A DNA stretch of 57,931 nucleotides. Source: a virus. Below, one piece after another: positions 1 to 57,931 of this stretch. The position numbers and the translations under genes were made by a program. Within the stretch, counting starts at the first letter, position 1, and every line of letters starts with the position of its first letter. The stretch is from positions 1 to 57,931 of IMG/VR virus record IMGVR_UViG_3300047469_000176, one strand, 5' to 3'. The notes under the pieces were generated by a model. That model searched no databases. It was not told the DNA's origin and worked only from the letters and a program-made list of their open reading frames with translations.

Positions 1-254
1 TGGCGGCAGGTTCCCCCTCGGCGGGCAACATGGGCGAACTCGACGCCATCGCCGCCTGTTTCATCGGCGGCACTTCGATGCGCGGCGGCTCGGGCACTGT
101 TTATGGTGCACTGCTCGGCGCACTGGTGATCACCAGCCTGGACAACGGCATGTCCATGCTCGACGTCGACAGCTACTGGCAGATGATCGTCAAGGGCAGC
201 ATTCTGGTGCTGGCGGTGTGGGTGGACGTGAGTACGCGGGCCGGGCGGCGTTAA
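1..254 (+). CDS. xylH: Sugar ABC transporter permease, XylH-like (3' end)
   Basis: The last 83 residues of an inner-membrane permease of the xylose/ribose ABC importer class. The visible part has the family's conserved [15 protein letters not shown] stretch, then G-rich GALLGALVI and a final membrane helix ([10 protein letters not shown]) ending in basic residues. The reading frame is open to the window edge, so the start and roughly 300 residues are missing. It would work with an XylG-type ATPase and an XylF-type periplasmic binding protein. It is host chromosome, not prophage. XylH is preferred to RbsC or other paralogues from the C-terminal sequence, but the assignment within the family is moderate. 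Confidence 0.8.
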
Positions 255-373
255 TGGCAGGAGGCTGGGGTCCGATTTTCATTCGAGACATACCACGCGA
301 CGACCTGTCGGTTTCCAACGCCAGTCGCGGGTGTAAGATACTGGCCATTACTCCTCCGCGACCGAGGCTCTCT

Positions 374-616
374 ATGACCGGAATATCCCTGAACCTGCCG
401 GAAGATCTGTCTAGCTCCCTGACCGAGCTTGCCAAAAATCACGGCCAAAGCGCGACTTACCTGGCTGTGGACGTCCTGCGAGATTATATCGAGCATGAAA
501 TGACCCTGACCGCCCATATCGAACAGGCAGTAAAAGAAGCGGATCAAGGTAAATTCGCCACTGATGAACAGGTCGCGGCAATGCGTGCGAGGCGCTGGAG
601 CGGGCGTGAGGGTTGA
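374..616 (+). CDS. ParD/CopG-type ribbon-helix-helix antitoxin
   Basis: 80-residue protein beginning MTGISLNLPEDLSSSLTELA, a typical ribbon-helix-helix N-terminus (beta strand SLNLP followed by two helices), with an acidic helical C-terminus that would wrap the toxin. It overlaps the toxin gene by 11 bp, the usual antitoxin-first arrangement, so the two are translationally coupled. Proteins of this type bind their own promoter as a complex with the toxin. The ATG at 374 is chosen because everything before it in frame is unlike the family. It lies in host DNA between xylH and dusA. Confidence 0.8.
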   Translation: MTGISLNLPEDLSSSLTELAKNHGQSATYLAVDVLRDYIEHEMTLTAHIEQAVKEADQGKFATDEQVAAMRARRWSGREG

Positions 617-890
617 GTGGCTGGAGACAGCCCTGAAAAATCTCGAAGACGAAGCCAGTTACATAGCGCTCGAAAATCCTCAAGCTGCCGACGATTTTTC
701 TGATGCGATTTTCAGCAGCGTCGACAAGCTTGCCCAATTCCCCGCCATGGGTCGCGAAGGCAGGGTCAAAGATACTCGCGAATGGGCAGTGCCCAATTGG
801 TCCTATCTGATTCCCTATCGAGTGCGCGGTGATCATTTGCAGATACTGGGGGTGTTCCACACTCGCCAACGTCCCCGTACCAGATGGTAG
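606..890 (+). CDS. ParE/RelE-superfamily toxin
   Basis: 94 residues from a GTG start at 606 that overlaps the antitoxin stop. The N-terminus VRVEWLETALKNLEDEASYI and the C-terminal VPNWSYLIPYRVRGDHLQILGVFHTRQ block are diagnostic of the ParE/RelE fold (two helices, then an antiparallel sheet). ParE members poison DNA gyrase while RelE members cut mRNA on the ribosome; the sequence is closer to ParE but the target cannot be read off. The longer frame from 564 adds residues with no family similarity and is not used. Confidence 0.8.
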   Translation: MRVEWLETALKNLEDEASYIALENPQAADDFSDAIFSSVDKLAQFPAMGREGRVKDTREWAVPNWSYLIPYRVRGDHLQILGVFHTRQRPRTRW

Positions 891-974
891 AAGCATGCAG
901 TTTAGCGGTATCTCATCCCCTCCCGGCAGACCAGCCACTGTCCATGCTGGACTGGACCGATCAGCAATTGCTCC

Positions 975-1985
975 TCACCGCCCCTCCAACAATTCCCCCG
1001 CCTTATCCAGCAACCCCAGCGGATCGTCGGTCTTGTGAATATCCACCGACAGCAACTGACGAAACTTGCGAGCGCCGGGGAAGCCGGTGCCCAGGCCCAG
1101 GACGTGGCGGGTGATGTGGTGCATCGAGCCGCCGTCGCGCAGGTGGGCTTCGACGTATGGGCGTAGCTGTGCCAGGGCTTCTGCGCGGGTGATCTGCGGG
1201 GCACTGGCGCCGAACAGCTCGCGGTCGACTTCGGCCAACAGGTAAGGATTGTGGTAGGCCTCGCGGCCGAGCATGACGCCGTCGAACGTGTCGAGGTGTT
1301 CCCGGCATTGTTCCAGGGTCTTGATGCCGCCGTTGAGAATGAACTCCAGCTCGGGAAAGTCCTGCTTCAATCGCGCTGCCACTTCATAGCGCAGTGGCGG
1401 GATGTCGCGGTTTTCCTTGGGCGACAGGCCCTCGAGAATGGCGATCCGGGCATGAACAGTGAAGCTGGTGCAGCCCGCATCGCGCACGGTCCCGACGAAT
1501 TCGCAAAGCTGCTCGTAGCTGTCACGGCCGTTGATGCCGATACGGTGCTTGACGGTCACCGGGATCGAAACGGCATCGCGCATCGCTTTAACGCAATCGG
1601 CGACGAGTTGCGGGTGGCCCATCAGCACGGCACCGATCATGTTGTTCTGCACGCGATCACTCGGGCAGCCGACGTTGAGGTTGACCTCGTCGTATCCCGC
1701 CGCCTGCGCCAGACGCGCGCTCGCCGCCAGGTCCGCCGGATTGCTGCCCCCCAGTTGCAGGGCCAACGGATGCTCGGTCTCGTCGTGACGCAGGAAACGC
1801 TCACTGTCGCCGTGCAGCAAGGCGCCCGTGGTGACCATTTCGGTGTAGAGCAAGGCGTTTTTCGACAGCAGGCGCAGGAAGAACCGGCAGTGGCGATCTG
1901 TCCAGTCCATCATCGGAGCGACAGAGAACCTCCTGCATACCGGATCTGCTGGGTTAGCGAGGTTTTCTGCTTGTTTCGTCTGCAT
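975..1985 (-). CDS. dusA: tRNA-dihydrouridine(20/20a) synthase DusA, with phage-supplied 5' end
   Basis: 336-residue FMN-dependent enzyme that reduces uridine 20/20a in the tRNA D-loop. The TIM-barrel motifs are complete: SVAPMMDWTDRHCRFF, the active-site NVGCPSDRVQ with the catalytic cysteine, KHRIGI, and the phosphate-binding LNGGIKTL and GVMLGREAYHNP. The prophage is inserted just upstream of the MMDWTD codons, so about the first 26 codons and the promoter are now phage DNA; the residues RRFSVAPMMD are preserved by synonymous recoding. The enzyme therefore stays full length in the lysogen but is expected to be expressed from a prophage promoter. Confidence 0.97.
   Translation of the reverse strand: MQTKQAENLANPADPVCRRFSVAPMMDWTDRHCRFFLRLLSKNALLYTEMVTTGALLHGDSERFLRHDETEHPLALQLGGSNPADLAASARLAQAAGYDEVNLNVGCPSDRVQNNMIGAVLMGHPQLVADCVKAMRDAVSIPVTVKHRIGINGRDSYEQLCEFVGTVRDAGCTSFTVHARIAILEGLSPKENRDIPPLRYEVAARLKQDFPELEFILNGGIKTLEQCREHLDTFDGVMLGREAYHNPYLLAEVDRELFGASAPQITRAEALAQLRPYVEAHLRDGGSMHHITRHVLGLGTGFPGARKFRQLLSVDIHKTDDPLGLLDKAGELLEGR
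1901..1940. other. Left attachment site (attL) in dusA
   Basis: These 40 bp match 53889-53928 at 31 positions by hand alignment; the identical core is TCCATCAT at 1906-1913. On the minus strand the block encodes the dusA residues CRRFSVAPMMDW. Mismatches to the right copy fall largely on third codon positions. Strand exchange must have happened within or next to the 8-bp core. Confidence 0.8.
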
Positions 1986-2086
1986 TTACACAACTCTCAT
2001 TTACTACCGTTTGCCACTGTTTTCGCTTGTTTCTGAATGCCCGTTGCTACAATGTAGCAAGCCCGGTCAGTCGTGTAGCAAAATTC

Positions 2087-3202
2087 ATGGGCACTATCAC
2101 CCTTCGCAAGCGTAAAGACGGGTCTTCAGCGTACACCGCGCAGATCCGCATCACTCAAAAAGGCGCAACAGTTTATCAGGAAAGCCAGACGTTCGAGCGC
2201 AAGGCGACGGCTCAGTCGTGGATCAAGAAACGCGAGACCGAACTGGCCGGGCCAGGAGCAATCGACAAGGCAAATCGCAAAGGGGTCACGGTCAAGGCGA
2301 TGATTGATCGCTACCTGGACGAGTACGAGAAGCTGAGGCCACTCGGGAAGACCAAGCGCGCAACGCTCAAGGCCATAGGCGAAACCTGGCTCGGCAGACT
2401 CGAAGACAAGGACGTGACCAGCCAGAAACTGGTGGAGTACGCCCTTGATCGGATGGAAAGCGACGGGATACAACCGCAGACTGTCGGCAACGATCTGGCA
2501 CATCTCGGCGCAGTAATGTCTGTAGCAAGGCCGGCGTGGGGTTATGACATTGATCCGATGGCAATGCCCGACGCGCGCAGGGTCTTGAGGAAAATGGGGG
2601 CCGTCACTCGTAGCAAGGAGCGCGACCGCAGGCCATCGAAGAAAGAGCTCCAAACCATAATTGCGTACTTTCAGGAGATGCGGGATCGCCGCCAGCAAGA
2701 GATCGACATGGTGCGCGTGACGCTGTTCGCGCTGTTCTCGACTCGTAGGCTGGAAGAGATAACGCGCATTCGCTGGGATTCCATTGATGAGGCACGCCAG
2801 AGCGTCCTGATCACCGACATGAAAAACCCAGGCCAGAAGTACGGCAATGACGTTTGGTGTCACTTGCCTGACGAGGCCTGGCAGATCATGCAATCCATGC
2901 CAAAAGGTTCAGAGAGGCCTTTCCCGTACAACCACCGCTCTATTTCAGCGGCCTTTACACGGGCGTGCAACTTCCTTGAGATGGACAATCTGCACTTTCA
3001 TGACTTACGCCATGATGGTGTAAGCAGACTTTTCGAAATGGGATGGGATATCCCGAAGGTGGCCTCTGTGTCCGGACACCGGGATTGGAACTCGATGAGG
3101 CGCTATACGCACCTGAGAGGAAACGGCGACCCCTATAACGAGTGGCCCTTGCTGCAAGAAGTGATTAATGGCCCGAAGATCGAGCCGAAGAAAAAGACAT
3201 AG
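2087..3202 (+). CDS. int: Tyrosine recombinase (dusA-type phage integrase)
   Basis: 371-residue integrase with an N-terminal arm-binding/SAM-like part and a C-terminal catalytic domain. Catalytic residues are recognisable as the first Arg in FSTRRLEEI, the HDLRHDG box, the SGHRDWNS box and the Tyr of MRRYTHL. It sits next to the dusA attachment site, as expected for the known dusA-associated integrase family, and would catalyse integration and, with an excisionase, excision. The ATG at 2087 is chosen because MGTITLRKRKDG is the normal start; the longer frame from 2027 adds an unlikely extension. In the excised circle it would lie downstream of the PrtN-like gene at 53499. Confidence 0.93.
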   Translation: MGTITLRKRKDGSSAYTAQIRITQKGATVYQESQTFERKATAQSWIKKRETELAGPGAIDKANRKGVTVKAMIDRYLDEYEKLRPLGKTKRATLKAIGETWLGRLEDKDVTSQKLVEYALDRMESDGIQPQTVGNDLAHLGAVMSVARPAWGYDIDPMAMPDARRVLRKMGAVTRSKERDRRPSKKELQTIIAYFQEMRDRRQQEIDMVRVTLFALFSTRRLEEITRIRWDSIDEARQSVLITDMKNPGQKYGNDVWCHLPDEAWQIMQSMPKGSERPFPYNHRSISAAFTRACNFLEMDNLHFHDLRHDGVSRLFEMGWDIPKVASVSGHRDWNSMRRYTHLRGNGDPYNEWPLLQEVINGPKIEPKKKT

Positions 3203-3253
3203 ATGCATCAGGGCTGGCAATCGTCAGCCCCTCCCCCGGCGTCCTGCCGACGT

Positions 3254-3532
3254 TCACCCCCTCCCTCTTATTATCTGAACGCCATCCTCCGGGAACCTGC
3301 CGCCGTCGAAAATGCCGATGAGTTCGGCCTCCTCCCATTCGAGCAATCCCCAGAGCCTGGCCGCGTCGGAAACCTCGAGCATCTCGCTCAACTCCTCGGC
3401 GCTGACCTGTTTCCGCCGGCGGGCAAGCATCGCCAGTTCGACCAGCTTGCGCCGATGAGCCTCCGGATCAGTCACCAGATCATCGCGAGCCTTGATTGCG
3501 ACCCGCCAATCAGCCAGAGGATTCTCAACCAA
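3254..3532 (-). CDS. Conserved small phage protein, function unknown
   Basis: 92 residues, charged and helical (ARDDLVTDPEAHRRKLVELA..., ARRRKQVSAEELSEMLE). The middle part resembles a small winged or helix-turn-helix segment, but no family was recognised. It overlaps the preceding minus-strand gene (3525-3725) by 8 bp, so the two are probably an operon, and it runs toward the integrase 3' end (convergent). A DNA-binding or regulatory role is possible but not shown. Confidence 0.6.
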   Translation of the reverse strand: MVENPLADWRVAIKARDDLVTDPEAHRRKLVELAMLARRRKQVSAEELSEMLEVSDAARLWGLLEWEEAELIGIFDGGRFPEDGVQIIRGRG

Positions 3533-3725
3533 ACCGACACCACCACGACTGGAAATAGAAAGCTCCGTCGACTTCTTCGACGCCGGTTATATTCAAGCCC
3601 GTCGTTCCCAAGCCGGTCACCTTCGCGTCGAGCAATCGCGGAAGAATGTCAGGTCCTGCTCCTGTCCTCATGATGAATGCCTCGACCGTTCCGCGGCCCA
3701 GGGTGCTGTTGCCTGATTCATTCAT
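3525..3725 (-). CDS. Small phage protein, function unknown
   Basis: 66 residues from the ATG at 3725, which is preceded by AAGGGTG at a good distance; the open frame continues upstream to an ATG at 3818 without a convincing ribosome site. Sequence is polar with a hydrophobic C-terminal end (GAFYFQSWWCRFG). No family recognised. It is first in a two-gene minus-strand unit, and a LexA-like box lies about 110 bp upstream, so SOS-linked expression is possible. Confidence 0.5.
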   Translation of the reverse strand: MNESGNSTLGRGTVEAFIMRTGAGPDILPRLLDAKVTGLGTTGLNITGVEEVDGAFYFQSWWCRFG

Positions 3726-3827
3726 CTGGACGTCACCCTTTATAGGTGTGGCGTCTCTGACCTCTTTGGCAGTCAGCGCCACGCCAAGGCGTCGGCGAGG
3801 GGTTACAAGAAAATGCATGGCGGTCGC

Positions 3828-3885
3828 TCAATACTGTATATGCGTCCAGTTAATGAGAATCACAGGGCACGGGTCAATACTGTAT
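3828..3885. promoter_or_regulatory. Repeated TCAATACTGTAT elements with LexA-like box
   Basis: The 12-mer TCAATACTGTAT occurs at 3828-3839 and 3874-3885. The first copy is part of CTGTATATGCGTCCAG (3834-3849), which fits the CTG-N10-CAG rule for LexA boxes with a weak right half. A minus-strand TTGACC at 3877-3872 could be a -35 element for the leftward small genes. The same AATACTGTAT string is in the strong LexA-like box at 40681. Confidence 0.4.
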
Positions 3886-3907
3886 GAGGTGATTTGCGAC
3901 GGAGGGA

Positions 3908-3994
3908 TCAGACGTAGATCCAGAACAGGCTCAGGACGATGCCTACCCAGGTGAGGGTCAGGAGAAAGGATAACCCAGCAAGTCGAAGGTCCAT
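3908..3994 (-). CDS. Putative 28-residue single-TM microprotein
   Basis: An open frame of 28 codons starting MDLRLAGLSFLLTLTW and ending LSLFWIYV. After the first four residues it is almost wholly hydrophobic, i.e. one membrane helix. The ribosome site is weak (GGGCG about 8 nt upstream) and a hairpin (CGCCCA...TGGGCG, about 4000-4019) lies just before it, so expression is uncertain. It is the only sensible reading of this 180-bp stretch. Small membrane peptides of this kind often regulate a larger partner; none can be named here. Confidence 0.3.
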   Translation of the reverse strand: MDLRLAGLSFLLTLTWVGIVLSLFWIYV

Positions 3995-4163
3995 GGTTTC
4001 GCCCAAATCCGTGTGGGCGGCATTTTATGTGTATGGATCGTGACGGCAATGCTGGCAATATGGGCGCGATAGCAGAGTGCCCGATATGCCGAGTGGTAAC
4101 CGCAAAGCGCTCCAAATAGCCTATACCCACAGTACAACTCGATTCCTTCAAACGGAGGCAGCG

Positions 4164-4430
4164 ATGATCCTAGATCAAGATGACCTGCCAGGTTCAGTGA
4201 AGGCTGAGTGTCTCCGGATTTTAAAGTTAATAAATGACGCCAGTGATAACAATACTGTCGTTCAGTCTGGCTTGCTCGCCGAAGGTGTCGTGCGGGGCTT
4301 TGAGGTTTTAAGCGGGTTGTATGATTTTGAGATTGAAGCGCTGTATGTGCTATTCGAAAACGCCGTGAATTTACGATTAGGGGAGCTGAGTTGCACGGCA
4401 TGCACTGAGCCGCAGAAGCTGATTTGGTGA
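4164..4430 (+). CDS. Small acidic protein, function unknown
   Basis: 88 residues; ATG at 4164 preceded by GGAGG at ideal spacing, which settles the start. The sequence is acidic and helical (DQDDLPGSVKAECLRILKLI, YDFEIEALYVLFENAVNLRLGEL) with a CTACTEP cysteine pair near the end. No family recognised. It lies upstream of the response regulator on the same strand with a 118-bp gap, so both may belong to one accessory (moron) unit expressed in the lysogen. Confidence 0.6.
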   Translation: MILDQDDLPGSVKAECLRILKLINDASDNNTVVQSGLLAEGVVRGFEVLSGLYDFEIEALYVLFENAVNLRLGELSCTACTEPQKLIW

Positions 4431-4548
4431 AAAGCCCTAACTAGCACAGATTATTTGTCGGCAACATCGGTAGCTGACCGTCTGAAAGGCTGCTATTTTT
4501 CTCCCTGCGAGCTTTGAATCAGCCTGGCACACATGTTTGGAGGACGTC

Positions 4549-4953
4549 GTGAAACCGGACCGAACGGAGACTTTTCCCCCGGCCAGGGAGATCGTGATTG
4601 TCGAAGACGACCCCCTTCTACGAACGCTGATGACTGAGCTCCTCGTGGACGTTGAGGCAGAAACTGTGACGTTTGTTACAGCGGACGATGCATTGATGCA
4701 TGTCGTGGAATCCCGCGGAAAATGCTCACTGCTCATCACAGACCATGGCGTTCCGGGCCAGATTAAAGGTGCGGAGCTCGCGTCTATGGTTCGACATAAA
4801 TGGCCTGACGTACCGGTCATTCTCACCAGCGGCTACGAACTTGATACGTCATCCATTCCGGAGGGCGTGACCTACCTTCAGAAGCCATGGCCTATCAATA
4901 CGCTGATAGAGGCTGTTCAATCTCTGTTACCCGCCACGATCGCCCGCTACTGA
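4549..4953 (+). CDS. Stand-alone response regulator receiver domain protein
   Basis: 134 residues from GTG 4549, which has TGGAGG 5 nt upstream (a TTG at 4537 is the alternative). It is a complete CheY-like receiver: acidic pair D20-D21 in VIVEDD, phospho-acceptor D65 in LLITDHGVPG, T93/S94 in VILTSGY and K112 in YLQKPW. There is no output domain, so it would act by protein-protein contact or by taking phosphate from a host histidine kinase. No kinase is encoded in the prophage. Its 3' end overlaps the i-spanin gene convergently by 27 bp. Likely a lysogenic-conversion gene. Confidence 0.85.
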   Translation: MKPDRTETFPPAREIVIVEDDPLLRTLMTELLVDVEAETVTFVTADDALMHVVESRGKCSLLITDHGVPGQIKGAELASMVRHKWPDVPVILTSGYELDTSSIPEGVTYLQKPWPINTLIEAVQSLLPATIARY

Positions 4954-5457
4954 CTTGTAAGATTGCTCGCAGGCCCATCCCGCTATTCGGGCGGCGTCAT
5001 AAGCTTTTGCCAGTTCTCCCGCTCTTTTGTCAGCGCGCTGGAACAGGTCGGAGAGCACCATTGCGGCGCGAGTGGCTGTTTCGCTTCGCTGGGAAGCGCC
5101 GGGATCGCCGGTGGTGCAACTTGCGCTGGCAGCCAGTTTTCCTGCTTGGTCGCGCACCCGGTCGCCAGCAGCATCAGCACTGACAGCGTCAGCACTCGCC
5201 ACAGCTTGTTGTTGTCTCGCATCATTGCCCACCTGGTTGACCGCCGTCTGGCGGCGCTGTTCTTCTGTTCGGTTTTCGGACGTAGCAGCGGCTAGGCCTT
5301 TCGCCTGCAGAGTCTGCTGATCGGCCCATTTCAGCTGCCAACGCTCGTCGGCCACCGACTCACCGTGGTGATAAGCGCCGTAGAGAACCGCGGCGATGAT
5401 GAGCAGAACTGCCAGCGCGCCGCCGACCTTGAGGTAAAGCGCAGCGCTTGGACTCAT
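4927..5457 (-). CDS. i-spanin, Rz-like (DUF2514 type)
   Basis: 176 residues with an N-terminal membrane helix (VGGALAVLLIIAAVLYGAYHHG), then a long charged/Ala-rich periplasmic helix (RWQLKWADQQTLQAKGLAA...) typical of inner-membrane spanin subunits. It overlaps the endolysin stop (ATGA at 5454-5457) and carries the o-spanin nested in another frame. Together with the o-spanin it would fuse inner and outer membranes in the last step of lysis. Confidence 0.85.
   Translation of the reverse strand: MSPSAALYLKVGGALAVLLIIAAVLYGAYHHGESVADERWQLKWADQQTLQAKGLAAATSENRTEEQRRQTAVNQVGNDARQQQAVASADAVSADAAGDRVRDQAGKLAASASCTTGDPGASQRSETATRAAMVLSDLFQRADKRAGELAKAYDAARIAGWACEQSYKSVAGDRGG
4983..5225 (-). CDS. 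o-spanin, Rz1-like outer-membrane lipoprotein (nested)
   Basis: 80 residues lying wholly within the i-spanin gene in a different frame, as with lambda Rz/Rz1. It has a lipoprotein signal (VLTLSVLMLLATGCATK) with the lipobox LATGC, followed by a Pro-rich stretch (PAQVAPPAIPALP), both hallmarks of Rz1-type spanins. The protein is slightly longer than lambda Rz1. It would be lipid-anchored in the outer membrane and bind the i-spanin across the periplasm. Confidence 0.85.
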   Translation of the reverse strand: MMRDNNKLWRVLTLSVLMLLATGCATKQENWLPAQVAPPAIPALPSEAKQPLAPQWCSPTCSSALTKERENWQKLMTPPE

Positions 5458-5879
5458 GGCACGTCCCTGAAGAAGATGTGGTGCCCGAGCTTCAACGTCT
5501 GCTTTGCCTTCGCAGCCCAGTCCGGTGGCTTCGGCATGGTGGTCGCGTAATAGTGGGTCGCGCCGCCGGTGGGGTCAGGCTTCAGGCCGCCAATGACCTG
5601 CTCGGCAGCAAGACGGCACATCACGAACTCAGCCGCTGGTATCGGCCTCGCACCACTCAGGAACGGATAGTTAGGGTCGTTCTTGTTCCAGCAACTGAAT
5701 TGATACGGCTTCTGGCAGACCCCCGTGTAGCCCTCGCCCCACCACGATTTATCCTTGCCGTCGTCAACTCGATTGCGGATCGACCAGGCTACGGCGACCA
5801 TTCCAGCCAACCCTTCCCCGCGCGCCTCACCCCACAGCGTGCGCGCCAGCACATCGCGATCTTTATCGGTTACGTCCAT
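5454..5879 (-). CDS. Endolysin, SleB-type cell wall hydrolase
   Basis: 141 residues related to the SleB/P5-type hydrolase family: LARTLWGEARGEG with the catalytic glutamate, MVAVAWSIRNRV, YQFSCWN, and C-terminal GGATHYYA. It cuts peptidoglycan glycan strands during lysis. The ATG at 5879 follows GTG in the same frame and has GGAG at good spacing. There is no signal peptide, so it needs a holin, which was not found beside it; membrane proteins at 27.2-28.0 kb are candidates. Confidence 0.85.
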   Translation of the reverse strand: MDVTDKDRDVLARTLWGEARGEGLAGMVAVAWSIRNRVDDGKDKSWWGEGYTGVCQKPYQFSCWNKNDPNYPFLSGARPIPAAEFVMCRLAAEQVIGGLKPDPTGGATHYYATTMPKPPDWAAKAKQTLKLGHHIFFRDVP

Positions 5880-5896
5880 CACTTTTCTCCAGGCAC

Positions 5897-5918
5897 AAAA
5901 AAACCCGCTATCGCAGGC
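5897..5918 (-). terminator. Rho-independent terminator after tail fibre genes
   Basis: On the minus strand a CCTGC/GCGGG stem with a GATA loop is followed by seven T. It separates the tail fibre assembly gene from the endolysin, so the lysis genes may need read-through or their own promoter. Confidence 0.75.
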
Positions 5919-5944
5919 TCCGTTACAGGTTCTACTCGTCAGGC

Positions 5945-6430
5945 TTATACGGCTGGTGCTGCTACGGCAGAAGTCTCATTGGTATAAGGCTCTGGCATGC
6001 TCGGCCAGCTTGGTTCTTCTGGCCAACCCGCAGCCGCACTTACCCGGCCGAGCAGCACCCGATACTGCTTCCACGTCTTCAGCTGCGCTGCCCGAACAGT
6101 CTGTTCAGCCACCTCTTCCGGTGTAGCCATCTCCAGTTCGACGGCGTCCGCAAGTGCGTCCACGCGCCCCTGCAAAGCGGTGACCTGCGCATTCGCCAAT
6201 CGGTTTAGAGCGTTGAGCTGAGCAGTGGCATCAGCGATCAGCTCTTCCGTGGTCTTCATTGGTGGAGGTGGCGGCGGCAGAATCTCGTAGTCGAAAGCAG
6301 GGTCTACCACCACATGCACAAATTGGCCGCTGGCGAGCAGTGCCATGACTTCGTCGTATTGCTCCTGAGTGATTTCGACCGCATCGTCGAACGGCGTCTC
6401 ACTGATTTTGTCCATCGCGGCGTAAGGCAT
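5945..6430 (-). CDS. Tail fibre assembly (Tfa-like) protein
   Basis: 161 residues from ATG 6430 (GAGGT 6 nt upstream). The N-terminus (EITQEQYDEVMALLASGQFV) and a polyproline linker PPPPPP followed by a helical part with KQYRVLLGRVSAAAGWPEEPSWPSMP match the Tfa/DUF4376-like tail fibre chaperones, which commonly end in a W-P repeat region. It is last in the tail fibre group, the usual place. Such proteins fold or cap the receptor-binding fibre and influence host range. Confidence 0.65.
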   Translation of the reverse strand: MPYAAMDKISETPFDDAVEITQEQYDEVMALLASGQFVHVVVDPAFDYEILPPPPPPMKTTEELIADATAQLNALNRLANAQVTALQGRVDALADAVELEMATPEEVAEQTVRAAQLKTWKQYRVLLGRVSAAAGWPEEPSWPSMPEPYTNETSAVAAPAV

Positions 6431-6443
6431 AGAGCGACCTCGA

Positions 6444-6917
6444 TTAGTACCATCGCCCAATGGCGATGTAACTGGTTTGGAAAGTCTGTGCAGTGGCACC
6501 ATTGCGGCAGAAGATTGATATCTGGCCGGTGTTTATGAAGAACGCATACGTGACCCCGTACCAGTCCTGGCTGGTGCCGGGGGAACACATCGGCAGCACG
6601 ATGGCCGTGCCCGCAAACGTACCTGCCGGCATGTTGGCCGTTACGTTACCTGTCTGATTTGCACCGATGGCCGTGGCCGCTATGTTGCCGATCGCCCATG
6701 AGGTGCCATCCGCCCACTTAATGACACGAATGTTGGTCGTGGTATCCAGCACGTTACTGATGATCGCGCCAGTCGGCACCCCGCCGACCTGCGACACCGC
6801 GCCGAGGATATTTGCCCGGGTGTACCCGGTAGTCTTATCGACCTTCCCGCTTATCAACGCCTTGATATCGGCCCCGATGGACTGAGCCAGCGCGAGGATG
6901 CGCGTCTCCAGGCTCAT
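6444..6917 (-). CDS. Tail fibre-like protein (paralogue A)
   Basis: 157 residues. The first 20 residues, MSLETRILALAQSIGADIKA, are nearly the same as those of the next gene (6921-7415), so the two share a duplicated N-terminal anchor. The C-terminal part (SWAIGNIAATAIGANQTGNV...FRNGATAQTFQTSYIAIGRWY type) is rich in G/T/N like receptor-binding fibre domains that end in a tryptophan/tyrosine. Probably a short fibre or fibre tip. Confidence 0.6.
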   Translation of the reverse strand: MSLETRILALAQSIGADIKALISGKVDKTTGYTRANILGAVSQVGGVPTGAIISNVLDTTTNIRVIKWADGTSWAIGNIAATAIGANQTGNVTANMPAGTFAGTAIVLPMCSPGTSQDWYGVTYAFFINTGQISIFCRNGATAQTFQTSYIAIGRWY

Positions 6918-6920
6918 GGC

Positions 6921-7415
6921 TTAGGCCTTGGCGGTAGCGTAGGAAGCAGCGAAGTCCGATTCCGGGTTGCCTATGCCGATGTTGGTGCAAGCCTGAAGCT
7001 TTTGTGCGGTGTTCAGCGTCTGCACGTCGTCGTAGCGCACGCGGTTTGCCACCGCAGTGGTCAGAGCAGTCAGCAACCCGTCGTCAGCCACAATCAGATC
7101 CTGCAATTCTTTCAGGGTGTCATAGGCCGCACTGGCGCCACCCAGAATCGAGTTCTGTACCGCGACCTTCGCGGCCTCGATGGAATCAAAAATCTTGTTG
7201 GCCGACCAGGTTACAGCGGTCGCACCGTCGCCGGCGGTATCGTCAATGACCGCGCCCGACGAACCCAGCAGGCCATACAGCTCGTTGATCGCGGCGACGA
7301 GGTTGCCTTTGGCCGTGGTGGAAAGAGAGGTCAGATCACCTTGTTTAGCGGTCAGCGTCTTGATGTCGGTACCAATGGCTTGAGCCAGGCCGATGATTCG
7401 GGTTTCGAGAGACAT
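6921..7415 (-). CDS. Tail fibre-like protein (paralogue B)
   Basis: 164 residues beginning MSLETRIIGLAQAIGTDIKT. The middle (LSTTAKGNLVAAINELYGLL, AAYDTLKELQDLI) is the repeat type common in phage tail fibres, where NLVAAINEL blocks form trimeric helices. It shares its N-terminus with the gene downstream, 3 bp away, indicating tandem duplication followed by divergence of the C-terminus. Confidence 0.65.
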   Translation of the reverse strand: MSLETRIIGLAQAIGTDIKTLTAKQGDLTSLSTTAKGNLVAAINELYGLLGSSGAVIDDTAGDGATAVTWSANKIFDSIEAAKVAVQNSILGGASAAYDTLKELQDLIVADDGLLTALTTAVANRVRYDDVQTLNTAQKLQACTNIGIGNPESDFAASYATAKA

Positions 7416-7420
7416 AGGGC

Positions 7421-8161
7421 TTATCCTTTGGCGAGAATGTAATAGTTGAGTGGGTCGGGGATTAAATCGTCCGAGACGTAGAGCTTGAGATCGGTCCCGA
7501 AAGTGAGTCGGTTGTTAGGGTCTGAGCTGATCTCTGCCGCGCCGATGCCAGGCGGCCCCTGCTCTCCAATGCTCAGCACCTGGTGCTCATCACTTGCACA
7601 CCGGCAATCAGCACCGATCGCGCCGACGAAATAGCGGGTGACAGTCGGTCCTGCGTAAGTGACATCGAGGGTGTAGGTCAGGTCTTCGCCGACCAGCAAG
7701 GCCGTTTGCTCGGCAGTCAGCACGCGTTCGATCGTGCCTGCCGAGGTGATCGAAAGCCCAGAACCCAGCGCCAGCGTGAACAGCGGCACGTTTGCGCGGC
7801 TCACTACCATCTCTACTGATGCTTCGCTCAGGCTGACCGGGCGCCGATAGATGAGTTGCCCTCCTTGTGGCCGCAGCCCTGTGGCAGATAGCGAATTCAC
7901 CTCAATGACGTCTTCGTCTACGAACTTGGCCTTGTGCGGCGTTTGCCTGGCTGGCTCGCGGTTCAATTCGGGCATTCCCTGAACGCCGCGGACCCAGATC
8001 GGCCAGTCTGACACCAGCCCATGGCCTGGTGCAGTGATGCGGACCGGAGCGCCGTCGATGTTGATAATTGACCGATACACGAACTCAGGCTGCATGATCC
8101 GCACGGTATCTCTGTAGGTTGTTCCCGGAGTAACGGGCAGGTCTTGCCGGGCCGGCTGCAT
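7421..8161 (-). CDS. Tail-tip/fibre-associated structural protein
   Basis: 246 residues, no obvious catalytic motif. Content is beta-rich (ITAPGHGLVSDWPIWVRGVQGM, VEVNSLSATGL), with an IGEQGPPGIG collagen-like turn near residue 200 and C-terminal NYYILAKG. The APGHGL...W...GV..M pattern is seen in tail fibre-proximal proteins. Position between the large tail protein and the short fibres supports a virion role. Confidence 0.5.
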   Translation of the reverse strand: MQPARQDLPVTPGTTYRDTVRIMQPEFVYRSIINIDGAPVRITAPGHGLVSDWPIWVRGVQGMPELNREPARQTPHKAKFVDEDVIEVNSLSATGLRPQGGQLIYRRPVSLSEASVEMVVSRANVPLFTLALGSGLSITSAGTIERVLTAEQTALLVGEDLTYTLDVTYAGPTVTRYFVGAIGADCRCASDEHQVLSIGEQGPPGIGAAEISSDPNNRLTFGTDLKLYVSDDLIPDPLNYYILAKG

Positions 8162-8190
8162 AGCTGGCTTCTCCTGTTTCGAGAGTTAGA

Positions 8191-9741
8191 TCAAACCCAG
8201 TTAATGGGTGCGGGAGATCCGATCACGCATTCTTTAGTGAACGGGTTGTAGCTTCCAAAGTGGCGGACATCGTTGGAGGGGTATGACGCGGGCTGGGCAG
8301 TAAAGCCATCCGCCGTCAGGCAGCCTATGAATTGCTCATCACCCGAACTATTTCTCACCGAAACACCGATCAGGTTGTTGCTGTAGAGGCTAAAAGAATA
8401 CAGCTTTGCCAGCCAGCCTATCCCAGCGGATGCTTGTGGCACGCGACCATCACCGCTACCCATTAGTTCGCCGCCGCCCACTGGGTCCATCATGAACGCC
8501 CCCGATGATGAGCCAGATGAGGACTGGTCGTCACAATAAATAACTGTAGTTTGCAGGCTGCCAATGGTGTGGTACACGGCTCCATAGGAAATCTGGGCGC
8601 TCCACAAAGATTCCGCGCCCTCCCAGGCGATAGTGAAATTCCCGCCTGAGCTGCCGCCGCCTTCGACGTGCGATGCGCCCTGCTGTAGAACGTTGAAGGA
8701 CCCGTCCGGATATTCCTGCGTGATGTACTGGGTGTCGGTAATGCGAGTGAAGCTGGCCGAGCCCACCATGCCGGTATCCGTTGCGGTGAGGTAACACGGT
8801 TTTGGGGTTTCACCAGTGAACGACACCATAACCATCCAGCGCTTGCGGAATACCCATGATGACGGTGAGCGCCACTGTCCGCCCTCCATCGTGACAATGG
8901 GTACCTGCTCGGAGTAGTTATAGGTTACCTTCTCGCCCGCAGGCGCTCCGTTGGAGTCAAAGTACGGTTCTCGCCCCACTTCTTCCGTGGCTATGCCTGG
9001 CGCGAACGAGCAGCGAAGAGTGCTGTCGTTGATATCGGTTGTGACCGAGAGTATGTCATCCAGCGTGTAAAGGATTTCTCCAGTCAGCCTCAGCTGGGAA
9101 TGGCTACCCTCGATAGAGACCTTGTAATACATGTAAGCGCGCGGCCTGAAATCCAAGACCTTCGTGAATTCCCCGCTCTGACCCAGATCGTTGTAAGCCA
9201 TCCAGGCAAAGATAGCGGTCCGCCCACTCTCACTGACTGAGTGCAGCCTGATCACACAGGCGGTGGGTGGCCCAAGATCCGCGAATATTCTCGTCCGTAG
9301 CGTCCGGTCCGCGAGACGCCCGACGGCTACGTTCAGGGTGGTGGTATGCGTCTCGCCCGCCCTTCCGAACTCTCCAAACAAACTCGCCCGGAGTTGCAGG
9401 GTTGCGTCAGTGTCGGTGAGCGTGCGATTCAACACGCTGATCTGCCATCGGCTCCCGTCGAGCGCCTGATAGATCCAGCCGTTGATAATCTGGTTGTAAA
9501 GCGAGCCAGCGGAGATAAGCGCCTGTCCAGCCCAATACTCACCGCCCGCGGGTGCCTGGCTGATCTCCGCGTCGCTTAGCGGCTCAATGTTCGGCACTAC
9601 GATCTTGTGCGTGTCGCCGGAGCCGTACTGGGCCGTGGGGAAGTTCAGAGGCTGGTTGTATGCTCGAATGCCCCCATCTTTCAGTTGAACCGCACCGTCC
9701 TTTATCAGCCCATGCCAAGGCCAAACCAGCATTCGTTGCAT
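8191..9741 (-). CDS. Large tail protein, probable baseplate/fibre component
   Basis: 516 residues, start supported by AAGGAATCGAC before ATG 9741. Beta-rich and Ser/Gly-rich, with a low-complexity GGGSSGGNF region near 360 and SSSGSSSG near 410. No family recognised. Its place between the tail-tip hub genes and the fibre genes suggests a tail-tip or side-fibre protein. Confidence 0.55.
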   Translation of the reverse strand: MQRMLVWPWHGLIKDGAVQLKDGGIRAYNQPLNFPTAQYGSGDTHKIVVPNIEPLSDAEISQAPAGGEYWAGQALISAGSLYNQIINGWIYQALDGSRWQISVLNRTLTDTDATLQLRASLFGEFGRAGETHTTTLNVAVGRLADRTLRTRIFADLGPPTACVIRLHSVSESGRTAIFAWMAYNDLGQSGEFTKVLDFRPRAYMYYKVSIEGSHSQLRLTGEILYTLDDILSVTTDINDSTLRCSFAPGIATEEVGREPYFDSNGAPAGEKVTYNYSEQVPIVTMEGGQWRSPSSWVFRKRWMVMVSFTGETPKPCYLTATDTGMVGSASFTRITDTQYITQEYPDGSFNVLQQGASHVEGGGSSGGNFTIAWEGAESLWSAQISYGAVYHTIGSLQTTVIYCDDQSSSGSSSGAFMMDPVGGGELMGSGDGRVPQASAGIGWLAKLYSFSLYSNNLIGVSVRNSSGDEQFIGCLTADGFTAQPASYPSNDVRHFGSYNPFTKECVIGSPAPINWV

Positions 9742-9765
9742 GTCGATTCCTTCAATCGTTGCGGC

Positions 9766-10167
9766 TTATAAAGGACCGCCGTCGCCTGGATCACCACCCC
9801 CTGTGTCGCCGCCGCCCCCTGCGTTTGCCTCGAGCGCTCTCAAACGAGTATCAAATTGCTCGATTGACTGAACAATGATGCTCAGAACTCCTGCCGTGAG
9901 CGACATGTATACAAACGTCCCAGCTGGCCATGCCCTGGCGGTTGTATCTTCCGCTCCACGAACCGCTGAGAATTGGCCGCCGCCGGCCTGGATCATAATG
10001 ATTTCGTAAGGCGCGCCAGCAAGTGGATCGAGCGACTCTGTAAGAGTCAGGTAATACTGATTTTCGAACTGCAACAGATCCGCCGCACTACCAAGGGGTA
10101 GAAGCTCGTCCTCGGCAGTTATCGCGGCAGTCAGCTGTGTCACCCAGTTATTCAAGTATGCGAGCAT
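9766..10167 (-). CDS. Small tail-module protein with Gly/Asp-rich tail
   Basis: 133 residues; start ATG 10167 has AGGA upstream. Beta-rich first two thirds, then a short heptad-like helix (IVQSIEQFDTRLRALEAN) and a flexible GGGGDTGGGDPGDGG end. The helix may trimerise it. Function unknown, virion association inferred from position. Confidence 0.5.
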   Translation of the reverse strand: MLAYLNNWVTQLTAAITAEDELLPLGSAADLLQFENQYYLTLTESLDPLAGAPYEIIMIQAGGGQFSAVRGAEDTTARAWPAGTFVYMSLTAGVLSIIVQSIEQFDTRLRALEANAGGGGDTGGGDPGDGGPL

Positions 10168-10175
10168 GTTTTTTC

Positions 10176-10565
10176 CTATGAAGGCTGCGGCTGTACAGGC
10201 TTGGCGAGGCTGATGATTGCCTGCACGCCGTCGGCATCAGTCAGGACCAGCTTTTTGATGGCAGGGATCGAGAACAAACCATCGCTGCTGATGATCGAGT
10301 TTTCCCAGTATTCCCGCTTGGTGTAGTCAGTTTCGCTCAGCGGTGAAGCGATACCCCCTCCGCCACCTACGGCGGCCGGCGCTGTGTAAGTGCTGGTGCC
10401 CGTCTGAGCTGGAAGAGGTCCACGTTTGGCAAGCTCTGGCAGTTGCTTTCTCTGAGATTGCGGCCGCACCAATCGGTTGAGGTCGTTGGTTAACTGCCTG
10501 CCTATGTTCTGCCGCGCCTGCTCGTTGCTGGTGCCGATGGCTCTGCGATCACTTTCAAGTGACAT
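10176..10565 (-). CDS. Small tail-module protein
   Basis: 129 residues from ATG 10565 (GGAG 8 nt upstream; a TTG at 10571 overlapping the upstream stop is the alternative). Basic helical N-terminus (ESDRRAIGTSNEQARQNIG), then an Ala/Gly linker and a C-terminal beta region. No family recognised. It lies between the hub-like 601-residue gene and the 133-residue gene. Confidence 0.5.
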   Translation of the reverse strand: MSLESDRRAIGTSNEQARQNIGRQLTNDLNRLVRPQSQRKQLPELAKRGPLPAQTGTSTYTAPAAVGGGGGIASPLSETDYTKREYWENSIISSDGLFSIPAIKKLVLTDADGVQAIISLAKPVQPQPS

Positions 10566-10567
10566 GG

Positions 10568-12373
10568 TCAAAGCTCCAGAAGGTCGTTGGGAATACTGAC
10601 GCGGTACGTCGCTGTGAGCTCGACTACCTTCTCATCACGCAACGATGCGTCGATCTCGGTAGCGGTGATCTGTAGTCGGCGAGGAAATTGCTCAAGGGTC
10701 GGATCAGCGTTGTCGTAGTTGCCCGCAAATCCTTCCATCGATTCGTCATAGGCTGGCGAGCTCGGTTTTCCGCCGAGCTGGGTAGGCAACGAGGTCGAGA
10801 CTGGGTCCTCGGCATCATCGGGTTGCGGCTCAACTGATGGCGCCGGCGGATCCAGCGGGTCGTCCACGGTGCCACCCCCTCGCATGACGGTGATCGCGAG
10901 CGTGGTGATCGCCGAGCCGGACGCCAGATCAAGAGTGTCGAGTACCCGGCTACACCTGGCGCGAGCATTGATGCCCTGATCAGATATCCGCAGCGTGTTG
11001 CCTAAATCGATATCCAGCACCATGCTGGTAGGCACGTCCCAACTGATCGAGGTGCCGCTATGGGCCAACACAACAGCGGTCTTTGCCTGATTGAGCACGC
11101 ACCGTAGGGCTGACTGCCGGGCATCTTCATCACGAACGTCGGCATGGCCAGATAGCCCGCCATCGGTAACGGTCCCGATCTCCGTGCCCCCGCTGCCCTC
11201 CCTGATGCCAACAGCGCCTTCGGTGGTAGTTGGCCGAGGCGCGTCGATGCCAAAGGCTGTGCCTTCCCAGTCATCAACGATTGCATTCGAGTACTCGACC
11301 GACAGAGAGTCGCGAGAGGTAACCTCACCCGCCTGGGCAACGCTCACCTCTGATACCACCGTAAGCGTGTACTTCTCTGTCACAGCCTGAGTCCACCGGC
11401 GAGCACCGACAAACGAGAATCCGAGCAGCAGATCTGGATACGAGTTGACCCACGGTTGGCCGGTGCCGCAGATATCTGCGCCGCTGGCGGGTACCCGGGT
11501 GTAACCGGGCGTCCGGATAATGCTGAAACCGCCGCCAGACGCTGAATCCTTCATCATTGCAACGTCCGGCAGGTCAGTACTGTCCTGGCGCCACAAGCAA
11601 AACCCTTGGGTACCGCCGAGGCCAAATGTGTCCGGATGGGTCCAGTGAAATCCTTGGTTGAGCTGGTGGAGCCGCGAGAATCGGTAGCTCGTTTCGATCT
11701 CGACCTTGTTCGTCAGGCTGGTGAGATCGGCGTAACTGAGCTTGATCGAGTTGTAGATTGTCGTGCCAGCACGAAAAACGTATTCCTCGGCACCTGCGTA
11801 CCAAGTGGTCAGCCGCAGACTGCCGTCTGCCGACGAATCGAGGCTCGACTGAATAGTACCCAGCCGCTCCTGTGCGTAGTCCCACCGGCTCCTTCCTTCG
11901 GCGGCGTCAAAGACATTGGGAGACCAGAACGCCGGGATCAGCGTGTTGACGTCCTCGACCGTCATACTTTCGACCCGCTGCTGCAGCTGGTCACCGCACT
12001 GACAAACGAGTAACCGAGTAATCGGATTCCACTCGGTGGTAACGATCCTGCCGGTGTATCGCCGCTTCTGTGTCGTGACGCCCTTGGCGGTGCTGATGTA
12101 GTCGACGGTTACCTCACGGCCTACCCAATCCATCGGCAATACCGAGCCAGGCAGCATGTGAAGGGTAAACGATGCCAGTCCGGCGGCACCGCGCTCCCGA
12201 TCAATCTCCACCTGCCCCGTCAGCCGAGCGCTCACATCGGCGCCAGCGACCATCACCTGTACTCGCCACCGAAAGGCTTCACCTGGAACGATAGGCTGTG
12301 CTTCTGGAACAGAAGACCCGGTTTTCAGGAAAGCATTAATCGCAGCCGCATTTATCGGACCACCATTGAGCAT
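10568..12373 (-). CDS. Tail hub-like protein
   Basis: 601 residues. The ATG at 12373 forms an ATGA overlap with the upstream stop and is preferred to the longer frame. Features such as WVGREVTVDYIS...YTGRIVTTEWNP...LLVCQCGDQLQQRVES in the first 170 residues are typical of gp27/gpD-like hub proteins, and the final part has a disordered Asp/Pro-rich linker (PAPSVEPQPDDAEDP). It probably forms the ring at the tail tip through which DNA exits. Confidence 0.55.
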   Translation of the reverse strand: MLNGGPINAAAINAFLKTGSSVPEAQPIVPGEAFRWRVQVMVAGADVSARLTGQVEIDRERGAAGLASFTLHMLPGSVLPMDWVGREVTVDYISTAKGVTTQKRRYTGRIVTTEWNPITRLLVCQCGDQLQQRVESMTVEDVNTLIPAFWSPNVFDAAEGRSRWDYAQERLGTIQSSLDSSADGSLRLTTWYAGAEEYVFRAGTTIYNSIKLSYADLTSLTNKVEIETSYRFSRLHQLNQGFHWTHPDTFGLGGTQGFCLWRQDSTDLPDVAMMKDSASGGGFSIIRTPGYTRVPASGADICGTGQPWVNSYPDLLLGFSFVGARRWTQAVTEKYTLTVVSEVSVAQAGEVTSRDSLSVEYSNAIVDDWEGTAFGIDAPRPTTTEGAVGIREGSGGTEIGTVTDGGLSGHADVRDEDARQSALRCVLNQAKTAVVLAHSGTSISWDVPTSMVLDIDLGNTLRISDQGINARARCSRVLDTLDLASGSAITTLAITVMRGGGTVDDPLDPPAPSVEPQPDDAEDPVSTSLPTQLGGKPSSPAYDESMEGFAGNYDNADPTLEQFPRRLQITATEIDASLRDEKVVELTATYRVSIPNDLLEL

Positions 12374-12882
12374 CAGATTTCTTCCCAGGTGATAGTCCAG
12401 CCGAAGCTTGACTGCCCCGAACTCTGCGTTTTGGGCGGTTTGCTGGCGAACACTCGATAAGCAGGCATCCACTGCACCATATAGCGCGTGGCACCAATAA
12501 TGATTGCAGCCTCAGCCTGCGCACCTGAGAAGATGCATGTTGTCGGCTCCCATTGAGCTCCAACCAAGGCGAAGGCCCAAGGATCGACGTCAGGCCGTGG
12601 CGTGCTGGTCAGGGCGAAAACTCGCCCTTCGCCGACAATGCACTCCTGAGACGTCAACCGGAGTTCGAGAGGCTGGCTGTAATCCAACCCATCAAGCCCA
12701 GGCGGCATCCAACCTTGTCCGCTGATCGTGCCCGACGCTTTACCCCAGTGAGTCATCTTGACCGCCTCGCCACCTGAAAGGCGAAGCACAGTTTCGCCGA
12801 GCAAGGGTGTATCTGCCTGATCGGGAGCGCCAGCATGGAGAACGATTGGCACGCCACCAAGCGTGATCAGGGGACGGCTCAT
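12373..12882 (-). CDS. Distal-tail-like protein
   Basis: 169 residues, beta-rich, directly after the tape measure (with a foreign plus-strand gene between) and coupled to the hub gene by ATGA. Contains repeated W and G turns (KMTHWGKASGTISGQGWMPPGL). Position fits a distal tail (Dit-like) protein, but no family was recognised from sequence. Confidence 0.5.
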   Translation of the reverse strand: MSRPLITLGGVPIVLHAGAPDQADTPLLGETVLRLSGGEAVKMTHWGKASGTISGQGWMPPGLDGLDYSQPLELRLTSQECIVGEGRVFALTSTPRPDVDPWAFALVGAQWEPTTCIFSGAQAEAAIIIGATRYMVQWMPAYRVFASKPPKTQSSGQSSFGWTITWEEI

Positions 12883-13029
12883 TTATGACTCCAGCAAATG
12901 ATTTTCCGGCCGATATCCTCTAATGGACATAGACCCTATACGTGGTTTGCGATGACATACCCGCGCTCAGCCGGCCGAAGACACTTCCGATCAAGACGCG
13001 CGCCCTTCCCTGAAAAGGAATTCGAAACA

Positions 13030-13551
13030 ATGACCAAGCTTTTGTGCGCCATAACGTTTTCCCTCGTTTCATTCACCTGCTCCGCTGAAACGGTCTTCAA
13101 GTGCGTGGATTCCCAGGGACGCGTCACATTCACTGCGCGAGCCAATTGCCCGTCTCAAAGCATGCTGGATGATGTCGTTTCGGCGCATAACGCAAGGCCG
13201 AGTGGAGCAGGTGAAGGAACGCTTATGGCTCCCGTGCGTGAGCCAGCAAACTTGGCACCTCGTCAAGCTGCCGGCGCTGCTGCGCCAGCACAGTCCGCCG
13301 GAAATCGATCCGGTTGCTCTACCGGTTTGTCTGACCAAGAATTACGCACTGCGAAAGTCCGCGGAGAGATCGTGCCAGGGATGTCCAGAAAGGACGTCGA
13401 AAGCATGCGCGGTCGAGTCAACCGAGACCCTTCCGCGCGGGGAGCGGGTACAAGCACATACTGGAACGACAAATACCTGGACGTCACCAGCGTTAACTTC
13501 GACCGTAACGGCTGTGTGCGATCTTCTTATCAGTCCGGGCACACTCCGTAA
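13030..13551 (+). CDS. Secreted DUF4124-like protein (moron in tail module)
   Basis: 173 residues with a Sec signal (MTKLLCAITFSLVSFTCSA) and then ETVFKCVDSQGRVTFT, the hallmark of DUF4124 periplasmic proteins; the C-terminal half (VRGEIVPGMSRKDVESMRGR) resembles SmpA/OmlA-like hairpin modules. The ATG at 13030 is chosen because it gives the signal peptide. It is on the plus strand amid minus-strand tail genes, so it is a separate cassette, likely expressed in the lysogen. Its envelope role is unknown. Confidence 0.7.
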   Translation: MTKLLCAITFSLVSFTCSAETVFKCVDSQGRVTFTARANCPSQSMLDDVVSAHNARPSGAGEGTLMAPVREPANLAPRQAAGAAAPAQSAGNRSGCSTGLSDQELRTAKVRGEIVPGMSRKDVESMRGRVNRDPSARGAGTSTYWNDKYLDVTSVNFDRNGCVRSSYQSGHTP

Positions 13552-13554
13552 TGC

Positions 13555-16500
13555 TTAGCTCGCTCCAAACTTGAGCCGTTGATTGCGGACAATTCTCTGG
13601 AACTCCTGCTGAGGGGCCTGAATGTTGTAGGTTTCCCCGCCAACCGTCAGAGCTAGATTGGCGAACGGTTGCTGAACAATAGGTGCGGCCTGTTCCAGGA
13701 GCCCTGCCGAAGGAGCAGCGACTTCCGGCACGAATCGAGGACCGACAGCGCCGCCCTCTGCAAACTTCGGCAGTCGCCGGTCATTGATCTGACGAAGCAA
13801 CTCAGGACCGTAATGCCGAACGGCAGCCGCTCGCATCACAAACTCCCCATTTGAAAGCCTGGCAAGAATTGAGTCGCTCGTGCCGGTACCAGGACCTCGG
13901 ACCATGTCACCCGTTGCATAACCGGCGACGTCATTGCTGGCGACGGTCAATCCTGCATCACCGCCACCTCCCGTGACGGTAACGGGGATCGTGAGGACTC
14001 GCTTAAATTGATCCGCTACCGCTGCGATCTGGCTTTGCGTGGAGGTGAGCGAGGCGTCGTCTATCGCTGTCTCTACCGGGACATCCAACGAATCGACTTC
14101 TGGAATCTTCGGGTCCACGTCCACCGGGATGTCTCCCTGACCGTCAAGCTGCCGCTGGATGGTAGACGCAGCATCCGCTGGCAGTTTAGGGGCAACGTCG
14201 ACGCCAATTGTCTCGCGAGAATAGTTGTCGACGCCTGGCACGTACTTCAGCTTTCCGCTTTGGGTCTGTGTGGCAGTCTGATCAGGAATCGCCGCCGAAT
14301 CGGCCGTTTGCGTGCCGCCGGTTACCTTTTTGACCAAGCTGTCTGCGAGGTTTGTACCCTGCGGCAGCGCAGTTGTAGCCACCAATGGATCTACTGGCTG
14401 CCCCAATGAAAGCTGCAGCTCTCGCATTTGCTTCCTGACCTGGGCGACGGCCTCTTCCGAAAGCTCAGGAGTTATTTTGATGACTTTCAAATCCTGCAGA
14501 TCATCTTTAAGCTGTTTGATCTGATCGAGCGCAGCGCTCTGTTTATCCTCCGCGCGGCTTTTGGTGAGCTGGTCAGCCGCTTGTTCGATGGTTTGCAGCT
14601 GCTGTACGAACCCCTTGAACCCGTAGGTATTCGCACCACTTTCCGAAAGTTGCTGGATGATCTTCAGCGCCTGCTGAGCCTTCGTCTTGGCCTGATCAAT
14701 ATCGCCGCTATCCAGCGCCTTTCCTGCAGCAACCTTTAGCGACTGTGCTGCGCCATAGCTAGGGGTGGAAGATCCGGTACCAGCGTCCAGAGCGGCCAGA
14801 GCATCTGCATATCGTTTCTTGGTCTCCAGCTGGTCTTTCTGAGCCTTCTTGATCTCCGCCACAGCTGCCCGCTGTGCTTGCACCTGCTTTGCCAGAGCCG
14901 CCTTCGTGTCCGTGGTCAACTTGCCCTGAAGATCCGTCAGTGCCTCACTGTTGGTGGCAGCCTCGTCGACTCGGTCCTGCTCATACGAGGTTTCCTGATC
15001 AAGCGCCTTGCCGTATTCCCGAGCTCGTTTGAACGCCTCGATGGCCTCGGCACTGACCGCCGCTGTCGGGCCGTTCTTTTCCGAATCTGCCCGAGCAATC
15101 TGTTGTGAAAGCGCGCTGTAATACGTCTGGGCTGACCGAAGCCGATCGGTATAGCTCTTTCTTTCTTGGGCGGTCATGTTCGCCAGCGCCTGGGGCGTAG
15201 CGATCAGCGTTTCCTGATATTCCTGATTCTTGGTGATGAGATCAGCTGTCGATTTTTTCTGATCTTTTTGGGCTTGCTCGAGATCCTCCATTTGCTGATA
15301 CAGACCGTAAAGCTCTGCCAACTGGGAAATCAGAACGCCGTACGCCCCGCCACGAACCAGCCCACCTAGTGGACTATTGAGGATCCCGCTCAACCGCGTG
15401 GCTTTACCGCTGACACCATCCATGGCAGCGCCGGCGATTCCAAGCTGCGCCGTGGCTCCGGCTGCGCCACCCGACAAAACTTTGAATGCGAGGCGCGCCG
15501 CCGTCACGGCGGCGCCAACTGCTTTTGCTCCAACACCAAACGCCACGAAAGAGAGGATGCCGAGCTTTACCCTCTCGTCGACTTCGTTGAATGCGTTCAG
15601 CAAGTCACGCAGCAGCCCTATCAGTGGCAGACCAGACGCGACTGCCTGGCCGAAGGAATTGCTGAGGTCTTCCAGTGCGGCCTTGAATTTCTCAACCTGC
15701 GCCTGCGGTGTTGCTTTCATGATGTTGTAAGCACGCTCCGTGGCACCAGCAGCCCCTTCCACTTTCGAAACTTCGTCAACAAACGAGGCATAGTCCTTGG
15801 TCAGAGCCAAGATTGCCGTACGGCCTTCGGTTTCAGGAATGATCTGCGCCAGCGCATCGAAGCCAAGCTTCTTGTCGGCAATTTGCTGAAGTGTTGCCGA
15901 CAACCCTTTCCATTCGATACCCAACCCTGCCATCGCTTTCCGTGCTTCGACTGCGGGTGAGGCGAGTTGGTTGATCGCGCTGCGAAGCGCCGTGATGGCG
16001 ATTGGGGCCTGAATACCCTGAACAGTCATGCGCGCAATCGCGGCAGCGACTTCGGCGAAGCTAACGTTGGCAGCGGCAGCGGTGGGCAACACTTGGCCCA
16101 GCCCAGCTGCAAGCTGATCGAAACTCACAACGCCGTCTTGGATCGCGACGAACAGTTGATCGTAACGAAGCCCAAGGTTGGACATGCTTTCGCCATAGGC
16201 GTTGATGATCGACACGCCCACGCCCGCGGCCGTTTTGGTCTCGCTCATACCGGCCACTGCTGCTTTGGTGGAAAGCGCCAGCACATCCAGTGCATCTGCC
16301 GTGGCTACGCCACTGCCGAGCAAATCGTAAACTGCAGCTGCACTTTCACTGGCAGATTTACCCGTGTCGCGACTGAGTGCGCGAATACCATCAGACAAAC
16401 CATGAAGCTGGTCCTGGGTCAGATCAGTGATGGTGTTGATGCCCGCGATCTGCTGTTGAAAGCTTGCGAACGTCGAGAATGAGCGCGTGGCAGCCAGTGC

Positions 16501-17208
16501 GAAACCGCCGAATGCGGCTGCACCCGCCAGAATTTGCGTTTTTACATCATCAAGGCTCGCGCTCCACTGTTTCGTTGCGCCGGTGAGCTGCGAGGTCTGC
16601 GCAGATGCGGCAGCAATGCTCTGGCGCAGAGTGTTCTGTGCGATAGCGATCTCGGTCGACGACAGCTTCCCGGTGGATCGCAGCAACTGAAAGTCGGCCT
16701 GAAGCCGCGCAATCTCGGCGCTGGTGTTTGAAAACTTTGCGATCCCCAGATTGGCCTGGGCGTCTTGGATGCTTTTGTCGCGCTGACCGATGCCCAGCTT
16801 TTGAGACAGATCGCCTTGAAGGCGCCGCTGCTCAGCCGACAGATTGCGAGTGTCGATGCCGGCCGACTGCAACTCTTTGCGCATGCGTGCGAGCTGCGCG
16901 GTTTGGCTCTGCTCCTGCCGCTCAAGGATCTTCAGTTGGTTGATCGAGTCCCGGTATTCAGCCTGAAGCTGCCGACTTGGCACAGCCGTCGCCGCGAGTT
17001 GGTCACCGAACGAGCGGACTGCCTCACGGGCAGACGTGATACTCCTGCCGGTTTTTTCGAGCACGCCCTCAAGCTCGCGGAACGAGGTCACCTGGCGCAG
17101 CGGCTTTTCGACCGCACGGACCATCTCTGCATATTCTTTCCGGAAACCACCAACGTTCTTGGTTGCGGAATCAATGTCAGCTGTGACCTTCAGTTCAATG
17201 CTTTGCAC
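13555..17208 (-). CDS. Tail tape measure protein (TP901 family)
   Basis: 1217 residues, by far the longest phage gene, setting a tail length of roughly 180 nm by the usual 0.15 nm per residue. The N-terminus is coiled-coil; residues about 230-470 are a TP901 core (LSRDTGKSASESAAAVYDLLGSG, KAAVAGMSETKTAAGVG); a hydrophobic stretch (ILSFVAFGVGAKAVGAAV) follows, then long coiled coil and a G-rich C-terminus. It starts with GTG 17208 right after the frameshifted chaperone product ends at 17215. Confidence 0.95.
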   Translation of the reverse strand: MQSIELKVTADIDSATKNVGGFRKEYAEMVRAVEKPLRQVTSFRELEGVLEKTGRSITSAREAVRSFGDQLAATAVPSRQLQAEYRDSINQLKILERQEQSQTAQLARMRKELQSAGIDTRNLSAEQRRLQGDLSQKLGIGQRDKSIQDAQANLGIAKFSNTSAEIARLQADFQLLRSTGKLSSTEIAIAQNTLRQSIAAASAQTSQLTGATKQWSASLDDVKTQILAGAAAFGGFALAATRSFSTFASFQQQIAGINTITDLTQDQLHGLSDGIRALSRDTGKSASESAAAVYDLLGSGVATADALDVLALSTKAAVAGMSETKTAAGVGVSIINAYGESMSNLGLRYDQLFVAIQDGVVSFDQLAAGLGQVLPTAAAANVSFAEVAAAIARMTVQGIQAPIAITALRSAINQLASPAVEARKAMAGLGIEWKGLSATLQQIADKKLGFDALAQIIPETEGRTAILALTKDYASFVDEVSKVEGAAGATERAYNIMKATPQAQVEKFKAALEDLSNSFGQAVASGLPLIGLLRDLLNAFNEVDERVKLGILSFVAFGVGAKAVGAAVTAARLAFKVLSGGAAGATAQLGIAGAAMDGVSGKATRLSGILNSPLGGLVRGGAYGVLISQLAELYGLYQQMEDLEQAQKDQKKSTADLITKNQEYQETLIATPQALANMTAQERKSYTDRLRSAQTYYSALSQQIARADSEKNGPTAAVSAEAIEAFKRAREYGKALDQETSYEQDRVDEAATNSEALTDLQGKLTTDTKAALAKQVQAQRAAVAEIKKAQKDQLETKKRYADALAALDAGTGSSTPSYGAAQSLKVAAGKALDSGDIDQAKTKAQQALKIIQQLSESGANTYGFKGFVQQLQTIEQAADQLTKSRAEDKQSAALDQIKQLKDDLQDLKVIKITPELSEEAVAQVRKQMRELQLSLGQPVDPLVATTALPQGTNLADSLVKKVTGGTQTADSAAIPDQTATQTQSGKLKYVPGVDNYSRETIGVDVAPKLPADAASTIQRQLDGQGDIPVDVDPKIPEVDSLDVPVETAIDDASLTSTQSQIAAVADQFKRVLTIPVTVTGGGGDAGLTVASNDVAGYATGDMVRGPGTGTSDSILARLSNGEFVMRAAAVRHYGPELLRQINDRRLPKFAEGGAVGPRFVPEVAAPSAGLLEQAAPIVQQPFANLALTVGGETYNIQAPQQEFQRIVRNQRLKFGAS

Positions 17209-17214
17209 GGGGGC

Positions 17215-17633
17215 TCACTTAGCGGCCGCGATGGCAGCTCTGTAATAGGACCAGGGGTAATAGAGGGCATTGGCGTGGCCAAGCCGAACCAAGGCATGCA
17301 AAGCCTGATCAAGGTACTTCAGGCTTTGTTTTGGAGAGCTCCGGTCAGTCTCTCCAGAAGTGCGAAAAAATGAGGGTTGAGCTCCTTACACACGGCGATG
17401 ACTGCTTCAACCTGCGACGGGCGCAGCGCATCGATCTTGTCGGGAGTCAGGTCGGTCATCCGCACGATGTCATCGATCGAACAGTCTGCGAACAAGGCGG
17501 ATGACACTATGTCCATCGTGCTCAGACTGCCCGCCTCTTCAAGCCACTTGCGGACCTGCATAACGGTGAGCTCTCGACATACCACCGGAAGTTCGCCAAT
17601 CAGGAGCTCTTTGGAATTCGTTTGCTGAACCAT
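17215..17633 (-). CDS. Tail assembly chaperone, -1 frameshift product (gpGT-like)
   Basis: The zero-frame chaperone contains the canonical slippery heptamer T TTT TTC at 17370-17364, in the correct phase (codons CAT TTT TTC). After a -1 shift the frame stays open for 49 codons to TGA at 17217-17215, ending ALYYPWSYYRAAIAAAK, 7 bp before the tape measure start. The predicted fusion is 139 residues: 90 shared plus 49 new. This is the position, direction and spacing of the lambda G/GT system, in which the T-like domain recruits the tail tube to the tape measure. Confidence 0.8.
17319..17633 (-). CDS. Tail assembly chaperone (gpG-like)
   Basis: 104 residues from ATG 17633 (GAGGT upstream; the frame continues to a TTG at 17654). 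Acidic, helical, no membrane segments: MVQQTNSKELLIGELPVVCREL..., SQVEAVIAVCKELNP. Located between the major tail protein and the tape measure, the invariable place for tail chaperones. It binds the tape measure before tube polymerisation and is absent from the virion. Confidence 0.8.
   Translation of the reverse strand: MVQQTNSKELLIGELPVVCRELTVMQVRKWLEEAGSLSTMDIVSSALFADCSIDDIVRMTDLTPDKIDALRPSQVEAVIAVCKELNPHFFALLERLTGALQNKA
17364..17370 (-). other. Programmed -1 ribosomal frameshift site
   Basis: The minus-strand heptamer T TTT TTC fits X XXY YYZ and is read as CAT TTT TTC in the chaperone frame. The -1 frame is open from here to 17215, the only extended reading of the 110 bp between chaperone stop and tape measure start. 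Confidence 0.75.
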
Positions 17634-17652
17634 TGCATACCTCAAAGAGAGC

Positions 17653-17670
17653 AACCCGCCGAAGCGGGCT
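17653..17670 (-). terminator. Hairpin after major tail protein (weak terminator or attenuator)
   Basis: On the minus strand AGCCCGC-TTCG-GCGGGTT forms a stable 7-bp stem with a UUCG-like tetraloop. It lacks a clear U run, so it may only lower transcription between the highly expressed tail tube gene and the chaperone, or protect the mRNA end. Confidence 0.5.
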
Positions 17671-17689
17671 GGTCATGGATCTATGAAGC

Positions 17690-18439
17690 TCAGGCGGCCA
17701 CTTCTTTCATGATCTTCATGTATTTCGACTTGCCGGCGCCGACCTTGGCCGGGTCGGAAAGCACCTTGGCGGTGACCTCGGAACCCATGAAGTCATCGGT
17801 GCTGATCCAGTCAGTGCTTGCAGCCGGGCTCAACTGGCAACGGAAATACTGGAGGTTCATGCGCTGCTTGGTGCCCGCCCCGTTAGCGCCCTCAAACAGG
17901 ATCTCGTAAATCTTGCCGCTGTTGGTCAGCGCCTCAACAACGTCTACCGCCGCAGAGCTGTAGGTGATTTTGAGTTCCGCAGCGTCAGCGATCGCGCCCG
18001 CTTCGAGGATTTCGAGGCCGGCACCAGTCATCTGGTAGTCATCGCCATCAACGTAGGTGGTGCCGCCTGTGCTGGCAGTGACCGACGTGATGCTCAGCGG
18101 CATTTTGTCCAGCAGGATGGTGCCGCCCTTGGTCGCGGTGTGAGATTCATCGGTCACGGTGGTGGCCGGAACCTTGGAAACATCACCCCAGTACATCGCA
18201 GCCAAGTTGGCGGTGTACAGCTCACGCCAGTTCATGGTCAGACCCATGCTGGTGATACGGCTGATTGCATCGTACTCGCCGCCTTGCGGGCTGGTGGTGT
18301 CAGCCAAAGTGATGTCGGTTTTCTCGATGGCCTGTTGCAGGGTAGACACCAGGCCAATAGGCATGAACGCACCACCGACACCGTAGGGGCGCATCTTCAC
18401 CAGACCGCCAACGACGAAAGTTTCGATTTCACGAGCCAT
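17690..18439 (-). CDS. Major tail (tube) protein
   Basis: 249 residues, mostly beta. Begins MAREIETFVVGGLVKMRPYG and has the two-domain pattern of siphovirus tube proteins; SITSVTASTGGTTYVDGDDYQM and the following block resemble an Ig-like or second tube repeat. It lies directly upstream of the chaperone. It would polymerise around the tape measure. Confidence 0.8.
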   Translation of the reverse strand: MAREIETFVVGGLVKMRPYGVGGAFMPIGLVSTLQQAIEKTDITLADTTSPQGGEYDAISRITSMGLTMNWRELYTANLAAMYWGDVSKVPATTVTDESHTATKGGTILLDKMPLSITSVTASTGGTTYVDGDDYQMTGAGLEILEAGAIADAAELKITYSSAAVDVVEALTNSGKIYEILFEGANGAGTKQRMNLQYFRCQLSPAASTDWISTDDFMGSEVTAKVLSDPAKVGAGKSKYMKIMKEVAA

Positions 18440-18442
18440 GTT

Positions 18443-18649
18443 TTACTTCTCCGGAGTATCGCCGGCGATAACACCCAGGCTTTTCAACCAGGTGCGCTGC
18501 TCAGCGGTGACTTTGATTTTTGCACCCGGCAGAAGATCTTCGCGGGCATGGGTGTGAGGCTTGATGAGCTCGACCTCAAACCGAGGCGCAGCGCGCTCGG
18601 CAGTCTCGATCGCAGCGGCCGGAGCCACCGAGGTGTCATCTTTGGGCAT
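18443..18649 (-). CDS. Small phage protein (DUF7210-like)
   Basis: 68 residues with a disordered Ala/Glu N-terminus and a compact C-terminal part (FEVELIKPHTHAREDLLPGAKIKVT) of the kind found in small proteins next to tail tube genes, where the 'H-AG/HAREDLLPG' segment recurs. It overlaps the upstream gene by 14 bp. Function unknown; family name is tentative. Confidence 0.5.
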   Translation of the reverse strand: MPKDDTSVAPAAAIETAERAAPRFEVELIKPHTHAREDLLPGAKIKVTAEQRTWLKSLGVIAGDTPEK

Positions 18650-19118
18650 TTGGTTTCACCTGGATGATTGTGTGAAGGTGAACAGGGATCAGCACCGTAG
18701 CGGCGGAGACCCCCTCGGCAGGAGGAAAAGATTCGGGAGCGCCGATGGTGATGCCGGTTATGCCACGTGGGAGCCAGTCCGGCAGAACGGCAAGCGTTGG
18801 CATCATGCAGAGCAACAGGTCATGCTCCAGCTCTTCGACAGCGTCTTCGTAGTCGTCCAGCCCGGCCTTGACGGCCCCAACCACATTGAATCCCTGCATG
18901 ATTTTGAGTGCATGCGGTCCGGCGACTGGCGCCATTCCTTTGGCCTTCTGAACAACGATCAGGGGGAAACCCACGTTGTTCTCCTTGAGCACCTCATTGA
19001 ACCAACCGGAGCGCACGTTGGCCCCGGCGGGGGTTCGGTACCCGTTGTCGATGGAGATCGTTGAAAGTCGCTCAATCAAGGCCCTGCGGCCCGCGCTCAG
19101 CAAATTAATGGAAGGCAT
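18636..19118 (-). CDS. Tail terminator-like protein
   Basis: 160 residues in the place of lambda gpU/tail completion proteins, between the head-tail connector and the tail tube. Starts NLLSAGRRALIERLSTISIDNGYRT, a pattern of the Gp17-like/terminator group with an N-terminal helix followed by beta strands. It probably caps the tail tube at the head-proximal end. Confidence 0.55.
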   Translation of the reverse strand: MPSINLLSAGRRALIERLSTISIDNGYRTPAGANVRSGWFNEVLKENNVGFPLIVVQKAKGMAPVAGPHALKIMQGFNVVGAVKAGLDDYEDAVEELEHDLLLCMMPTLAVLPDWLPRGITGITIGAPESFPPAEGVSAATVLIPVHLHTIIQVKPNAQR

Positions 19119-19441
19119 CAGTCCACCGGTTGCAGTGAGTAACGGTTGATTTTGCCGTCGGTGCCGAGAAACTCGGCCAGGGTGTAGCGCCGGCAGTTGA
19201 TGGTGACCAGATCGCCGCGTTGCGGGTTTGGTACCTCGCTCACGCGCAGATCGACCGCCAGAGCGACGGCGACGAAGGTGTCACCGTTCGGCGCACCAAC
19301 GTTCTCAAGAATGACGGCGCCGACTGTTCCAGCCACGCCGCCATCTTTGGCCTCGTAAAGCGCGCCGCCCTTGGTGCCGAACACCTCGAAAAGCTCATCG
19401 TCCGCATCTTCGAAGATGTCGTCGAACTCCGAGCCTCCCAT
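19118..19441 (-). CDS. Head-tail connector (stopper-like) protein
   Basis: 107 residues, acidic N-terminus (EFDDIFEDADDELFEVFG) and a beta-barrel-like remainder ending RRYTLAEFLGTDGKINRYSL, a pattern shared by lambda gpFII-like stoppers. Its ATG overlaps the capsid stop (TAATG). It would join portal-gpW complex to the tail. Confidence 0.65.
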   Translation of the reverse strand: MGGSEFDDIFEDADDELFEVFGTKGGALYEAKDGGVAGTVGAVILENVGAPNGDTFVAVALAVDLRVSEVPNPQRGDLVTINCRRYTLAEFLGTDGKINRYSLQPVD

Positions 19442-20445
19442 TACTTGGTCAGCTTGATGATCGCGCGCGGCAGGGTGCAGAGGCTCAGCGGGTTGCTCTG
19501 TGCCTCCATGTCGATACCCTTGTTGTGGCGCAGTGGCTCCTGGCTGGCATAGAACGGCACACCGGTGGTGTTGACCGTCTCCATGTAGTCAGCCGGGGCA
19601 TAGTTGGTGATGAACAGGCCATCAACACCCACGGGGACCAGGTACGCGGTGTCCGGATCCATGAACTGGACGCCGCCCAGGTTGCCGTAGAACTCTTCCC
19701 AGTTCACGCCGCCGAAGCTGAAGCCATCGCGACGATGGTCGTCACGCAGAAATTGACCGTCGTTCCAGCGGTCGAACGCCTTCTGAACCGAATCATGGTT
19801 GGTGAACGAGTCGAACCAGTTGCGGCCAGCGATACCCAGCCAGCCAGCAATGATGCCGGTCCCGCCGATTGCATCTTCGGCTTTGCGCTTGGCTTCGGTG
19901 ACCTTGGCCAGCAATTTGGTTTCACTCGCGTTCATGGTGAAGGCGACAGTCTGCTGCTCGATGCCGAAGCGTGCGTACAGGTCCAGCAGCACGCGGGTGC
20001 CATCAGCGTCGTACACCTTGCCGGTGATAGCGCCTACACGCTGATAGCGGATGGTGGCGTCCAAGCGCTTGCGCATTTTGAGCAGGCGCTTTTCAACCAT
20101 GGCCTGTACGGTCTCCAGCTCGCTCTCGCTGCCGAAGGCGCGGATGCCCTGCACTTCATCGGCGCGAATGACGGCGCGAGTTGGCAGGTGGATGGTCTGG
20201 AACGGGATCATGTCCCGGCCCGGACCAGTGGTGGGGTCACTCGGTGCGCCACGCTCAGCAGCGGGCACCAGAGTGAGGTTGTCGTTCTCGCGCTCGATGA
20301 AGACGGCCGTGGTCGTCACGCCTTCCTCTTCGAACAGCGTATCCAGGCGGGTGGGAACCGCTTGGCCTTCAACCGGCTGGTTGATGGCGGTGGTCATGGC
20401 GATGCGACCAAACTCGTCGCCCGCGAAAATACTCAAATCGGCCAT
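19441..20445 (-). CDS. Major capsid protein (lambda gpE family)
   Basis: 334 residues from ATG 20445 (MADLSIFAGDEF); the frame opens further upstream through a terminator hairpin, which is not coding. Matches the capsid E family: LPTRAVIRADEVQGIRAFG, VEKRLLKMRKRLDATIRYQRVGAI, NAYAPADY-like and late NPLSLCTLPRAIIKL. It forms the icosahedral shell with an HK97 fold. Confidence 0.95.
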   Translation of the reverse strand: MADLSIFAGDEFGRIAMTTAINQPVEGQAVPTRLDTLFEEEGVTTTAVFIERENDNLTLVPAAERGAPSDPTTGPGRDMIPFQTIHLPTRAVIRADEVQGIRAFGSESELETVQAMVEKRLLKMRKRLDATIRYQRVGAITGKVYDADGTRVLLDLYARFGIEQQTVAFTMNASETKLLAKVTEAKRKAEDAIGGTGIIAGWLGIAGRNWFDSFTNHDSVQKAFDRWNDGQFLRDDHRRDGFSFGGVNWEEFYGNLGGVQFMDPDTAYLVPVGVDGLFITNYAPADYMETVNTTGVPFYASQEPLRHNKGIDMEAQSNPLSLCTLPRAIIKLTK

Positions 20446-20462
20446 TCCGTTCTCCAGAAACG

Positions 20463-20482
20463 AAAAAACCGCCATCGGCGGT
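20463..20482 (-). terminator. Internal terminator between decoration and capsid genes
   Basis: Minus-strand ACCGCC-GAT-GGCGGT stem followed by TTTTTT. It lies immediately before the capsid ribosome site. In a single late operon this must be partly read through or antiterminated; it may also set the D to E ratio or protect the 3' end of the upstream message. Confidence 0.8.
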
Positions 20483-20507
20483 CTGTATTAGTCGGGTGGT
20501 GGTTGAA

Positions 20508-20858
20508 TCAGCGCAGGATGATGCCTGCGGCAGCGAGCGCAGCGCGGGCGGGATCGGTCAGGCCGATCAGGAGGCTTTCGATCACCTCACAATCGCGCAC
20601 CACACCCGTCGCATAGCGGTCAGCGGTGTTATCGGCATCACGGCCTTCGTAGAGAATTGCCACTTCGACGGATGCGCCGTCGGCAGGTGCGGCGAATGCC
20701 ACGTATTTGCCGGCTGCATTCTTCGAAAGGATCTGCCCGGCAGGAAAAGCGGTAGCGCCTTTGAGCAGCAGGATCTGTTCGCGCGAACGTTCGCCGCTCG
20801 CCTCATTGAGCAGAAACGCGGCAGTGCGCGCGCCTTGGGTCACGATGTCGTATTTCAT
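20508..20858 (-). CDS. Head decoration protein (lambda gpD family)
   Basis: 116 residues, size and order (C-D-E) as in lambda. MKYDIVTQGARTAAFLLNEASGERSREQ and the ILSKNAAGKYVAFAAPAD block are typical of gpD. Trimers would bind at the capsid three-fold axes after expansion. Coupled to the protease gene by an ATGA overlap. Confidence 0.9.
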   Translation of the reverse strand: MKYDIVTQGARTAAFLLNEASGERSREQILLLKGATAFPAGQILSKNAAGKYVAFAAPADGASVEVAILYEGRDADNTADRYATGVVRDCEVIESLLIGLTDPARAALAAAGIILR

Positions 20859-21256
20859 GCTTTTGCCCCTTTGCGGCTAGCCCAAATGGACTTGGTGGAA
20901 AATTCTTTTTTGTCCTTGCCACTCGCCGCAGAAGCAGCCGCAGCGGACTTGGAGTCGCGCTGAATGCTGTCGAGGGTTACGCCACGATCCTGCGCAGCCT
21001 TGAACAGCGACATGCCGGCCGCGTCAACAGACACACCGCTGTCGATGGCGGCTTGAACTTCGGTTTCGAAGCCCTTCACACCTAGTGCCTGGATACCGAG
21101 GATGCGGGCTTTCTCGTTCGCCGTGGCAGAGGCCGCCACTTCAGTGCGAAGTGCGTCAGTGTCGATCTGCTCGACGGCGGCAATGGTGATGGTCTTGGGG
21201 TCGGTTCCGGCCTCAATAGCTGCGTGCAGCTCCGCCGTGGTTTTTACAGTGGTCAC
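20855..21256 (-). CDS. Probable nested scaffold protein (Nu3-like) inside the protease gene
   Basis: In-frame with the protease, a GTG at 21256 is preceded by GAGGA 8 nt upstream. Starting there gives 133 residues consisting only of the helical, charged C-terminal domain (TTVKTTAELHAAIEAG...KEFSTKSIWASRKGAKA). Lambda makes its scaffold Nu3 by exactly such an internal start in gene C. The SD-start pair at the domain border supports the same arrangement here. Confidence 0.55.
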   Translation of the reverse strand: MTTVKTTAELHAAIEAGTDPKTITIAAVEQIDTDALRTEVAASATANEKARILGIQALGVKGFETEVQAAIDSGVSVDAAGMSLFKAAQDRGVTLDSIQRDSKSAAAASAASGKDKKEFSTKSIWASRKGAKA

Positions 21257-22090
21257 AAGGGATTTCCTCGGTGGGTTGCTGGCAGGACCGGCCAACTCGG
21301 CAATAACTGATTCAAGCGATCCGACGCGGTGCGCAAGGCCTGACGCTACGGCTTCCGCGCCAACTTTCAGGCCGCCATGGCCGCCCATTTCAGGGACCTT
21401 GTCGGCAGAGACATTCAGGTTTCGCGCAACCTTGTTCACGAAGACCTCGGCCAAGGCGTCTACAGTCTTTGTGATCTCTGCGCGACCTTGTTCGGTTTCC
21501 ACGTTTGGCCTTTTGTTCGGCGCGGTGTTGCTGACGATCTCGTAGGTTTTGACTCCATCTTTTTCCTTGGTGACCGTGGCGTTCAGCACAACACCAATGG
21601 AGCCGAGCAGTGCCGTGTCGTCCACCACAACCTCGCCGGCTGCACTGGCGATCCAGTAGGCAGCACTCGCACCGCTACCACCCACGTAGGCTACGATTCG
21701 CTTCCTTTCCCGAGCCGCATAGATCATGTCGGCGAGTTCGTTAATCCCGTTGGCTTCCCCGCCAGGGCTATCGATATTGAGCACAATCGAGCGGATTGCC
21801 GGGTTGTCCAGCGCAGCCTGCAGGTCCGTGGCAATGGTGCCGGTACTAGTCGCGCCACTGATACGGGTGAAGAACGAGGCATATCTGAAGATTGGCCCTG
21901 TCACCGGAATCACCGCCACGCTACCGCGTTGTGTCACCGTGTGTGTGTGGTCCAGCTGCCTGCCGAGGCGAGTCTCCAGCGCCTCCAGATCATTCTGCCG
22001 ATCGGCAATCGATAGCAGGTTATCCAAGGCATCTGGAAGCATCAGCCATGGCTGAGCGGCCGCCAGCTCAAAGGCTCTTGCCATGGTCAT
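20855..22090 (-). CDS. Head maturation protease, S49 family (gpC-like)
   Basis: 411 residues. Protease core: IRSIVLNIDSPGGEANGINELADMI, catalytic serine in GGSGASAAYWIASAA, and DDTALLGSIGVV. The C-terminal third (after about residue 278) is charged, Ala-rich and helical, as in scaffold domains fused to prohead proteases. It processes the prohead and itself. Start ATG 22090 overlaps the portal stop (ATGA). Confidence 0.93.
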   Translation of the reverse strand: MTMARAFELAAAQPWLMLPDALDNLLSIADRQNDLEALETRLGRQLDHTHTVTQRGSVAVIPVTGPIFRYASFFTRISGATSTGTIATDLQAALDNPAIRSIVLNIDSPGGEANGINELADMIYAARERKRIVAYVGGSGASAAYWIASAAGEVVVDDTALLGSIGVVLNATVTKEKDGVKTYEIVSNTAPNKRPNVETEQGRAEITKTVDALAEVFVNKVARNLNVSADKVPEMGGHGGLKVGAEAVASGLAHRVGSLESVIAELAGPASNPPRKSLVTTVKTTAELHAAIEAGTDPKTITIAAVEQIDTDALRTEVAASATANEKARILGIQALGVKGFETEVQAAIDSGVSVDAAGMSLFKAAQDRGVTLDSIQRDSKSAAAASAASGKDKKEFSTKSIWASRKGAKA

Positions 22091-23703
22091 TCCTCGTCAT
22101 CGGGTAGTTCAGGGATGTCGGCGGGTTTCGGTACAGCCGGCGCCACAGATTCAGGCGTTGTCCCGTTTGCCCGCCGCTGGTCCAGCTCGCGAGCTCGCTG
22201 CCGGTTGACCTGCTGCCAGGTCTCGCCGGACATGGCCGCAGTCTCCATCGTTTCGTTGCTGATACCGATATCGATGCGCTCACGGGCTGCTTTCGCTTCC
22301 TTCAGCTCATCAATAGCGCCCCGCGCCGGACCAATCCAAATGGCCTGGGTATAAGCGCGTCGCAGTGCTGGGTCGTGATAGCCGGGCGCGCGAATGCGCC
22401 CAGCGGCCACAGCCTCATCGAACATCAACTCGTAGCTCGGCTGACAGAAGTCGCACACCAGCCACCAGCGGCGCATGGTGTAGAACCGCCAAGCCTGAAG
22501 CATCGCAGCACGCGCCGCGCTGTAACTGCTGCTGTAGTGGAGCATCAGCTCTTCAAGCGGCAGTTCCAGCGCGGCGCCAATCTCTTTCACGATTGCGGAG
22601 AAGAACGGGTCAAACTGGGCATTCGGGCGGGCCGGGTTTGCGATCATCGGCTCTTCACCTGGTGCAAGGTCGACAATCGCGCCCTCGCCAAGCTCTAGCG
22701 GCGCCGGACCGAGGTCCCCGCCTACGCCTGCGTCTTCATCGCCGAATACCGCCTGCCCCTGCCCCCCATCGTTAAAGTTGTCGTTCTTCTTGATGAACAC
22801 CGTGAACATGGCGGAGATCACGGCGGCCATCAGTTCGGCGCTCGCGTAACGCTCCAGCTTCTGCAGCGGCTCAAGAATCGGCGCGAGGTAGGGAGCGCCG
22901 CGTTTGAGCCCAGGCCGCTCTTTGTCGCACCAGACCTGCAGCAACCTGCGACGGCCAGTTTCTGCTCCAAAGAACTCTACACGATCCCAGCGAAGCGGTG
23001 ACTTCAGCATCTTGTCATCGGGGTAACCGTTGCAGATGTAGGCAGCGACCGGCGCGCCGAGGTCGTCAAACTCGATCCCCTCAACAAGCCTGTCAGTGTC
23101 GGGGCGGCCGTTGGGGTTCGATACCCGATCCGTCTCGATCAGTTGCAGGCGCGTGTTGTAGATCGTGCCTTGACGTTCTGCCCAAGGCGTAGCGACAAAG
23201 CAGTCACCGCCAGCCATTGCCGACACCAGCGCCAGTGCCTGAAGCTGGTAGTGATTCAACGTTGCTTCAGCGTCACACTCGCGGGGATCGCCGGCGTACA
23301 ACTCCCACTCTCGCTGCACCAGCGCATTGAACTCGTCGGCCTGCTCTTCAGTCATGCCAAGCGCCACATGGTCGACTTGGGGCCGGCAGATCAACCCTGT
23401 GCCGACAACGTTAGTGCGAGACCGAACAATTGCCGCTCGGGCGATGAGGTGGTTACGCATCGCGTCCCGGGATCGGGCAACGAGCGTTTTCCGCTCCGGC
23501 GAACTGAGGTCACGGTTCGGGCTGCCGAGAAAAGGAATCCAGCTCGACATGCTGCGCAGCATCCGAGATGCACCGCGCCAGCGTGTTTCACTCCCTCCCC
23601 CGCCACCCTGGGCGCGGGGCTGGCTCTGCACCAGGCCGGAGACGGCGCGCGTGGCTTCACGCACCATCCGCTCTTCTGGAGTGGTACGTGTCCACCAAGC
23701 CAT
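22087..23703 (-). CDS. Portal protein (lambda gpB family)
   Basis: 538 residues. RDAMRNHLIARAAIVRSRTNVVGTGLICRPQVD and YSSSYSAARAAMLQAWRFYTMRRWWL are hallmark blocks of lambda-type portals. Twelve copies form the DNA channel at one capsid vertex and bind the terminase. The C-terminus is acidic and probably disordered. Followed by the protease with an ATGA overlap. Confidence 0.95.
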   Translation of the reverse strand: MAWWTRTTPEERMVREATRAVSGLVQSQPRAQGGGGGSETRWRGASRMLRSMSSWIPFLGSPNRDLSSPERKTLVARSRDAMRNHLIARAAIVRSRTNVVGTGLICRPQVDHVALGMTEEQADEFNALVQREWELYAGDPRECDAEATLNHYQLQALALVSAMAGGDCFVATPWAERQGTIYNTRLQLIETDRVSNPNGRPDTDRLVEGIEFDDLGAPVAAYICNGYPDDKMLKSPLRWDRVEFFGAETGRRRLLQVWCDKERPGLKRGAPYLAPILEPLQKLERYASAELMAAVISAMFTVFIKKNDNFNDGGQGQAVFGDEDAGVGGDLGPAPLELGEGAIVDLAPGEEPMIANPARPNAQFDPFFSAIVKEIGAALELPLEELMLHYSSSYSAARAAMLQAWRFYTMRRWWLVCDFCQPSYELMFDEAVAAGRIRAPGYHDPALRRAYTQAIWIGPARGAIDELKEAKAARERIDIGISNETMETAAMSGETWQQVNRQRARELDQRRANGTTPESVAPAVPKPADIPELPDDEE

Positions 23704-23704
23704 G

Positions 23705-23932
23705 TCAGATCCTCAAATAGCTGATTCGGTTGCGGCCGCGACTGCGGTTGGCTTCGGCAGCCACCTCGGCCGCATAGTCATTTTCGAGTTTGCGCAAGGT
23801 CGCCAAATCCGCGCGGGTGACTTGCCGCTCACCATATCGAACGCTTTGGCCGCCCTTCAGGATCTTTCCAATAGCCTCCTGTACGGCTGCAAGGCGTTGT
23901 TGTGCTGCTGTGCTCAGAACGGCATTGCTCAT
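23705..23932 (-). CDS. Head-tail joining protein (gpW-like)
   Basis: 75 residues between terminase and portal, the lambda W position. The GGQSVRYGERQVTRADLATLRKLENDY segment matches the gpW pattern (short beta hairpin flanked by two helices). It seals the portal after packaging and makes the tail-binding site. 1 bp separates it from the portal gene. Confidence 0.8.
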   Translation of the reverse strand: MSNAVLSTAAQQRLAAVQEAIGKILKGGQSVRYGERQVTRADLATLRKLENDYAAEVAAEANRSRGRNRISYLRI

Positions 23933-23934
23933 AT

Positions 23935-25845
23935 CTATCCTCGGGCCCGGCTCCGGGTTCCTCGTTGTTGCACGCGACGCTTGGCGCCCGCCAACAGATC
24001 TAGATCCAGACCGAAGCGGTGCTGACTGATGCGCAGAGCCGCCAAGGCGTACACGAAGCAGTCAAGCGCCTCGTTGCGGCGACCCTTGGCCGTCCAGCGA
24101 TAAACCCGCTTGCCCTTCTCAATTTTCAGTTCTTTGGTTTCGGCTGTGAGCTGCTTCAGCTCGTCCTCGCCGCAAATCTCATCGTTCGCCGGCAGGTGCA
24201 CGCAGCCCGGAACCGGCACGCCCGATGTGTCCGGCTGAATTTTCAGGCGGCTGTAAATCAACTCTTTGGCGTTCTCGGTGCCAACCTCGGTCAGGTAGAC
24301 CTTCTTGGCGTTACGCGACTTCGGCCAGTTGGCAATGGGCTTCCCGGGAACGTTCGCCCCCTTGACTGGAATGACCCAGGTGTCTCCAAGCAGGCGACTT
24401 TCGGCGTACACCTCGTCGGTGTAGTGACCGCCGGAGTCCCAGCACCAGCGCTCAACGCCCATCTTCGCGCCATCGCCGCGCACGTACTGCTGGCGAACTT
24501 TGAGTCTGACCTTCTTACGCAGCTCTTCGCTGGCGGGATCTCCCATCAGCACCCATTTATCAACCAGCCACGCTTCTTCGCCCTGGCCGAAGGCCCAGAC
24601 CCTGCCCTCGTAACGGTCGTCCTGGGTATCGATTGAACCCATCAGCGTGAGGCCGCGAACCGGCACTTGCGGGTAGACCTCTCGGCGGCCATACAGCAGC
24701 TCCCAGTCAACCTTCTCGCCCTGATCGTCTTCCCACGTTTCACCCAATGTGGTGTTGACGAAGGCAATCAGGTTTTCCCGGTTGTCCTTGACCTTGTCGA
24801 ACTCAAGGACCATTTCCAACCAGGTGGTGAAGGTGCTGTAGGCCGTCCAGATGTGAAAACTGACATTGCGCGGCGTGGCGCGAAGCTCGTCATCTGCGCC
24901 GTACCAATCGATACCGTCGCGAGTCCAAATGCTAGTCTTCTCGCAGATCCACCGTCCATGATGGGCGGCCTCGACCATCTCGTGATACCAGACGACGCAC
25001 TGGGCGTGCTCGCACAGGTACCAGGCTTTGGAGATTTCGCCGTGCTCGTCGCGCTCCCACTTGATGCCGAAGTCACAATCCTTCCCGCCCCACTTCAGGT
25101 GCTGCTCTTTCGAACAGTGCGGGCACGGGATGTTGAATCGCAGCAGGTAAGGCGACTCGTTCGCCGCCTTTTCGATCTGGCATGTGCCTTTGATCTTGGG
25201 TGTAGAGCCGCGAATCGACTTCTTGAACGTGGCGCCTTCAAGACGCTTGTCACCAAGAAAGGTCGGGGCGCCCTCGCCTTCGACGTTCTGCTCGAAGTTG
25301 GATAGCTCGTCGTATACCACCTCATCGGCAGAGATACCGCGATAGTTCCGGCTCGCCTTCCCGCCTCTGCACCACAGCATCTTCTTGTTCAGAAAGCGCT
25401 TGGAACTGAGCGAACTGTCGCGATGTTTTTTCCCGTACCAGGGCGCAATATCCAGAAGCGTAGGCACGTCACGCACCATCGTCTCGATATGCTGCTTCAT
25501 CAGGTCTTCAGCGTCTGGGTCGGTAGGCGAAAACACCGCCACGCTCCGACGCTTGTGCTGAACCTTGTAGCCCATGTTCGCCATGAGCATCTTGGTGTAA
25601 CCAACGCGCGCGGACTTCATCAGGTTGAAAAACATGATGAGGTCGTTGCCCATGCTGTTGAGCAGAGCCACCTGGAACGGAGCGGTTTCCCACTTGCCTT
25701 CTTGGTATGAAGACTCAGATGAAAGATAGAAATGTGTGTCAGCCCAGTCCACGCACGTAAGTGGAGGCTCCTTAAAAAGCGCCTGCAACCCGGCCTTGAT
25801 CGCTTTACGCAGATCATTCATCCAGGGTGGCGAGGTACTCATCAA
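23935..25845 (-). CDS. Terminase large subunit (GpA family)
   Basis: 636 residues. ATPase part: KSARVGYTKML (Walker A variant) and EVVYDELSNF (Walker B region); zinc-binding CPHC...C pairs near residue 240 (IPCPHCSKEQ, CEHAQC); nuclease part with SIDTQDDRYEGRVWAFG. Powers DNA packaging and cuts cos ends. Overlaps the small subunit gene by 32 bp. Confidence 0.95.
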   Translation of the reverse strand: MMSTSPPWMNDLRKAIKAGLQALFKEPPLTCVDWADTHFYLSSESSYQEGKWETAPFQVALLNSMGNDLIMFFNLMKSARVGYTKMLMANMGYKVQHKRRSVAVFSPTDPDAEDLMKQHIETMVRDVPTLLDIAPWYGKKHRDSSLSSKRFLNKKMLWCRGGKASRNYRGISADEVVYDELSNFEQNVEGEGAPTFLGDKRLEGATFKKSIRGSTPKIKGTCQIEKAANESPYLLRFNIPCPHCSKEQHLKWGGKDCDFGIKWERDEHGEISKAWYLCEHAQCVVWYHEMVEAAHHGRWICEKTSIWTRDGIDWYGADDELRATPRNVSFHIWTAYSTFTTWLEMVLEFDKVKDNRENLIAFVNTTLGETWEDDQGEKVDWELLYGRREVYPQVPVRGLTLMGSIDTQDDRYEGRVWAFGQGEEAWLVDKWVLMGDPASEELRKKVRLKVRQQYVRGDGAKMGVERWCWDSGGHYTDEVYAESRLLGDTWVIPVKGANVPGKPIANWPKSRNAKKVYLTEVGTENAKELIYSRLKIQPDTSGVPVPGCVHLPANDEICGEDELKQLTAETKELKIEKGKRVYRWTAKGRRNEALDCFVYALAALRISQHRFGLDLDLLAGAKRRVQQRGTRSRARG

Positions 25846-26347
25846 GAATCTCAGGCAGTTTGTCGCCCAGTTCTGAGGCGATATTGCGGGCCAGCGCGAT
25901 TTCCCGCTGCATGGCTTCGACGTGGCGTACTTCGATGTCGGGGTGCTTTCGTTTCACCTTGTGCGTGACGGTGTCGAGCACAGAGCCGATCTGTTCAACG
26001 ACGCGGGACAGGGCAAACGTACTGAATTCGACGGGCACCAGTTGCCGGGCAGAAACGGCGTTCTTGTTCTCTTGGCCGATCCGCTGAGCAGCTGTCAGGC
26101 CTCGGCGCTCTTCCATGAGCTTGTATTCGATCAGGGGGTCGATCCCCTCCGTTCCAACAGGGGTGACTTCCGGTTTCACCTGCCCGCTACCAAGGCCTCG
26201 CAGATAGGCGATGTAGGCAACTCGGCAGGAGTCGATATCCATCCCGCCGCGCCCCTTGGAAGCAGGTAATACGCCGTCTGCAACCAGATTTCGAATCTGA
26301 CGATCGGTGAGGTCCAGATGGGCTGCGACTTCGATCTGACTCGCCAT
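25814..26347 (-). CDS. Terminase small subunit (Nu1-like)
   Basis: 177 residues. N-terminal winged helix (ASQIEVAAHLDLTDRQIRNLVADGVLPAS) as in Nu1-type DNA recognition domains, then a helical oligomerisation part. It recognises the cos region and recruits the large subunit. Located directly upstream of the large subunit as expected; its own upstream region holds the likely cos site. Confidence 0.85.
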   Translation of the reverse strand: MASQIEVAAHLDLTDRQIRNLVADGVLPASKGRGGMDIDSCRVAYIAYLRGLGSGQVKPEVTPVGTEGIDPLIEYKLMEERRGLTAAQRIGQENKNAVSARQLVPVEFSTFALSRVVEQIGSVLDTVTHKVKRKHPDIEVRHVEAMQREIALARNIASELGDKLPEILDEYLATLDE

Positions 26348-26349
26348 TT

Positions 26350-26505
26350 TTCACCCGAACCGGAACCGGAACCGCCCCGCCCTCAAAAAAAGTCATAAAT
26401 AATGGAAAATCGGGGCTCGAATTACCCTCACCCCAGGGTGTGGGCGGAAAGGACCCTTTGTAGCACGTCAACTCCCCCACTCTAGCCGCCCGCCTCATTT
26501 TGGTG
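26350..26505. other. Candidate cos region
   Basis: This 155-bp gap upstream of TerS has no plausible gene. It contains three tandem CCGGAA-type units (about 26353-26370), an AT-rich block, and the near-palindrome CACCCCAGGGTG at 26430-26441, resembling the dyad symmetry of a cosN nicking site. In lambda-like phages cos is adjacent to the small terminase gene. The exact cut positions cannot be read from sequence. Confidence 0.35.
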
Positions 26506-26507
26506 CG

Positions 26508-27233
26508 CTACCGCCTGCGCGTCGCCAGCGCCCGGTCGAACGCCTTCGCGAACTGGATGGGTAATTGAGTCTCTGCTTCCCGCTCCCCGATGCCGAAGAA
26601 ATCGAGTGTCTTCGCATAGCCGGGCTTGCTGGTGAACGCGATCAGAATCTGTACGTTGGCTCGCCTGGTGCCAGTGCGCTCTGCGATACCAATGGGCTGC
26701 CTGCCTCGCCTCATGACGAAGTAACGGTTGCGGTTGCCAATGCTGCGCTTACTATCGGTGCTGTTCTGCAATCGGTCGCCTTGTGCGCCGAGACCTGACA
26801 AGACCTTCTGCAGCTGGCCACGACTGATGTTGCCGTAGCTGTCCAGCTTCATGCCCTTGCCGGGAACGATGAACTTGCCATCAGGCAGGATGCCTCGAGC
26901 TCGCAACAGGCCTTCACTACGCTTGTGGTTACGCTCACCGCCGTAGACCTCAGGCGTAAGCCAACGTGTAGCAGGGGCCGCGCCGTCAGCCTCGTCCTTG
27001 ATCCATACCCTTGCTTCAAGCTTCTGCTTGGTGGCTGGTATCAGCCTGAGGCTATCGAGCGTGTAAGGCGTGGGTCTGTCGAAGACCGTCCGCATCTCTC
27101 CTTCGAGCCGCGTCTTCACCAGCTTGGCGGTCTCGGTAAGGGCGAGGACTGTCGCGAACGGAATCTGATTGCGCTCAATATCTGTCAGCTCAGCGAGATT
27201 GCTCGCGAGGCCGGACGACTGAACACGGATCAT
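26508..27233 (-). CDS. Phage morphogenesis protein, gpZ-like
   Basis: 241 residues, basic. ERNQIPFATVLALTETAKLVKTRLEGEM followed by DRPTPYTLDSLRL is the arrangement of the lambda minor tail protein Z family, which acts at the head-proximal tail end. Unlike lambda it sits upstream of the terminase genes. Start ATG 27233 has AAGG 8 nt before it. Confidence 0.55.
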   Translation of the reverse strand: MIRVQSSGLASNLAELTDIERNQIPFATVLALTETAKLVKTRLEGEMRTVFDRPTPYTLDSLRLIPATKQKLEARVWIKDEADGAAPATRWLTPEVYGGERNHKRSEGLLRARGILPDGKFIVPGKGMKLDSYGNISRGQLQKVLSGLGAQGDRLQNSTDSKRSIGNRNRYFVMRRGRQPIGIAERTGTRRANVQILIAFTSKPGYAKTLDFFGIGEREAETQLPIQFAKAFDRALATRRR

Positions 27234-27245
27234 GGTTGAACCTTG

Positions 27246-27605
27246 CTATTGAGTTGCTCGTTCCAAGACTTCCCCAGCCTTGTCGGCGGCCTTGCTTGCG
27301 GTGTCAGCGGCCTGTGTTGCCGTGCTTGCTGCCTGGGTCGCGGTACTCGCAGCGGCCTCGACTTTCTCAGCCGCCTTGCCAGTATTCTCAGCGAGGCGAT
27401 TGAGCCGAAGGTCTCGCTGATTCAGCGCTTCGTCATAGCCGCGCCGAACCTCCGCTACCTGTTGGGTGTACCAACTGCCCAATGCCCAATGCCCGACTTG
27501 AAATCCGAGCACCGATCCGCCGAAAACGAGTAGCGCAGCGATTACCCACACCTCCACTCGACGCCACCAATGGCGAGCAATGAAGTTGACTGCACATCTG
27601 TCCAT
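27246..27605 (-). CDS. Single-TM coiled-coil protein (holin/antiholin candidate)
   Basis: 119 residues: short basic N-terminus, one membrane helix (VEVWVIAALLVFGGSVLGFQVG), then a helical region with repeated ATQAASTATQAADTASKAAD heptads. It abuts the next membrane protein gene. Two small membrane proteins in the gap before the packaging genes are plausible holin or lysis-timing proteins since none is present next to the endolysin, but this is inference from position. Confidence 0.5.
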   Translation of the reverse strand: MDRCAVNFIARHWWRRVEVWVIAALLVFGGSVLGFQVGHWALGSWYTQQVAEVRRGYDEALNQRDLRLNRLAENTGKAAEKVEAAASTATQAASTATQAADTASKAADKAGEVLERATQ

Positions 27606-27976
27606 CAGTTGGCGCCTCCGAGCTGTGACCGCAACCGTCCGATCTCCGCACTCTGGGTGGTCACTTTGTCAGTGAGTTGTGCGACCTGGCTGGTAAGGGC
27701 TTCGATCTTCCCTTCCATCCGGCCAACTGCGGCAGCAAGTTCGTTCCGCTCTTTCGCGAACTGGTCGGCTCTCGCCTCAGCTTCCTTACGAGCAGTGCGC
27801 TCTGAGTCGAGCAATTCATTCAGTCGCCGGACAGTCCCGATATCGGCATTGTCCATGGCTCTGTCTGCTGCGTCGCGTGACAGAAACCTCCTCATCCAGA
27901 GGAAGCCAGCAAGCAAGACGGTGCCAGTGCCGCCAAACCAGGTGGCAGTGCCCGGGCCGAGGTCCGTTGGGTCCAT
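27605..27976 (-). CDS. Small membrane protein with coiled coil (holin-like candidate)
   Basis: 123 residues from ATG 27976, preceded by GGAGTAG. One membrane helix near the N-terminus (WFGGTGTVLLAGFLWMRRFL) and a long heptad coiled coil (VRRLNELLDSERTARKEAEARAD, LTSQVAQLTDKVTTQSAEI). It is first in the pair with 27246-27605 and shares its topology, suggesting that they interact. Function unknown. Confidence 0.55.
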   Translation of the reverse strand: MDPTDLGPGTATWFGGTGTVLLAGFLWMRRFLSRDAADRAMDNADIGTVRRLNELLDSERTARKEAEARADQFAKERNELAAAVGRMEGKIEALTSQVAQLTDKVTTQSAEIGRLRSQLGGAN

Positions 27977-27992
27977 CACTACTCCAGAATGC

Positions 27993-28017
27993 AAAAAGCC
28001 CCGGCAAATGCCGAGGC
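27993..28017 (-). terminator. Rho-independent terminator upstream of the late membrane genes
   Basis: Minus-strand GCCTCGGC...GCCGGGGC stem with a three-base loop, then TTTTT. It ends the DUF3606 gene transcript or acts as a control point in the leader of 27605-27976. The following GGAGTAGTGATG start is shared with another gene (see 47013). Confidence 0.8.
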
Positions 28018-28163
28018 TCGTATAGGTTTGATGATATTTCCGCCCGTTGTGCGGAGGACGCCTGTACATCGGGGTATCAGGCTCATAACGACTTTGGGCA
28101 TTCCGGACCTAGTCAGTGCTGGCCTTCCCCACAGAAAACCCGACACATCGCCAAACTTTCGGT

Positions 28164-28331
28164 CTACACCAGCGGCTTAGGCTGAAGCTTCTTCTGAACC
28201 TCAGTTAATGAGTCGCCCACAGCGTTAACTGCGGATTTCACTTCGTCTCTAGAGACGCCAAACTTATTGGACCAATACTTCAGCTCAGTGCTGTCCTGAA
28301 CATTTATCCTGATGTCATCAGTGCCATTCAT
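28164..28331 (-). CDS. DUF3606 family small protein
   Basis: 55 residues from ATG 28331. DDIRINVQDSTELKYWSNKFGVSRDEVKSAVNAVG is the complete DUF3606 signature (a short helical domain common in proteobacteria and often stress-linked). It has no clear operon partner and lies between the toxin-antitoxin cassette and the late genes, so it is probably an accessory gene. Confidence 0.8.
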   Translation of the reverse strand: MNGTDDIRINVQDSTELKYWSNKFGVSRDEVKSAVNAVGDSLTEVQKKLQPKPLV

Positions 28332-28668
28332 AGGCCGACGCTTCTCCATAAGCTTCCGATCTCTACCCAAACCCAAGAGAGTTCAGGTTAGCAGCCGTCG
28401 GAGGGACGGCGTATGTTAATTGTGAAAAGTTCGTACAAATTGACCCTTTCCAATGCAAGTGACGGATTTTCTGTTGCTGCCGAATTGAGCGTCACCCTTC
28501 CTACTGCGTAACCGGAAATAAACGATGTCTCTCCATCAGCCCGCCGAAGCCGCCCCCAGCACAGAAGAGAAATGAGGCGCTTCAACTGCGGGTGTTTTTC
28601 CCGTACTGGTGACGACCGGCGGTACCGCGTCGGGCGCCGCTCAGGTAAATCCAATGGCGCGACATTCC
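28331..28668. other. Intergenic region, no gene recognised
   Basis: About 340 bp between the DUF3606 start and the toxin-antitoxin operator. Open frames here lack ribosome sites and family-like sequence. A leftward promoter for DUF3606 is expected in this stretch but no good -35/-10 pair stood out. Confidence 0.4.
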
Positions 28669-28723
28669 TTAACAAGTATTTTTACCAATAATACTTGTTA
28701 ATACTTATGGGTATACTTATAAT
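28669..28723 (+). promoter_or_regulatory. Promoter and operator of the toxin-antitoxin cassette
   Basis: A perfect 12-bp inverted repeat TTAACAAGTATT (28669-28680) / AATACTTGTTAA (28690-28701) overlaps a promoter TTGTTA (28696-28701)-N16-TATAAT (28718-28723). Additional TACTT half-repeats follow. It lies 25 bp before the toxin start and is the expected autoregulatory site of the toxin-antitoxin complex. Confidence 0.8.
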
Positions 28724-28747
28724 TGCTTCACACACAGCGAGGCAGAC

Positions 28748-29002
28748 ATGAACAAGATCAACTGGACACGGAAAGCATCGAAGCAGCTCGGCAAAATCAA
28801 CAAAGCCGATCAAGGCAAGATCTACGATGCAGCTCAGGCTCTGGCCTACATGCCGAATGTCCAGAACATCAAAAGCCTCACCAACCACCAATACGGCTAC
28901 CGACTCAGGGTAGGAAACTACCGAGTAATGTTCGACTGGGACGGCAGCGTGAAGATCGTGAATATCGAAGAGGTGAAAAAGCGCGATGAACACACCTACT
29001 AA
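28748..29002 (+). CDS. RelE/HigB-family toxin
   Basis: 84 residues: MNKINWTRKASKQLGKINKADQ, LTNHQYGYRLRVGNYRVMFDWD and VNIEEVKKRDEHTY follow the RelE fold, with the conserved YRLRVGNYRV strand and C-terminal Arg/His residues. Members cleave mRNA in the ribosomal A site. It comes before its antitoxin (HigBA order) and overlaps it by 17 bp. Plus strand, opposite to the surrounding phage genes, so a separately controlled cassette. Confidence 0.88.
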   Translation: MNKINWTRKASKQLGKINKADQGKIYDAAQALAYMPNVQNIKSLTNHQYGYRLRVGNYRVMFDWDGSVKIVNIEEVKKRDEHTY

Positions 29003-29312
29003 CGTGCAAATTATCAACGGGCCGGATGGAACTCCGGCCTTTGTGGTTATCCCTTACGCACAGTACGTCAAGGAACATCCCCAAGAGGATCTGGTGCCTA
29101 ACGAGGTGGTCGGGTACATGGTCAAAGAGGATCTTTCCGCTGCTGCTGCTTGGCGTAAGCATCTCGGCTTATCTCAGGCGCAAGTGGCCGAACGTATCGG
29201 CATCACTCAGTCAGCTTATGCACAGCAGGAACAGGCCGCTAGTCCGCGCAAGGCCACCCGCGAAAAGATCGCGGCGGCCCTGGGCATTGCGCCTGATCTG
29301 CTCGACATCTGA
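28986..29312 (+). CDS. Xre-type antitoxin with Phd-like N-terminus
   Basis: 108 residues. Residues 1-45 (VQIINGPDGTPAFVVIPYAQYVK) resemble a Phd/YefM-type strand-helix unit; residues 55-100 are a helix-turn-helix (LGLSQAQVAERIGITQSAYAQQEQA). It would neutralise the RelE-like toxin and repress the operon at the inverted repeat. The C-terminus (IAAALGIAPDLLDI) closes the HTH domain. Confidence 0.85.
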   Translation: MNTPTNVQIINGPDGTPAFVVIPYAQYVKEHPQEDLVPNEVVGYMVKEDLSAAAAWRKHLGLSQAQVAERIGITQSAYAQQEQAASPRKATREKIAAALGIAPDLLDI

Positions 29313-29314
29313 AT

Positions 29315-29385
29315 TGGCGCCCTGATGATCTGCGACTTGGGCGCTCCGCTTATAAGGCGGACCCTCTGAACCCTGAGCTATGACG
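29315..29385 (-). other. tRNA-like remnant (not a functional tRNA)
   Basis: On the minus strand the segment has a TAGCTCAG D-arm motif, a 5-bp anticodon-type stem with 7-nt loop CTTATAA (would read AUA) and AAGTCGCAG as in T-arms, but the T-arm is truncated and the acceptor ends do not pair. The 3' part instead forms GCGCCC/GGGCGC. It may be a decayed tRNA or a chance structure. Confidence 0.25.
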
Positions 29386-29483
29386 GCAGATTGGCGGAAA
29401 GCAAAAGAGTCAGACGTCTACCGTTGCCGATGGCTCCGAGTTTTACCCGGATTGCCCACCGGTGCGCGGCGCCTTCCAGAGAC

Positions 29484-29508
29484 GAAAAAGCCCCGCACAT
29501 TGCGAGGC
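29484..29508 (-). terminator. Terminator at end of the early leftward operon
   Basis: Minus-strand GCCTCGCA-ATG-TGCGGGGC stem then TTTTT, about 80 bp beyond the stop of the 225-residue gene at 29586. It separates early from late genes and is a natural target for a late antiterminator. Confidence 0.85.
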
Positions 29509-29585
29509 TTGGATTTGTTCGTGCGCTGGAGGTAAGTTGCGCAGTGTGGGAAAAGTACATCGATTTCCCCACCATAGCAACACTT

Positions 29586-30263
29586 TTATGCTGCAGCTTC
29601 TCCTTTCTCCGCGTGAATCACCTGCCAGACTGGTTGCTGTGCTTGAATATCCACTTCTCGAATCGATTCGTGGAGCAAATTCCAGACGTCGAGCCAGTCG
29701 CGATTCCAGTGCTTTGGCTCGATGGTGATCCCGTACAGCTTCTGCATCCCCTCCGCTACGCGAGCAGGCCCCCAGGGCGGGCCGCCATGCACCTCCGCCT
29801 TATATGACTGCAACGCCGCCGTGATCATGCAGTGGACCTTTGCTGCCTTGGCGTCGGTAAGCGCTGAGAAGTCCACCTGATTCCAGATTAGCTTTTCTGC
29901 GTTGAGCAGATGCAGGGCCGTCATGCATGGGTGATACAGGTAGTGGCCCAACTGCTGTACCTGGAATGGGAGAGACTCGATGGCTCGCTGCACTTTGCCC
30001 ATGGTGATCAGGTGAGCAGCGCGATGCGTTGAACGGCCGATTGGCGCCCGTCGCGTTTCGGCGATGCTGATCTTCTGGCGTACAGCCTTGATGCGCTCTT
30101 CCTTGTCCTCGCCTACAGCTGCAAAGATTATCTCCCGAAGTGCGGCCTTCTCTTTCTTGATGACGGTTGCGGACTTGGCTCGCTCAACCGCTGCTGCGCT
30201 AATCGAGGCGTTTGATTCGTGCTGCGCATCTGTCCACGCTTGACGTGCGTTGATCAACTTCAT
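29586..30263 (-). CDS. Putative late regulator (Q-position gene)
   Basis: 225 residues from ATG 30263 (GAGGGG upstream). Helical and basic in the first 100 residues (SAAAVERAKSATVIKKEKAALREI), then a W/H-rich C-terminal half (KHWNRDWLDVWNLLHESI). It is the last gene of the early operon, followed by a strong terminator and then the late genes, the position of antitermination protein Q in lambda-like phages. The family was not recognised with certainty, so the role is an inference from position. Confidence 0.45.
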   Translation of the reverse strand: MKLINARQAWTDAQHESNASISAAAVERAKSATVIKKEKAALREIIFAAVGEDKEERIKAVRQKISIAETRRAPIGRSTHRAAHLITMGKVQRAIESLPFQVQQLGHYLYHPCMTALHLLNAEKLIWNQVDFSALTDAKAAKVHCMITAALQSYKAEVHGGPPWGPARVAEGMQKLYGITIEPKHWNRDWLDVWNLLHESIREVDIQAQQPVWQVIHAEKGEAAA

Positions 30264-30274
30264 ACTGCGTCCCC

Positions 30275-30589
30275 TCAATCCCCGGTGTAGTTCGATCCGC
30301 CGGCACCGCGGCGGTTATTCTGTTCGTACTGTTCGTGGGCGCCGCCTTGGGCGTGGCGCGCCCTGGACAACTCGGCAGTCACGTTGCGCAACCTCATGCT
30401 CAATTGCTGCACCATCACATCGACTGGCAGCGCGTCGCCCGTTTCGGCGCAGACCCAGCCGGATGCGTTGCAGGCGAGACAATCAAGCTGATGGAACATC
30501 CCCGTCGTGACGGTGGCGCCGCGACAGATGCCGCAGACCATCAACGGCTTCAGTTCACGCCGGAAAGCAGGGCCGTGACTCTTCTTCAT
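30275..30589 (-). CDS. Small zinc-finger-like phage protein
   Basis: 104 residues from ATG 30589 (ATGA overlap with the gene before). A CGIC...CLAC four-cysteine pair (residues about 18-38) spaced like a zinc ribbon, followed by a helix and a Gly/Asn-rich disordered end. Probably nucleic-acid binding. It belongs to the tightly coupled early operon. Confidence 0.6.
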   Translation of the reverse strand: MKKSHGPAFRRELKPLMVCGICRGATVTTGMFHQLDCLACNASGWVCAETGDALPVDVMVQQLSMRLRNVTAELSRARHAQGGAHEQYEQNNRRGAGGSNYTGD

Positions 30590-30825
30590 GCTGCTGCCCT
30601 GCCCTTTTTTTGGCGCAGCCAAGGGCGTGTGCTGGTCGGCGCTTCCACTGTCTCGATGCCCTGAGCCAGGCATTGATGCGACGAATTAAGGACGCCGGTG
30701 TGAAGTATTCCGAAACCCACTCGCCGCCAATTGCCCGCTCCATCAAGCAGCAATACCTCCCCTTCAAACCGGTCCATTGCCACATCAACACCGGCGACGA
30801 GTACTGCGTTTTCTCCTGAATTCAT
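30586..30825 (-). CDS. Small phage protein, function unknown
   Basis: 79 residues. Both ends are coupled: its start forms ATGA with the recombinase stop and its stop forms ATGA with the next start, which is the main evidence that it is a gene. The first half is beta-like (NAVLVAGVDVAMDRFEGEVLLLDG), the C-terminus basic (RPWLRQKKGRAAA). No family recognised. Confidence 0.6.
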   Translation of the reverse strand: MNSGENAVLVAGVDVAMDRFEGEVLLLDGAGNWRRVGFGILHTGVLNSSHQCLAQGIETVEAPTSTRPWLRQKKGRAAA

Positions 30826-32123
30826 GCTTTTGAAACCTCGCCATTCACAATGTTAGAAACAGCCTCGCAGCCCTCGCCGGTCGTGGCCTGCGCAGGGTTT
30901 TGCGAATCTTCATATTGGGCGTCTGTCAGGTTGTGAATCGCCTTGAAGCCGCGTTCATCTAACCAGTTGTGCCACTTCTCCAGAGCCGCCAGACGTTGCG
31001 CGCGCGCCTGAGTGTTGATGTACGTGCTGGCGATCTTGCCCAGCGAGTGGTTCAGCAACATCTCCCCGATGTGCCCGTCAATGCCCAGGTCAGTCCACGC
31101 GGTGCGGGCTACCTTGCGCAGGTCGTGGCTGGTCCATTCGCCCTGCCCTATCCGGGTGAACACGCTGCTGGCCTGACCTTCGCTCAGCGCACGGCCGCGG
31201 CGTGACGGGAACAGGTAGATGCCTTCGTAGCCATTGGCGAGCTGGGTTGCCCGGTACCGGCTCAGCATGGCCTTGGCCTGCGCAGTCAACGGCAGGCGGT
31301 GCTCCGTGCGGGTCTTGGTGTTCTCGGCGGGAATGAACCACTCGGCGTCAGTGATCGAGATATCGTTCCAGCGCGCCAGACGGGTCTCGCCGACGCGCGT
31401 CCCATGGCACAGCATCATCAGCGCCAGCATGGCCTCGGCCGGGGTCTGCTCGAACAGATCGGCGAGCATCGGCACGACTTCGACCAGGTGCACACCGCGC
31501 AGCCGGGCCGCCTTGGGTACGATGCGCGCCTTGGTGAAGTCGACGAACTTCATACCGGCCATGGGGTTGCTGTCGATCAGGCCCAGCTTCTGCGCTTGAC
31601 GGAACGCGACCACTAGCAGGCCGAACAACTGACGCACGTAGGACAGGGACAGTTCCTGCTGCGCGGGCCACATCAGCTCCTTATCGAGCACGGCGGCGGT
31701 GAGGCTTCGAATCGGTGTCGACTCGAGCCGTGGCTTCAGGTGGCACTTGATCGCGGACAGCGCTCCGGTCTTGCGCTTGGTGGAAAGCGAACGGTCCCGA
31801 CCCATACGATCGCCGTACCATTCCAGCAACTGGCCGCACGTAGCCAAGCCGCCGACGGCGACAGCCGCCTCCGGATCATGCAGCAGCCGCTGACGCAGCG
31901 CGGGCAGCTCAGCCACCACAGCAGCGGCACCCAGATCAGGCCAGCGGGCGATGTGATTCCACGCCTTGCCTTTCACCAGATACCACGACCCCCGCTGGCG
32001 ATCCTGCCTGAAGCGCAGGTACAGGCCCGGGTGGCGCGGATCACGCAGGTCGTGCACGGACAGATCGGCGGCCTGCCGACGGATCTCGGCATCGGACAGT
32101 TTCACGGCTCGGGTCTTGCTCAC
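30822..32123 (-). CDS. Second tyrosine recombinase
   Basis: 433 residues from GTG 32123, which overlaps the VRR-NUC stop (GTGA). Complete catalytic set: Arg in HGTRVGETRLARW, TSHDLRKVART, LLNHSLGKIAS and Tyr in ASTYINTQAR. N-terminal DUF4102-like part (DAEIRRQAADLS...GLYLRFRQDR). It is inside the early replication/recombination operon, not at an attachment site, so it is more likely a lytic-phase enzyme (resolution of multimers or recombination) than the integrase. Confidence 0.9.
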   Translation of the reverse strand: MSKTRAVKLSDAEIRRQAADLSVHDLRDPRHPGLYLRFRQDRQRGSWYLVKGKAWNHIARWPDLGAAAVVAELPALRQRLLHDPEAAVAVGGLATCGQLLEWYGDRMGRDRSLSTKRKTGALSAIKCHLKPRLESTPIRSLTAAVLDKELMWPAQQELSLSYVRQLFGLLVVAFRQAQKLGLIDSNPMAGMKFVDFTKARIVPKAARLRGVHLVEVVPMLADLFEQTPAEAMLALMMLCHGTRVGETRLARWNDISITDAEWFIPAENTKTRTEHRLPLTAQAKAMLSRYRATQLANGYEGIYLFPSRRGRALSEGQASSVFTRIGQGEWTSHDLRKVARTAWTDLGIDGHIGEMLLNHSLGKIASTYINTQARAQRLAALEKWHNWLDERGFKAIHNLTDAQYEDSQNPAQATTGEGCEAVSNIVNGEVSKA

Positions 32124-32551
32124 GCAGCCACCACTGTCTGAGGGAGTAGGACATAGGCCCGAATGTGCTCCATGGCGTCGAAGTGCCCACGGCACACGAT
32201 GGCCAGATAGCCCTGCTCATTAAGGCGTCGGATGCAAGCGTGCTGACCGGCCGAGACCGGCGCGTCGTTGGGCGGCGTGGCCTTGAATTCGATGTACAGG
32301 CCGAAATATCCGCCGCGGGCCATCGTCAGGACCAGATCGAGGATGCCTGCTTTCACGCCCTGGGCTTTCAGCTTGGCCGCTGTCGCCTTGTGCCGATGGC
32401 CGCCGTTCGGTACGTGGTAGATGTTTGCGAAGACGTCCGGCATGCAGAGCTCGAGCTCTTTCATCAGCGCGGCCTGCTCCAGACCTTCACGGTCAACCGG
32501 CTTGGCCCGGGGCCTGAGCGGCTTGTACTGCTTCAGTTTCGCCGTGATCAC
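32120..32551 (-). CDS. VRR-NUC domain nuclease
   Basis: 143 residues. The YHVPNGGHRHKATAAKLKAQGVKAGILDLVL...YIEFKA arrangement contains the VRR-NUC catalytic residues (G-D/E-x-K type: ILDLVLTMARGG...YIEFKA). Such phage nucleases act on branched DNA during replication or packaging. Sits between DUF1364 and the recombinase, all coupled, forming a DNA-processing block. Confidence 0.88.
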   Translation of the reverse strand: MITAKLKQYKPLRPRAKPVDREGLEQAALMKELELCMPDVFANIYHVPNGGHRHKATAAKLKAQGVKAGILDLVLTMARGGYFGLYIEFKATPPNDAPVSAGQHACIRRLNEQGYLAIVCRGHFDAMEHIRAYVLLPQTVVAA

Positions 32552-32850
32552 GCCGCGACTACTCCCTCGCTGACCAGAATTGCCTGGGTGCGCATCACAC
32601 CCTCGGCATGAAACAGGCGAGCCTGATCAGGATCGGCAAGCTTCCCGCGCGAACGACCATCAACCCAGTCGTGGCACGCCGAGCAGGCCCACGCGCCCTG
32701 AAAGTCGTTCGGCTTAAGCCCGATGCCGCACGTGCCCGCCAGGCGGTAATGCGCCAGCACGGTAGTGTCCGGGTTGCCGTTGCACACGCCCGGCACGCGG
32801 ATCTGACAGTCGCGGCCGCGCGCGGCCTTGGTCAGCTTGGACTGCCTCAT
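32548..32850 (-). CDS. DUF1364 (YbcO-like) nuclease-domain protein
   Basis: 100 residues: RGRDCQIRVPGVCNGNPDTTVLAHYRLAG...WACSACHDWVDGR is the DUF1364 signature with the zinc-binding C/H residues of an HNH-like fold. YbcO-type proteins are thought to be structure-specific nucleases replacing Rusa/NinG. Coupled at both ends by short overlaps. Confidence 0.88.
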   Translation of the reverse strand: MRQSKLTKAARGRDCQIRVPGVCNGNPDTTVLAHYRLAGTCGIGLKPNDFQGAWACSACHDWVDGRSRGKLADPDQARLFHAEGVMRTQAILVSEGVVAA

Positions 32851-33077
32851 GCAACAGTCTCCCGAGAATGATCGACAGTCACCTCAATCTCCCACTCGTG
32901 TGAAAGTATGGCGTTATAGGTTTTCGTGGTGTGCCAGCCTCTGTAGCGGACGTTGTCGCTGTCCAAGCTGTGGCCGTGCTTCTTCGCGAGCAGCCTGCAC
33001 AGCGCCTCGTTGATTTCCGCGTCCGATACGGTGGCTTTGAAAGTCGTGGTATTGGTGCGTGTAGTGTGAGAGTTCAC
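32847..33077 (-). CDS. Small phage protein, function unknown
   Basis: 76 residues from GTG 33077, which overlaps the stop of the 37-codon gene upstream (GTGA). Polar, Thr-rich N-terminus (HTTRTNTTTFKATVSDAEI), a helix, then strands (NAILSHEWEIEVTVDH). No family recognised. Translation coupled on both sides. Confidence 0.55.
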   Translation of the reverse strand: MNSHTTRTNTTTFKATVSDAEINEALCRLLAKKHGHSLDSDNVRYRGWHTTKTYNAILSHEWEIEVTVDHSRETVA

Positions 33078-33187
33078 AGGCCACCCCCAAACTGATATTC
33101 AACAGGGGGCACCTGATCGGAATACGCGCACTGAATCAGCGAACAGGCGCAACGGGCGACGGCGATCAGCGCAAACAGGGTCTTCAT
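33074..33187 (-). CDS. Coupled 37-residue hydrophobic small protein
   Basis: An open frame bridging the gap between 33184 and 33077: its ATG forms ATGA with the DUF3310 stop and its TGA forms GTGA with the next start. The product begins MKTLFALIAVARCACSLIQC, i.e. a short hydrophobic or signal-like helix with cysteines, then a polar tail. Perfect coupling at both ends is the evidence that it is translated. A lipoprotein-like or membrane peptide is possible. Confidence 0.55.
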   Translation of the reverse strand: MKTLFALIAVARCACSLIQCAYSDQVPPVEYQFGGGL

Positions 33188-33402
33188 GCGGACTCCTTTT
33201 TCGATTCAAGCTCGATCAGCAGTTCAAGGAAGTGCTTTGCTTTCTCCAGGTCAGCAAGGCCACCCTTTTCCCGCCAGCGGGTTACGTACTTGATGACGCT
33301 GCCCTCGGCGAACGGAATGCCGTTGGCATGGATGTATTCGATCGGCTGGATCCTCAGCGACTTGTAATGGCCGCCGGCTACTTGCGTGTCGAGGGCGCTC
33401 AT
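33184..33402 (-). CDS. DUF3310 family (SaV-like) protein
   Basis: 72 residues: QVAGGHYKSLRIQPIEYIHANGIPFAEGSVIKYVTRWREKGGLADLEKAKHF is the full DUF3310 signature. These small phage proteins are of unknown function and are sometimes called nucleotide-kinase-like by association. It lies in the replication operon. Confidence 0.9.
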   Translation of the reverse strand: MSALDTQVAGGHYKSLRIQPIEYIHANGIPFAEGSVIKYVTRWREKGGLADLEKAKHFLELLIELESKKESA

Positions 33403-33920
33403 TACGCCGCACCTCCGATTTCCTTGAGCAGGCTCTGCAGCTGTTTCAGCTTTGCCGTCGCCTGGGCACTGCCCTCGCGCTCAGCCTCGACAGAGAGAGC
33501 AACTTCCTCTATGCGGGTGGCCATCGCCTTCATTCGGGCGCCGAATTCATTGGCTAGGGTCACGACCTCGGCCGACAGTCCAGCAAGGGCGTCAAGCGGA
33601 TTGATTGCGGCCTTTTTGATGGGGGTTACGACTTCGATTGCTGGCTTCGGCATGGTCTTTTCTGTCCTGAGTTTGACGGTGGTGGCATCGCGCTGGAATT
33701 TGCTGCCAGCCGGTTCGCGAATAATTCCGGCGTCTTTCAACTCCCCGAGGGCACGGCGCACCGCATGGACAGAAACGCAGGTCGCGTTCACCTTCAGCGC
33801 TGCCCGATGAATGTCATGAGCGCTCCATGGTTCTTGGATCGGGACGTGCTGATAGATCTTCTGGGCGGTTGAAGACTGGCCCGCGAGCAGCTGCTGGATA
33901 CGGGATTCGGTGAACGCCAT
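33402..33920 (-). CDS. Winged-helix phage replication-region protein
   Basis: 172 residues, coupled to dnaB (start within its stop). Residues 15-70 look like a winged helix (STAQKIYQHVPIQEPWSAHDIHRAALKV...VRRALGELKDAGIIRE); the C-terminal 60 residues form a coiled coil (EEVALSVEAEREGSAQATAKLKQLQ). It might be a helicase accessory factor or a regulator. Not recognised by family. Confidence 0.6.
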   Translation of the reverse strand: MAFTESRIQQLLAGQSSTAQKIYQHVPIQEPWSAHDIHRAALKVNATCVSVHAVRRALGELKDAGIIREPAGSKFQRDATTVKLRTEKTMPKPAIEVVTPIKKAAINPLDALAGLSAEVVTLANEFGARMKAMATRIEEVALSVEAEREGSAQATAKLKQLQSLLKEIGGAA

Positions 33921-35290
33921 CAGAACCGCTCCTTTCTGGCGTAGCGGTCGGCAAGGCTGGTCACCTTTTCCTGCTTTGGCTGTTCAACCCAGCCGCCGGC
34001 AAGCTGTTCAAACCGGCTGTACTGCCCGAGGAATGCGGTGCGGACGGTACCGGTTTCAATATCCCGACCCTTGCCGATGATGATTTCCGCAATGCCTTTG
34101 GCTTCGGTGTTTTCGTTGTAAACCTCATCCCGATAGACGAAAAGGATGATGTCGGCGTCTTGCTCGATAGCTCCCGACTCGCGGAGGTCGGAATTGATCG
34201 GGCGTTTGTTCGGGCGCTCTTCGCACTTGCGCGAAAGCTGGCTGAGCAGCACAACTGGCACCTGAAGTTCGCGCGCCATGTTCTTCGCGCTACGGGTCAT
34301 GTAGCTGATCTCCTGCTCACGGATGGCACCGGACAGGTCAGAATCCAGGAGTTGCAGGTAGTCAATGGCGATCAGGTCAAGGCCGTAACGTCGCTTGTGC
34401 CGGCGCGCCGCGGACCGGATGCGGTTGATCGTCATGCCGGATCGGTCGGAGATGAACAGGTTCGCGCTCTTGAGCTTGCCAGCGGCAGACATGAGATTCG
34501 CGCCATAGTCATGGGGGGCTGTGCCGTTCTTGATCATCTGCAACGGCACACGGCCTTCAGAAGCCATGAACCGATCCATCAGTTGGGTTTTGCTCATCTC
34601 CAGGCTGAACACCATGACGCTCTTGTTCTGACGGATTGCCGCATCGGAAACGATGTTCATGGCAAGAGTGGTTTTGCCCATTGCCGGGCGCCCTGCAATG
34701 ATCAGAAGCTGCTCAGGCTTGAGGCCTTGAAGCTTGGCGTCCAGATCATCAATACCAGTGGACAGGCCATCGATACCTTCTCCCCGGTCGGCACGAGCCT
34801 GCAGAACTTCGATGTAATCGTCGAGGATGTCTTCTGCCTTGATCACCTCGGCGGTTGCTGACTCGCCTTCCAGCGCCAGCGCTTCAGACTGGGCATACGC
34901 AATCTTGTCTGCGGTCGGCTGGTCGCCAAACGCAATTTCGTTGATGCGCGCGCCAAGGCTGATCAATGCACGATCCAGACTGCGCTCACGCACGGTCTCC
35001 GCATACGCCCGGGCATTGGCCACGCTTGGTGTGTTCCTCACGATTTCGGCGGCGTAGGCCAAAGCGCTGCCGCCCTCGATGAAATCGCCGATGCGTGAGC
35101 CGACCGTGAGGGCGTCGACAGGCTTACTGTCCGAGTGCAGAGCCATGATTGCTCGGAATATCTCCGAGTGGTCCGCAAGGTAGAAATCTTCGGCTGAAAG
35201 ATCGGCGGAGAGGACGTCGATGAGTTCAGGCCGGAGCATCATCGCGCCCAGTACACTCTGCTCGGATTCGATGCTGTAGGGATCACGCAC
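33920..35290 (-). CDS. Replicative DNA helicase, DnaB-like
   Basis: 456 residues with the N-terminal DnaB domain (SIESEQSVLGAMML) and RecA-type core: Walker A IIAGRPAMGKTTLAMNI, Walker B LIAIDYLQLLDSD, and RPNKRPINSDLRESGAIEQDADII. A hexameric helicase that unwinds the phage fork. The phage encodes its own helicase rather than a DnaC-type loader, and the initiator lies just upstream with an 8-bp overlap. Confidence 0.97.
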   Translation of the reverse strand: MRDPYSIESEQSVLGAMMLRPELIDVLSADLSAEDFYLADHSEIFRAIMALHSDSKPVDALTVGSRIGDFIEGGSALAYAAEIVRNTPSVANARAYAETVRERSLDRALISLGARINEIAFGDQPTADKIAYAQSEALALEGESATAEVIKAEDILDDYIEVLQARADRGEGIDGLSTGIDDLDAKLQGLKPEQLLIIAGRPAMGKTTLAMNIVSDAAIRQNKSVMVFSLEMSKTQLMDRFMASEGRVPLQMIKNGTAPHDYGANLMSAAGKLKSANLFISDRSGMTINRIRSAARRHKRRYGLDLIAIDYLQLLDSDLSGAIREQEISYMTRSAKNMARELQVPVVLLSQLSRKCEERPNKRPINSDLRESGAIEQDADIILFVYRDEVYNENTEAKGIAEIIIGKGRDIETGTVRTAFLGQYSRFEQLAGGWVEQPKQEKVTSLADRYARKERF

Positions 35291-35987
35291 GGTAGTTGCC
35301 CTCGACGACTTTCACGAAGTTGGATGGCAGTACCAGCCAGTCGAAGTTGCAGCGAAACGGTTTGTCCTTGCCAGTGACGGCGCCCATCAAGAACGGACTT
35401 TCCCGGACCAGATCGAAGAAATCAGACCAGAAGCCCATGTCCTGGTGAACAGGGCTCTGGTTCCAGCGAGCAGTGATCTTGGCAATGCGGTCTGGGGTGA
35501 GCATCACGACACGTGGGAATTCAGGAAGCTTCTCGTTGAACAAGTCGACGATCGCTTGAGGCGAGCATTTCGGTTTTGCCTGAGCTTCCGATTTCGAGCC
35601 TTCGCCAAGAGGTGACGGTTCACTTGATGGTTCTATTACGGTTCTGGGTGCGGCTGCTGCGGGGGTGGTGTGCCGCTCCTGCGGGGGTGGTGGTGCGTCT
35701 GCTGCGGGGTGCATCTCCTGCGGGGGTGCGTAAGCTGCGGGGGTCAGCGTGTACATTGTCGAACGACCCATGCGCTCACGGATTGACAGCAGACCGACTT
35801 GCGTAAGCCATTTGATTGCCGCTTGAACGGTACGCTCGCCCAAACAAGTTCGCTGGGCAATACGAGCCACGGACGGCCAGCACACGCCCTCATCGTTGGC
35901 GTTGTCCGCCAGCGAGATAAGGACAGCCTTTTGTGGCCCGCTCATGCCTTGCAGCGGCCAGCAGGCGCTCATGATGATAGTGCTCAA
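35283..35987 (-). CDS. Replication initiator, O-like winged-helix protein
   Basis: 234 residues. N-terminal helix-turn-helix (PSVARIAQRTCLGERTVQAAIKWL), a Pro/Ala-rich repeated linker (PPQEMH, PPPPQERH) and a C-terminal domain (FNEKLPEFPRVVMLTPDRIAKITARW) as in phage initiators that recruit DnaB. A TTG at 35987 overlapping the Rha stop is the reported start; ATG 35972 is an alternative. The linker coding region carries five iteron-like repeats, as the lambda origin lies inside O. Confidence 0.8.
   Translation of the reverse strand: MSTIIMSACWPLQGMSGPQKAVLISLADNANDEGVCWPSVARIAQRTCLGERTVQAAIKWLTQVGLLSIRERMGRSTMYTLTPAAYAPPQEMHPAADAPPPPQERHTTPAAAAPRTVIEPSSEPSPLGEGSKSEAQAKPKCSPQAIVDLFNEKLPEFPRVVMLTPDRIAKITARWNQSPVHQDMGFWSDFFDLVRESPFLMGAVTGKDKPFRCNFDWLVLPSNFVKVVEGNYRA
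35657..35744. other. Iteron cluster, candidate replication origin inside the initiator gene
   Basis: Five direct copies of CTGCGGGGGT(G) on the plus strand at 35657, 35679, 35702 (one G short), 35718 and 35735, i.e. spaced 22, 23, 16 and 17 bp. They encode the Pro-rich linker of the initiator. Lambda ori has the same logic, four iterons within gene O bound by O. Confidence 0.6.
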
Positions 35988-36721
35988 TTACCTTGCTCCA
36001 GCTGATACGCGGCCCAAACACTCGCGATCCACTGCACGCCTTTGGCGGTAAACCGCGCTTGGGCGAATGCGTGTCCGTTGGTTTCACTGGTACCGGTCTT
36101 GAGTTCGAAACGTTTCGCCGCTTGGTGCTGGCTGCAGGGTGTAAGGACGCCGCCGAGGTAGTACATGACGCCCTTGTCCAGCAGCATCTGGCGGAACTGG
36201 CGCTCTTTGGCGTTCAACAGTTTCGCGACCTGGCGGAAGCTCATCGAGCCCGCTGCCTCGACGTACTGGTCGACGAACGCAACCTTGGGAGCCGCAATGC
36301 GCAACTCTTGCGCTGCCGCCTGCTGAAGTTCGAATTGCTCCGCCCAGGCGCGGGCGGCCGCTGCAGGGTTCGAGAAGTCGGGAAGGGATGCCATGTTCTG
36401 CGATTCGAGTTCGGCCCAGCGGTCAACAAGCGCGGCCGTAAACTCAGGTGAAAGCTGAGCGACGATCACGAAGCTGTCACGCTTGCAGATCTGGTACTCA
36501 GTGGCTGAGCGTCCTAACCCATCGAGGTATTCCACCGATGGTGGAACACTCACAGTGCGGCGCTCGGCAAGGCGTTCGATGGTTCGCTTCACGCTGTCAT
36601 GGCGCGAACCAACCAAGTCGGCGATCTCGCGAGAAGACATAACCTGACGCGACATATTTCGTACCCCTGCCAAAACTGACGAATCAGGCGGGCTATTGCT
36701 CTGGGTGGCCGTGGTGTGCAT
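35984..36721 (-). CDS. Rha/KilA-C type phage regulatory protein (antirepressor-like)
   Basis: 245 residues from ATG 36721 (GAGGT upstream). N-terminal Rha domain (VMSSREIADLVGSRHDSVKRTIERLAE... RDSFVIVAQLSPEFTAALVDRWAELE) and C-terminal ANT/KilA-C domain (SFRQVAKLLNAKERQFRQMLLDKGVMYY). Proteins of this type counter repressors or modulate early lytic genes. It is in the early leftward operon downstream of cro. Confidence 0.9.
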   Translation of the reverse strand: MHTTATQSNSPPDSSVLAGVRNMSRQVMSSREIADLVGSRHDSVKRTIERLAERRTVSVPPSVEYLDGLGRSATEYQICKRDSFVIVAQLSPEFTAALVDRWAELESQNMASLPDFSNPAAAARAWAEQFELQQAAAQELRIAAPKVAFVDQYVEAAGSMSFRQVAKLLNAKERQFRQMLLDKGVMYYLGGVLTPCSQHQAAKRFELKTGTSETNGHAFAQARFTAKGVQWIASVWAAYQLEQGN

Positions 36722-36750
36722 AATCGGACCTCACATGTGTTGTTGAAAGA

Positions 36751-36774
36751 GCCGGGTTGCACCCCGGCTTTTTT
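36751..36774 (+). terminator. Plus-strand terminator upstream of the Rha gene
   Basis: GCCGGG-TTGCAC-CCCGGC stem followed by six T on the plus strand. No plus-strand gene ends here, so it would stop antisense transcripts entering from the replication genes. On the minus strand the same hairpin is followed by CTCTTTCAACAA, which looks boxA-like. Confidence 0.6.
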
Positions 36775-36849
36775 GTGCCTGCGATTTAGGAGCCCGGCGC
36801 ATCCGTGGTAGCTTTTTGCTTCCACACGAAAAGGCCTCGGAGGCCGGAC

Positions 36850-37068
36850 ATGAAACGGGTAAAGGAAGCGTTTGCTCGCTGGAAGGCGAAGCATTGGGAT
36901 TTGAAGCCGTACATCCATGACGAACCCATGATTTTGGTGATGGGGTTCGATCGCCCGCCGCTTAGGGCGCTCTGGGAAAAGTACAAGCACTTAGTTTTCA
37001 AATTCGGCCCCTGGCTTGCTTGCCTGATTGGCGGCGCGATCATCCTCAAGCTGGTTGGCTTGGCTTAA
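36850..37068 (+). CDS. Small membrane protein antisense to the early operon
   Basis: 72 residues from ATG 36850 with GGAGG 6 nt upstream. Basic N-terminus (MKRVKEAFARWKAKHWDLK) and a C-terminal membrane helix (FGPWLACLIGGAIILKLVGL). It is on the plus strand against the leftward early operon and overlaps the 3' end of 36991-37260 by 78 bp. The strong ribosome site supports it; function unknown. Confidence 0.5.
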   Translation: MKRVKEAFARWKAKHWDLKPYIHDEPMILVMGFDRPPLRALWEKYKHLVFKFGPWLACLIGGAIILKLVGLA

Positions 37069-37260
37069 GCGGCCATCTATAACGGCGGCGCGAGCCTCAT
37101 CCAAAAGCCTCAGGCGATCTGAATCGGGTAGCGCACGCTCGAAAACAACCCGACTGACCGGATAGGCTTGGGTTTGGCTTTTCTCACGCAACGGCTTCCG
37201 AAGCAGGATCACGGCGCCAGCTCCATAAAGTGCTGCCAGCGTGAGCTCGACGATATCCAT
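36991..37260 (-). CDS. Small membrane-anchored protein
   Basis: 89 residues; one N-terminal membrane helix (VELTLAALYGAGAVILLRK) then a soluble helical tail. Its ATG is one base after the stop of the CII-like gene, so it is translationally coupled. The 3' half overlaps the plus-strand gene 36850-37068 convergently. Function unknown. Confidence 0.5.
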   Translation of the reverse strand: MDIVELTLAALYGAGAVILLRKPLREKSQTQAYPVSRVVFERALPDSDRLRLLDEARAAVIDGRLSQANQLEDDRAANQASKPGAEFEN

Positions 37261-37261
37261 C

Positions 37262-37684
37262 TCAGGCCACCTTCACTGATGCTTTCAGCGTTGCCAGCGC
37301 TTCTTCTGCGTGGGCAATCTCCTTCAGGATTCGAGCGCGCTCGATCTGGTCTACCCGGCCGTCGGACATGGCGGCATGTGTCTCCACTGTCACCTCGGCA
37401 AATTCCAACGCCGCGCGACCCAATGCCTGATGAATGTCGATTGCGGCGGGCTGCACCTGCGGCACGATCGCGTAGCCGAACTCGCCCGCCAGCGCTTCAA
37501 GCGGGCGCATATCGTTCGTGTGCAGCAGTAGCGCGTAGAGGTGTTTCACGTTGAACCAGTGCTTGTCGTAGTTCGCATTTGCTCGCTGGAGCAGGCTGAC
37601 GGGGGGCATGCCCATCAACGTCGCGAGGTTCTTGGTGTCCGCTTCGTCTACAACCGCGTCACACGCCTTCAGAAAATCCTGCAT
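37262..37684 (-). CDS. CII-like phage regulatory protein (CP76 type)
   Basis: 140 residues from ATG 37684 (GAGG upstream). LKACDAVVDEADTKNLATLMGMPPVSLLQRANANYDKHWFNVKHLYALLLHTNDMRPLEALAGEFGY-like pattern, cut here into parts, is the CP76/phage CII regulator arrangement: an HTH near 20-45 and a following 'RPLEALA' helix. In lambda-type switches it would promote lysogeny establishment. It is second in the cro operon, the lambda cII place. Confidence 0.65.
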   Translation of the reverse strand: MQDFLKACDAVVDEADTKNLATLMGMPPVSLLQRANANYDKHWFNVKHLYALLLHTNDMRPLEALAGEFGYAIVPQVQPAAIDIHQALGRAALEFAEVTVETHAAMSDGRVDQIERARILKEIAHAEEALATLKASVKVA

Positions 37685-37750
37685 CCCTAAAACCTCAAAT
37701 TTGTTTAAGTGGCTCACTGCCAGCACGCGTTGCAAAATGTTTCTACCGGA

Positions 37751-37993
37751 TCAGCTGGCAACGGCCGAATGAGACTGTTCTTCTTTCGGATAAAGATCGG
37801 GACGCAGCTCGTGTCGGGTTACTTGGCCAGCGACGGCGCGCTCGAAAGGGATCACGAGATCCGCTGGAACGCGCTGATTGCGATGAACGCATTGCCAGAT
37901 ACGTGGCTGACTCGTGTTACAGCGGCGGGCTAGCTCTGCTTGACCACCGGCCAAACGAACCACTTTTTCGACGGGTCTTTCTTTCTTCGGCAT
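37751..37993 (-). CDS. Cro-like repressor (YdaS/Cro type)
   Basis: 80 residues from ATG 37993. HTH region: VVRLAGGQAELARRCNTSQPRIWQCV followed by VPADLVIPFERAV, a YdaS/Cro-like single-domain DNA-binding protein. It is divergent from cI across an operator region, is the first gene of the early leftward operon, and would bind the same ATAAC-N4-GTTAT operators. Confidence 0.85.
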   Translation of the reverse strand: MPKKERPVEKVVRLAGGQAELARRCNTSQPRIWQCVHRNQRVPADLVIPFERAVAGQVTRHELRPDLYPKEEQSHSAVAS

Positions 37994-38021
37994 GTTCGTG
38001 CCCCTATGAGTCATACACGGA

Positions 38022-38084
38022 ATGATAACTCAAGTTATGAACAAGGCAAACACATGTTATTTGAGTACCAATAACCTGTGTTTT
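38022..38084. promoter_or_regulatory. cI-cro operator region (OR-like) with leftward promoter
   Basis: Three operators of the type ATAAC-N4-GTTAT: 38025-38038 (ATAACTCAAGTTAT), 38047-38060 (CAAACACATGTTAT) and 38071-38084 (ATAACCTGTGTTTT), with starts 22 and 24 bp apart. A minus-strand promoter TTGCCT (38049-38044)-N16-TATCAT (38027-38022) for cro overlaps the first operator in its -10/spacer, the standard set-up for repression by CI. Confidence 0.8.
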
Positions 38085-38096
38085 ACCCTTCGGGGC

Positions 38097-38774
38097 ATGA
38101 ATACGAAGCTCGAAACGCTCAAAGATCGAATACTGGGTAGGCGGACGGAACTGCAACTGAGTCAGGCGCAGCTGGCCGAGCGCGCGGGCGTCAGCCAAGT
38201 AACAATCCAACACCTTGAAAGCGGCCGGAATGCCACCTCTAAGAAGATGGTGGATATAGGTCGCGCCTTAGGCGTGACGGCGGAATGGTTGACGACGGGC
38301 GAGAATGGCCGAGCACACCACTCGAAACCTGCGGCTGACCAATCCAACGTTGAGCCCGGCCCCCCCATCACCACAGCCGCTCGAAAGATCGACATCATGG
38401 GCACTGCCCAGATGGGCCCGGACGGTCATTGGGTGGGACTTGAGGACGCCGGCGGCTGGGTTGAGACCTGGTCTCGCGATGCCGATGCCTACGCCCTACT
38501 CCTTCGCGGAGACTCGATGGCGCCAGCGATCCGGAGCGGCTGGGTTGCCGTGTGCGAGCCAAATCACAGGCTCGTGCCTGGTGAGTACGTGATGGTCACG
38601 ACAGTCGATGAGCAGAGCATGGTCAAGGAGCTGTTGTTTCAGAACGATGAGGGCGTGAGCCTGATGTCGATCAACTCTGCGTACGAGCGGGTGACGATCC
38701 CATGGACGAAGATACAGACGATCCACTATGTAGGCGCCATTCTCGGCCCCAGCAAGGTTTTGGGTAGGATTTGA
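38097..38774 (+). CDS. cI: CI-like repressor, HTH plus S24 peptidase
   Basis: 225 residues from ATG 38097. Xre-type HTH (residues 21-47: LSQAQLAERAGVSQVTIQHLESG) and a LexA/S24 domain with catalytic Ser140 in RGDSMAPAI and Lys177 in SMVKELL. Keeps lysogeny and would self-cleave with RecA after DNA damage; a clear Ala-Gly cleavage site at the hinge was not seen. Probably autoregulates at the operators before it, and its message continues into the next two genes. Confidence 0.93.
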   Translation: MNTKLETLKDRILGRRTELQLSQAQLAERAGVSQVTIQHLESGRNATSKKMVDIGRALGVTAEWLTTGENGRAHHSKPAADQSNVEPGPPITTAARKIDIMGTAQMGPDGHWVGLEDAGGWVETWSRDADAYALLLRGDSMAPAIRSGWVAVCEPNHRLVPGEYVMVTTVDEQSMVKELLFQNDEGVSLMSINSAYERVTIPWTKIQTIHYVGAILGPSKVLGRI

Positions 38775-38883
38775 GAGGTGGCTGGGTACGTAGGTGGGAT
38801 AAAACAAAGTCTCAGGGATGCCGCGGAACCAGCATCTCCGATGCAATAACCTAAAGAAATCACACTTAAAGGGAATAGTGAAA

Positions 38884-39939
38884 ATGGCATCGGAACGCAA
38901 ACCAGTCACAATCCATTACAGAAAATTTTCCCGTCCTGACGGGGTGACCACAACGCTTGAGAGCATGATCCGATCTGCGATGGACTCCATCGGACAATCT
39001 GGAAGCGCCATAAAAAGCCGATACCTCGAGCGGCTTTATGAGCAAGGAAACGACAGCTTATTTATCAACTGGTACACCGACTCCGACCAACATACAAACT
39101 TTGTGTTCGGCGATATTCTGCACTTCACAAAGGGCCATCTTCAGGCGTTATGTCAGACAGCAGACGATACCGCCGAGCTCGTCCCAGTCCATCAGTTGCG
39201 AGCGCCTGAACAATCAGAGTATGTCCATTCTGAGATGTTCTGGATGGTGAAGGACGACCATGCATTTATCGTCCAGAGTATGTCGCTCAAAACCGCTGAG
39301 TTCGAAGAATACTTGTCGTGGCTACTGAAAAACAAAACCTCGGTTCTGCCAGCTACGGCCGCTATCACGCTGAATGCGAAATTTGATGTGGAAGAAGTCG
39401 GAGGGGACCTGGAGGATATCCAAGAAATCATCATCGGAGGCGTAGCAACGCCGCCGCCAACGATTCCCGATCAGCCTCTCCAGACCGTGGAGAGAGTCAG
39501 CGAAGTGACTCAGGCCGGACAGATTGATACCGGTAGGAGGACTGGGTGGGCGACGGCGAGAAAGATTTTAAGCGAACTACTCGGTGGAGACGCCAACGTA
39601 GCCTCCCTCATGGAAACAGTGCCTCCCGATGCCGAGCTCAATGTCCAGGTGCACATCGGGTTCCAAACGAAGAAGAGAAAGATCGATCGTGTCGCGCTTG
39701 CACAGCTCGAAACAGGTCTCCGAAACCTGCCAGACAGTCAGCTGCAGGTAAAGGCAAAGGGTGGAAAAATCGGTGCAGACGGCTCGATCCGGCTGCACCA
39801 TAACGCTTCTATCCGCCTAATTAAGGCCCAGGATGGGGAGAACCAGATCATTGGTACGCTTTTAGACCCCACTGATGTGCAGCGTGCTACAGTTGAAGCG
39901 TATTCAAATTTCCTTGCAAATGGGAAAATACCCGAGTAG
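38884..39939 (+). CDS. Rex-like cytoplasmic protein (RexA position)
   Basis: 351 residues from ATG 38884, 110 bp after cI on the same strand, no terminator between. No membrane segments. The N-terminal half is mixed alpha/beta (SLFINWYTDSDQHTNFVFGD, SEMFWMVKDDHAFIVQSMSL); after a Pro-rich linker (TPPPTIPDQP) a C-terminal domain begins (ARKILSELLGGDANVASLME, then DAELNVQVHIGFQTKKRKID). The order of these blocks is reminiscent of lambda RexA but identity is low. With the four-TM protein after it, it may form a superinfection exclusion system expressed in the lysogen. Confidence 0.55.
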   Translation: MASERKPVTIHYRKFSRPDGVTTTLESMIRSAMDSIGQSGSAIKSRYLERLYEQGNDSLFINWYTDSDQHTNFVFGDILHFTKGHLQALCQTADDTAELVPVHQLRAPEQSEYVHSEMFWMVKDDHAFIVQSMSLKTAEFEEYLSWLLKNKTSVLPATAAITLNAKFDVEEVGGDLEDIQEIIIGGVATPPPTIPDQPLQTVERVSEVTQAGQIDTGRRTGWATARKILSELLGGDANVASLMETVPPDAELNVQVHIGFQTKKRKIDRVALAQLETGLRNLPDSQLQVKAKGGKIGADGSIRLHHNASIRLIKAQDGENQIIGTLLDPTDVQRATVEAYSNFLANGKIPE

Positions 39940-39944
39940 GCATC

Positions 39945-40529
39945 ATGCGGCTCATCATTCTCTCCAAAATAGCTGCGGTCATCCTCCCTCTTGCGTCTGG
40001 GGTAGCCGCTGCATTCTGGACGCCTTTGGCGTTCTGGTTCGACATGAAAGAGGGGCTGATAGCCTTTCTGGGCTTTCTTTGTGCCGCTGTTGTCCAGGTA
40101 ATGCCGATCACGGCAAATTTTTTGCAGTCAGATCAGTTGAACCCGACGGAAGCGGAGAGGCTGACGCGGTCCCTGACCAAGCAGCAGCATTATTGGGTCG
40201 CGCTATTGAGCTGTGCGATCTTCGCCATGCTGGTCATCATCATCAGTTCCGCACTGAAAGCGCGCCTCGAATCGCTCACAGATCAATGGTACGGCCTGAC
40301 TTATGCGAGCATTGCCTGCTTCCTGATAGCTAGCACTACCTGTTTCGTCATGGTGAAAATGCTTGGTTTGTTCGAGGGAATGCTTTCTCTGCATCACTTG
40401 CGGGGTGAGTTGGTGATCAACGCCGCCAAGCGAGCAGCGGCGGTTAAAGTCAAGGCGGTTCAAGTTGACCTGAGATCTACCAAGTCACTGCCCAAAGACT
40501 ACGGCAGGGTACTCCCTCCTCAGCCCTAA
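39945..40529 (+). CDS. Four-TM membrane protein (RexB position)
   Basis: 194 residues, starting 5 bp after the previous stop. Four predicted membrane helices: about 3-25 (LIILSKIAAVILPLASGVAAAF), 38-59, 83-104 (YWVALLSCAIFAMLVIIISS) and 115-140, with a basic cytoplasmic tail. RexB of lambda is also a four-TM protein behind a cytoplasmic partner in the cI operon. No sequence family recognised. A terminator follows at 40590. Confidence 0.6.
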   Translation: MRLIILSKIAAVILPLASGVAAAFWTPLAFWFDMKEGLIAFLGFLCAAVVQVMPITANFLQSDQLNPTEAERLTRSLTKQQHYWVALLSCAIFAMLVIIISSALKARLESLTDQWYGLTYASIACFLIASTTCFVMVKMLGLFEGMLSLHHLRGELVINAAKRAAAVKVKAVQVDLRSTKSLPKDYGRVLPPQP

Positions 40530-40589
40530 AATGCCCTCGATGCGCTTGGGCCATGAGGTGCCCGCTGGTCATCGTTCTCATAAGTCAGC

Positions 40590-40615
40590 AATGCCCGCCA
40601 GCGCGGGCATTTTTG
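40590..40615 (+). terminator. Terminator of the cI operon
   Basis: ATGCCCGC-(CAGC)-GCGGGCAT stem followed by TTTTT, 60 bp after the four-TM gene. It ends the lysogenic transcript cI-rexA-like-rexB-like. Confidence 0.9.
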
Positions 40616-40655
40616 TGCTCGCGCGCCGAAAGAGCACATTTGTACTCCATCCGTA

Positions 40656-40696
40656 TTGCGAAATTTCCTACCGTGAAATACTGTATGCAAATACAG
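40656..40696 (+). promoter_or_regulatory. Promoter with LexA (SOS) box for the DUF1654 gene
   Basis: TTGCGA (40656-40661)-N17-TACTGT (40679-40684) overlaps CTGTATGCAAATACAG (40681-40696), which is a full match to the CTGT-N8-ACAG LexA rule. LexA binding would block the -10 directly. GGAGG then ATG follow at 40700-40712. Confidence 0.85.
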
Positions 40697-40711
40697 TAAA
40701 CGGAGGTACAC

Positions 40712-40963
40712 ATGGCAAAGGCAAACTCGATTCCACCAGCAGCTCAGACCACTTACGGCATGCTCGGCATGCGCGTCCAGGCGATCATCAACTCTCCCAA
40801 AGCGCAGAAAGCCAAGGCCGCGCTGCTGGAGCGATTACCTACGGACAGGCCTGAGGATTGGGATCAACTGCTGGACGAGATTGCCGAGAATGACCATGTG
40901 ACCATTGCTCACCGTGACGACGGTCATGTTCAGGTCTTCTGGACCGTACCGAAGGAAGACTGA
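40712..40963 (+). CDS. DUF1654 family protein, SOS controlled
   Basis: 83 residues: YGMLGMRVQAIINSPKAQKAKAALLERLP, EDWDQLLDEIAENDHVTI and a terminal VFWTVP follow the DUF1654 pattern known from pseudomonads and their phages. A strong ribosome site (CGGAGG) precedes ATG 40712, a LexA box lies in the promoter, and terminators lie on both sides, so it is a single-gene SOS unit. Function unknown; a DNA-damage related role is inferred from control alone. Confidence 0.88.
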   Translation: MAKANSIPPAAQTTYGMLGMRVQAIINSPKAQKAKAALLERLPTDRPEDWDQLLDEIAENDHVTIAHRDDGHVQVFWTVPKED

Positions 40964-40981
40964 AAATTCGATTCCCTCTTT

Positions 40982-41004
40982 GCCCGCTACGTGCGGGCTT
41001 TTTT
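40982..41004 (+). terminator. Terminator of the DUF1654 unit
   Basis: GCCCGC-TACGT-GCGGGC stem followed by six T, 20 bp after the stop codon, just before the next operator region. Confidence 0.9.
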
Positions 41005-41022
41005 ACGCCTCCTCAAAAATAA

Positions 41023-41084
41023 ATAACCTTGGTTATTGACACAAAACAAACCTAGGTTATGATCATTTCCATAACTTGAGTTAT
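41023..41084 (+). promoter_or_regulatory. Early rightward promoter with three operators (OL-like)
   Basis: Promoter TTGACA (41036-41041)-N16-TATGAT (41058-41063). Operators at 41023-41036 (ATAACCTTGGTTAT), 41047-41060 (CAAACCTAGGTTAT) and 41071-41084 (ATAACTTGAGTTAT): starts exactly 24 bp apart, same type as at cI-cro. CI would shut this promoter in the lysogen, like lambda pL/OL. It is the start of the plus-strand operon to 53.8 kb. Confidence 0.88.
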
Positions 41085-41105
41085 CAGAACCCAAGCAAGC
41101 GGTAC

Positions 41106-41141
41106 CGCTCTTTAAAAAACTGCGCAACACACCATCAGGTG
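41106..41141 (+). promoter_or_regulatory. boxA-like antitermination element with small hairpin
   Basis: CGCTCTTTAAAAA (41106-41118) resembles rRNA/phage boxA and lies about 35 nt after the expected transcription start. A 4-bp hairpin CACC-ATCA-GGTG follows at 41130-41141, in a boxB-like place. No N-like gene was recognised, so host Nus factors may act alone or an unknown protein is used. Confidence 0.5.
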
Positions 41142-42025
41142 GGAAAGGTAGCTAGCACGCTCATAGGCAAGAGCCTCCCTAAGCGTTGCCGTATCAACCT
41201 CGGATCTTGGTGGGAACGCGATCTGCACTCTGAGCCGTACGATATTCGGCGGTGCGGCGGGCAGATCGACATTTAGAGAAATGGACCAGGCTTACGCCAG
41301 TTGCGTGCCTGGTTATTTGCGGCGCCCAAGACCAGGCGCCCCGCCCTTGAAAACAGTGATTTCAGAAAAGTCATCACGCTTCCGAGGGTGAATGCCAAGG
41401 TCGACATCACGGGAACGGTCTTTGCACCTCTGGCACATCACAGGATTCAAAAAGAACTCCGGGTCTGCTTTCGCAGGCGTACCGCATTCGTGGCATGGCC
41501 TGATTTTCTGGCTCTGTGCGAACTTGGCCGACTCCTCAACCGCTCTTGCCACCGCCTTGGATCGCGCCTTGAGTTCATTGCGAACTCTTCGCTTCTTTTG
41601 CTTGGTCTCCTCTCTTTCAGCCTTAGCGTTGACTTGTATGAACGCCTTGCGCAGTTGCTCGGTAACCCAATCAGTAGCCATTTGCCATTCCCTTGAGCGG
41701 TTGTCTCGATGATACATCGTGGCATCGCTCGCACAACACCACAGGAGGATCCAGGCAATGAAGTAGCAAGCCCTGCCGGAACACGGACCGGCAACCCACG
41801 ACGGACTGCCCCACACCAACCGGGCCACCGAGCTGCAGTCGTCAGTCGTGTAGCGAACATTTGACCCCACGACCACACCGCCGAAGCCGATCTACGCGGG
41901 GTGAACAGGGAAGCTCAAGGCCGAAGACACGAAAGGGCGAAGCCATCGGCGGCGTAGCGCTACCAGGTTTCACTGGCTGGCCTTCGAGGTTGAGGGCCAG
42001 ACGGGAAATCAACCGGAGATAGGAA
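41142..42025 (+). other. Long early leader region without plus-strand gene
   Basis: About 880 bp between the boxA-like site and the first plus-strand gene. The only gene seen here is on the minus strand (41313-41681). The part 41700-42020 has no convincing gene on either strand. Confidence 0.5.
41313..41681 (-). CDS. Zinc-finger-like protein in the early leader, opposite strand
   Basis: 122 residues from ATG 41681 (AAGGGA upstream). The first 70 residues are a highly charged helix (QVNAKAEREETKQKKRRVRNEL), followed by CHECGTPAKADP...CQRCKDRSRDVDLG, a four-cysteine zinc motif. A minus-strand promoter TTGTGC-N16-TATCAT is seen just upstream. It is anti-parallel to the early leader, so its transcript would collide with or be antisense to the operon message. 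Probably a nucleic-acid-binding regulator; unproven. Confidence 0.6.
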   Translation of the reverse strand: MATDWVTEQLRKAFIQVNAKAEREETKQKKRRVRNELKARSKAVARAVEESAKFAQSQKIRPCHECGTPAKADPEFFLNPVMCQRCKDRSRDVDLGIHPRKRDDFSEITVFKGGAPGLGRRK

Positions 42026-42232
42026 ATGGCTCAGTTCAACATCGACAACCACCTCAGCAACGGCAAGCGCCTCGAATGGCTTGCCCTGCCAGATACAGGC
42101 GAGCGCGCTGACGAAGTAGTCAGCAAAGTGAAGCAGGCAGCCATCGACAAGTTTGGCGCCCTCGTCTACTTCAATCGCTGGGAGCACGTTGTGGCTAGCA
42201 ACGGCTACGTCACCGTGCGGATGTATGCGTGA
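42026..42232 (+). CDS. Small early protein, function unknown
   Basis: 68 residues, start ATG 42026 preceded by CGGAGATAGGAA. MAQFNIDNHLSNGKRLEWLALPDTGERADEV then a helix and strands; no family recognised. First gene of the plus-strand early operon, overlapping the next start by TGATG. Early proteins at this place often interfere with host functions. Confidence 0.6.
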   Translation: MAQFNIDNHLSNGKRLEWLALPDTGERADEVVSKVKQAAIDKFGALVYFNRWEHVVASNGYVTVRMYA

Positions 42233-42300
42233 TGGACGATTTCACTGATGCAGCTTGGCAACAGGCTGCATTGGAAAATCCCCCAACCCGAGGCATCACC

Positions 42301-42747
42301 ATGTTAGGAATTTTCGGAAAGAAGTTTAAAAAGGCGTCTGCTGAGGCAACCGCGGCCATGTCGAAAAACGTGAACCGTGACCTGATGCAGGCCGTCGTTT
42401 ATGGCGCGATCTTCATCGCCGCTGCTGACGGCGACTTGGCTGAATCGGAACTGAAGAAAACCGAGAAGCTGATCGCAAACAACCCGCTGCTCAAGGGCTT
42501 CGGCGCCGAGCTGAGCGACACGATCGACCGTGCAGAAGCGGACTTCAAAGACGGTGGCCGCCGCATCCTGCGTCAGAACGCTGAGAAAGAACTGAGCGAT
42601 CTGAAGCACTCACCAGAAGAAGCGAAAACGGTGATGAACATCATGCTGACCATTGCAGATGAAGGCGGCATCGACGACGCCGAGCGCAAAGCCCTGGAGC
42701 AAGCCGCCAAGTGGCTAGGGCTGAACCTGAAAGACTTCGAAGACTGA
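42301..42747 (+). CDS. TerB-like protein
   Basis: 148 residues. LMQAVVYGAIFIAAADGDLAESELKKTEKLIANNP and IMLTIADEGGIDDAERKALEQAAKWLGL are the two acidic helical halves of the TerB/tellurite-resistance-like domain with Asp residues that may bind metal. MLGIFGKKFKK at 42301 is the usual family start; a coupled ATG at 42232 would add 23 residues. TerB-like proteins in phages are of unknown function. Confidence 0.75.
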   Translation: MLGIFGKKFKKASAEATAAMSKNVNRDLMQAVVYGAIFIAAADGDLAESELKKTEKLIANNPLLKGFGAELSDTIDRAEADFKDGGRRILRQNAEKELSDLKHSPEEAKTVMNIMLTIADEGGIDDAERKALEQAAKWLGLNLKDFED

Positions 42748-42917
42748 TGGTTTGGGTCAAACAGATGGGGAGCCGCTTGCGGGCGTTCCTCATCATGGCC
42801 CTGCTCGTTGGCGTGGTGGTGATCGACTCGGTGTCTCGAATCATCAGCATGTGCGCCGACGGGTTTCTTGCGGTGCTGATCCTGGTGCTGATCTGGCCGC
42901 TGGTAAAGCCTCGCTGA
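42747..42917 (+). CDS. Small two-TM membrane protein
   Basis: 56 residues; ATG 42747 overlaps the TerB stop (TGATG). Two membrane helices (LRAFLIMALLVGVVVIDSV and CADGFLAVLILVLIWPLVK) with a short loop. Coupled to the TerB-like gene, suggesting that they work together at the membrane. Confidence 0.6.
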   Translation: MVWVKQMGSRLRAFLIMALLVGVVVIDSVSRIISMCADGFLAVLILVLIWPLVKPR

Positions 42918-42935
42918 CAACTCTAGGAGATCGGC

Positions 42936-43220
42936 ATGTGCGAGTGCAAACAGAAGAACGAGCAGCGATTGCAGGAGGCGCTGCCTGAACAACTCCCAGC
43001 GGGCGCTATGAACATCGAGGCCAGGCTTCAAGGCTACGCGCTGATGTTCGGTGACGGCGAAATGGCTTATCGGCAGGTGATGCCTTTCGAGATCACCTAC
43101 CAGATGGCAAACCGCGACGGAGTGCTCAAGGACAAAAAGAAGGTCATGAGCCTGACAGCGAACTTCTGCATGTTCTGCGGAGAAAAGTATCTGAAGGACG
43201 AACCGCAGGAAGCAGCCTGA
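42936..43220 (+). CDS. Small cysteine-containing early protein
   Basis: 94 residues, AGGAGAT before ATG 42936. Cysteines at the N-terminus (MCECKQK) and near the end (NFCMFCGEKY), possibly joined in one zinc site. Otherwise alpha/beta, no family recognised. Confidence 0.55.
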   Translation: MCECKQKNEQRLQEALPEQLPAGAMNIEARLQGYALMFGDGEMAYRQVMPFEITYQMANRDGVLKDKKKVMSLTANFCMFCGEKYLKDEPQEAA

Positions 43221-43286
43221 AGCATCACTTCTGCCCATTCGATGAGTGGGCAGCGGGATGGCAAACGAGCCCAGGAGGGCAAGTCT

Positions 43287-43595
43287 ATGAAGCTCTACAC
43301 CCGAGATGATGGATTGTTGGCGCTCAAAAAAGCGCGGCGTGAAGCATGCAAAGCCGCAGGTGTGACGGTTTTGGGATTTGGCGAACACCTTCCAAGGGAC
43401 GGCATATTGATCGCCGATTGCCGCCCTCGCGGATTCGTTGGCGGACGTGAGCTTGAGCGAGATCCCGCAGCAACCGTGCTGTACGTCGGCGGTGTTTTCA
43501 AGCCAGAGAAGACCTACTACTTCGAGAGTTTCGAGCGTGCGCTGAAGAAAGCTCAAAAACTCGCCACCTCACAACCAGCGCCAGCGTCAGCCTGA
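43287..43595 (+). CDS. Small early protein, function unknown
   Basis: 102 residues from ATG 43287 (AGGAGG 9 nt upstream). LALKKARREACKAAGVTVLGFGEHLPRDG and VLYVGGVFKPEKTYYFESFERALKKA; alpha/beta, basic. No family recognised. It is the last gene before a structured non-coding stretch. Confidence 0.55.
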   Translation: MKLYTRDDGLLALKKARREACKAAGVTVLGFGEHLPRDGILIADCRPRGFVGGRELERDPAATVLYVGGVFKPEKTYYFESFERALKKAQKLATSQPAPASA

Positions 43596-43599
43596 CGAA

Positions 43600-44005
43600 A
43601 ACTGCCCGATTCCCTAGTACTCCCCACGGCAGGCCGCATCGGAGCGTGACTTGCCTGCACCTAAAAACATATGTCTCTCAAGGGGAGGCAGGTGATTTAG
43701 CAGGTTTCGACCGGTAATCCGGACAGGCTACCCCGGACGGCAGGTCACGCCCCAATGCGGCCAGTTGTAAACCAGTAATTTACAACTCGCAGAACCGCGC
43801 GGATGAGCATACACCAGCCCAGGCTGGCCCCCTGCGCCCAACCGTCAAGGATTGCTTGACGGTTCACTCTCACACGGAGGATTTGCAGCCATGTAAACGA
43901 CAGCTACCGGGCCCTGCCACATGCAGCGCCAGGCGAATGGTTCACGTACGGAGGCGTACTGAACCCTGGATGAAAGAAAAGCCCGGTTTCGACTGGGCTT
44001 TTTTT
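43600..44005 (+). ncRNA. Hairpin-rich non-coding region ending in a terminator (possible sRNA)
   Basis: No gene fits these 400 bp. Inverted repeats: AGTTGTAAA/TTTACAACT (43763-43787), CCAGCC/GGCTGG (43814-43827), AACCGTCAA/TTGACGGTT (43840-43864), and GGTTCA-GTACG/CGTAC-TGAACC (43939-43965) with GAGG as its tetraloop. A good ribosome site (43876-43880) leads only to ATG TAA (43891-43896). GGA occurs about seven times, CACGGAGG at 43873 fitting the RsmA/CsrA motif. A terminator closes it. An sRNA or attenuator is inferred; no clear promoter was seen. Confidence 0.4.
43980..44005 (+). terminator. Strong terminator in the early plus-strand operon
   Basis: AGCCC-GGTTTCGACT-GGGCT stem-loop then seven T. 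It divides the early operon into two parts; antitermination or a further promoter is needed for genes beyond. Confidence 0.9.
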
Positions 44006-44104
44006 CACACGGCGTTTACCCGCCAGCACTCTCCCCTGCGCCCAACGGCAAATAGCAGGCGGTCAGAGCGCTGACGAGTACACGCAACCATCTGAGGAAA
44101 GGAC

Positions 44105-44440
44105 ATGAGTCAGACCATTCAACAAAAGCGCGCCATCCTCGATGTGCTGCGCCAACGCACCGCACAGGCCACGGCTGAGTTCAACGCGAAGCCGCGCTTC
44201 GTGGTGGTGCCGCATCATAACAACCTGTTCGGCGTGCTTGATCGCCAGACCGGCGTCGAGCGCGCCGAGGTCGCGGGCCACAACAGCGCCTGCCAGGCGG
44301 CGCAGAGTTTCGAGAACGTGGCGGACTTCGCCCAGGCAGCGCAGGTGACCGTCGGCAACATCGCCCGCTGGACTATTCGCTGGACCGTTGTGCTCGGTCT
44401 GACGTTGGCTGCATTCGCTTTCTACGGGATGCACCAGTGA
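44105..44440 (+). CDS. Tail-anchored small protein, function unknown
   Basis: 111 residues, start ATG 44105 after GAGGAAAGG. Soluble helical N-terminal part (QQKRAILDVLRQRTAQATAEF), then FVVVPHHNNLFGVLDRQTG, and a C-terminal membrane helix (WTVVLGLTLAAFAFYG). The next gene starts inside its stop (GTGA). Confidence 0.6.
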   Translation: MSQTIQQKRAILDVLRQRTAQATAEFNAKPRFVVVPHHNNLFGVLDRQTGVERAEVAGHNSACQAAQSFENVADFAQAAQVTVGNIARWTIRWTVVLGLTLAAFAFYGMHQ

Positions 44441-44673
44441 ACTTCGCCCCTCAGGCTGATCCCCGCAAAAAGATCATCGAGGACCTTCGCGCCCAGATTG
44501 ACCACTTCATGGCAACCGGTAAGAAGATCCAACCGCTCGAATCGTTCCCAGAGCAGCGACCGCCAGCAGCTCGCAGTACTTACATCGACCCCGAAACGGT
44601 ACTGAAGCGGAAGCGCCCGCGGCTGAACCCCGCCGAACGCACGCAGATACGCCGGATCACGGAGGCGATATGA
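44437..44673 (+). CDS. Small basic early protein
   Basis: 78 residues from GTG 44437, overlapping the previous stop. Helical N-terminus (PRKKIIEDLRAQIDHFMATG), Pro-rich middle and basic end (LKRKRPRLNPAERTQIRR). Coupled to the next gene by ATGA. No family recognised. Confidence 0.55.
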   Translation: MNFAPQADPRKKIIEDLRAQIDHFMATGKKIQPLESFPEQRPPAARSTYIDPETVLKRKRPRLNPAERTQIRRITEAI

Positions 44674-45131
44674 GCAAGCGCAAGCCCTGCAACCGGAAAG
44701 CCCAGGTTGCTCGCAGTCTTCGTTCGCTCCTGAGCACCAACCATGCCGCCGTGATCAACATTGATCCAAGCGGTCTGCAGATCATGGTCAGCTGGAAGAA
44801 CGGCAAGCAGATCCGCGCGATACAGGTCGCCGAGGCTCTGTGCGATATCCCACACCGCTGGACGATATACATCGCCGGCATCTGCGTACGTCAGGACGGC
44901 GCCCAGTACATCAAGTCAATCGACATCAGGCCGGACGGCATTCACCGAGCTGCAAGCCTGACCGACGTGGTCGAGCACTTCTACAACGAGGTGAAGGACG
45001 AATGTAATCCGAACCACCGCGTGGGTATGGGATGGCTGGCGGTGCCAGGCATTGTGCCAATACCGGAAGCGCAGCTCTCCGCCCTATTCGCCTCGGTCGG
45101 CGCCTGGAACCAAGTGAAGGTATCCGCTTGA
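44670..45131 (+). CDS. Early protein, function unknown
   Basis: 153 residues, ATGA-coupled to the preceding gene. Basic N-terminus (MSKRKPCNRKAQVARSLRS) and an alpha/beta body (AVINIDPSGLQIMVSWKNGKQ, WTIYIAGICVRQDGAQYIKS). No family recognised; lies 90 bp before the DUF2303 pair. Confidence 0.55.
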   Translation: MSKRKPCNRKAQVARSLRSLLSTNHAAVINIDPSGLQIMVSWKNGKQIRAIQVAEALCDIPHRWTIYIAGICVRQDGAQYIKSIDIRPDGIHRAASLTDVVEHFYNEVKDECNPNHRVGMGWLAVPGIVPIPEAQLSALFASVGAWNQVKVSA

Positions 45132-45222
45132 AACGAGTCTTCAAATCTCCGCAACAGCGAAAACGTAATCCTCAACACAAACTCCCACCAAGCGGGCTGC
45201 AGCCCATCTCGGAGAAAGCACC

Positions 45223-45570
45223 ATGCCCACCCCTACGGATACCACCGAGTTCTTCGAAGAGCTGAACGGCGGCGCCTTCGCCAGCCAGATCGGCCACGCC
45301 CTGTCGGAGGTCGCCGCCGGCGTCGTCGATCACGGTAAGGCAGGGAAGCTGGTCATCACCCTGGACTTCAGCCAGATCGGTGAATCCCACCAGGTGAAGA
45401 TCAAGCACCAGCTTGATTACAAGGTGCCGACCAAGCGCGGCACGCGTAGCGAGAACACCAGCCTCGATACGCCAATGCATGTCGGTACCGGCGGAAAAAT
45501 CTCGCTGTTCCAGGAGAAGCACGACCAGCTGTTTACGCGCGACGAAGCTCCAATCAAACCCCGCGACTGA
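45223..45570 (+). CDS. Conserved partner of the DUF2303 gene
   Basis: 115 residues. FFEELNGGAFASQIGHALSEVAAGVVDHGKAGK and LVITLDFSQIGESHQVKIKHQLDYKVPT are the pattern of a small protein usually found directly before DUF2303 genes in phages of proteobacteria. GGAG lies before ATG 45223. Its role, like that of DUF2303, is unknown; the pair is typically in early DNA-metabolism regions. Confidence 0.7.
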   Translation: MPTPTDTTEFFEELNGGAFASQIGHALSEVAAGVVDHGKAGKLVITLDFSQIGESHQVKIKHQLDYKVPTKRGTRSENTSLDTPMHVGTGGKISLFQEKHDQLFTRDEAPIKPRD

Positions 45571-45621
45571 TCCACCCGCCCCACCCGCCCCACTCACTCC
45601 CCTAATTAAGAGACCTGACGA

Positions 45622-46434
45622 ATGTCACTGACCAAAGAAGCGATTCAACTCATCACCGACACCGCGCTCGAAGCCACCGGTAAAGCGCTGCCAACGTTCA
45701 CGCCCACTGCGGTGCTGCCGGAAGGCGCAAAAGTGCTGGAGCTGGAGAAATTCCAGGAAGGCCGCAGCCGCTTCCGTGGCACCTACTCTACTCACGCCTT
45801 GGCCGACTTCAGCGCCTATGTGACCGACCGTGCTGGCGAAGGCTCGCGAGGCTTCATCAATCAGGACGATATGAGCTGCGTTCTGCTGTTCAACCTCGGC
45901 ACCATCGCTTCGCCTGGCCACGCCGACGACCGCGCAGTGCTCAAGCTCAAGGCAACCGCGGGTTACGCCGCGGCGCAGGCTATCTCTGACAGCCGATTGA
46001 GCCAGAAAGACCTCAGTGACTGGATCGAGGACTGGCATCAATACCTGACGCCGGTTGACGATGAAGGAAAGGCAATACCGGTCGCCAAGGCGATCGCTGC
46101 GGTCCGGACGATCACAATCAAAGCTACCAGCGAGTCGGAAACCACGGTCGGCGACACCAGCGCCAGCCGAAGCGCGATGGACCAGATTGAGGCGCGCAGC
46201 AAAGAAACCCTGCCGGCGGCCCTGCAGTTCCACGTCGTTCCGTTCGAGGGACTGACAGAGCAGCTGATCACCCTGCGCATTTCGGTCATCACCAGCGGCT
46301 CTGTGCCGGTGCTGAAACTGCGCTGGGTTGGCGAGGAAGTGCAGCGCGAGGCGATCGCCCAGGAGTTCAAGGCGGTGCTGGAAGCGCAGATCGGTGATGC
46401 GGCTAAGCTGTCGCTTGGTAGCTTTGCAGCCTGA
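45622..46434 (+). CDS. DUF2303 family phage protein
   Basis: 270 residues of the DUF2303 family: LEKFQEGRSRFRGTYSTHALADFSAYV near the N-terminus, then KLKATAGYAAAQAISDSRLSQKDLSDWIEDW and PAALQFHVVPFEGL. Common in early regions of temperate phages next to recombination genes; its biochemical function is not established. A strong 10-bp stem-loop follows the gene. Confidence 0.92.
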   Translation: MSLTKEAIQLITDTALEATGKALPTFTPTAVLPEGAKVLELEKFQEGRSRFRGTYSTHALADFSAYVTDRAGEGSRGFINQDDMSCVLLFNLGTIASPGHADDRAVLKLKATAGYAAAQAISDSRLSQKDLSDWIEDWHQYLTPVDDEGKAIPVAKAIAAVRTITIKATSESETTVGDTSASRSAMDQIEARSKETLPAALQFHVVPFEGLTEQLITLRISVITSGSVPVLKLRWVGEEVQREAIAQEFKAVLEAQIGDAAKLSLGSFAA

Positions 46435-46444
46435 AGTCAAAGTC

Positions 46445-46481
46445 CCGCGCCACGCATTGCGTTTTGCCAATCGTGGCGCGG
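46445..46481. terminator. Long stem-loop after DUF2303
   Basis: Perfect 10-bp inverted repeat CCGCGCCACG (46445-46454) / CGTGGCGCGG (46472-46481) extended by ATTG/CAAT inside. There is no U run, so it is a Rho-dependent end, an mRNA-stabilising hairpin or a protein site rather than a classic terminator. It lies at the border to the opposite-strand moron. Confidence 0.55.
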
Positions 46482-46539
46482 AAACTGGATCTGGCCTATC
46501 AGCGTGAAGCGTTACGTATAGGTCGGGAGGAGTAACCAA

Positions 46540-47013
46540 TCACTTCTGCATTAAATTACGCATCCTCTGTTGCCACTCAGAAATAATGGTCTCATCAGTA
46601 GAGATTATCGGGGTCATCTCCATTAGGTTTTCAGCTATGTGTTCACAGGCTGGAGGTGTCAAGCCGCTTGGGTGTCCCCGACTGTAAAGCCCAGCAACCA
46701 TACTGTTTAGCAAATAGGCGTTTTCTATATTTAGCTTAGCTACTGTCTTGAGCTGATCGCGAATAGCTTCAGCCTCGTCCCTTGCCAGCTGGGCTGCCTT
46801 CACGTCGCGTTTGATTGAGGTTTTCCAAATTGTCACCTCTGTCACACTCTCCCCAAGGATCAACATCACAGAGACCAATAGCCAAACTGTCGCAACGCAT
46901 GTAAAGACCGGAATACTTATTCCATGTAAGAAGAGCCCTACGGGCAGACCAAGGACAGTGATGCCCAGCAATGTGAAACCGCACCTTCCAGAAAGCCCTA
47001 CTTCATCCCGCAT
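46540..47013 (-). CDS. Two-TM membrane protein, opposite-strand moron
   Basis: 157 residues from ATG 47013 (GGGAGTAG upstream). Two membrane helices (CGFTLLGITVLGLPVGLFLHG, PVFTCVATVWLLVSVMLIL), then a cytoplasmic coiled-coil (IKRDVKAAQLARDEAEAIRDQLK). Slightly lower GC than neighbours and opposite in strand to the early operon, so acquired separately. Its leader shares a hairpin module with 49092-49307. Function unknown; membrane location suggests exclusion or envelope change. Confidence 0.65.
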   Translation of the reverse strand: MRDEVGLSGRCGFTLLGITVLGLPVGLFLHGISIPVFTCVATVWLLVSVMLILGESVTEVTIWKTSIKRDVKAAQLARDEAEAIRDQLKTVAKLNIENAYLLNSMVAGLYSRGHPSGLTPPACEHIAENLMEMTPIISTDETIISEWQQRMRNLMQK

Positions 47014-47062
47014 CACTACTCCCTGACCCGGCCCCATGCCGGTCACCACGTATAGCCCACCA
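47011..47062 (-). promoter_or_regulatory. Shared moron leader module, copy 1 (hairpin before SD)
   Basis: Minus strand, 5' to 3': GTGGGCTATACGTGG, a CCGGC-ATGGG-GCCGG hairpin (47042-47028), then GGGAGTAGTGATG. The same order is found before 49307 with a compensated stem. A -10-like TATACG is included. Confidence 0.6.
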
Positions 47063-47116
47063 CCAACCTATTCGCCACCGAACTTTCGGAGGCTTGATTC
47101 TGCATGGAGCATTGCC

Positions 47117-47644
47117 ATGAGTGAATTTCAAATCAGCGAGGCTCAACTCGGCCTGCTTTGGCACACGCTGGGTATTCGGCCGGAGAGTCGGTATCACCGG
47201 GCAGTGTCTCGAAATTACTTCCTGACCAGCCCCGGCTACGACGATGCGAACAACCTGGATGTGCTGGTTGCGCAAGGTCTGATGAAATGCGGAAAGCCAC
47301 CGGCGTTCTGTGATCAGTCCGAAGTGGTTTACCGCGCGACTGATGTTGGCGAGCTCTTCGCGCTGCGCAAGATGCCGCCACTCCCCAAGCTTACGAAATA
47401 TCAGCAGTATCTGGACGAGGATATCGACTGCTCTTTTGCGGTGTGGCTGGGGATCGAAAAGCCAAGGCTGGAGCATCGCGGAACAAGCTGGTGGAGCAAG
47501 GATCGACAGTTCAGGTTCAAGACCAGCCGGGCGGTGGGCAATTGGTGCACTACGCAAAAAGAGGCGAAGACCAGCTATAAACAGGCGTTGAAGAACTCGC
47601 CCAAGTCTGGGCGCATTGGGCAAGCCTGTTACAGCGAATTCTGA
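47117..47644 (+). CDS. Early protein, function unknown
   Basis: 175 residues from ATG 47117 (MSEFQISEAQLGLLWHTLGI). Contains paired cysteines in short motifs (MKCGKP, CSFAVW, WCTTQK) and a C-terminal basic helix. DVGELFALRKMPPLPKLTKYQQYLDED. No family recognised. Its 3' end overlaps the convergent gene 47629-47880 by 16 bp. Confidence 0.55.
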   Translation: MSEFQISEAQLGLLWHTLGIRPESRYHRAVSRNYFLTSPGYDDANNLDVLVAQGLMKCGKPPAFCDQSEVVYRATDVGELFALRKMPPLPKLTKYQQYLDEDIDCSFAVWLGIEKPRLEHRGTSWWSKDRQFRFKTSRAVGNWCTTQKEAKTSYKQALKNSPKSGRIGQACYSEF

Positions 47645-47880
47645 TCACACCAGCGCATCAGCCGCCCTCCACCCTCCACCCCGTCGTAATCGAGCGCATC
47701 AGCCGCAACCTCAATCGCAGAACTGGCCTGGGCAATATCCTCACCTTCAAACGATCTGTCTTGGAGCATCGATTGAATCGCGGCCTCGGTGAGCTCGTCG
47801 ACGTCGACGTATAGCTCTTGCGCTGCAAGCAGCACCGCCTTCAACGCCATCCGCAAAACCTTTTCCCTGTCTTCGCTCAT
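47629..47880 (-). CDS. Small acidic protein, opposite strand
   Basis: 83 residues from ATG 47880 (GGAAGGG upstream). Acidic and helical: LRMALKAVLLAAQELYVDVDELTEAAIQ, EDIAQASSAIEVAADALD. Lies between two plus-strand genes and divergent from the methyltransferase 65 bp away. DNA-mimic-like acidity is noted but no function can be given. Confidence 0.5.
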   Translation of the reverse strand: MSEDREKVLRMALKAVLLAAQELYVDVDELTEAAIQSMLQDRSFEGEDIAQASSAIEVAADALDYDGVEGGGRLMRWCDQNSL

Positions 47881-47944
47881 GACCGTATCCCTTCCTGTGG
47901 AGCGGTAAGCGTAGGCCATTTTCCCCATCGCATGGAATCGAACC

Positions 47945-49081
47945 ATGAGCCAGCAGCATCAGATTCTGGTCGGCGACTGCATTGAGATGATGCGCACGCT
48001 GCCGGACAAGTCGGTTCACACCTGCGTGACGAGTCCGCCGTACTTCGGCCTGCGCGATTATGGCGTAGAGGGTCAGATCGGCCTGGAAGAAACGCCCGCC
48101 GCATTCATCGCGCGACTAGTCGCCGTGTTCCGTGAAGTGCGTCGAGTACTCCGCGACGACGGCACGATCTGGGTGAACATGGGTGACAGCTATGCCGGTA
48201 GTTGGGGCGCGCATGACCGCGATGACATGGGATTGGGCGTGTCGGCGCTGAGTCAGCGCCAGGCTATGGCAAGCCAGCGGAAAGCCAAGATCACGAGCCA
48301 CGCCGAATACAAGCCGAAGGACCTGATGGGAATGCCGTGGCGATTGGCTTTCGCTCTACAGGATGACGGCTGGTACCTGAGACAAGACATCATCTGGCAC
48401 AAGCCAAACCCTATGCCTGAATCGACGCGCGACCGCTGCACCAAAGCTCACGAGTACCTGTTCCTGCTGAGCAAGTCGCGGCGGTATCACTGCGACATGC
48501 AGGCGATCCGCGAGCCGGCAGCTTACGGGCCGACGCCGACAGGTGTGGGTTTCGGTCATGGGTTCGATGCGGTACCAAAGCCAAGAGTGACCGTGCCGGC
48601 CGGGTGGGACACATCGACCGGAGCGGGCGGCCACGGCGCTTTCCACAAGGATGGTTCCGCCAGGTCGAATCGCGACTCGTTCCAGCGTGAAGGATCGAAG
48701 CGCGAGCAGACGATTCCAGGACAAAGCAAGGGCACGCATCGACCAGATCGAGAGCCGAGCAGCTGGGATCTGCTGACCAGAAACAAACGCAGCGTCTGGA
48801 CGGTGGCCACGCACAGTTTCAAGGGCGCCCACTTCGCCACCTTCCCGCCCGACTTGATCCGGCCTTGCATTCTGGCCGGCGCGCCGCGCGGTGGTGTGGT
48901 CCTGGACCCGTTCGGCGGCGCCGGGACCACATCGCTTGTTTCAATGCAGGAAGGCCGCCGGTCGATCCTGTGTGAGCTAAACCCCGAATACGCAGCAATG
49001 GCCAGAGCGCGCATCGACGCAGCCTGGCTTGATGGCGCGGCGCAGATGGATGTGTTCCACGATGCCGAGCCAGCCGCATGA
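47945..49081 (+). CDS. DNA methyltransferase (beta-type, SPPY motif)
   Basis: 378 residues. Catalytic motif IV is SPPY (residues 30-33), typical of N4-cytosine or N6-adenine methylases of the beta class; the SAM motif VVLDPFGGAGTT is near residue 320, so the order is IV...I (beta). Between are IWVNMGDSYAG and WHKPNPMPES. No cognate restriction gene lies beside it, so it is a solitary methylase, likely protecting phage DNA or altering host gene expression. Start ATG 47945. Confidence 0.93.
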   Translation: MSQQHQILVGDCIEMMRTLPDKSVHTCVTSPPYFGLRDYGVEGQIGLEETPAAFIARLVAVFREVRRVLRDDGTIWVNMGDSYAGSWGAHDRDDMGLGVSALSQRQAMASQRKAKITSHAEYKPKDLMGMPWRLAFALQDDGWYLRQDIIWHKPNPMPESTRDRCTKAHEYLFLLSKSRRYHCDMQAIREPAAYGPTPTGVGFGHGFDAVPKPRVTVPAGWDTSTGAGGHGAFHKDGSARSNRDSFQREGSKREQTIPGQSKGTHRPDREPSSWDLLTRNKRSVWTVATHSFKGAHFATFPPDLIRPCILAGAPRGGVVLDPFGGAGTTSLVSMQEGRRSILCELNPEYAAMARARIDAAWLDGAAQMDVFHDAEPAA

Positions 49082-49091
49082 TCACCAACGT

Positions 49092-49307
49092 TCAGTTCCG
49101 CTTAGTTTTTTTCCAAGTCAGAGAACCGCCGCCCTCGAAGTCAGTAGTCTGAACGACCAAGTAATGGGCGACCGTCTTCCCGCTTTGGTCTATTTCGTAA
49201 TAATTCCAGGTGTCTACGCCAACTGTGATTTCAATCATGCCGTCTCCGGATTTGAACTCATGCTCATCCGGTATACGTAGAAACTTTTTCAATTCCGTTC
49301 TGTTCAC
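49092..49307 (-). CDS. Small beta-rich protein, opposite-strand moron
   Basis: 71 residues from GTG 49307 with GGAG 5 nt upstream; the longer frame upstream runs through the hairpin leader. NRTELKKFLRIPDEHEFKSG, then VGVDTWNYYEIDQSGKTVAHYLVVQTTDF, a small beta sheet domain. Opposite to the early operon like 46540-47013 and with the same leader module. Function unknown. Confidence 0.6.
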   Translation of the reverse strand: MNRTELKKFLRIPDEHEFKSGDGMIEITVGVDTWNYYEIDQSGKTVAHYLVVQTTDFEGGGSLTWKKTKRN

Positions 49308-49352
49308 GACTACTCCAAAGCGGCCCCATGCCGCCACGTAAGTAAATACCCC
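49305..49352 (-). promoter_or_regulatory. Shared moron leader module, copy 2 (hairpin before SD)
   Basis: Minus strand: GTGGGGTATTTACTTACGTGG, a GCGGC-ATGGG-GCCGC hairpin (49334-49320), then TTTGGAGTAGTCGTG. Stem bases differ from copy 1 (C-G pair changed to G-C) while pairing and the loop are kept. Confidence 0.6.
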
Positions 49353-49387
49353 ACTTCCACGAATCACGCCACTGGCGAGGATCCCGC

Positions 49388-50113
49388 ATGAATCAAATTG
49401 CAATGCGCGCGCTCGAGCACGCCAGGGCGCGACAGGCGGAGGCAGCACCAGTTCAACGCCGCAGGCACTGGACACCTGAAGATGAGTCAAGGCTGCGCGA
49501 TCTGTATCCGGACACGCCGATGCCCGAGCTGCTCAAGGCGTTCGACCGCCCCACTTGGTCAATTTATAACAAGGCGCATGCACTAGGTCTGAAGCGCAGC
49601 GATGCCTACCTCGCCAGCGAGCACGCGTGCCGACTTCGGCGGGAGGACAATCCCGGCGCCGGCTGCCGGTTCCAGAAAGGCCACACATCCTGGAACAAAG
49701 GCATCAGTTTTCACTCAGGCGGAAGATCAGCCGAAACGCAGTTCAAGTCCGGCACGCTCAACGGCCGCGCCGCTCAATTACACATGCCTATCGGAACGGA
49801 GCGAGTCACCAAAGACGGAATTCGCCAGCGGAAGGTTTGTGACGACGGCCTGCCACAAAAGCGGTGGAAGTCGGTGCACATGATTCTGTGGGAGGAAGAG
49901 CACGGCGCCGTCCCTTCTGGACACCTTGTCGTGTTCAAGGATCGCAACACCCAGAACATCGAGATCGGGAACCTCGAGCTCGTCACCCGGGCAGAAAACA
50001 TGCGCCGCAATACCATCCACCGGTACCCGCCGGAACTCAAAGACACCATTCGCCAACTTGGAAAGCTCAAGAGAGCAATCAGCGAGGTTTCCCGTGAAAA
50101 ACAAGATGACTGA
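49388..50113 (+). CDS. HNH homing-type endonuclease
   Basis: 241 residues. N-terminal DNA-binding helix-turn-helix (WTPEDESRLRDLYPDTPMPELLKAF), a middle NUMOD-like region (GCRFQKGHTSWNKGISF), and an HNH_3 core (RWKSVHMILWEEEHGAVPSGHLVVFKDRNTQNIEIGNLELVTR, given here only as the family pattern with H, N, N residues). Could act as a homing enzyme or in DNA processing. Lies in the early plus operon behind the methylase. Confidence 0.88.
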   Translation: MNQIAMRALEHARARQAEAAPVQRRRHWTPEDESRLRDLYPDTPMPELLKAFDRPTWSIYNKAHALGLKRSDAYLASEHACRLRREDNPGAGCRFQKGHTSWNKGISFHSGGRSAETQFKSGTLNGRAAQLHMPIGTERVTKDGIRQRKVCDDGLPQKRWKSVHMILWEEEHGAVPSGHLVVFKDRNTQNIEIGNLELVTRAENMRRNTIHRYPPELKDTIRQLGKLKRAISEVSREKQDD

Positions 50114-50336
50114 TTTGCGCAACCACCTATTCGCCACCCTGGAAGCGCTCCAAGACCCCGAAAAGCCGATGGAGATCGACCGCGCCAAGGCCATCGCAGA
50201 GGTGGCTAAGGTCTTGGTGGACTCAGCAAAGGTGGAGGTGATGTTCATCAGTGCTATGGACGGGGACGTGAAAAGCACCGGATTTATCGAATCCGACAAC
50301 AGTTTGCCCTCGCCGGCCCGCCCCGCGATCCAATAG
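50094..50336 (+). CDS. Small helical early protein
   Basis: 80 residues from GTG 50094 (GAGG 7 nt upstream; ATG 50106 is the alternative), overlapping the HNH gene end by 20 bp. DLRNHLFATLEALQDPEKPMEIDRAKAIAEVAKVLVDSAKVEV is the conserved core of a small protein often seen beside phage HNH genes. Function unknown. Confidence 0.65.
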   Translation: MKNKMTDLRNHLFATLEALQDPEKPMEIDRAKAIAEVAKVLVDSAKVEVMFISAMDGDVKSTGFIESDNSLPSPARPAIQ

Positions 50337-50346
50337 CTACCCCAAA

Positions 50347-50392
50347 GTAACCTCCAGAGGTTACATTTCGAAAAGTAACCTGATTGGGTTAC
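50347..50392. promoter_or_regulatory. Two tandem GTAACC-N6-GGTTAC palindromes
   Basis: Sites at 50347-50364 (GTAACCTCCAGAGGTTAC) and 50375-50392 (GTAACCTGATTGGGTTAC), 28 bp apart, just before the start at 50405. They look like a paired operator, different in spacer length from the CI sites. They could also fold as RNA hairpins ahead of the ribosome site. Confidence 0.6.
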
Positions 50393-50404
50393 AGGGATAT
50401 CGAT

Positions 50405-50608
50405 ATGCCTGAACCAGTTCAACAAGTCCGAGCCACGGTGCTGCTGGGTCGTGACGGTATGCATCGAATCAGCCTTCACCGTTTGCCTCAGGTTCATCTG
50501 ACCCCGGCGCAAGCGCTGATCATTGCAAGAGAAATCAACCAATACGCCATTGACGCCATGCGGGCTGACGGTGAGCGGGATACTCAGGAGATTTGCTTTG
50601 AAAATTGA
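50405..50608 (+). CDS. Small early protein behind the paired palindromes
   Basis: 67 residues from ATG 50405. PVQQVRATVLLGRDGMHRISLHRLPQVHLTPAQALIIAREINQY, small alpha/beta. No family recognised. Overlaps the next gene (TTG 50598). It begins a new sub-operon after the palindromes. Confidence 0.55.
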   Translation: MPEPVQQVRATVLLGRDGMHRISLHRLPQVHLTPAQALIIAREINQYAIDAMRADGERDTQEICFEN

Positions 50609-50969
50609 ACTGGAACTGAGCGACCACGCTGTTCATTCCCTAGTGACTGATGCTGTGCGCAAACAGATTGGCGAGCGCATGAACTATGGCAGCCCCACGA
50701 AGAACAAGATCGATGCGGAGGTCGACAAGGCGATCACCGGCAACACCGAGGCTGTGCGCCGAGCAGTTGATCGCGCGTTTGGCCGGGTGCTAGCTGATGA
50801 CGCTTTCTTGGACGGCCTGCTGCGGGATGCTCTGAAGAAGTCGCAGAACAAGCTGGTCGGCCGGTATGACGCCGTAATGGCGAACCTTGGGAAAAGTCTC
50901 GGCATCCAGCAGAAAGAGGCACTGGAGAAGGCATTGGCTGCGCTTGCTGCGCCGCAGGAGGGGTTATGA
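50598..50969 (+). CDS. Helical early protein
   Basis: 123 residues from TTG 50598 (CAGGAG 7 nt upstream). KIELELSDHAVHSLVTDAVRKQIGERMNYG then long helices (AVMANLGKSLGIQQKEALEKALAA). No family recognised; overlapped by the next start (ATGA). Confidence 0.55.
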   Translation: MKIELELSDHAVHSLVTDAVRKQIGERMNYGSPTKNKIDAEVDKAITGNTEAVRRAVDRAFGRVLADDAFLDGLLRDALKKSQNKLVGRYDAVMANLGKSLGIQQKEALEKALAALAAPQEGL

Positions 50970-51637
50970 GTCAGGAATGGAAACTTGTGCCGGTTAGGCC
51001 GACCGAGGAAATGCTTATCGCGGGCTATGCCACGGTTCACCCAGACCAACTGTTGGTTTCAGCCTATCAGGCCATGCTTGCCGCCGCCCCTGTGCCGCCT
51101 GCTGGCGTGGAGGTGGAAGTTCTGGGCTACAGCGTCAAGGGCAACCGCTACGCGATTCGACTGACGAAAGCCGAATTGCTGGAGCTTTACGAAGGCTACA
51201 CCGGTGATGCACTGGTCGAACTAGTAGACCGCGCCCACGTCACCCGGTTGCAGGCCGACTTCAAGGCCAAGTATCAGGACCATAAGCGCGATTTGCAGAA
51301 AGCATGGGACGAGCGTGACGCCCTCAAGGCTGAGGTGGAGCGTGTCAGTACTGATCGCGACTACTGCAAGCGGGTAGCGAGCCACAACAAAGAAGTGGGC
51401 GAAGAGCTCCAGCAGCGCCTGACTATCGCCGATCAGCGGGTTGATGAGCTGGAAGCGGAACTGACCAAAGCCAAGCGCGGCTATGAGTGGGAAAGCCAGC
51501 GATCCGCCGCCCTCCTCGAAGAGCTGCAGGAGTACGAAGGAAGCTCAGGCTCGTTGCAGCCATCGCTGAAAGAAAATCAGGGCATCCCGGGCACATCCTT
51601 TCAGCGCCTGAATCAGCTCGCCAACGAAGGCGAGTAA
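50966..51637 (+). CDS. Coiled-coil early protein (DUF551-like N-terminus)
   Basis: 223 residues, ATGA-coupled. The start EWKLVPVRPTEEMLIAGYAT...YQAMLAAAP is the motif of many phage accessory proteins (W-K-L-V-P-x-x-P-T-x-E-M). A middle domain is followed by a 100-residue coiled coil (LQKAWDERDALKAEVERVSTDRD). Function unknown. Confidence 0.7.
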   Translation: MSQEWKLVPVRPTEEMLIAGYATVHPDQLLVSAYQAMLAAAPVPPAGVEVEVLGYSVKGNRYAIRLTKAELLELYEGYTGDALVELVDRAHVTRLQADFKAKYQDHKRDLQKAWDERDALKAEVERVSTDRDYCKRVASHNKEVGEELQQRLTIADQRVDELEAELTKAKRGYEWESQRSAALLEELQEYEGSSGSLQPSLKENQGIPGTSFQRLNQLANEGE

Positions 51638-51706
51638 ACCCGCCGCCCGTTCGGCCCCACCCTATCCCTATTGCCTGCTGCGCCTGAGCGCGGCGAAGGA
51701 GAAGTC

Positions 51707-52189
51707 ATGCTCGATTCAGCAATTCACCAATCCCTGAATGCACTCTCACCAACCCAGCTGGCAAAGCTGCTCGTCATGCGCAAAGGCCTAGAATTTGGGT
51801 ACGCCTACACCGCCACGAATGATGACGTCGTAGATCTGGCGTATCTGGCTGCCGCACCGGGCGATCTGCTGGACTCTCTGTTTGATGAAAATGAACACGA
51901 CGACGCCATCAACGAGGTCCGTTACGAAGCCGAAGACGTCCGCGGCATCCCTTCCTGGTGCCATTACAGTTGGGAGCGGAATTACGAGGTCGACGTGAAA
52001 GCGTTCATCCTTCCCGATGGCCGTGCGCTTGCCTTTTGCGAGATGAGCGGGGGCGGTAAGCACGGCGAGCCAGACGCCTACCCTTGGGTTGAAGAGGCGA
52101 AGTTCATCAAGGTTTCCGGCGTAGAAGAGCGGGTCATAAAGACCTACAAGTTCGAGGAGATTCCGGAAGCGCCCGAGGTTTCGCCATGA
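51707..52189 (+). CDS. Acidic early protein, function unknown
   Basis: 160 residues from ATG 51707 (AAGGAG 6 nt upstream). Highly acidic (DENEHDDAINEVRYEAEDV; pI low), with W-rich strands (WCHYSWERNYEVDVKAFILPDG). No family recognised. Acidic early proteins can be DNA mimics, but nothing specific supports that. Confidence 0.55.
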   Translation: MLDSAIHQSLNALSPTQLAKLLVMRKGLEFGYAYTATNDDVVDLAYLAAAPGDLLDSLFDENEHDDAINEVRYEAEDVRGIPSWCHYSWERNYEVDVKAFILPDGRALAFCEMSGGGKHGEPDAYPWVEEAKFIKVSGVEERVIKTYKFEEIPEAPEVSP

Positions 52190-52341
52190 CCAGCCGAGAC
52201 CAATTCGAACAGGCCTACGCCGAAGACCATAGCTGCACGCTGGAGTGGTGCCAGAGCCAACGCCTGAGCAATGGAAGCTATCTGGATCGGTACATGTCCA
52301 GAGCCTGGCACTGGTGGCAGCGCGCCAAGGAGGCAGCATGA
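52186..52341 (+). CDS. Coupled 51-residue small protein
   Basis: ATG overlaps the previous stop (ATGA) and the TGA overlaps the next ATG (ATGA). The product runs MTSRDQFEQAYAEDHSCTLE...RYMSRAWHWWQRAKEAA, an amphipathic helical small protein with a W-rich end similar to many phage 'FE..ARE..AWWEWQA' proteins. Perfect coupling at both ends and codon use like neighbours support it. Confidence 0.75.
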   Translation: MTSRDQFEQAYAEDHSCTLEWCQSQRLSNGSYLDRYMSRAWHWWQRAKEAA

Positions 52342-52667
52342 CCGACCAAACGCTGCTGGAGATGGCAGCAAGGGCGGCAGGCATAGGCCCGATCCTCTGC
52401 TACGAATCCAGGCGCAACTGCTTGCGGATTGGTAATCGCAAGACTTCTCTACTGTGGCGCCCACTTTCCAAGGGTGACGACGCCCTCCGGCTCGCGGCCA
52501 TCCTCGACATCAACGTTGAGTGGTTTCCAAAGCAGCAATGCGTCTGCGCAGACCGCCGCGGCATCGGTGAGATCATCGGTTGGGTTGACGAGTCTGGACG
52601 TGCCGGCGCGCTTCTCCGAGCAATCACCGTGGCCGCAGCCAAAATCGGCGCAATGGAGGCGGCATGA
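52338..52667 (+). CDS. Small early protein, function unknown
   Basis: 109 residues, ATGA-coupled on both sides. TLLEMAARAAGIGPILCYESRRNCLRIGN and DDALRLAAILDINVEWFPKQQCVCAD; a compact alpha/beta protein with several Cys. Common type in Pseudomonas phages (cell-division/NinB-like neighbours), function unknown. Confidence 0.65.
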   Translation: MTDQTLLEMAARAAGIGPILCYESRRNCLRIGNRKTSLLWRPLSKGDDALRLAAILDINVEWFPKQQCVCADRRGIGEIIGWVDESGRAGALLRAITVAAAKIGAMEAA

Positions 52668-52894
52668 CCTGGTACACCGAATGCTGGCAGCGGATGGAAT
52701 CGATGTATTCGCGGTGCAAGGCTGAAGGCATGGATGATTTGGCGACCAGCAAAGCGATCGACGAGTCGTATCCCTACCGAACTCGCAGTGGCTGGGGCTA
52801 CAAAGCCTGGCTTGCGGCACGCCGAAACTTCTACCCGAAACACAACCTTCCGCTTCGCCGGGCCAAGCGTCCGCCGCCCGACCTGTTTTCCTAA
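52664..52894 (+). CDS. Small basic early protein
   Basis: 76 residues, ATGA-coupled. YTECWQRMESMYSRCKAEGMDDLATSKAIDESYPY then a W/Y/R-rich end (GWGYKAWLAARRNFYPKHNLPLRRAKRPPPDL). The basic C-terminus could bind nucleic acid. No family recognised. Confidence 0.6.
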   Translation: MTWYTECWQRMESMYSRCKAEGMDDLATSKAIDESYPYRTRSGWGYKAWLAARRNFYPKHNLPLRRAKRPPPDLFS

Positions 52895-52948
52895 CCCCTT
52901 CCCCATCTATCCATATGCCTGCCGGTGTACGGCGGGCGGGAGATTTCT

Positions 52949-53476
52949 GTGTCCGAATTAATGCGAGCCCAGGCTTTTTGCATCGCCGCGCACTGCGCCG
53001 TGGGTCAGAAGCGAAAATACACCGGGGAGGATTACTACCTTCACCCGATTGAGGTTGCCGAGCTGATTCAGGAGCATGCGACAAGCTTCACCAAAGAAAT
53101 GATTGTTGCTGCCCATCTGCATGACGTCGTGGAGGACACCCAAGTCGAGCTGTCAATAATCGCTCAACAGTTCGGCACGGTGGTTGCGGCATACGTTGAG
53201 CAGCTAACCGATGTGTCTCGACCCGAGGACGGCAACCGAGCGGCGCGCAAGGCAATCGATCTGGCGCATACCGCGCGGGCAAGTCCGCAAGCAAAGACAA
53301 TCAAGCTGGCCGACCTTGTCAGCAACACTCGCAGCATCGTCGAGCGCGATCCAGCGTTTGCCGTCACCTACCTGGCGGAGAAGCGACTGCTGCTTGAGGT
53401 GCTGAAGGAAGGCGACCAGAACCTGTACCGCATTGCCCATGAGCTTGCTCATTCCCAACCACTCAACCCCGCATAG
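52949..53476 (+). CDS. HD-domain hydrolase, (p)ppGpp hydrolase-like (MESH1/SpoT-HD)
   Basis: 175 residues from GTG 52949 (GGGAG 6 nt upstream). Motifs of the RSH hydrolase: KRKYTGEDYYLHPIEVA (His32), AHLHDVVEDT (H58-D59 and E62-D63, the HDxxED signature that marks hydrolase-competent enzymes) and TIKLADLVSNTRSI (Asp122). No synthetase domain, so it resembles stand-alone alarmone hydrolases. It may lower (p)ppGpp during infection or lysogeny. Confidence 0.85.
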   Translation: MSELMRAQAFCIAAHCAVGQKRKYTGEDYYLHPIEVAELIQEHATSFTKEMIVAAHLHDVVEDTQVELSIIAQQFGTVVAAYVEQLTDVSRPEDGNRAARKAIDLAHTARASPQAKTIKLADLVSNTRSIVERDPAFAVTYLAEKRLLLEVLKEGDQNLYRIAHELAHSQPLNPA

Positions 53477-53498
53477 ACCCCGGACGGAGGTAGCCAAC

Positions 53499-53780
53499 AT
53501 GAACACAGTATTTTTGCTGATGGCCCAATACAGCGGCATGGCGATCATTCCGCTTGAGCGGGTGTGTGCTGATTACTTCAGCCACCTGACGCCGGAAAAG
53601 ATGAAGCTGAAGGTCGCGGCCGGGGAAATCGACCTGCCGCTGGTGAAGATGGAAAGCAGTCAGAAGTCGGCGCGCGGGGTTCACCTGAACGACCTGGCCG
53701 CATATCTGGATGAGCAGCACTCAAAAGCGAAATCGGAACACAGTAAGTTGATGGGGCGATCGCTTCGCCGCGTCTCCTGA
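53499..53780 (+). CDS. PrtN/AlpA-like activator, probable excisionase
   Basis: 93 residues from ATG 53499 (GGAGG). NTVFLLMAQYSGMAIIPLERVCADYFSHLTPEKMKLKVAAGEIDLPLV is the PrtN family pattern (pyocin activator), here shown by its main blocks. It is the last prophage gene before attR and in line with int in the circular form, which fits a recombination directionality factor; transcription activation is the alternative. Confidence 0.85.
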   Translation: MNTVFLLMAQYSGMAIIPLERVCADYFSHLTPEKMKLKVAAGEIDLPLVKMESSQKSARGVHLNDLAAYLDEQHSKAKSEHSKLMGRSLRRVS

Positions 53781-53862
53781 ATTCATGCCAAAACGCCCTT
53801 TCTCACCGGTCACTGCTTAATTTTCGCTACAGCAAGCAGTAATCGCACTCCAACTATCTGAT

Positions 53863-53934
53863 TTATTTGAGATTATTTCTCCGGTGGATCCGATCCATCA
53901 TGGGCGCAACGGAAAACTTCCTGCTTACAACCAT
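53863..53934 (-). pseudogene. dusA: Stranded 5' end of host dusA
   Basis: From ATG 53934 the frame reads MVVSRKFSVAPMMD, the original start of host dusA, then nine phage-coded residues (RIHRRNNLK) and stop. The frame is also open upstream, so the true host start may be a GTG further right. The old dusA promoter is therefore now joined to a 20-30-codon mini-gene; the enzyme is made from the left copy. Confidence 0.7.
53889..53928. other. Right attachment site (attR)
   Basis: Matches attL 1901-1940 at 31 of 40 positions; core TCCATCAT at 53894-53901. The minus strand reads SRKFSVAPMMD, then leaves the dusA frame into phage sequence and stops. Confidence 0.8.
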
Positions 53935-54079
53935 CTGATTTGAAACGTTTTTTTCTACGTCAGTGTTCACTAAGGGGCCTTCATGGATCGCGCGGTTGCA
54001 CATACGGCGTGCGGGGGGTATGTGCCGAGCGCGGATTTTACCTGTTGGGCGCAGCTTTTCCCAATTCCCTCGACGGAGC
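53935..54079. other. Former dusA promoter region
   Basis: The 145 bp between the stranded dusA start and the kinase gene stop are host DNA. They should hold the native dusA promoter on the minus strand; no clear -35/-10 pair was identified. Confidence 0.4.
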
Positions 54080-57000
54080 TCACCCAATCCCCCGGATGGG
54101 CAGCCGGAAATGCATTCTGCAACCCGCCTGCGCGCTGCTTTCTACTGTCAGGCGGCCCGCATGCGCATCCAGAATCGATCTGCAGATCGCCAGACCCATG
54201 CCCATGCCACTGCCCTTGGTGGTGAAAAAGGGGTCGAAGATTTTCTCGACGTTCTCCTCGGCGATGCCAGGGCCATTGTCTTCAACGCTTGCGTGCAGCC
54301 ATTGACCGTCACAGGCCGTGCGGATCACCAGTACCCGCCCCTGCTCGCGATGACTGGCCATGGCGTCCAGGGCATTGGTGATGAGGTTGAACAGCAGTTG
54401 CTGAACCTGAACCTGATCCCCGAAAACCCGCTGTGTGGCGGACAGATTCAGTTCGACGCGCACCCCAAGGCCGGAGATTTTGGGCAGTAGCAGGCGCAAC
54501 ACATCGCGCACGATGTCATTCACCGACAGTTCGGCGATCTGAATCGGCGCTTGCGACGCCAGCGACCTCACCGCACGCAGGATGCTGGTGGCCCGCTCAC
54601 CGTCAGCCGATATGTCTTGCAGCCCGGCCCTTGCCTCCTGGACATTCGGGGTTTCGCGGCTCAACCAGCGCAGACTCGCCGCCGAGTTGGTCAGGATGCT
54701 CAGCAACGGCTGACTGATCTCGTGGGCGATGGAAGCTGCCAATTCGCCGAGAACCGCCAGATGGGAGCTTCGCGCCAGCTCGGCCTGGGAAGTACTGAGC
54801 TCGATTTCGGTCTTGGCCCGCAAGCGGCTTTCTTCCAGCGCATGGGCATAGATGCGGGCAGTGTGAAGCGAGACCGCCGCCTGCGACGCCAGCAATTCCA
54901 GCATCGCCAGTTTCTTCTGGTCGAACAGCCGCGGGACCTGACGGTTTTCCAGATACAGCAGCGCCAGTAAAGTCCCCTGCCGTATCAGTGGCAGACAGAG
55001 CACGGAACGGGTCATCCGGTTGGCGAAGTCCGCCCGATGGGCCATCGGACATTGCCGGCTGGCATCGTCGATGACCAGCGGCCGGGACGCGCGAATCGTT
55101 GCGTACAGCACCGACATCGGCACTTCCTCGAACGCCGCATCGCAGCCTTGTGCCGACGAGATCACGGCGCCCCCTTCGAGTCTGGCGGATACGGCGATTT
55201 TCAGGCTGGCGCCGTCGACGGTGACCAGCACGCCACGGTCCGCGCCGGCGTAAAGAATCACTTGCGTCATCAAGGTTTCGACCAGCCGATCCAGGTGCAC
55301 TTCCTCGGAGACCGCTTTCGCCGCCCCCATGCCCGCCTCCATGTCCAGTTTTTCCTGGAGGATGGTGCTCATCGAGCGCTCCACGACCGTGTCGATGGAG
55401 AGGAAGGTATGCTCACGCTCCATCTGCTCGGCCTTGGCGGCAGCGCCCCAGAGGTGATAACAGTCTCGCGACACCCGCAGATGGAGATTGGCCCCCGATA
55501 CCAGGCCCGTCAGCACGCAGGTCTGGGCCAGTTGTTCATGAGCGATAGCCTGCTCATGGATGAATCCCGTTGTTGCGGCCGCGATTCCGGCCTGATCGAA
55601 ATTGCGGATGGCCACGACGTCCTGCCCTTCGAGCCGGGCAATCAAGCCGTCGATCAGCAGTAATTTGTGACGGAAGGTCGCCGGGTTCAATTTGGCCCAG
55701 AGCGCGAAATGGCTTCGGTGCTTCGACAGCAAGGCCAGCCGCGACTCAACGGAACCCGGCGCCTGCGGGCTGCCGAGCGCCAGGCTGTAGAACAGGTAAA
55801 AGGTCGACACATTGATATGCGCCGCGACCGACCAGAGCGAAGGCGCCGCGGCCTCGAACTGGCGGATGGCGAACTCGGCCTCGCCCAACAGGCACGCCGA
55901 CATGCCCGAATACAGCAATGTCCAGAACCGCGCCGGCGCTGATAGCGCCTGGGATGGGTCGTGAGTGGCGAGCACCTTCGACGCACGACCGACCTGCATG
56001 TCGATCGCGAACTGTTTCTGTGCCTCGACGATTCTCTCGACATCGAAGTAGTCGAATTTGCGAATGAAGGTCAGCCCGCGTTCCAGTTCTTCGAGCACTG
56101 AGCTCAAAGGCTCTCCCATCACGAACATGTCCGCGCCCAGATGCGTCACGGCGTAGCACGCCATGACCAGATCGCCACCCCGGCTACCGATCTCGAAGGC
56201 CTTTGACGCCTGCTCCCTGGCAAACGCCAGCGGCAGGGTCCACGGGCTGACTTGATCCATCGCCAGCAGCGTCGAGGTGCGACTGGCTTCGTAGCCGCGC
56301 TGCTCGCCGATATCCAGGGCCAACTGCACGAACGCGTGCCCGTCGACATACTCGTCGTAGCGCGAGGCGATCATCACCCCGAACCACGCAAGCCCATAGC
56401 AACTGGCCGGGGACGTGCCGTGCAGCAACGTCAATTCGACCATTTTTGCCAGGTGCAGAAAGCCCATGCCGTCGTGGGTGAAGAATGACGAAATCAGCGT
56501 GCTGAGCAGCTCCATCGCTGCTTCGGTGTCGGGCTGGTTCATCTGCGGCAGCGCAGCCAGTTCAGGGATCGGCCGCTGCCCGATCAACGCTCGGATGCGC
56601 TGATAAATGTCGTCCAGTTCCTGCTCGTCCGGCTTGCGGGTCAGGGGCGTCTGCAGCAATTGCAGTCCTGCCAGTGCGGCCGCGATAGCCCCTTCATGGT
56701 CGGAGCGCAGGGTCTTGAGCGTTGCCATCAACCGGTAGGTATCGGCCTGTTCGAGCGCGGTGTTCGCGTCTACGAAACACTGGCCGATGAGGGCCTCGGC
56801 GCTGTCGAGGTCGGCGAGCAAAAGGCTGCACTCCGCCGCCAGCCACCGTGCGCAAAATGCCTGCCGCTGGTGATCCGGCTGCGGGGTCATTTCCAGCAGC
56901 GCCTGGGCGGTGACCAGGTAATCGCACGCCTGTTTCACTGCACCTGCGCTTTTTGCAAGCCTGGCGGCATCGATCAATACGCCGATGAAGGGCTCATGAG

Positions 57001-57931
57001 GCCCTTCCAGACACAGGTCTGGCATGCTGCGCTGAATCTGGTTGGCGATCTCGAAAACCGACTTGTCATGGACGGTATGCGCCCGCTGGACCATCAACTG
57101 CGCGATGCGACCGTGTACGGCGGGCCGTACCTCCAGCGGGGTCAGGCCATACGCCGCTTCATGAATCCGGTCGTGGGGGAAGATCAGCGACTGGCCTTCG
57201 TACATCAGCAAACCGGCATCGACCAGCGCCTTCATGACTTTGACGAACTCGATATCGCCCAGCCCGCTCAGCTCGCGCAAAAGGCCTTCGTCCACTTTTA
57301 CCCCGACGCCGCTGGCAAGTCGCATCAAGTCGCGCTCGATCTCGGGCAGGCGATTGAGACGATGGACCATCAGGTCGGCGACGTTATCGGCGTAGCGATG
57401 ACGCGCCACATCCTTAAGCGCCCAGGTCCACTTGCGGTGCTGTCCGTCGAAACGCAGGAGCTTGTCGTCGATCAGCGCGCGCAAGATCTGCACGATGAAA
57501 AACGGGTTACCCGCGGTTTTGGAATGAACGAGTTCGGCGATCTCGGCAACGTCCTGGGCACTCATGTTGAGGTATCTGGCCAGCAATTGCGCCACCGCCT
57601 CTACGGGAAACGGGCCCAGTGCGATGCTTTCTACAACGATGCTTTTGCCATGAACTGCATGGAGTAAACCGTCGGGAGCGCTTAGGCGTGAGGCGGCCGA
57701 AGCGCGATGCGCAAGGATCAGAAAGACGTTGGTGGGGGGCGCATCGAGAAAGGCCCGCAAAAGCGAGAGGGTTGAGTCGTCAGCCCATTGCACATCGTCG
57801 AAGAAAATCACCAGCGGCGTACCGAAGCTGCCAAACACTGCGAGGGTGTCAAGCAACGTCTGATTGGCACGCAGGATGGCATGGTAAGCAGGGACGCTCG
57901 GCTGTTCGCTTGTCGGGCCGAGTATGGCTTC
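54080..57931 (-). CDS. Giant ATPase-GAF-histidine kinase (partial)
   Basis: 1283 codons visible, open to the window edge, so the N-terminus (probably a protein-kinase-like domain and Walker A) is missing. Order: AAA_16-type ATPase with Walker B VIFFDDVQWADD, a long TPR-like helical region, a GAF domain (QVILYAGADRGVLVTVDGASLK), then HisKA with H-box IAHEISQPLLSIL, N-box NLITNALDAM, and G-boxes DNGPGI and GSGMGMGLAI. Typical of the 'trifunctional serine/threonine kinase/ATPase/histidine kinase' family. Host gene next to dusA. Confidence 0.92.
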   Translation of the reverse strand, partial: EAILGPTSEQPSVPAYHAILRANQTLLDTLAVFGSFGTPLVIFFDDVQWADDSTLSLLRAFLDAPPTNVFLILAHRASAASRLSAPDGLLHAVHGKSIVVESIALGPFPVEAVAQLLARYLNMSAQDVAEIAELVHSKTAGNPFFIVQILRALIDDKLLRFDGQHRKWTWALKDVARHRYADNVADLMVHRLNRLPEIERDLMRLASGVGVKVDEGLLRELSGLGDIEFVKVMKALVDAGLLMYEGQSLIFPHDRIHEAAYGLTPLEVRPAVHGRIAQLMVQRAHTVHDKSVFEIANQIQRSMPDLCLEGPHEPFIGVLIDAARLAKSAGAVKQACDYLVTAQALLEMTPQPDHQRQAFCARWLAAECSLLLADLDSAEALIGQCFVDANTALEQADTYRLMATLKTLRSDHEGAIAAALAGLQLLQTPLTRKPDEQELDDIYQRIRALIGQRPIPELAALPQMNQPDTEAAMELLSTLISSFFTHDGMGFLHLAKMVELTLLHGTSPASCYGLAWFGVMIASRYDEYVDGHAFVQLALDIGEQRGYEASRTSTLLAMDQVSPWTLPLAFAREQASKAFEIGSRGGDLVMACYAVTHLGADMFVMGEPLSSVLEELERGLTFIRKFDYFDVERIVEAQKQFAIDMQVGRASKVLATHDPSQALSAPARFWTLLYSGMSACLLGEAEFAIRQFEAAAPSLWSVAAHINVSTFYLFYSLALGSPQAPGSVESRLALLSKHRSHFALWAKLNPATFRHKLLLIDGLIARLEGQDVVAIRNFDQAGIAAATTGFIHEQAIAHEQLAQTCVLTGLVSGANLHLRVSRDCYHLWGAAAKAEQMEREHTFLSIDTVVERSMSTILQEKLDMEAGMGAAKAVSEEVHLDRLVETLMTQVILYAGADRGVLVTVDGASLKIAVSARLEGGAVISSAQGCDAAFEEVPMSVLYATIRASRPLVIDDASRQCPMAHRADFANRMTRSVLCLPLIRQGTLLALLYLENRQVPRLFDQKKLAMLELLASQAAVSLHTARIYAHALEESRLRAKTEIELSTSQAELARSSHLAVLGELAASIAHEISQPLLSILTNSAASLRWLSRETPNVQEARAGLQDISADGERATSILRAVRSLASQAPIQIAELSVNDIVRDVLRLLLPKISGLGVRVELNLSATQRVFGDQVQVQQLLFNLITNALDAMASHREQGRVLVIRTACDGQWLHASVEDNGPGIAEENVEKIFDPFFTTKGSGMGMGLAICRSILDAHAGRLTVESSAQAGCRMHFRLPIRGIG

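Follow-up and report, generated by a model that had tools for sequence, protein, structure and literature searches.

Among the RexAB-type systems that have been tested, the closest parallel by host and layout to the locus analyzed here, as judged from its published description, is RexABpp (PP_5643/PP_5644) of Pseudomonas putida prophage P1, which was published in January 2026 and in which defence requires both genes (PMC12894663). RexApp binds DNA and shows a RexA fold (Dali Z 8.8); RexBpp, a four-helix protein, brings about membrane damage and growth arrest upon overproduction of RexApp (PMC12894663). In phage lambda, RexA favours the lytic state, an effect that RexB opposes, and the main role of RexA may be to tune the lysis-lysogeny switch (PMC11077077). 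Genes 30/31 of Mycobacterium phage Sbash are an experimentally defined Rex-like pair in which gp31 is the membrane effector (PMC6426596), and the membrane protein is likewise the effector in the experimentally studied Rex-like pair 43/44 of CarolAnn (PMC6426606). In mycobacteriophage Butters gp30/gp31, as recounted in PMC12894663, the soluble protein is antiviral and the membrane protein restrains it. By the count of a recent paper, only five RexAB-like systems had been described (PMC12894663).

Here we describe a gene pair behind the cI repressor of a 57.9-kb IMG/VR viral record, the whole of which is called the window and the closest relatives of which are Pseudomonas prophages. We consider the pair likely to be a module of the RexAB type for superinfection exclusion (abortive infection), located within the prophage's cI operon. 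The Rex assignment draws its support from fold and gene organization, not from sequence: on those grounds the pair belongs with the RexAB-type systems, and it lies outside the lambda RexA and RexB sequence families.

The immunity region

The cI-type lysogeny repressor (225 aa) is encoded at 38097..38774 on the + strand and is recognized by HTH_3 (5.8e-12), Peptidase_S24 (2e-15) and the transcriptional repressor family phrog_4 (1.5e-35), in agreement with a preliminary description that had placed a CI repressor upstream of the pair. Behind it on the same strand, after a gap of 109 bp, is the gene for a soluble protein of 351 aa (38884..39939), and 5 bp further on is that for a membrane protein of 194 aa (39945..40529). 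Both ORFs are as first described; the span originally given to the pair, 38097-40529, is right in its end, and its first position is the start of cI, the pair itself starting at 38884. We annotate the first gene as encoding a RexA-like putative infection sensor, based on phrog_3482, an AlphaFold model and the top PDB match of that model, and the second as encoding a RexB-like putative membrane effector, based on hydropathy, AlphaFold and its constant adjacency to the first gene in relatives. An in-frame ATG upstream, at 38818, would extend the RexA-like protein to 373 aa; we prefer the start at 38884 because close relatives start at that position.

The preliminary description had reported no terminator until 40590, and the first strong + strand terminator-like hairpin downstream is indeed at 40590..40611 (9 pairs, 6 of them G-C, followed by a T run), with weaker hairpins inside the membrane gene; on both strands of the region, 6 terminator-like hairpins were observed, against 3.4 +/- 1.9 expected in shuffles. 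No promoter-like site was found between cI and the gene pair. Probably, cI is the first gene of a cI-rexA-rexB operon, the transcript of which would end at the 40590-40611 hairpin. Immediately upstream of cI, an inverted repeat at 38048..38083 (AAACACATGTTATT-8-AATAACCTGTGTTT; 14-nt arms, 93% complementary) is a candidate repressor operator. Divergent from cI, on the - strand, is a Cro-like regulator of the YdaS family (37751..38014; PF15943 7.3e-19, phrog_35 3.1e-18), and on the same strand is a CII-type regulator (Phage_CP76; 37262..37735; PF06892 1.1e-23).

We also recorded a number of other features of the window. The terminal part of a permease gene (BPD_transp_2 family) occupies its first 250 bases, which we read as host DNA. 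A phage integrase gene (30822-32195, -; PF00589 1.4e-18) separates the head/tail genes from the immunity region and is not near an end of the record, and no tRNA was found in the 57.9 kb. Directly past the terminator-like hairpin is a gene for a DUF1654 protein (40712-40963, +; 3.8e-27), and a few genes past the pair is one for a TerB-domain protein (42229-42747, +; PF05099 3.1e-9, phrog_632 'tellurite resistance' 1.4e-46). A DNA methyltransferase (phrog_67; 47945-49081, +) is followed by an HNH endonuclease (PF13392; 49388-50113, +), the N-terminal start of which resembles a D5-like regulator profile, and an HD-domain protein (52925-53476, +; PF13328 3e-14) is encoded close to the right end.

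Fold and sequence of the two proteins

Over residues 5-349 of its 351, the soluble protein matches phrog_3482 (7.4e-42), a family labeled 'unknown function'; no family match was obtained in Pfam, NCBIfam or PADLOC. It had no match at E<=10 to PF15969, the lambda RexA family, and none to phrog_12654; as a positive control, lambda RexA itself matched PF15969 at 1e-97. A BLOSUM local alignment of the soluble protein with lambda RexA was at chance level (25 of 300 shuffles were equally good), and no match to it came from HMM searches with the RexA proteins of lambda, Hafnia, Salmonella, Sbash and CarolAnn, or from profile-profile comparison with those of lambda, Sbash (gp30) and CarolAnn (gp44). 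Such sequence tests lack power for RexA homology, because a control profile comparison of the Sbash and CarolAnn proteins with lambda RexA, accepted relatives, gave no match either. PADLOC, NCBIfam and PDB sequence searches returned nothing informative for whichever protein of the pair was queried.

To compare structures, we used an AlphaFold model of the soluble protein that was built from 52 relatives and is of moderate confidence (pLDDT 73, pTM 0.74). In a Foldseek search of the PDB, two chains of lambda RexA (8TWQ) ranked best (E 4.7e-5 and 2e-4, prob 1.00), and these were the sole PDB matches of the model with E <= 0.001. VIA-align of the model against 8TWQ gave Z 10.9 and an rmsd of 3.3 over 157 residues; in the rows below RexA were the kinetochore proteins Chl4/CENP-N (Z up to 6.8) and RdgC (Z 5.4), and the RexA crystallographers report RdgC and Chl4 as structural relatives of lambda RexA (PMC11077077). 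RdgC, a recombination-associated DNA-binding ring, has a fold in common with RexA and is the weaker match to our model; it differs from the soluble protein in being a recombination protein and in having no membrane partner. The crystallographers further propose that closed and open RexA differ in domain orientation (PMC11077077), and a difference of that kind would fit the low TM-scores of the model against RexA. The lambda RexA two-domain fold is therefore supported for the soluble protein as modeled, and the concern that the folds might prove unrelated is refuted for this half of the pair, lambda RexA being the top PDB match.

The R219A/K221A substitution in lambda RexA abolishes DNA binding (PMC11077077). 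In the chance-level pairwise alignment, K290-A-K292 of the soluble protein (codons at 39751..39759, +) falls opposite R219-A-K221, and we offer a possible correspondence of K290/K292 to R219/K221 as a proposal for mutagenesis only. The pI of the soluble protein is 5.4, compared with 6.1 and 5.6 for the DNA-binding relatives Sbash gp30 and CarolAnn gp44.

The four membrane helices first noted in the 194-residue protein are seen both in its hydropathy and in an AlphaFold model (pLDDT 79), in which the last helix is long and extends into the C-terminal tail. The protein matched neither PF15968 (RexB) at E<=10, a model that detects lambda RexB at 8.5e-92 as a positive control, nor phrog_14878; it had no convincing family match in Pfam or PHROGs and no match in profile comparison with the membrane proteins of Sbash and CarolAnn. 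When its model was searched against a viral structure library, no match reached E 0.001. Rank 3 was a 165-residue protein of Mycobacterium phage Sbash (E 0.07, weak), which by its length we take to be gp31, the sole annotated Sbash CDS of 165 residues. Rank 9 was a protein of Siphoviridae sp. ctylc9, and because a ctylc9 protein was also rank 1 for the soluble model in this library (E 7.7e-11), two independent searches indicate one phage that carries both halves. The membrane protein resembles RexB in topology and setting only: to this extent the RexB likeness that had been proposed holds, the weak similarity to Sbash gp31 being the best named structural lead. The RexBpp escape mutations (W25, F35, L55, S145, Y181) were tried as a family fingerprint and set aside as too weak, no member fitting all positions. 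The W-F spacing of 10 from RexBpp W25/F35 recurs in the membrane protein of the window (W31-F41).

Linkage, exchange and distribution of the pair

We collected relatives from viral contigs, bacterial genomes and phage records and defined lineages as 90% clusters. The RexA-like family comprises 39 lineages, from Pseudomonas, Acinetobacter, enterobacteria, Marinobacter and alphaproteobacteria, and a membrane-protein gene is directly downstream in every one of them, at -32 to +47 bp in 36 of the 37 lineages in which the partner is longer than 140 aa. When the membrane protein alone was the query, every contig returned also carried the RexA-like gene. The two proteins are co-inherited, their divergence being correlated with a Pearson r of 0.86 (0 of 2000 permutations as high). 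In one relative (L039, 4001-5051) the RexA-like gene, frameshifted after approximately residue 200, is followed by an intact membrane gene (L155).

Comparison with a related Pseudomonas prophage (L007) illustrates how the pair is exchanged. The window and L007 are 77.5% identical in DNA from 38881 to 40468, that is, from the start of the RexA-like gene to near the end of the membrane gene, whereas identity between the two cI proteins is only 23%, over 79 residues; a further stretch of similarity, apart from this one, takes in the CII-type gene. Because the block is shared next to dissimilar cI genes, it seems that the two genes are transferred together as one unit, and this is good evidence for their joint action.

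A CI-like repressor was scored upstream, on the same strand and within approximately 1 kb, in at least 13 of the 39 lineages, a lower bound in that a number of contigs stop short and five proteins went into the CI model. Recurrence of the pair behind repressors elsewhere, which the preliminary description had singled out as informative, is thus borne out. The other 26 lineages did not score for a CI-like repressor, which suggests that the module can do without the cI operon. These counts bear on the possibility that the pair mainly tunes the switch of its own prophage, with the RexA-like protein binding DNA or the repressor and favouring induction, the membrane protein restraining it, and exclusion arising as a by-product. 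Lambda RexA is pro-lytic with RexB as its antagonist (PMC11077077), and the pair in the window is located behind cI, as such a role would have it; but approximately two thirds of the lineages are not scored behind a CI-like repressor, as in SfIV, where the pair is by lysis genes, and the presence of the block behind unrelated repressors argues against a repressor-specific role. We therefore consider switch tuning an unlikely main function, and prefer that of an exclusion module.

Relatives are also present in named phages. Perceval 43/42 (from a prophage of E. coli LF82), SfIV 49/48 and the Acinetobacter pairs have a phrog_3482 RexA-like protein and the same two-gene layout, are approximately 20% identical to the pair of the window, and are annotated as hypothetical or transmembrane. 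The gene order in Perceval (L002, L162) is cI, RexA-like gene, membrane gene, and the Perceval type was found in 42 of 5426 complete E. coli genomes. In the LF82 lysogen transcriptome, Perceval CI is 11-fold and the 'transmembrane protein' LF82_152 81-fold above the prophage background, and the expression list does not include the RexA-like gene (PMC9928086). From annotation and numbering, we infer that LF82_152 is the RexB-like gene of Perceval; with its level far above that of cI and the RexA-like gene unlisted, the membrane gene could have a separate promoter. A separate promoter is known for lambda rexB.

In Shigella phage SfIV the pair is by the lysis genes, not behind cI, and the membrane gene is shortened to 108 aa beside an IS1 transposase gene, the RexA-like gene being intact (L003, 3501-4324). 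The Acinetobacter phages carry the pair behind a repressor, and one copy is annotated 'DefenseFinder protein'; the membrane relative in Ab1656-2 is annotated 'holin-x' and has a weak Pfam holin match (E 0.088). Both this annotation and the SfIV location would favour a membrane protein that is holin-like or lysis-related, with its neighbour as a regulator. We rejected such a role, which we regard as very improbable, on three grounds: in the window, Perceval and the Acinetobacter phages the pair is in the immunity region behind cI; the Perceval gene that we take to be a relative is expressed in the lysogen (PMC9928086); and the constant partner of the membrane protein has a predicted RexA fold.

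Membrane partners from other branches are 9-15% identical to that of the window. As a tentative proposal, which we think possible rather than probable, the RexA-fold sensor may be a widespread proteobacterial module that has combined with several membrane effectors unrelated to one another; RexAB would then be one example within a class of swappable sensor-plus-membrane-effector systems and not one conserved protein pair. No database that we searched labels the phrog_3482 branch as Rex, and in this sense the branch is new: a family in many proteobacterial prophages, previously of 'unknown function', is on the evidence of the model a RexA-fold family. With at least 39 lineages, including E. coli, Shigella and Acinetobacter prophages, RexAB-type pairs are much commoner than the count of five would imply. 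The family provides diverse natural variants for testing how RexA senses infection and how RexB is triggered, a question that dates from Benzer's work on T4 rII.

Proposed mechanism and comparison with known systems

Defence, DNA binding and sensor-triggered membrane damage have been shown by others for similar pairs, and it is by analogy with these that we propose a mechanism for the pair in the window. The two genes would be expressed at a low level with cI in the lysogen. The soluble RexA-like protein, by analogy with lambda RexA, would be a dimeric, DNA-binding sensor, and the 194-residue protein an inner-membrane four-helix bundle that stays silent until the sensor activates it. DNA or protein of an infecting phage would trigger the sensor, the triggered sensor would activate the membrane protein, and the ensuing membrane damage would lead to growth arrest, such that infection by the second phage fails.

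The assignment of roles in this scheme could be reversed, with the soluble protein acting against the virus and the membrane protein only restraining it. One published Rex-like pair, that of Butters, operates in this way according to the account in PMC12894663; against this, RexABpp, Sbash and CarolAnn all use the membrane protein as the effector. We judge reversed roles to be improbable, slightly more so than switch tuning, and retain the membrane protein as the putative effector of a RexAB-type module.

Compared with lambda, the pair has the order and orientation of RexA and RexB behind cI, a RexA fold in the modeled soluble protein and a four-helix membrane partner, and the spacing of the genes is 109 and 5 bp where that of lambda is 112 bp (cI-rexA) and 15 bp (rexA-rexB). 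It differs in that the lambda proteins are 279 aa (RexA) and 144 aa (RexB), rather than 351 and 194 aa, and have no detectable sequence similarity to those of the window. Sbash gp30/gp31 and the pair gp44/gp43 of Gordonia phage CarolAnn similarly consist of a soluble protein (372 and 370 aa) and then a four-helix membrane protein, and the CarolAnn pair is co-transcribed with the repressor; profile comparison of either pair with that of the window shows no sequence similarity.

RexABpp is likewise from a Pseudomonas prophage, is downstream of a CI-like repressor and combines a RexA-fold soluble protein with a four-helix membrane protein. Two extra genes separate RexABpp from its repressor, and RexApp is smaller, at 37.5 kDa tagged compared with 38.8 kDa untagged for the protein of the window; PP_5643/5644 were not identified by our searches of approximately 400 Pseudomonas genomes. 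The preliminary description had suggested a new or highly diverged exclusion system. It is diverged, and it is not a new kind, a Pseudomonas RexAB-type system having been published in January 2026 (PMC12894663).
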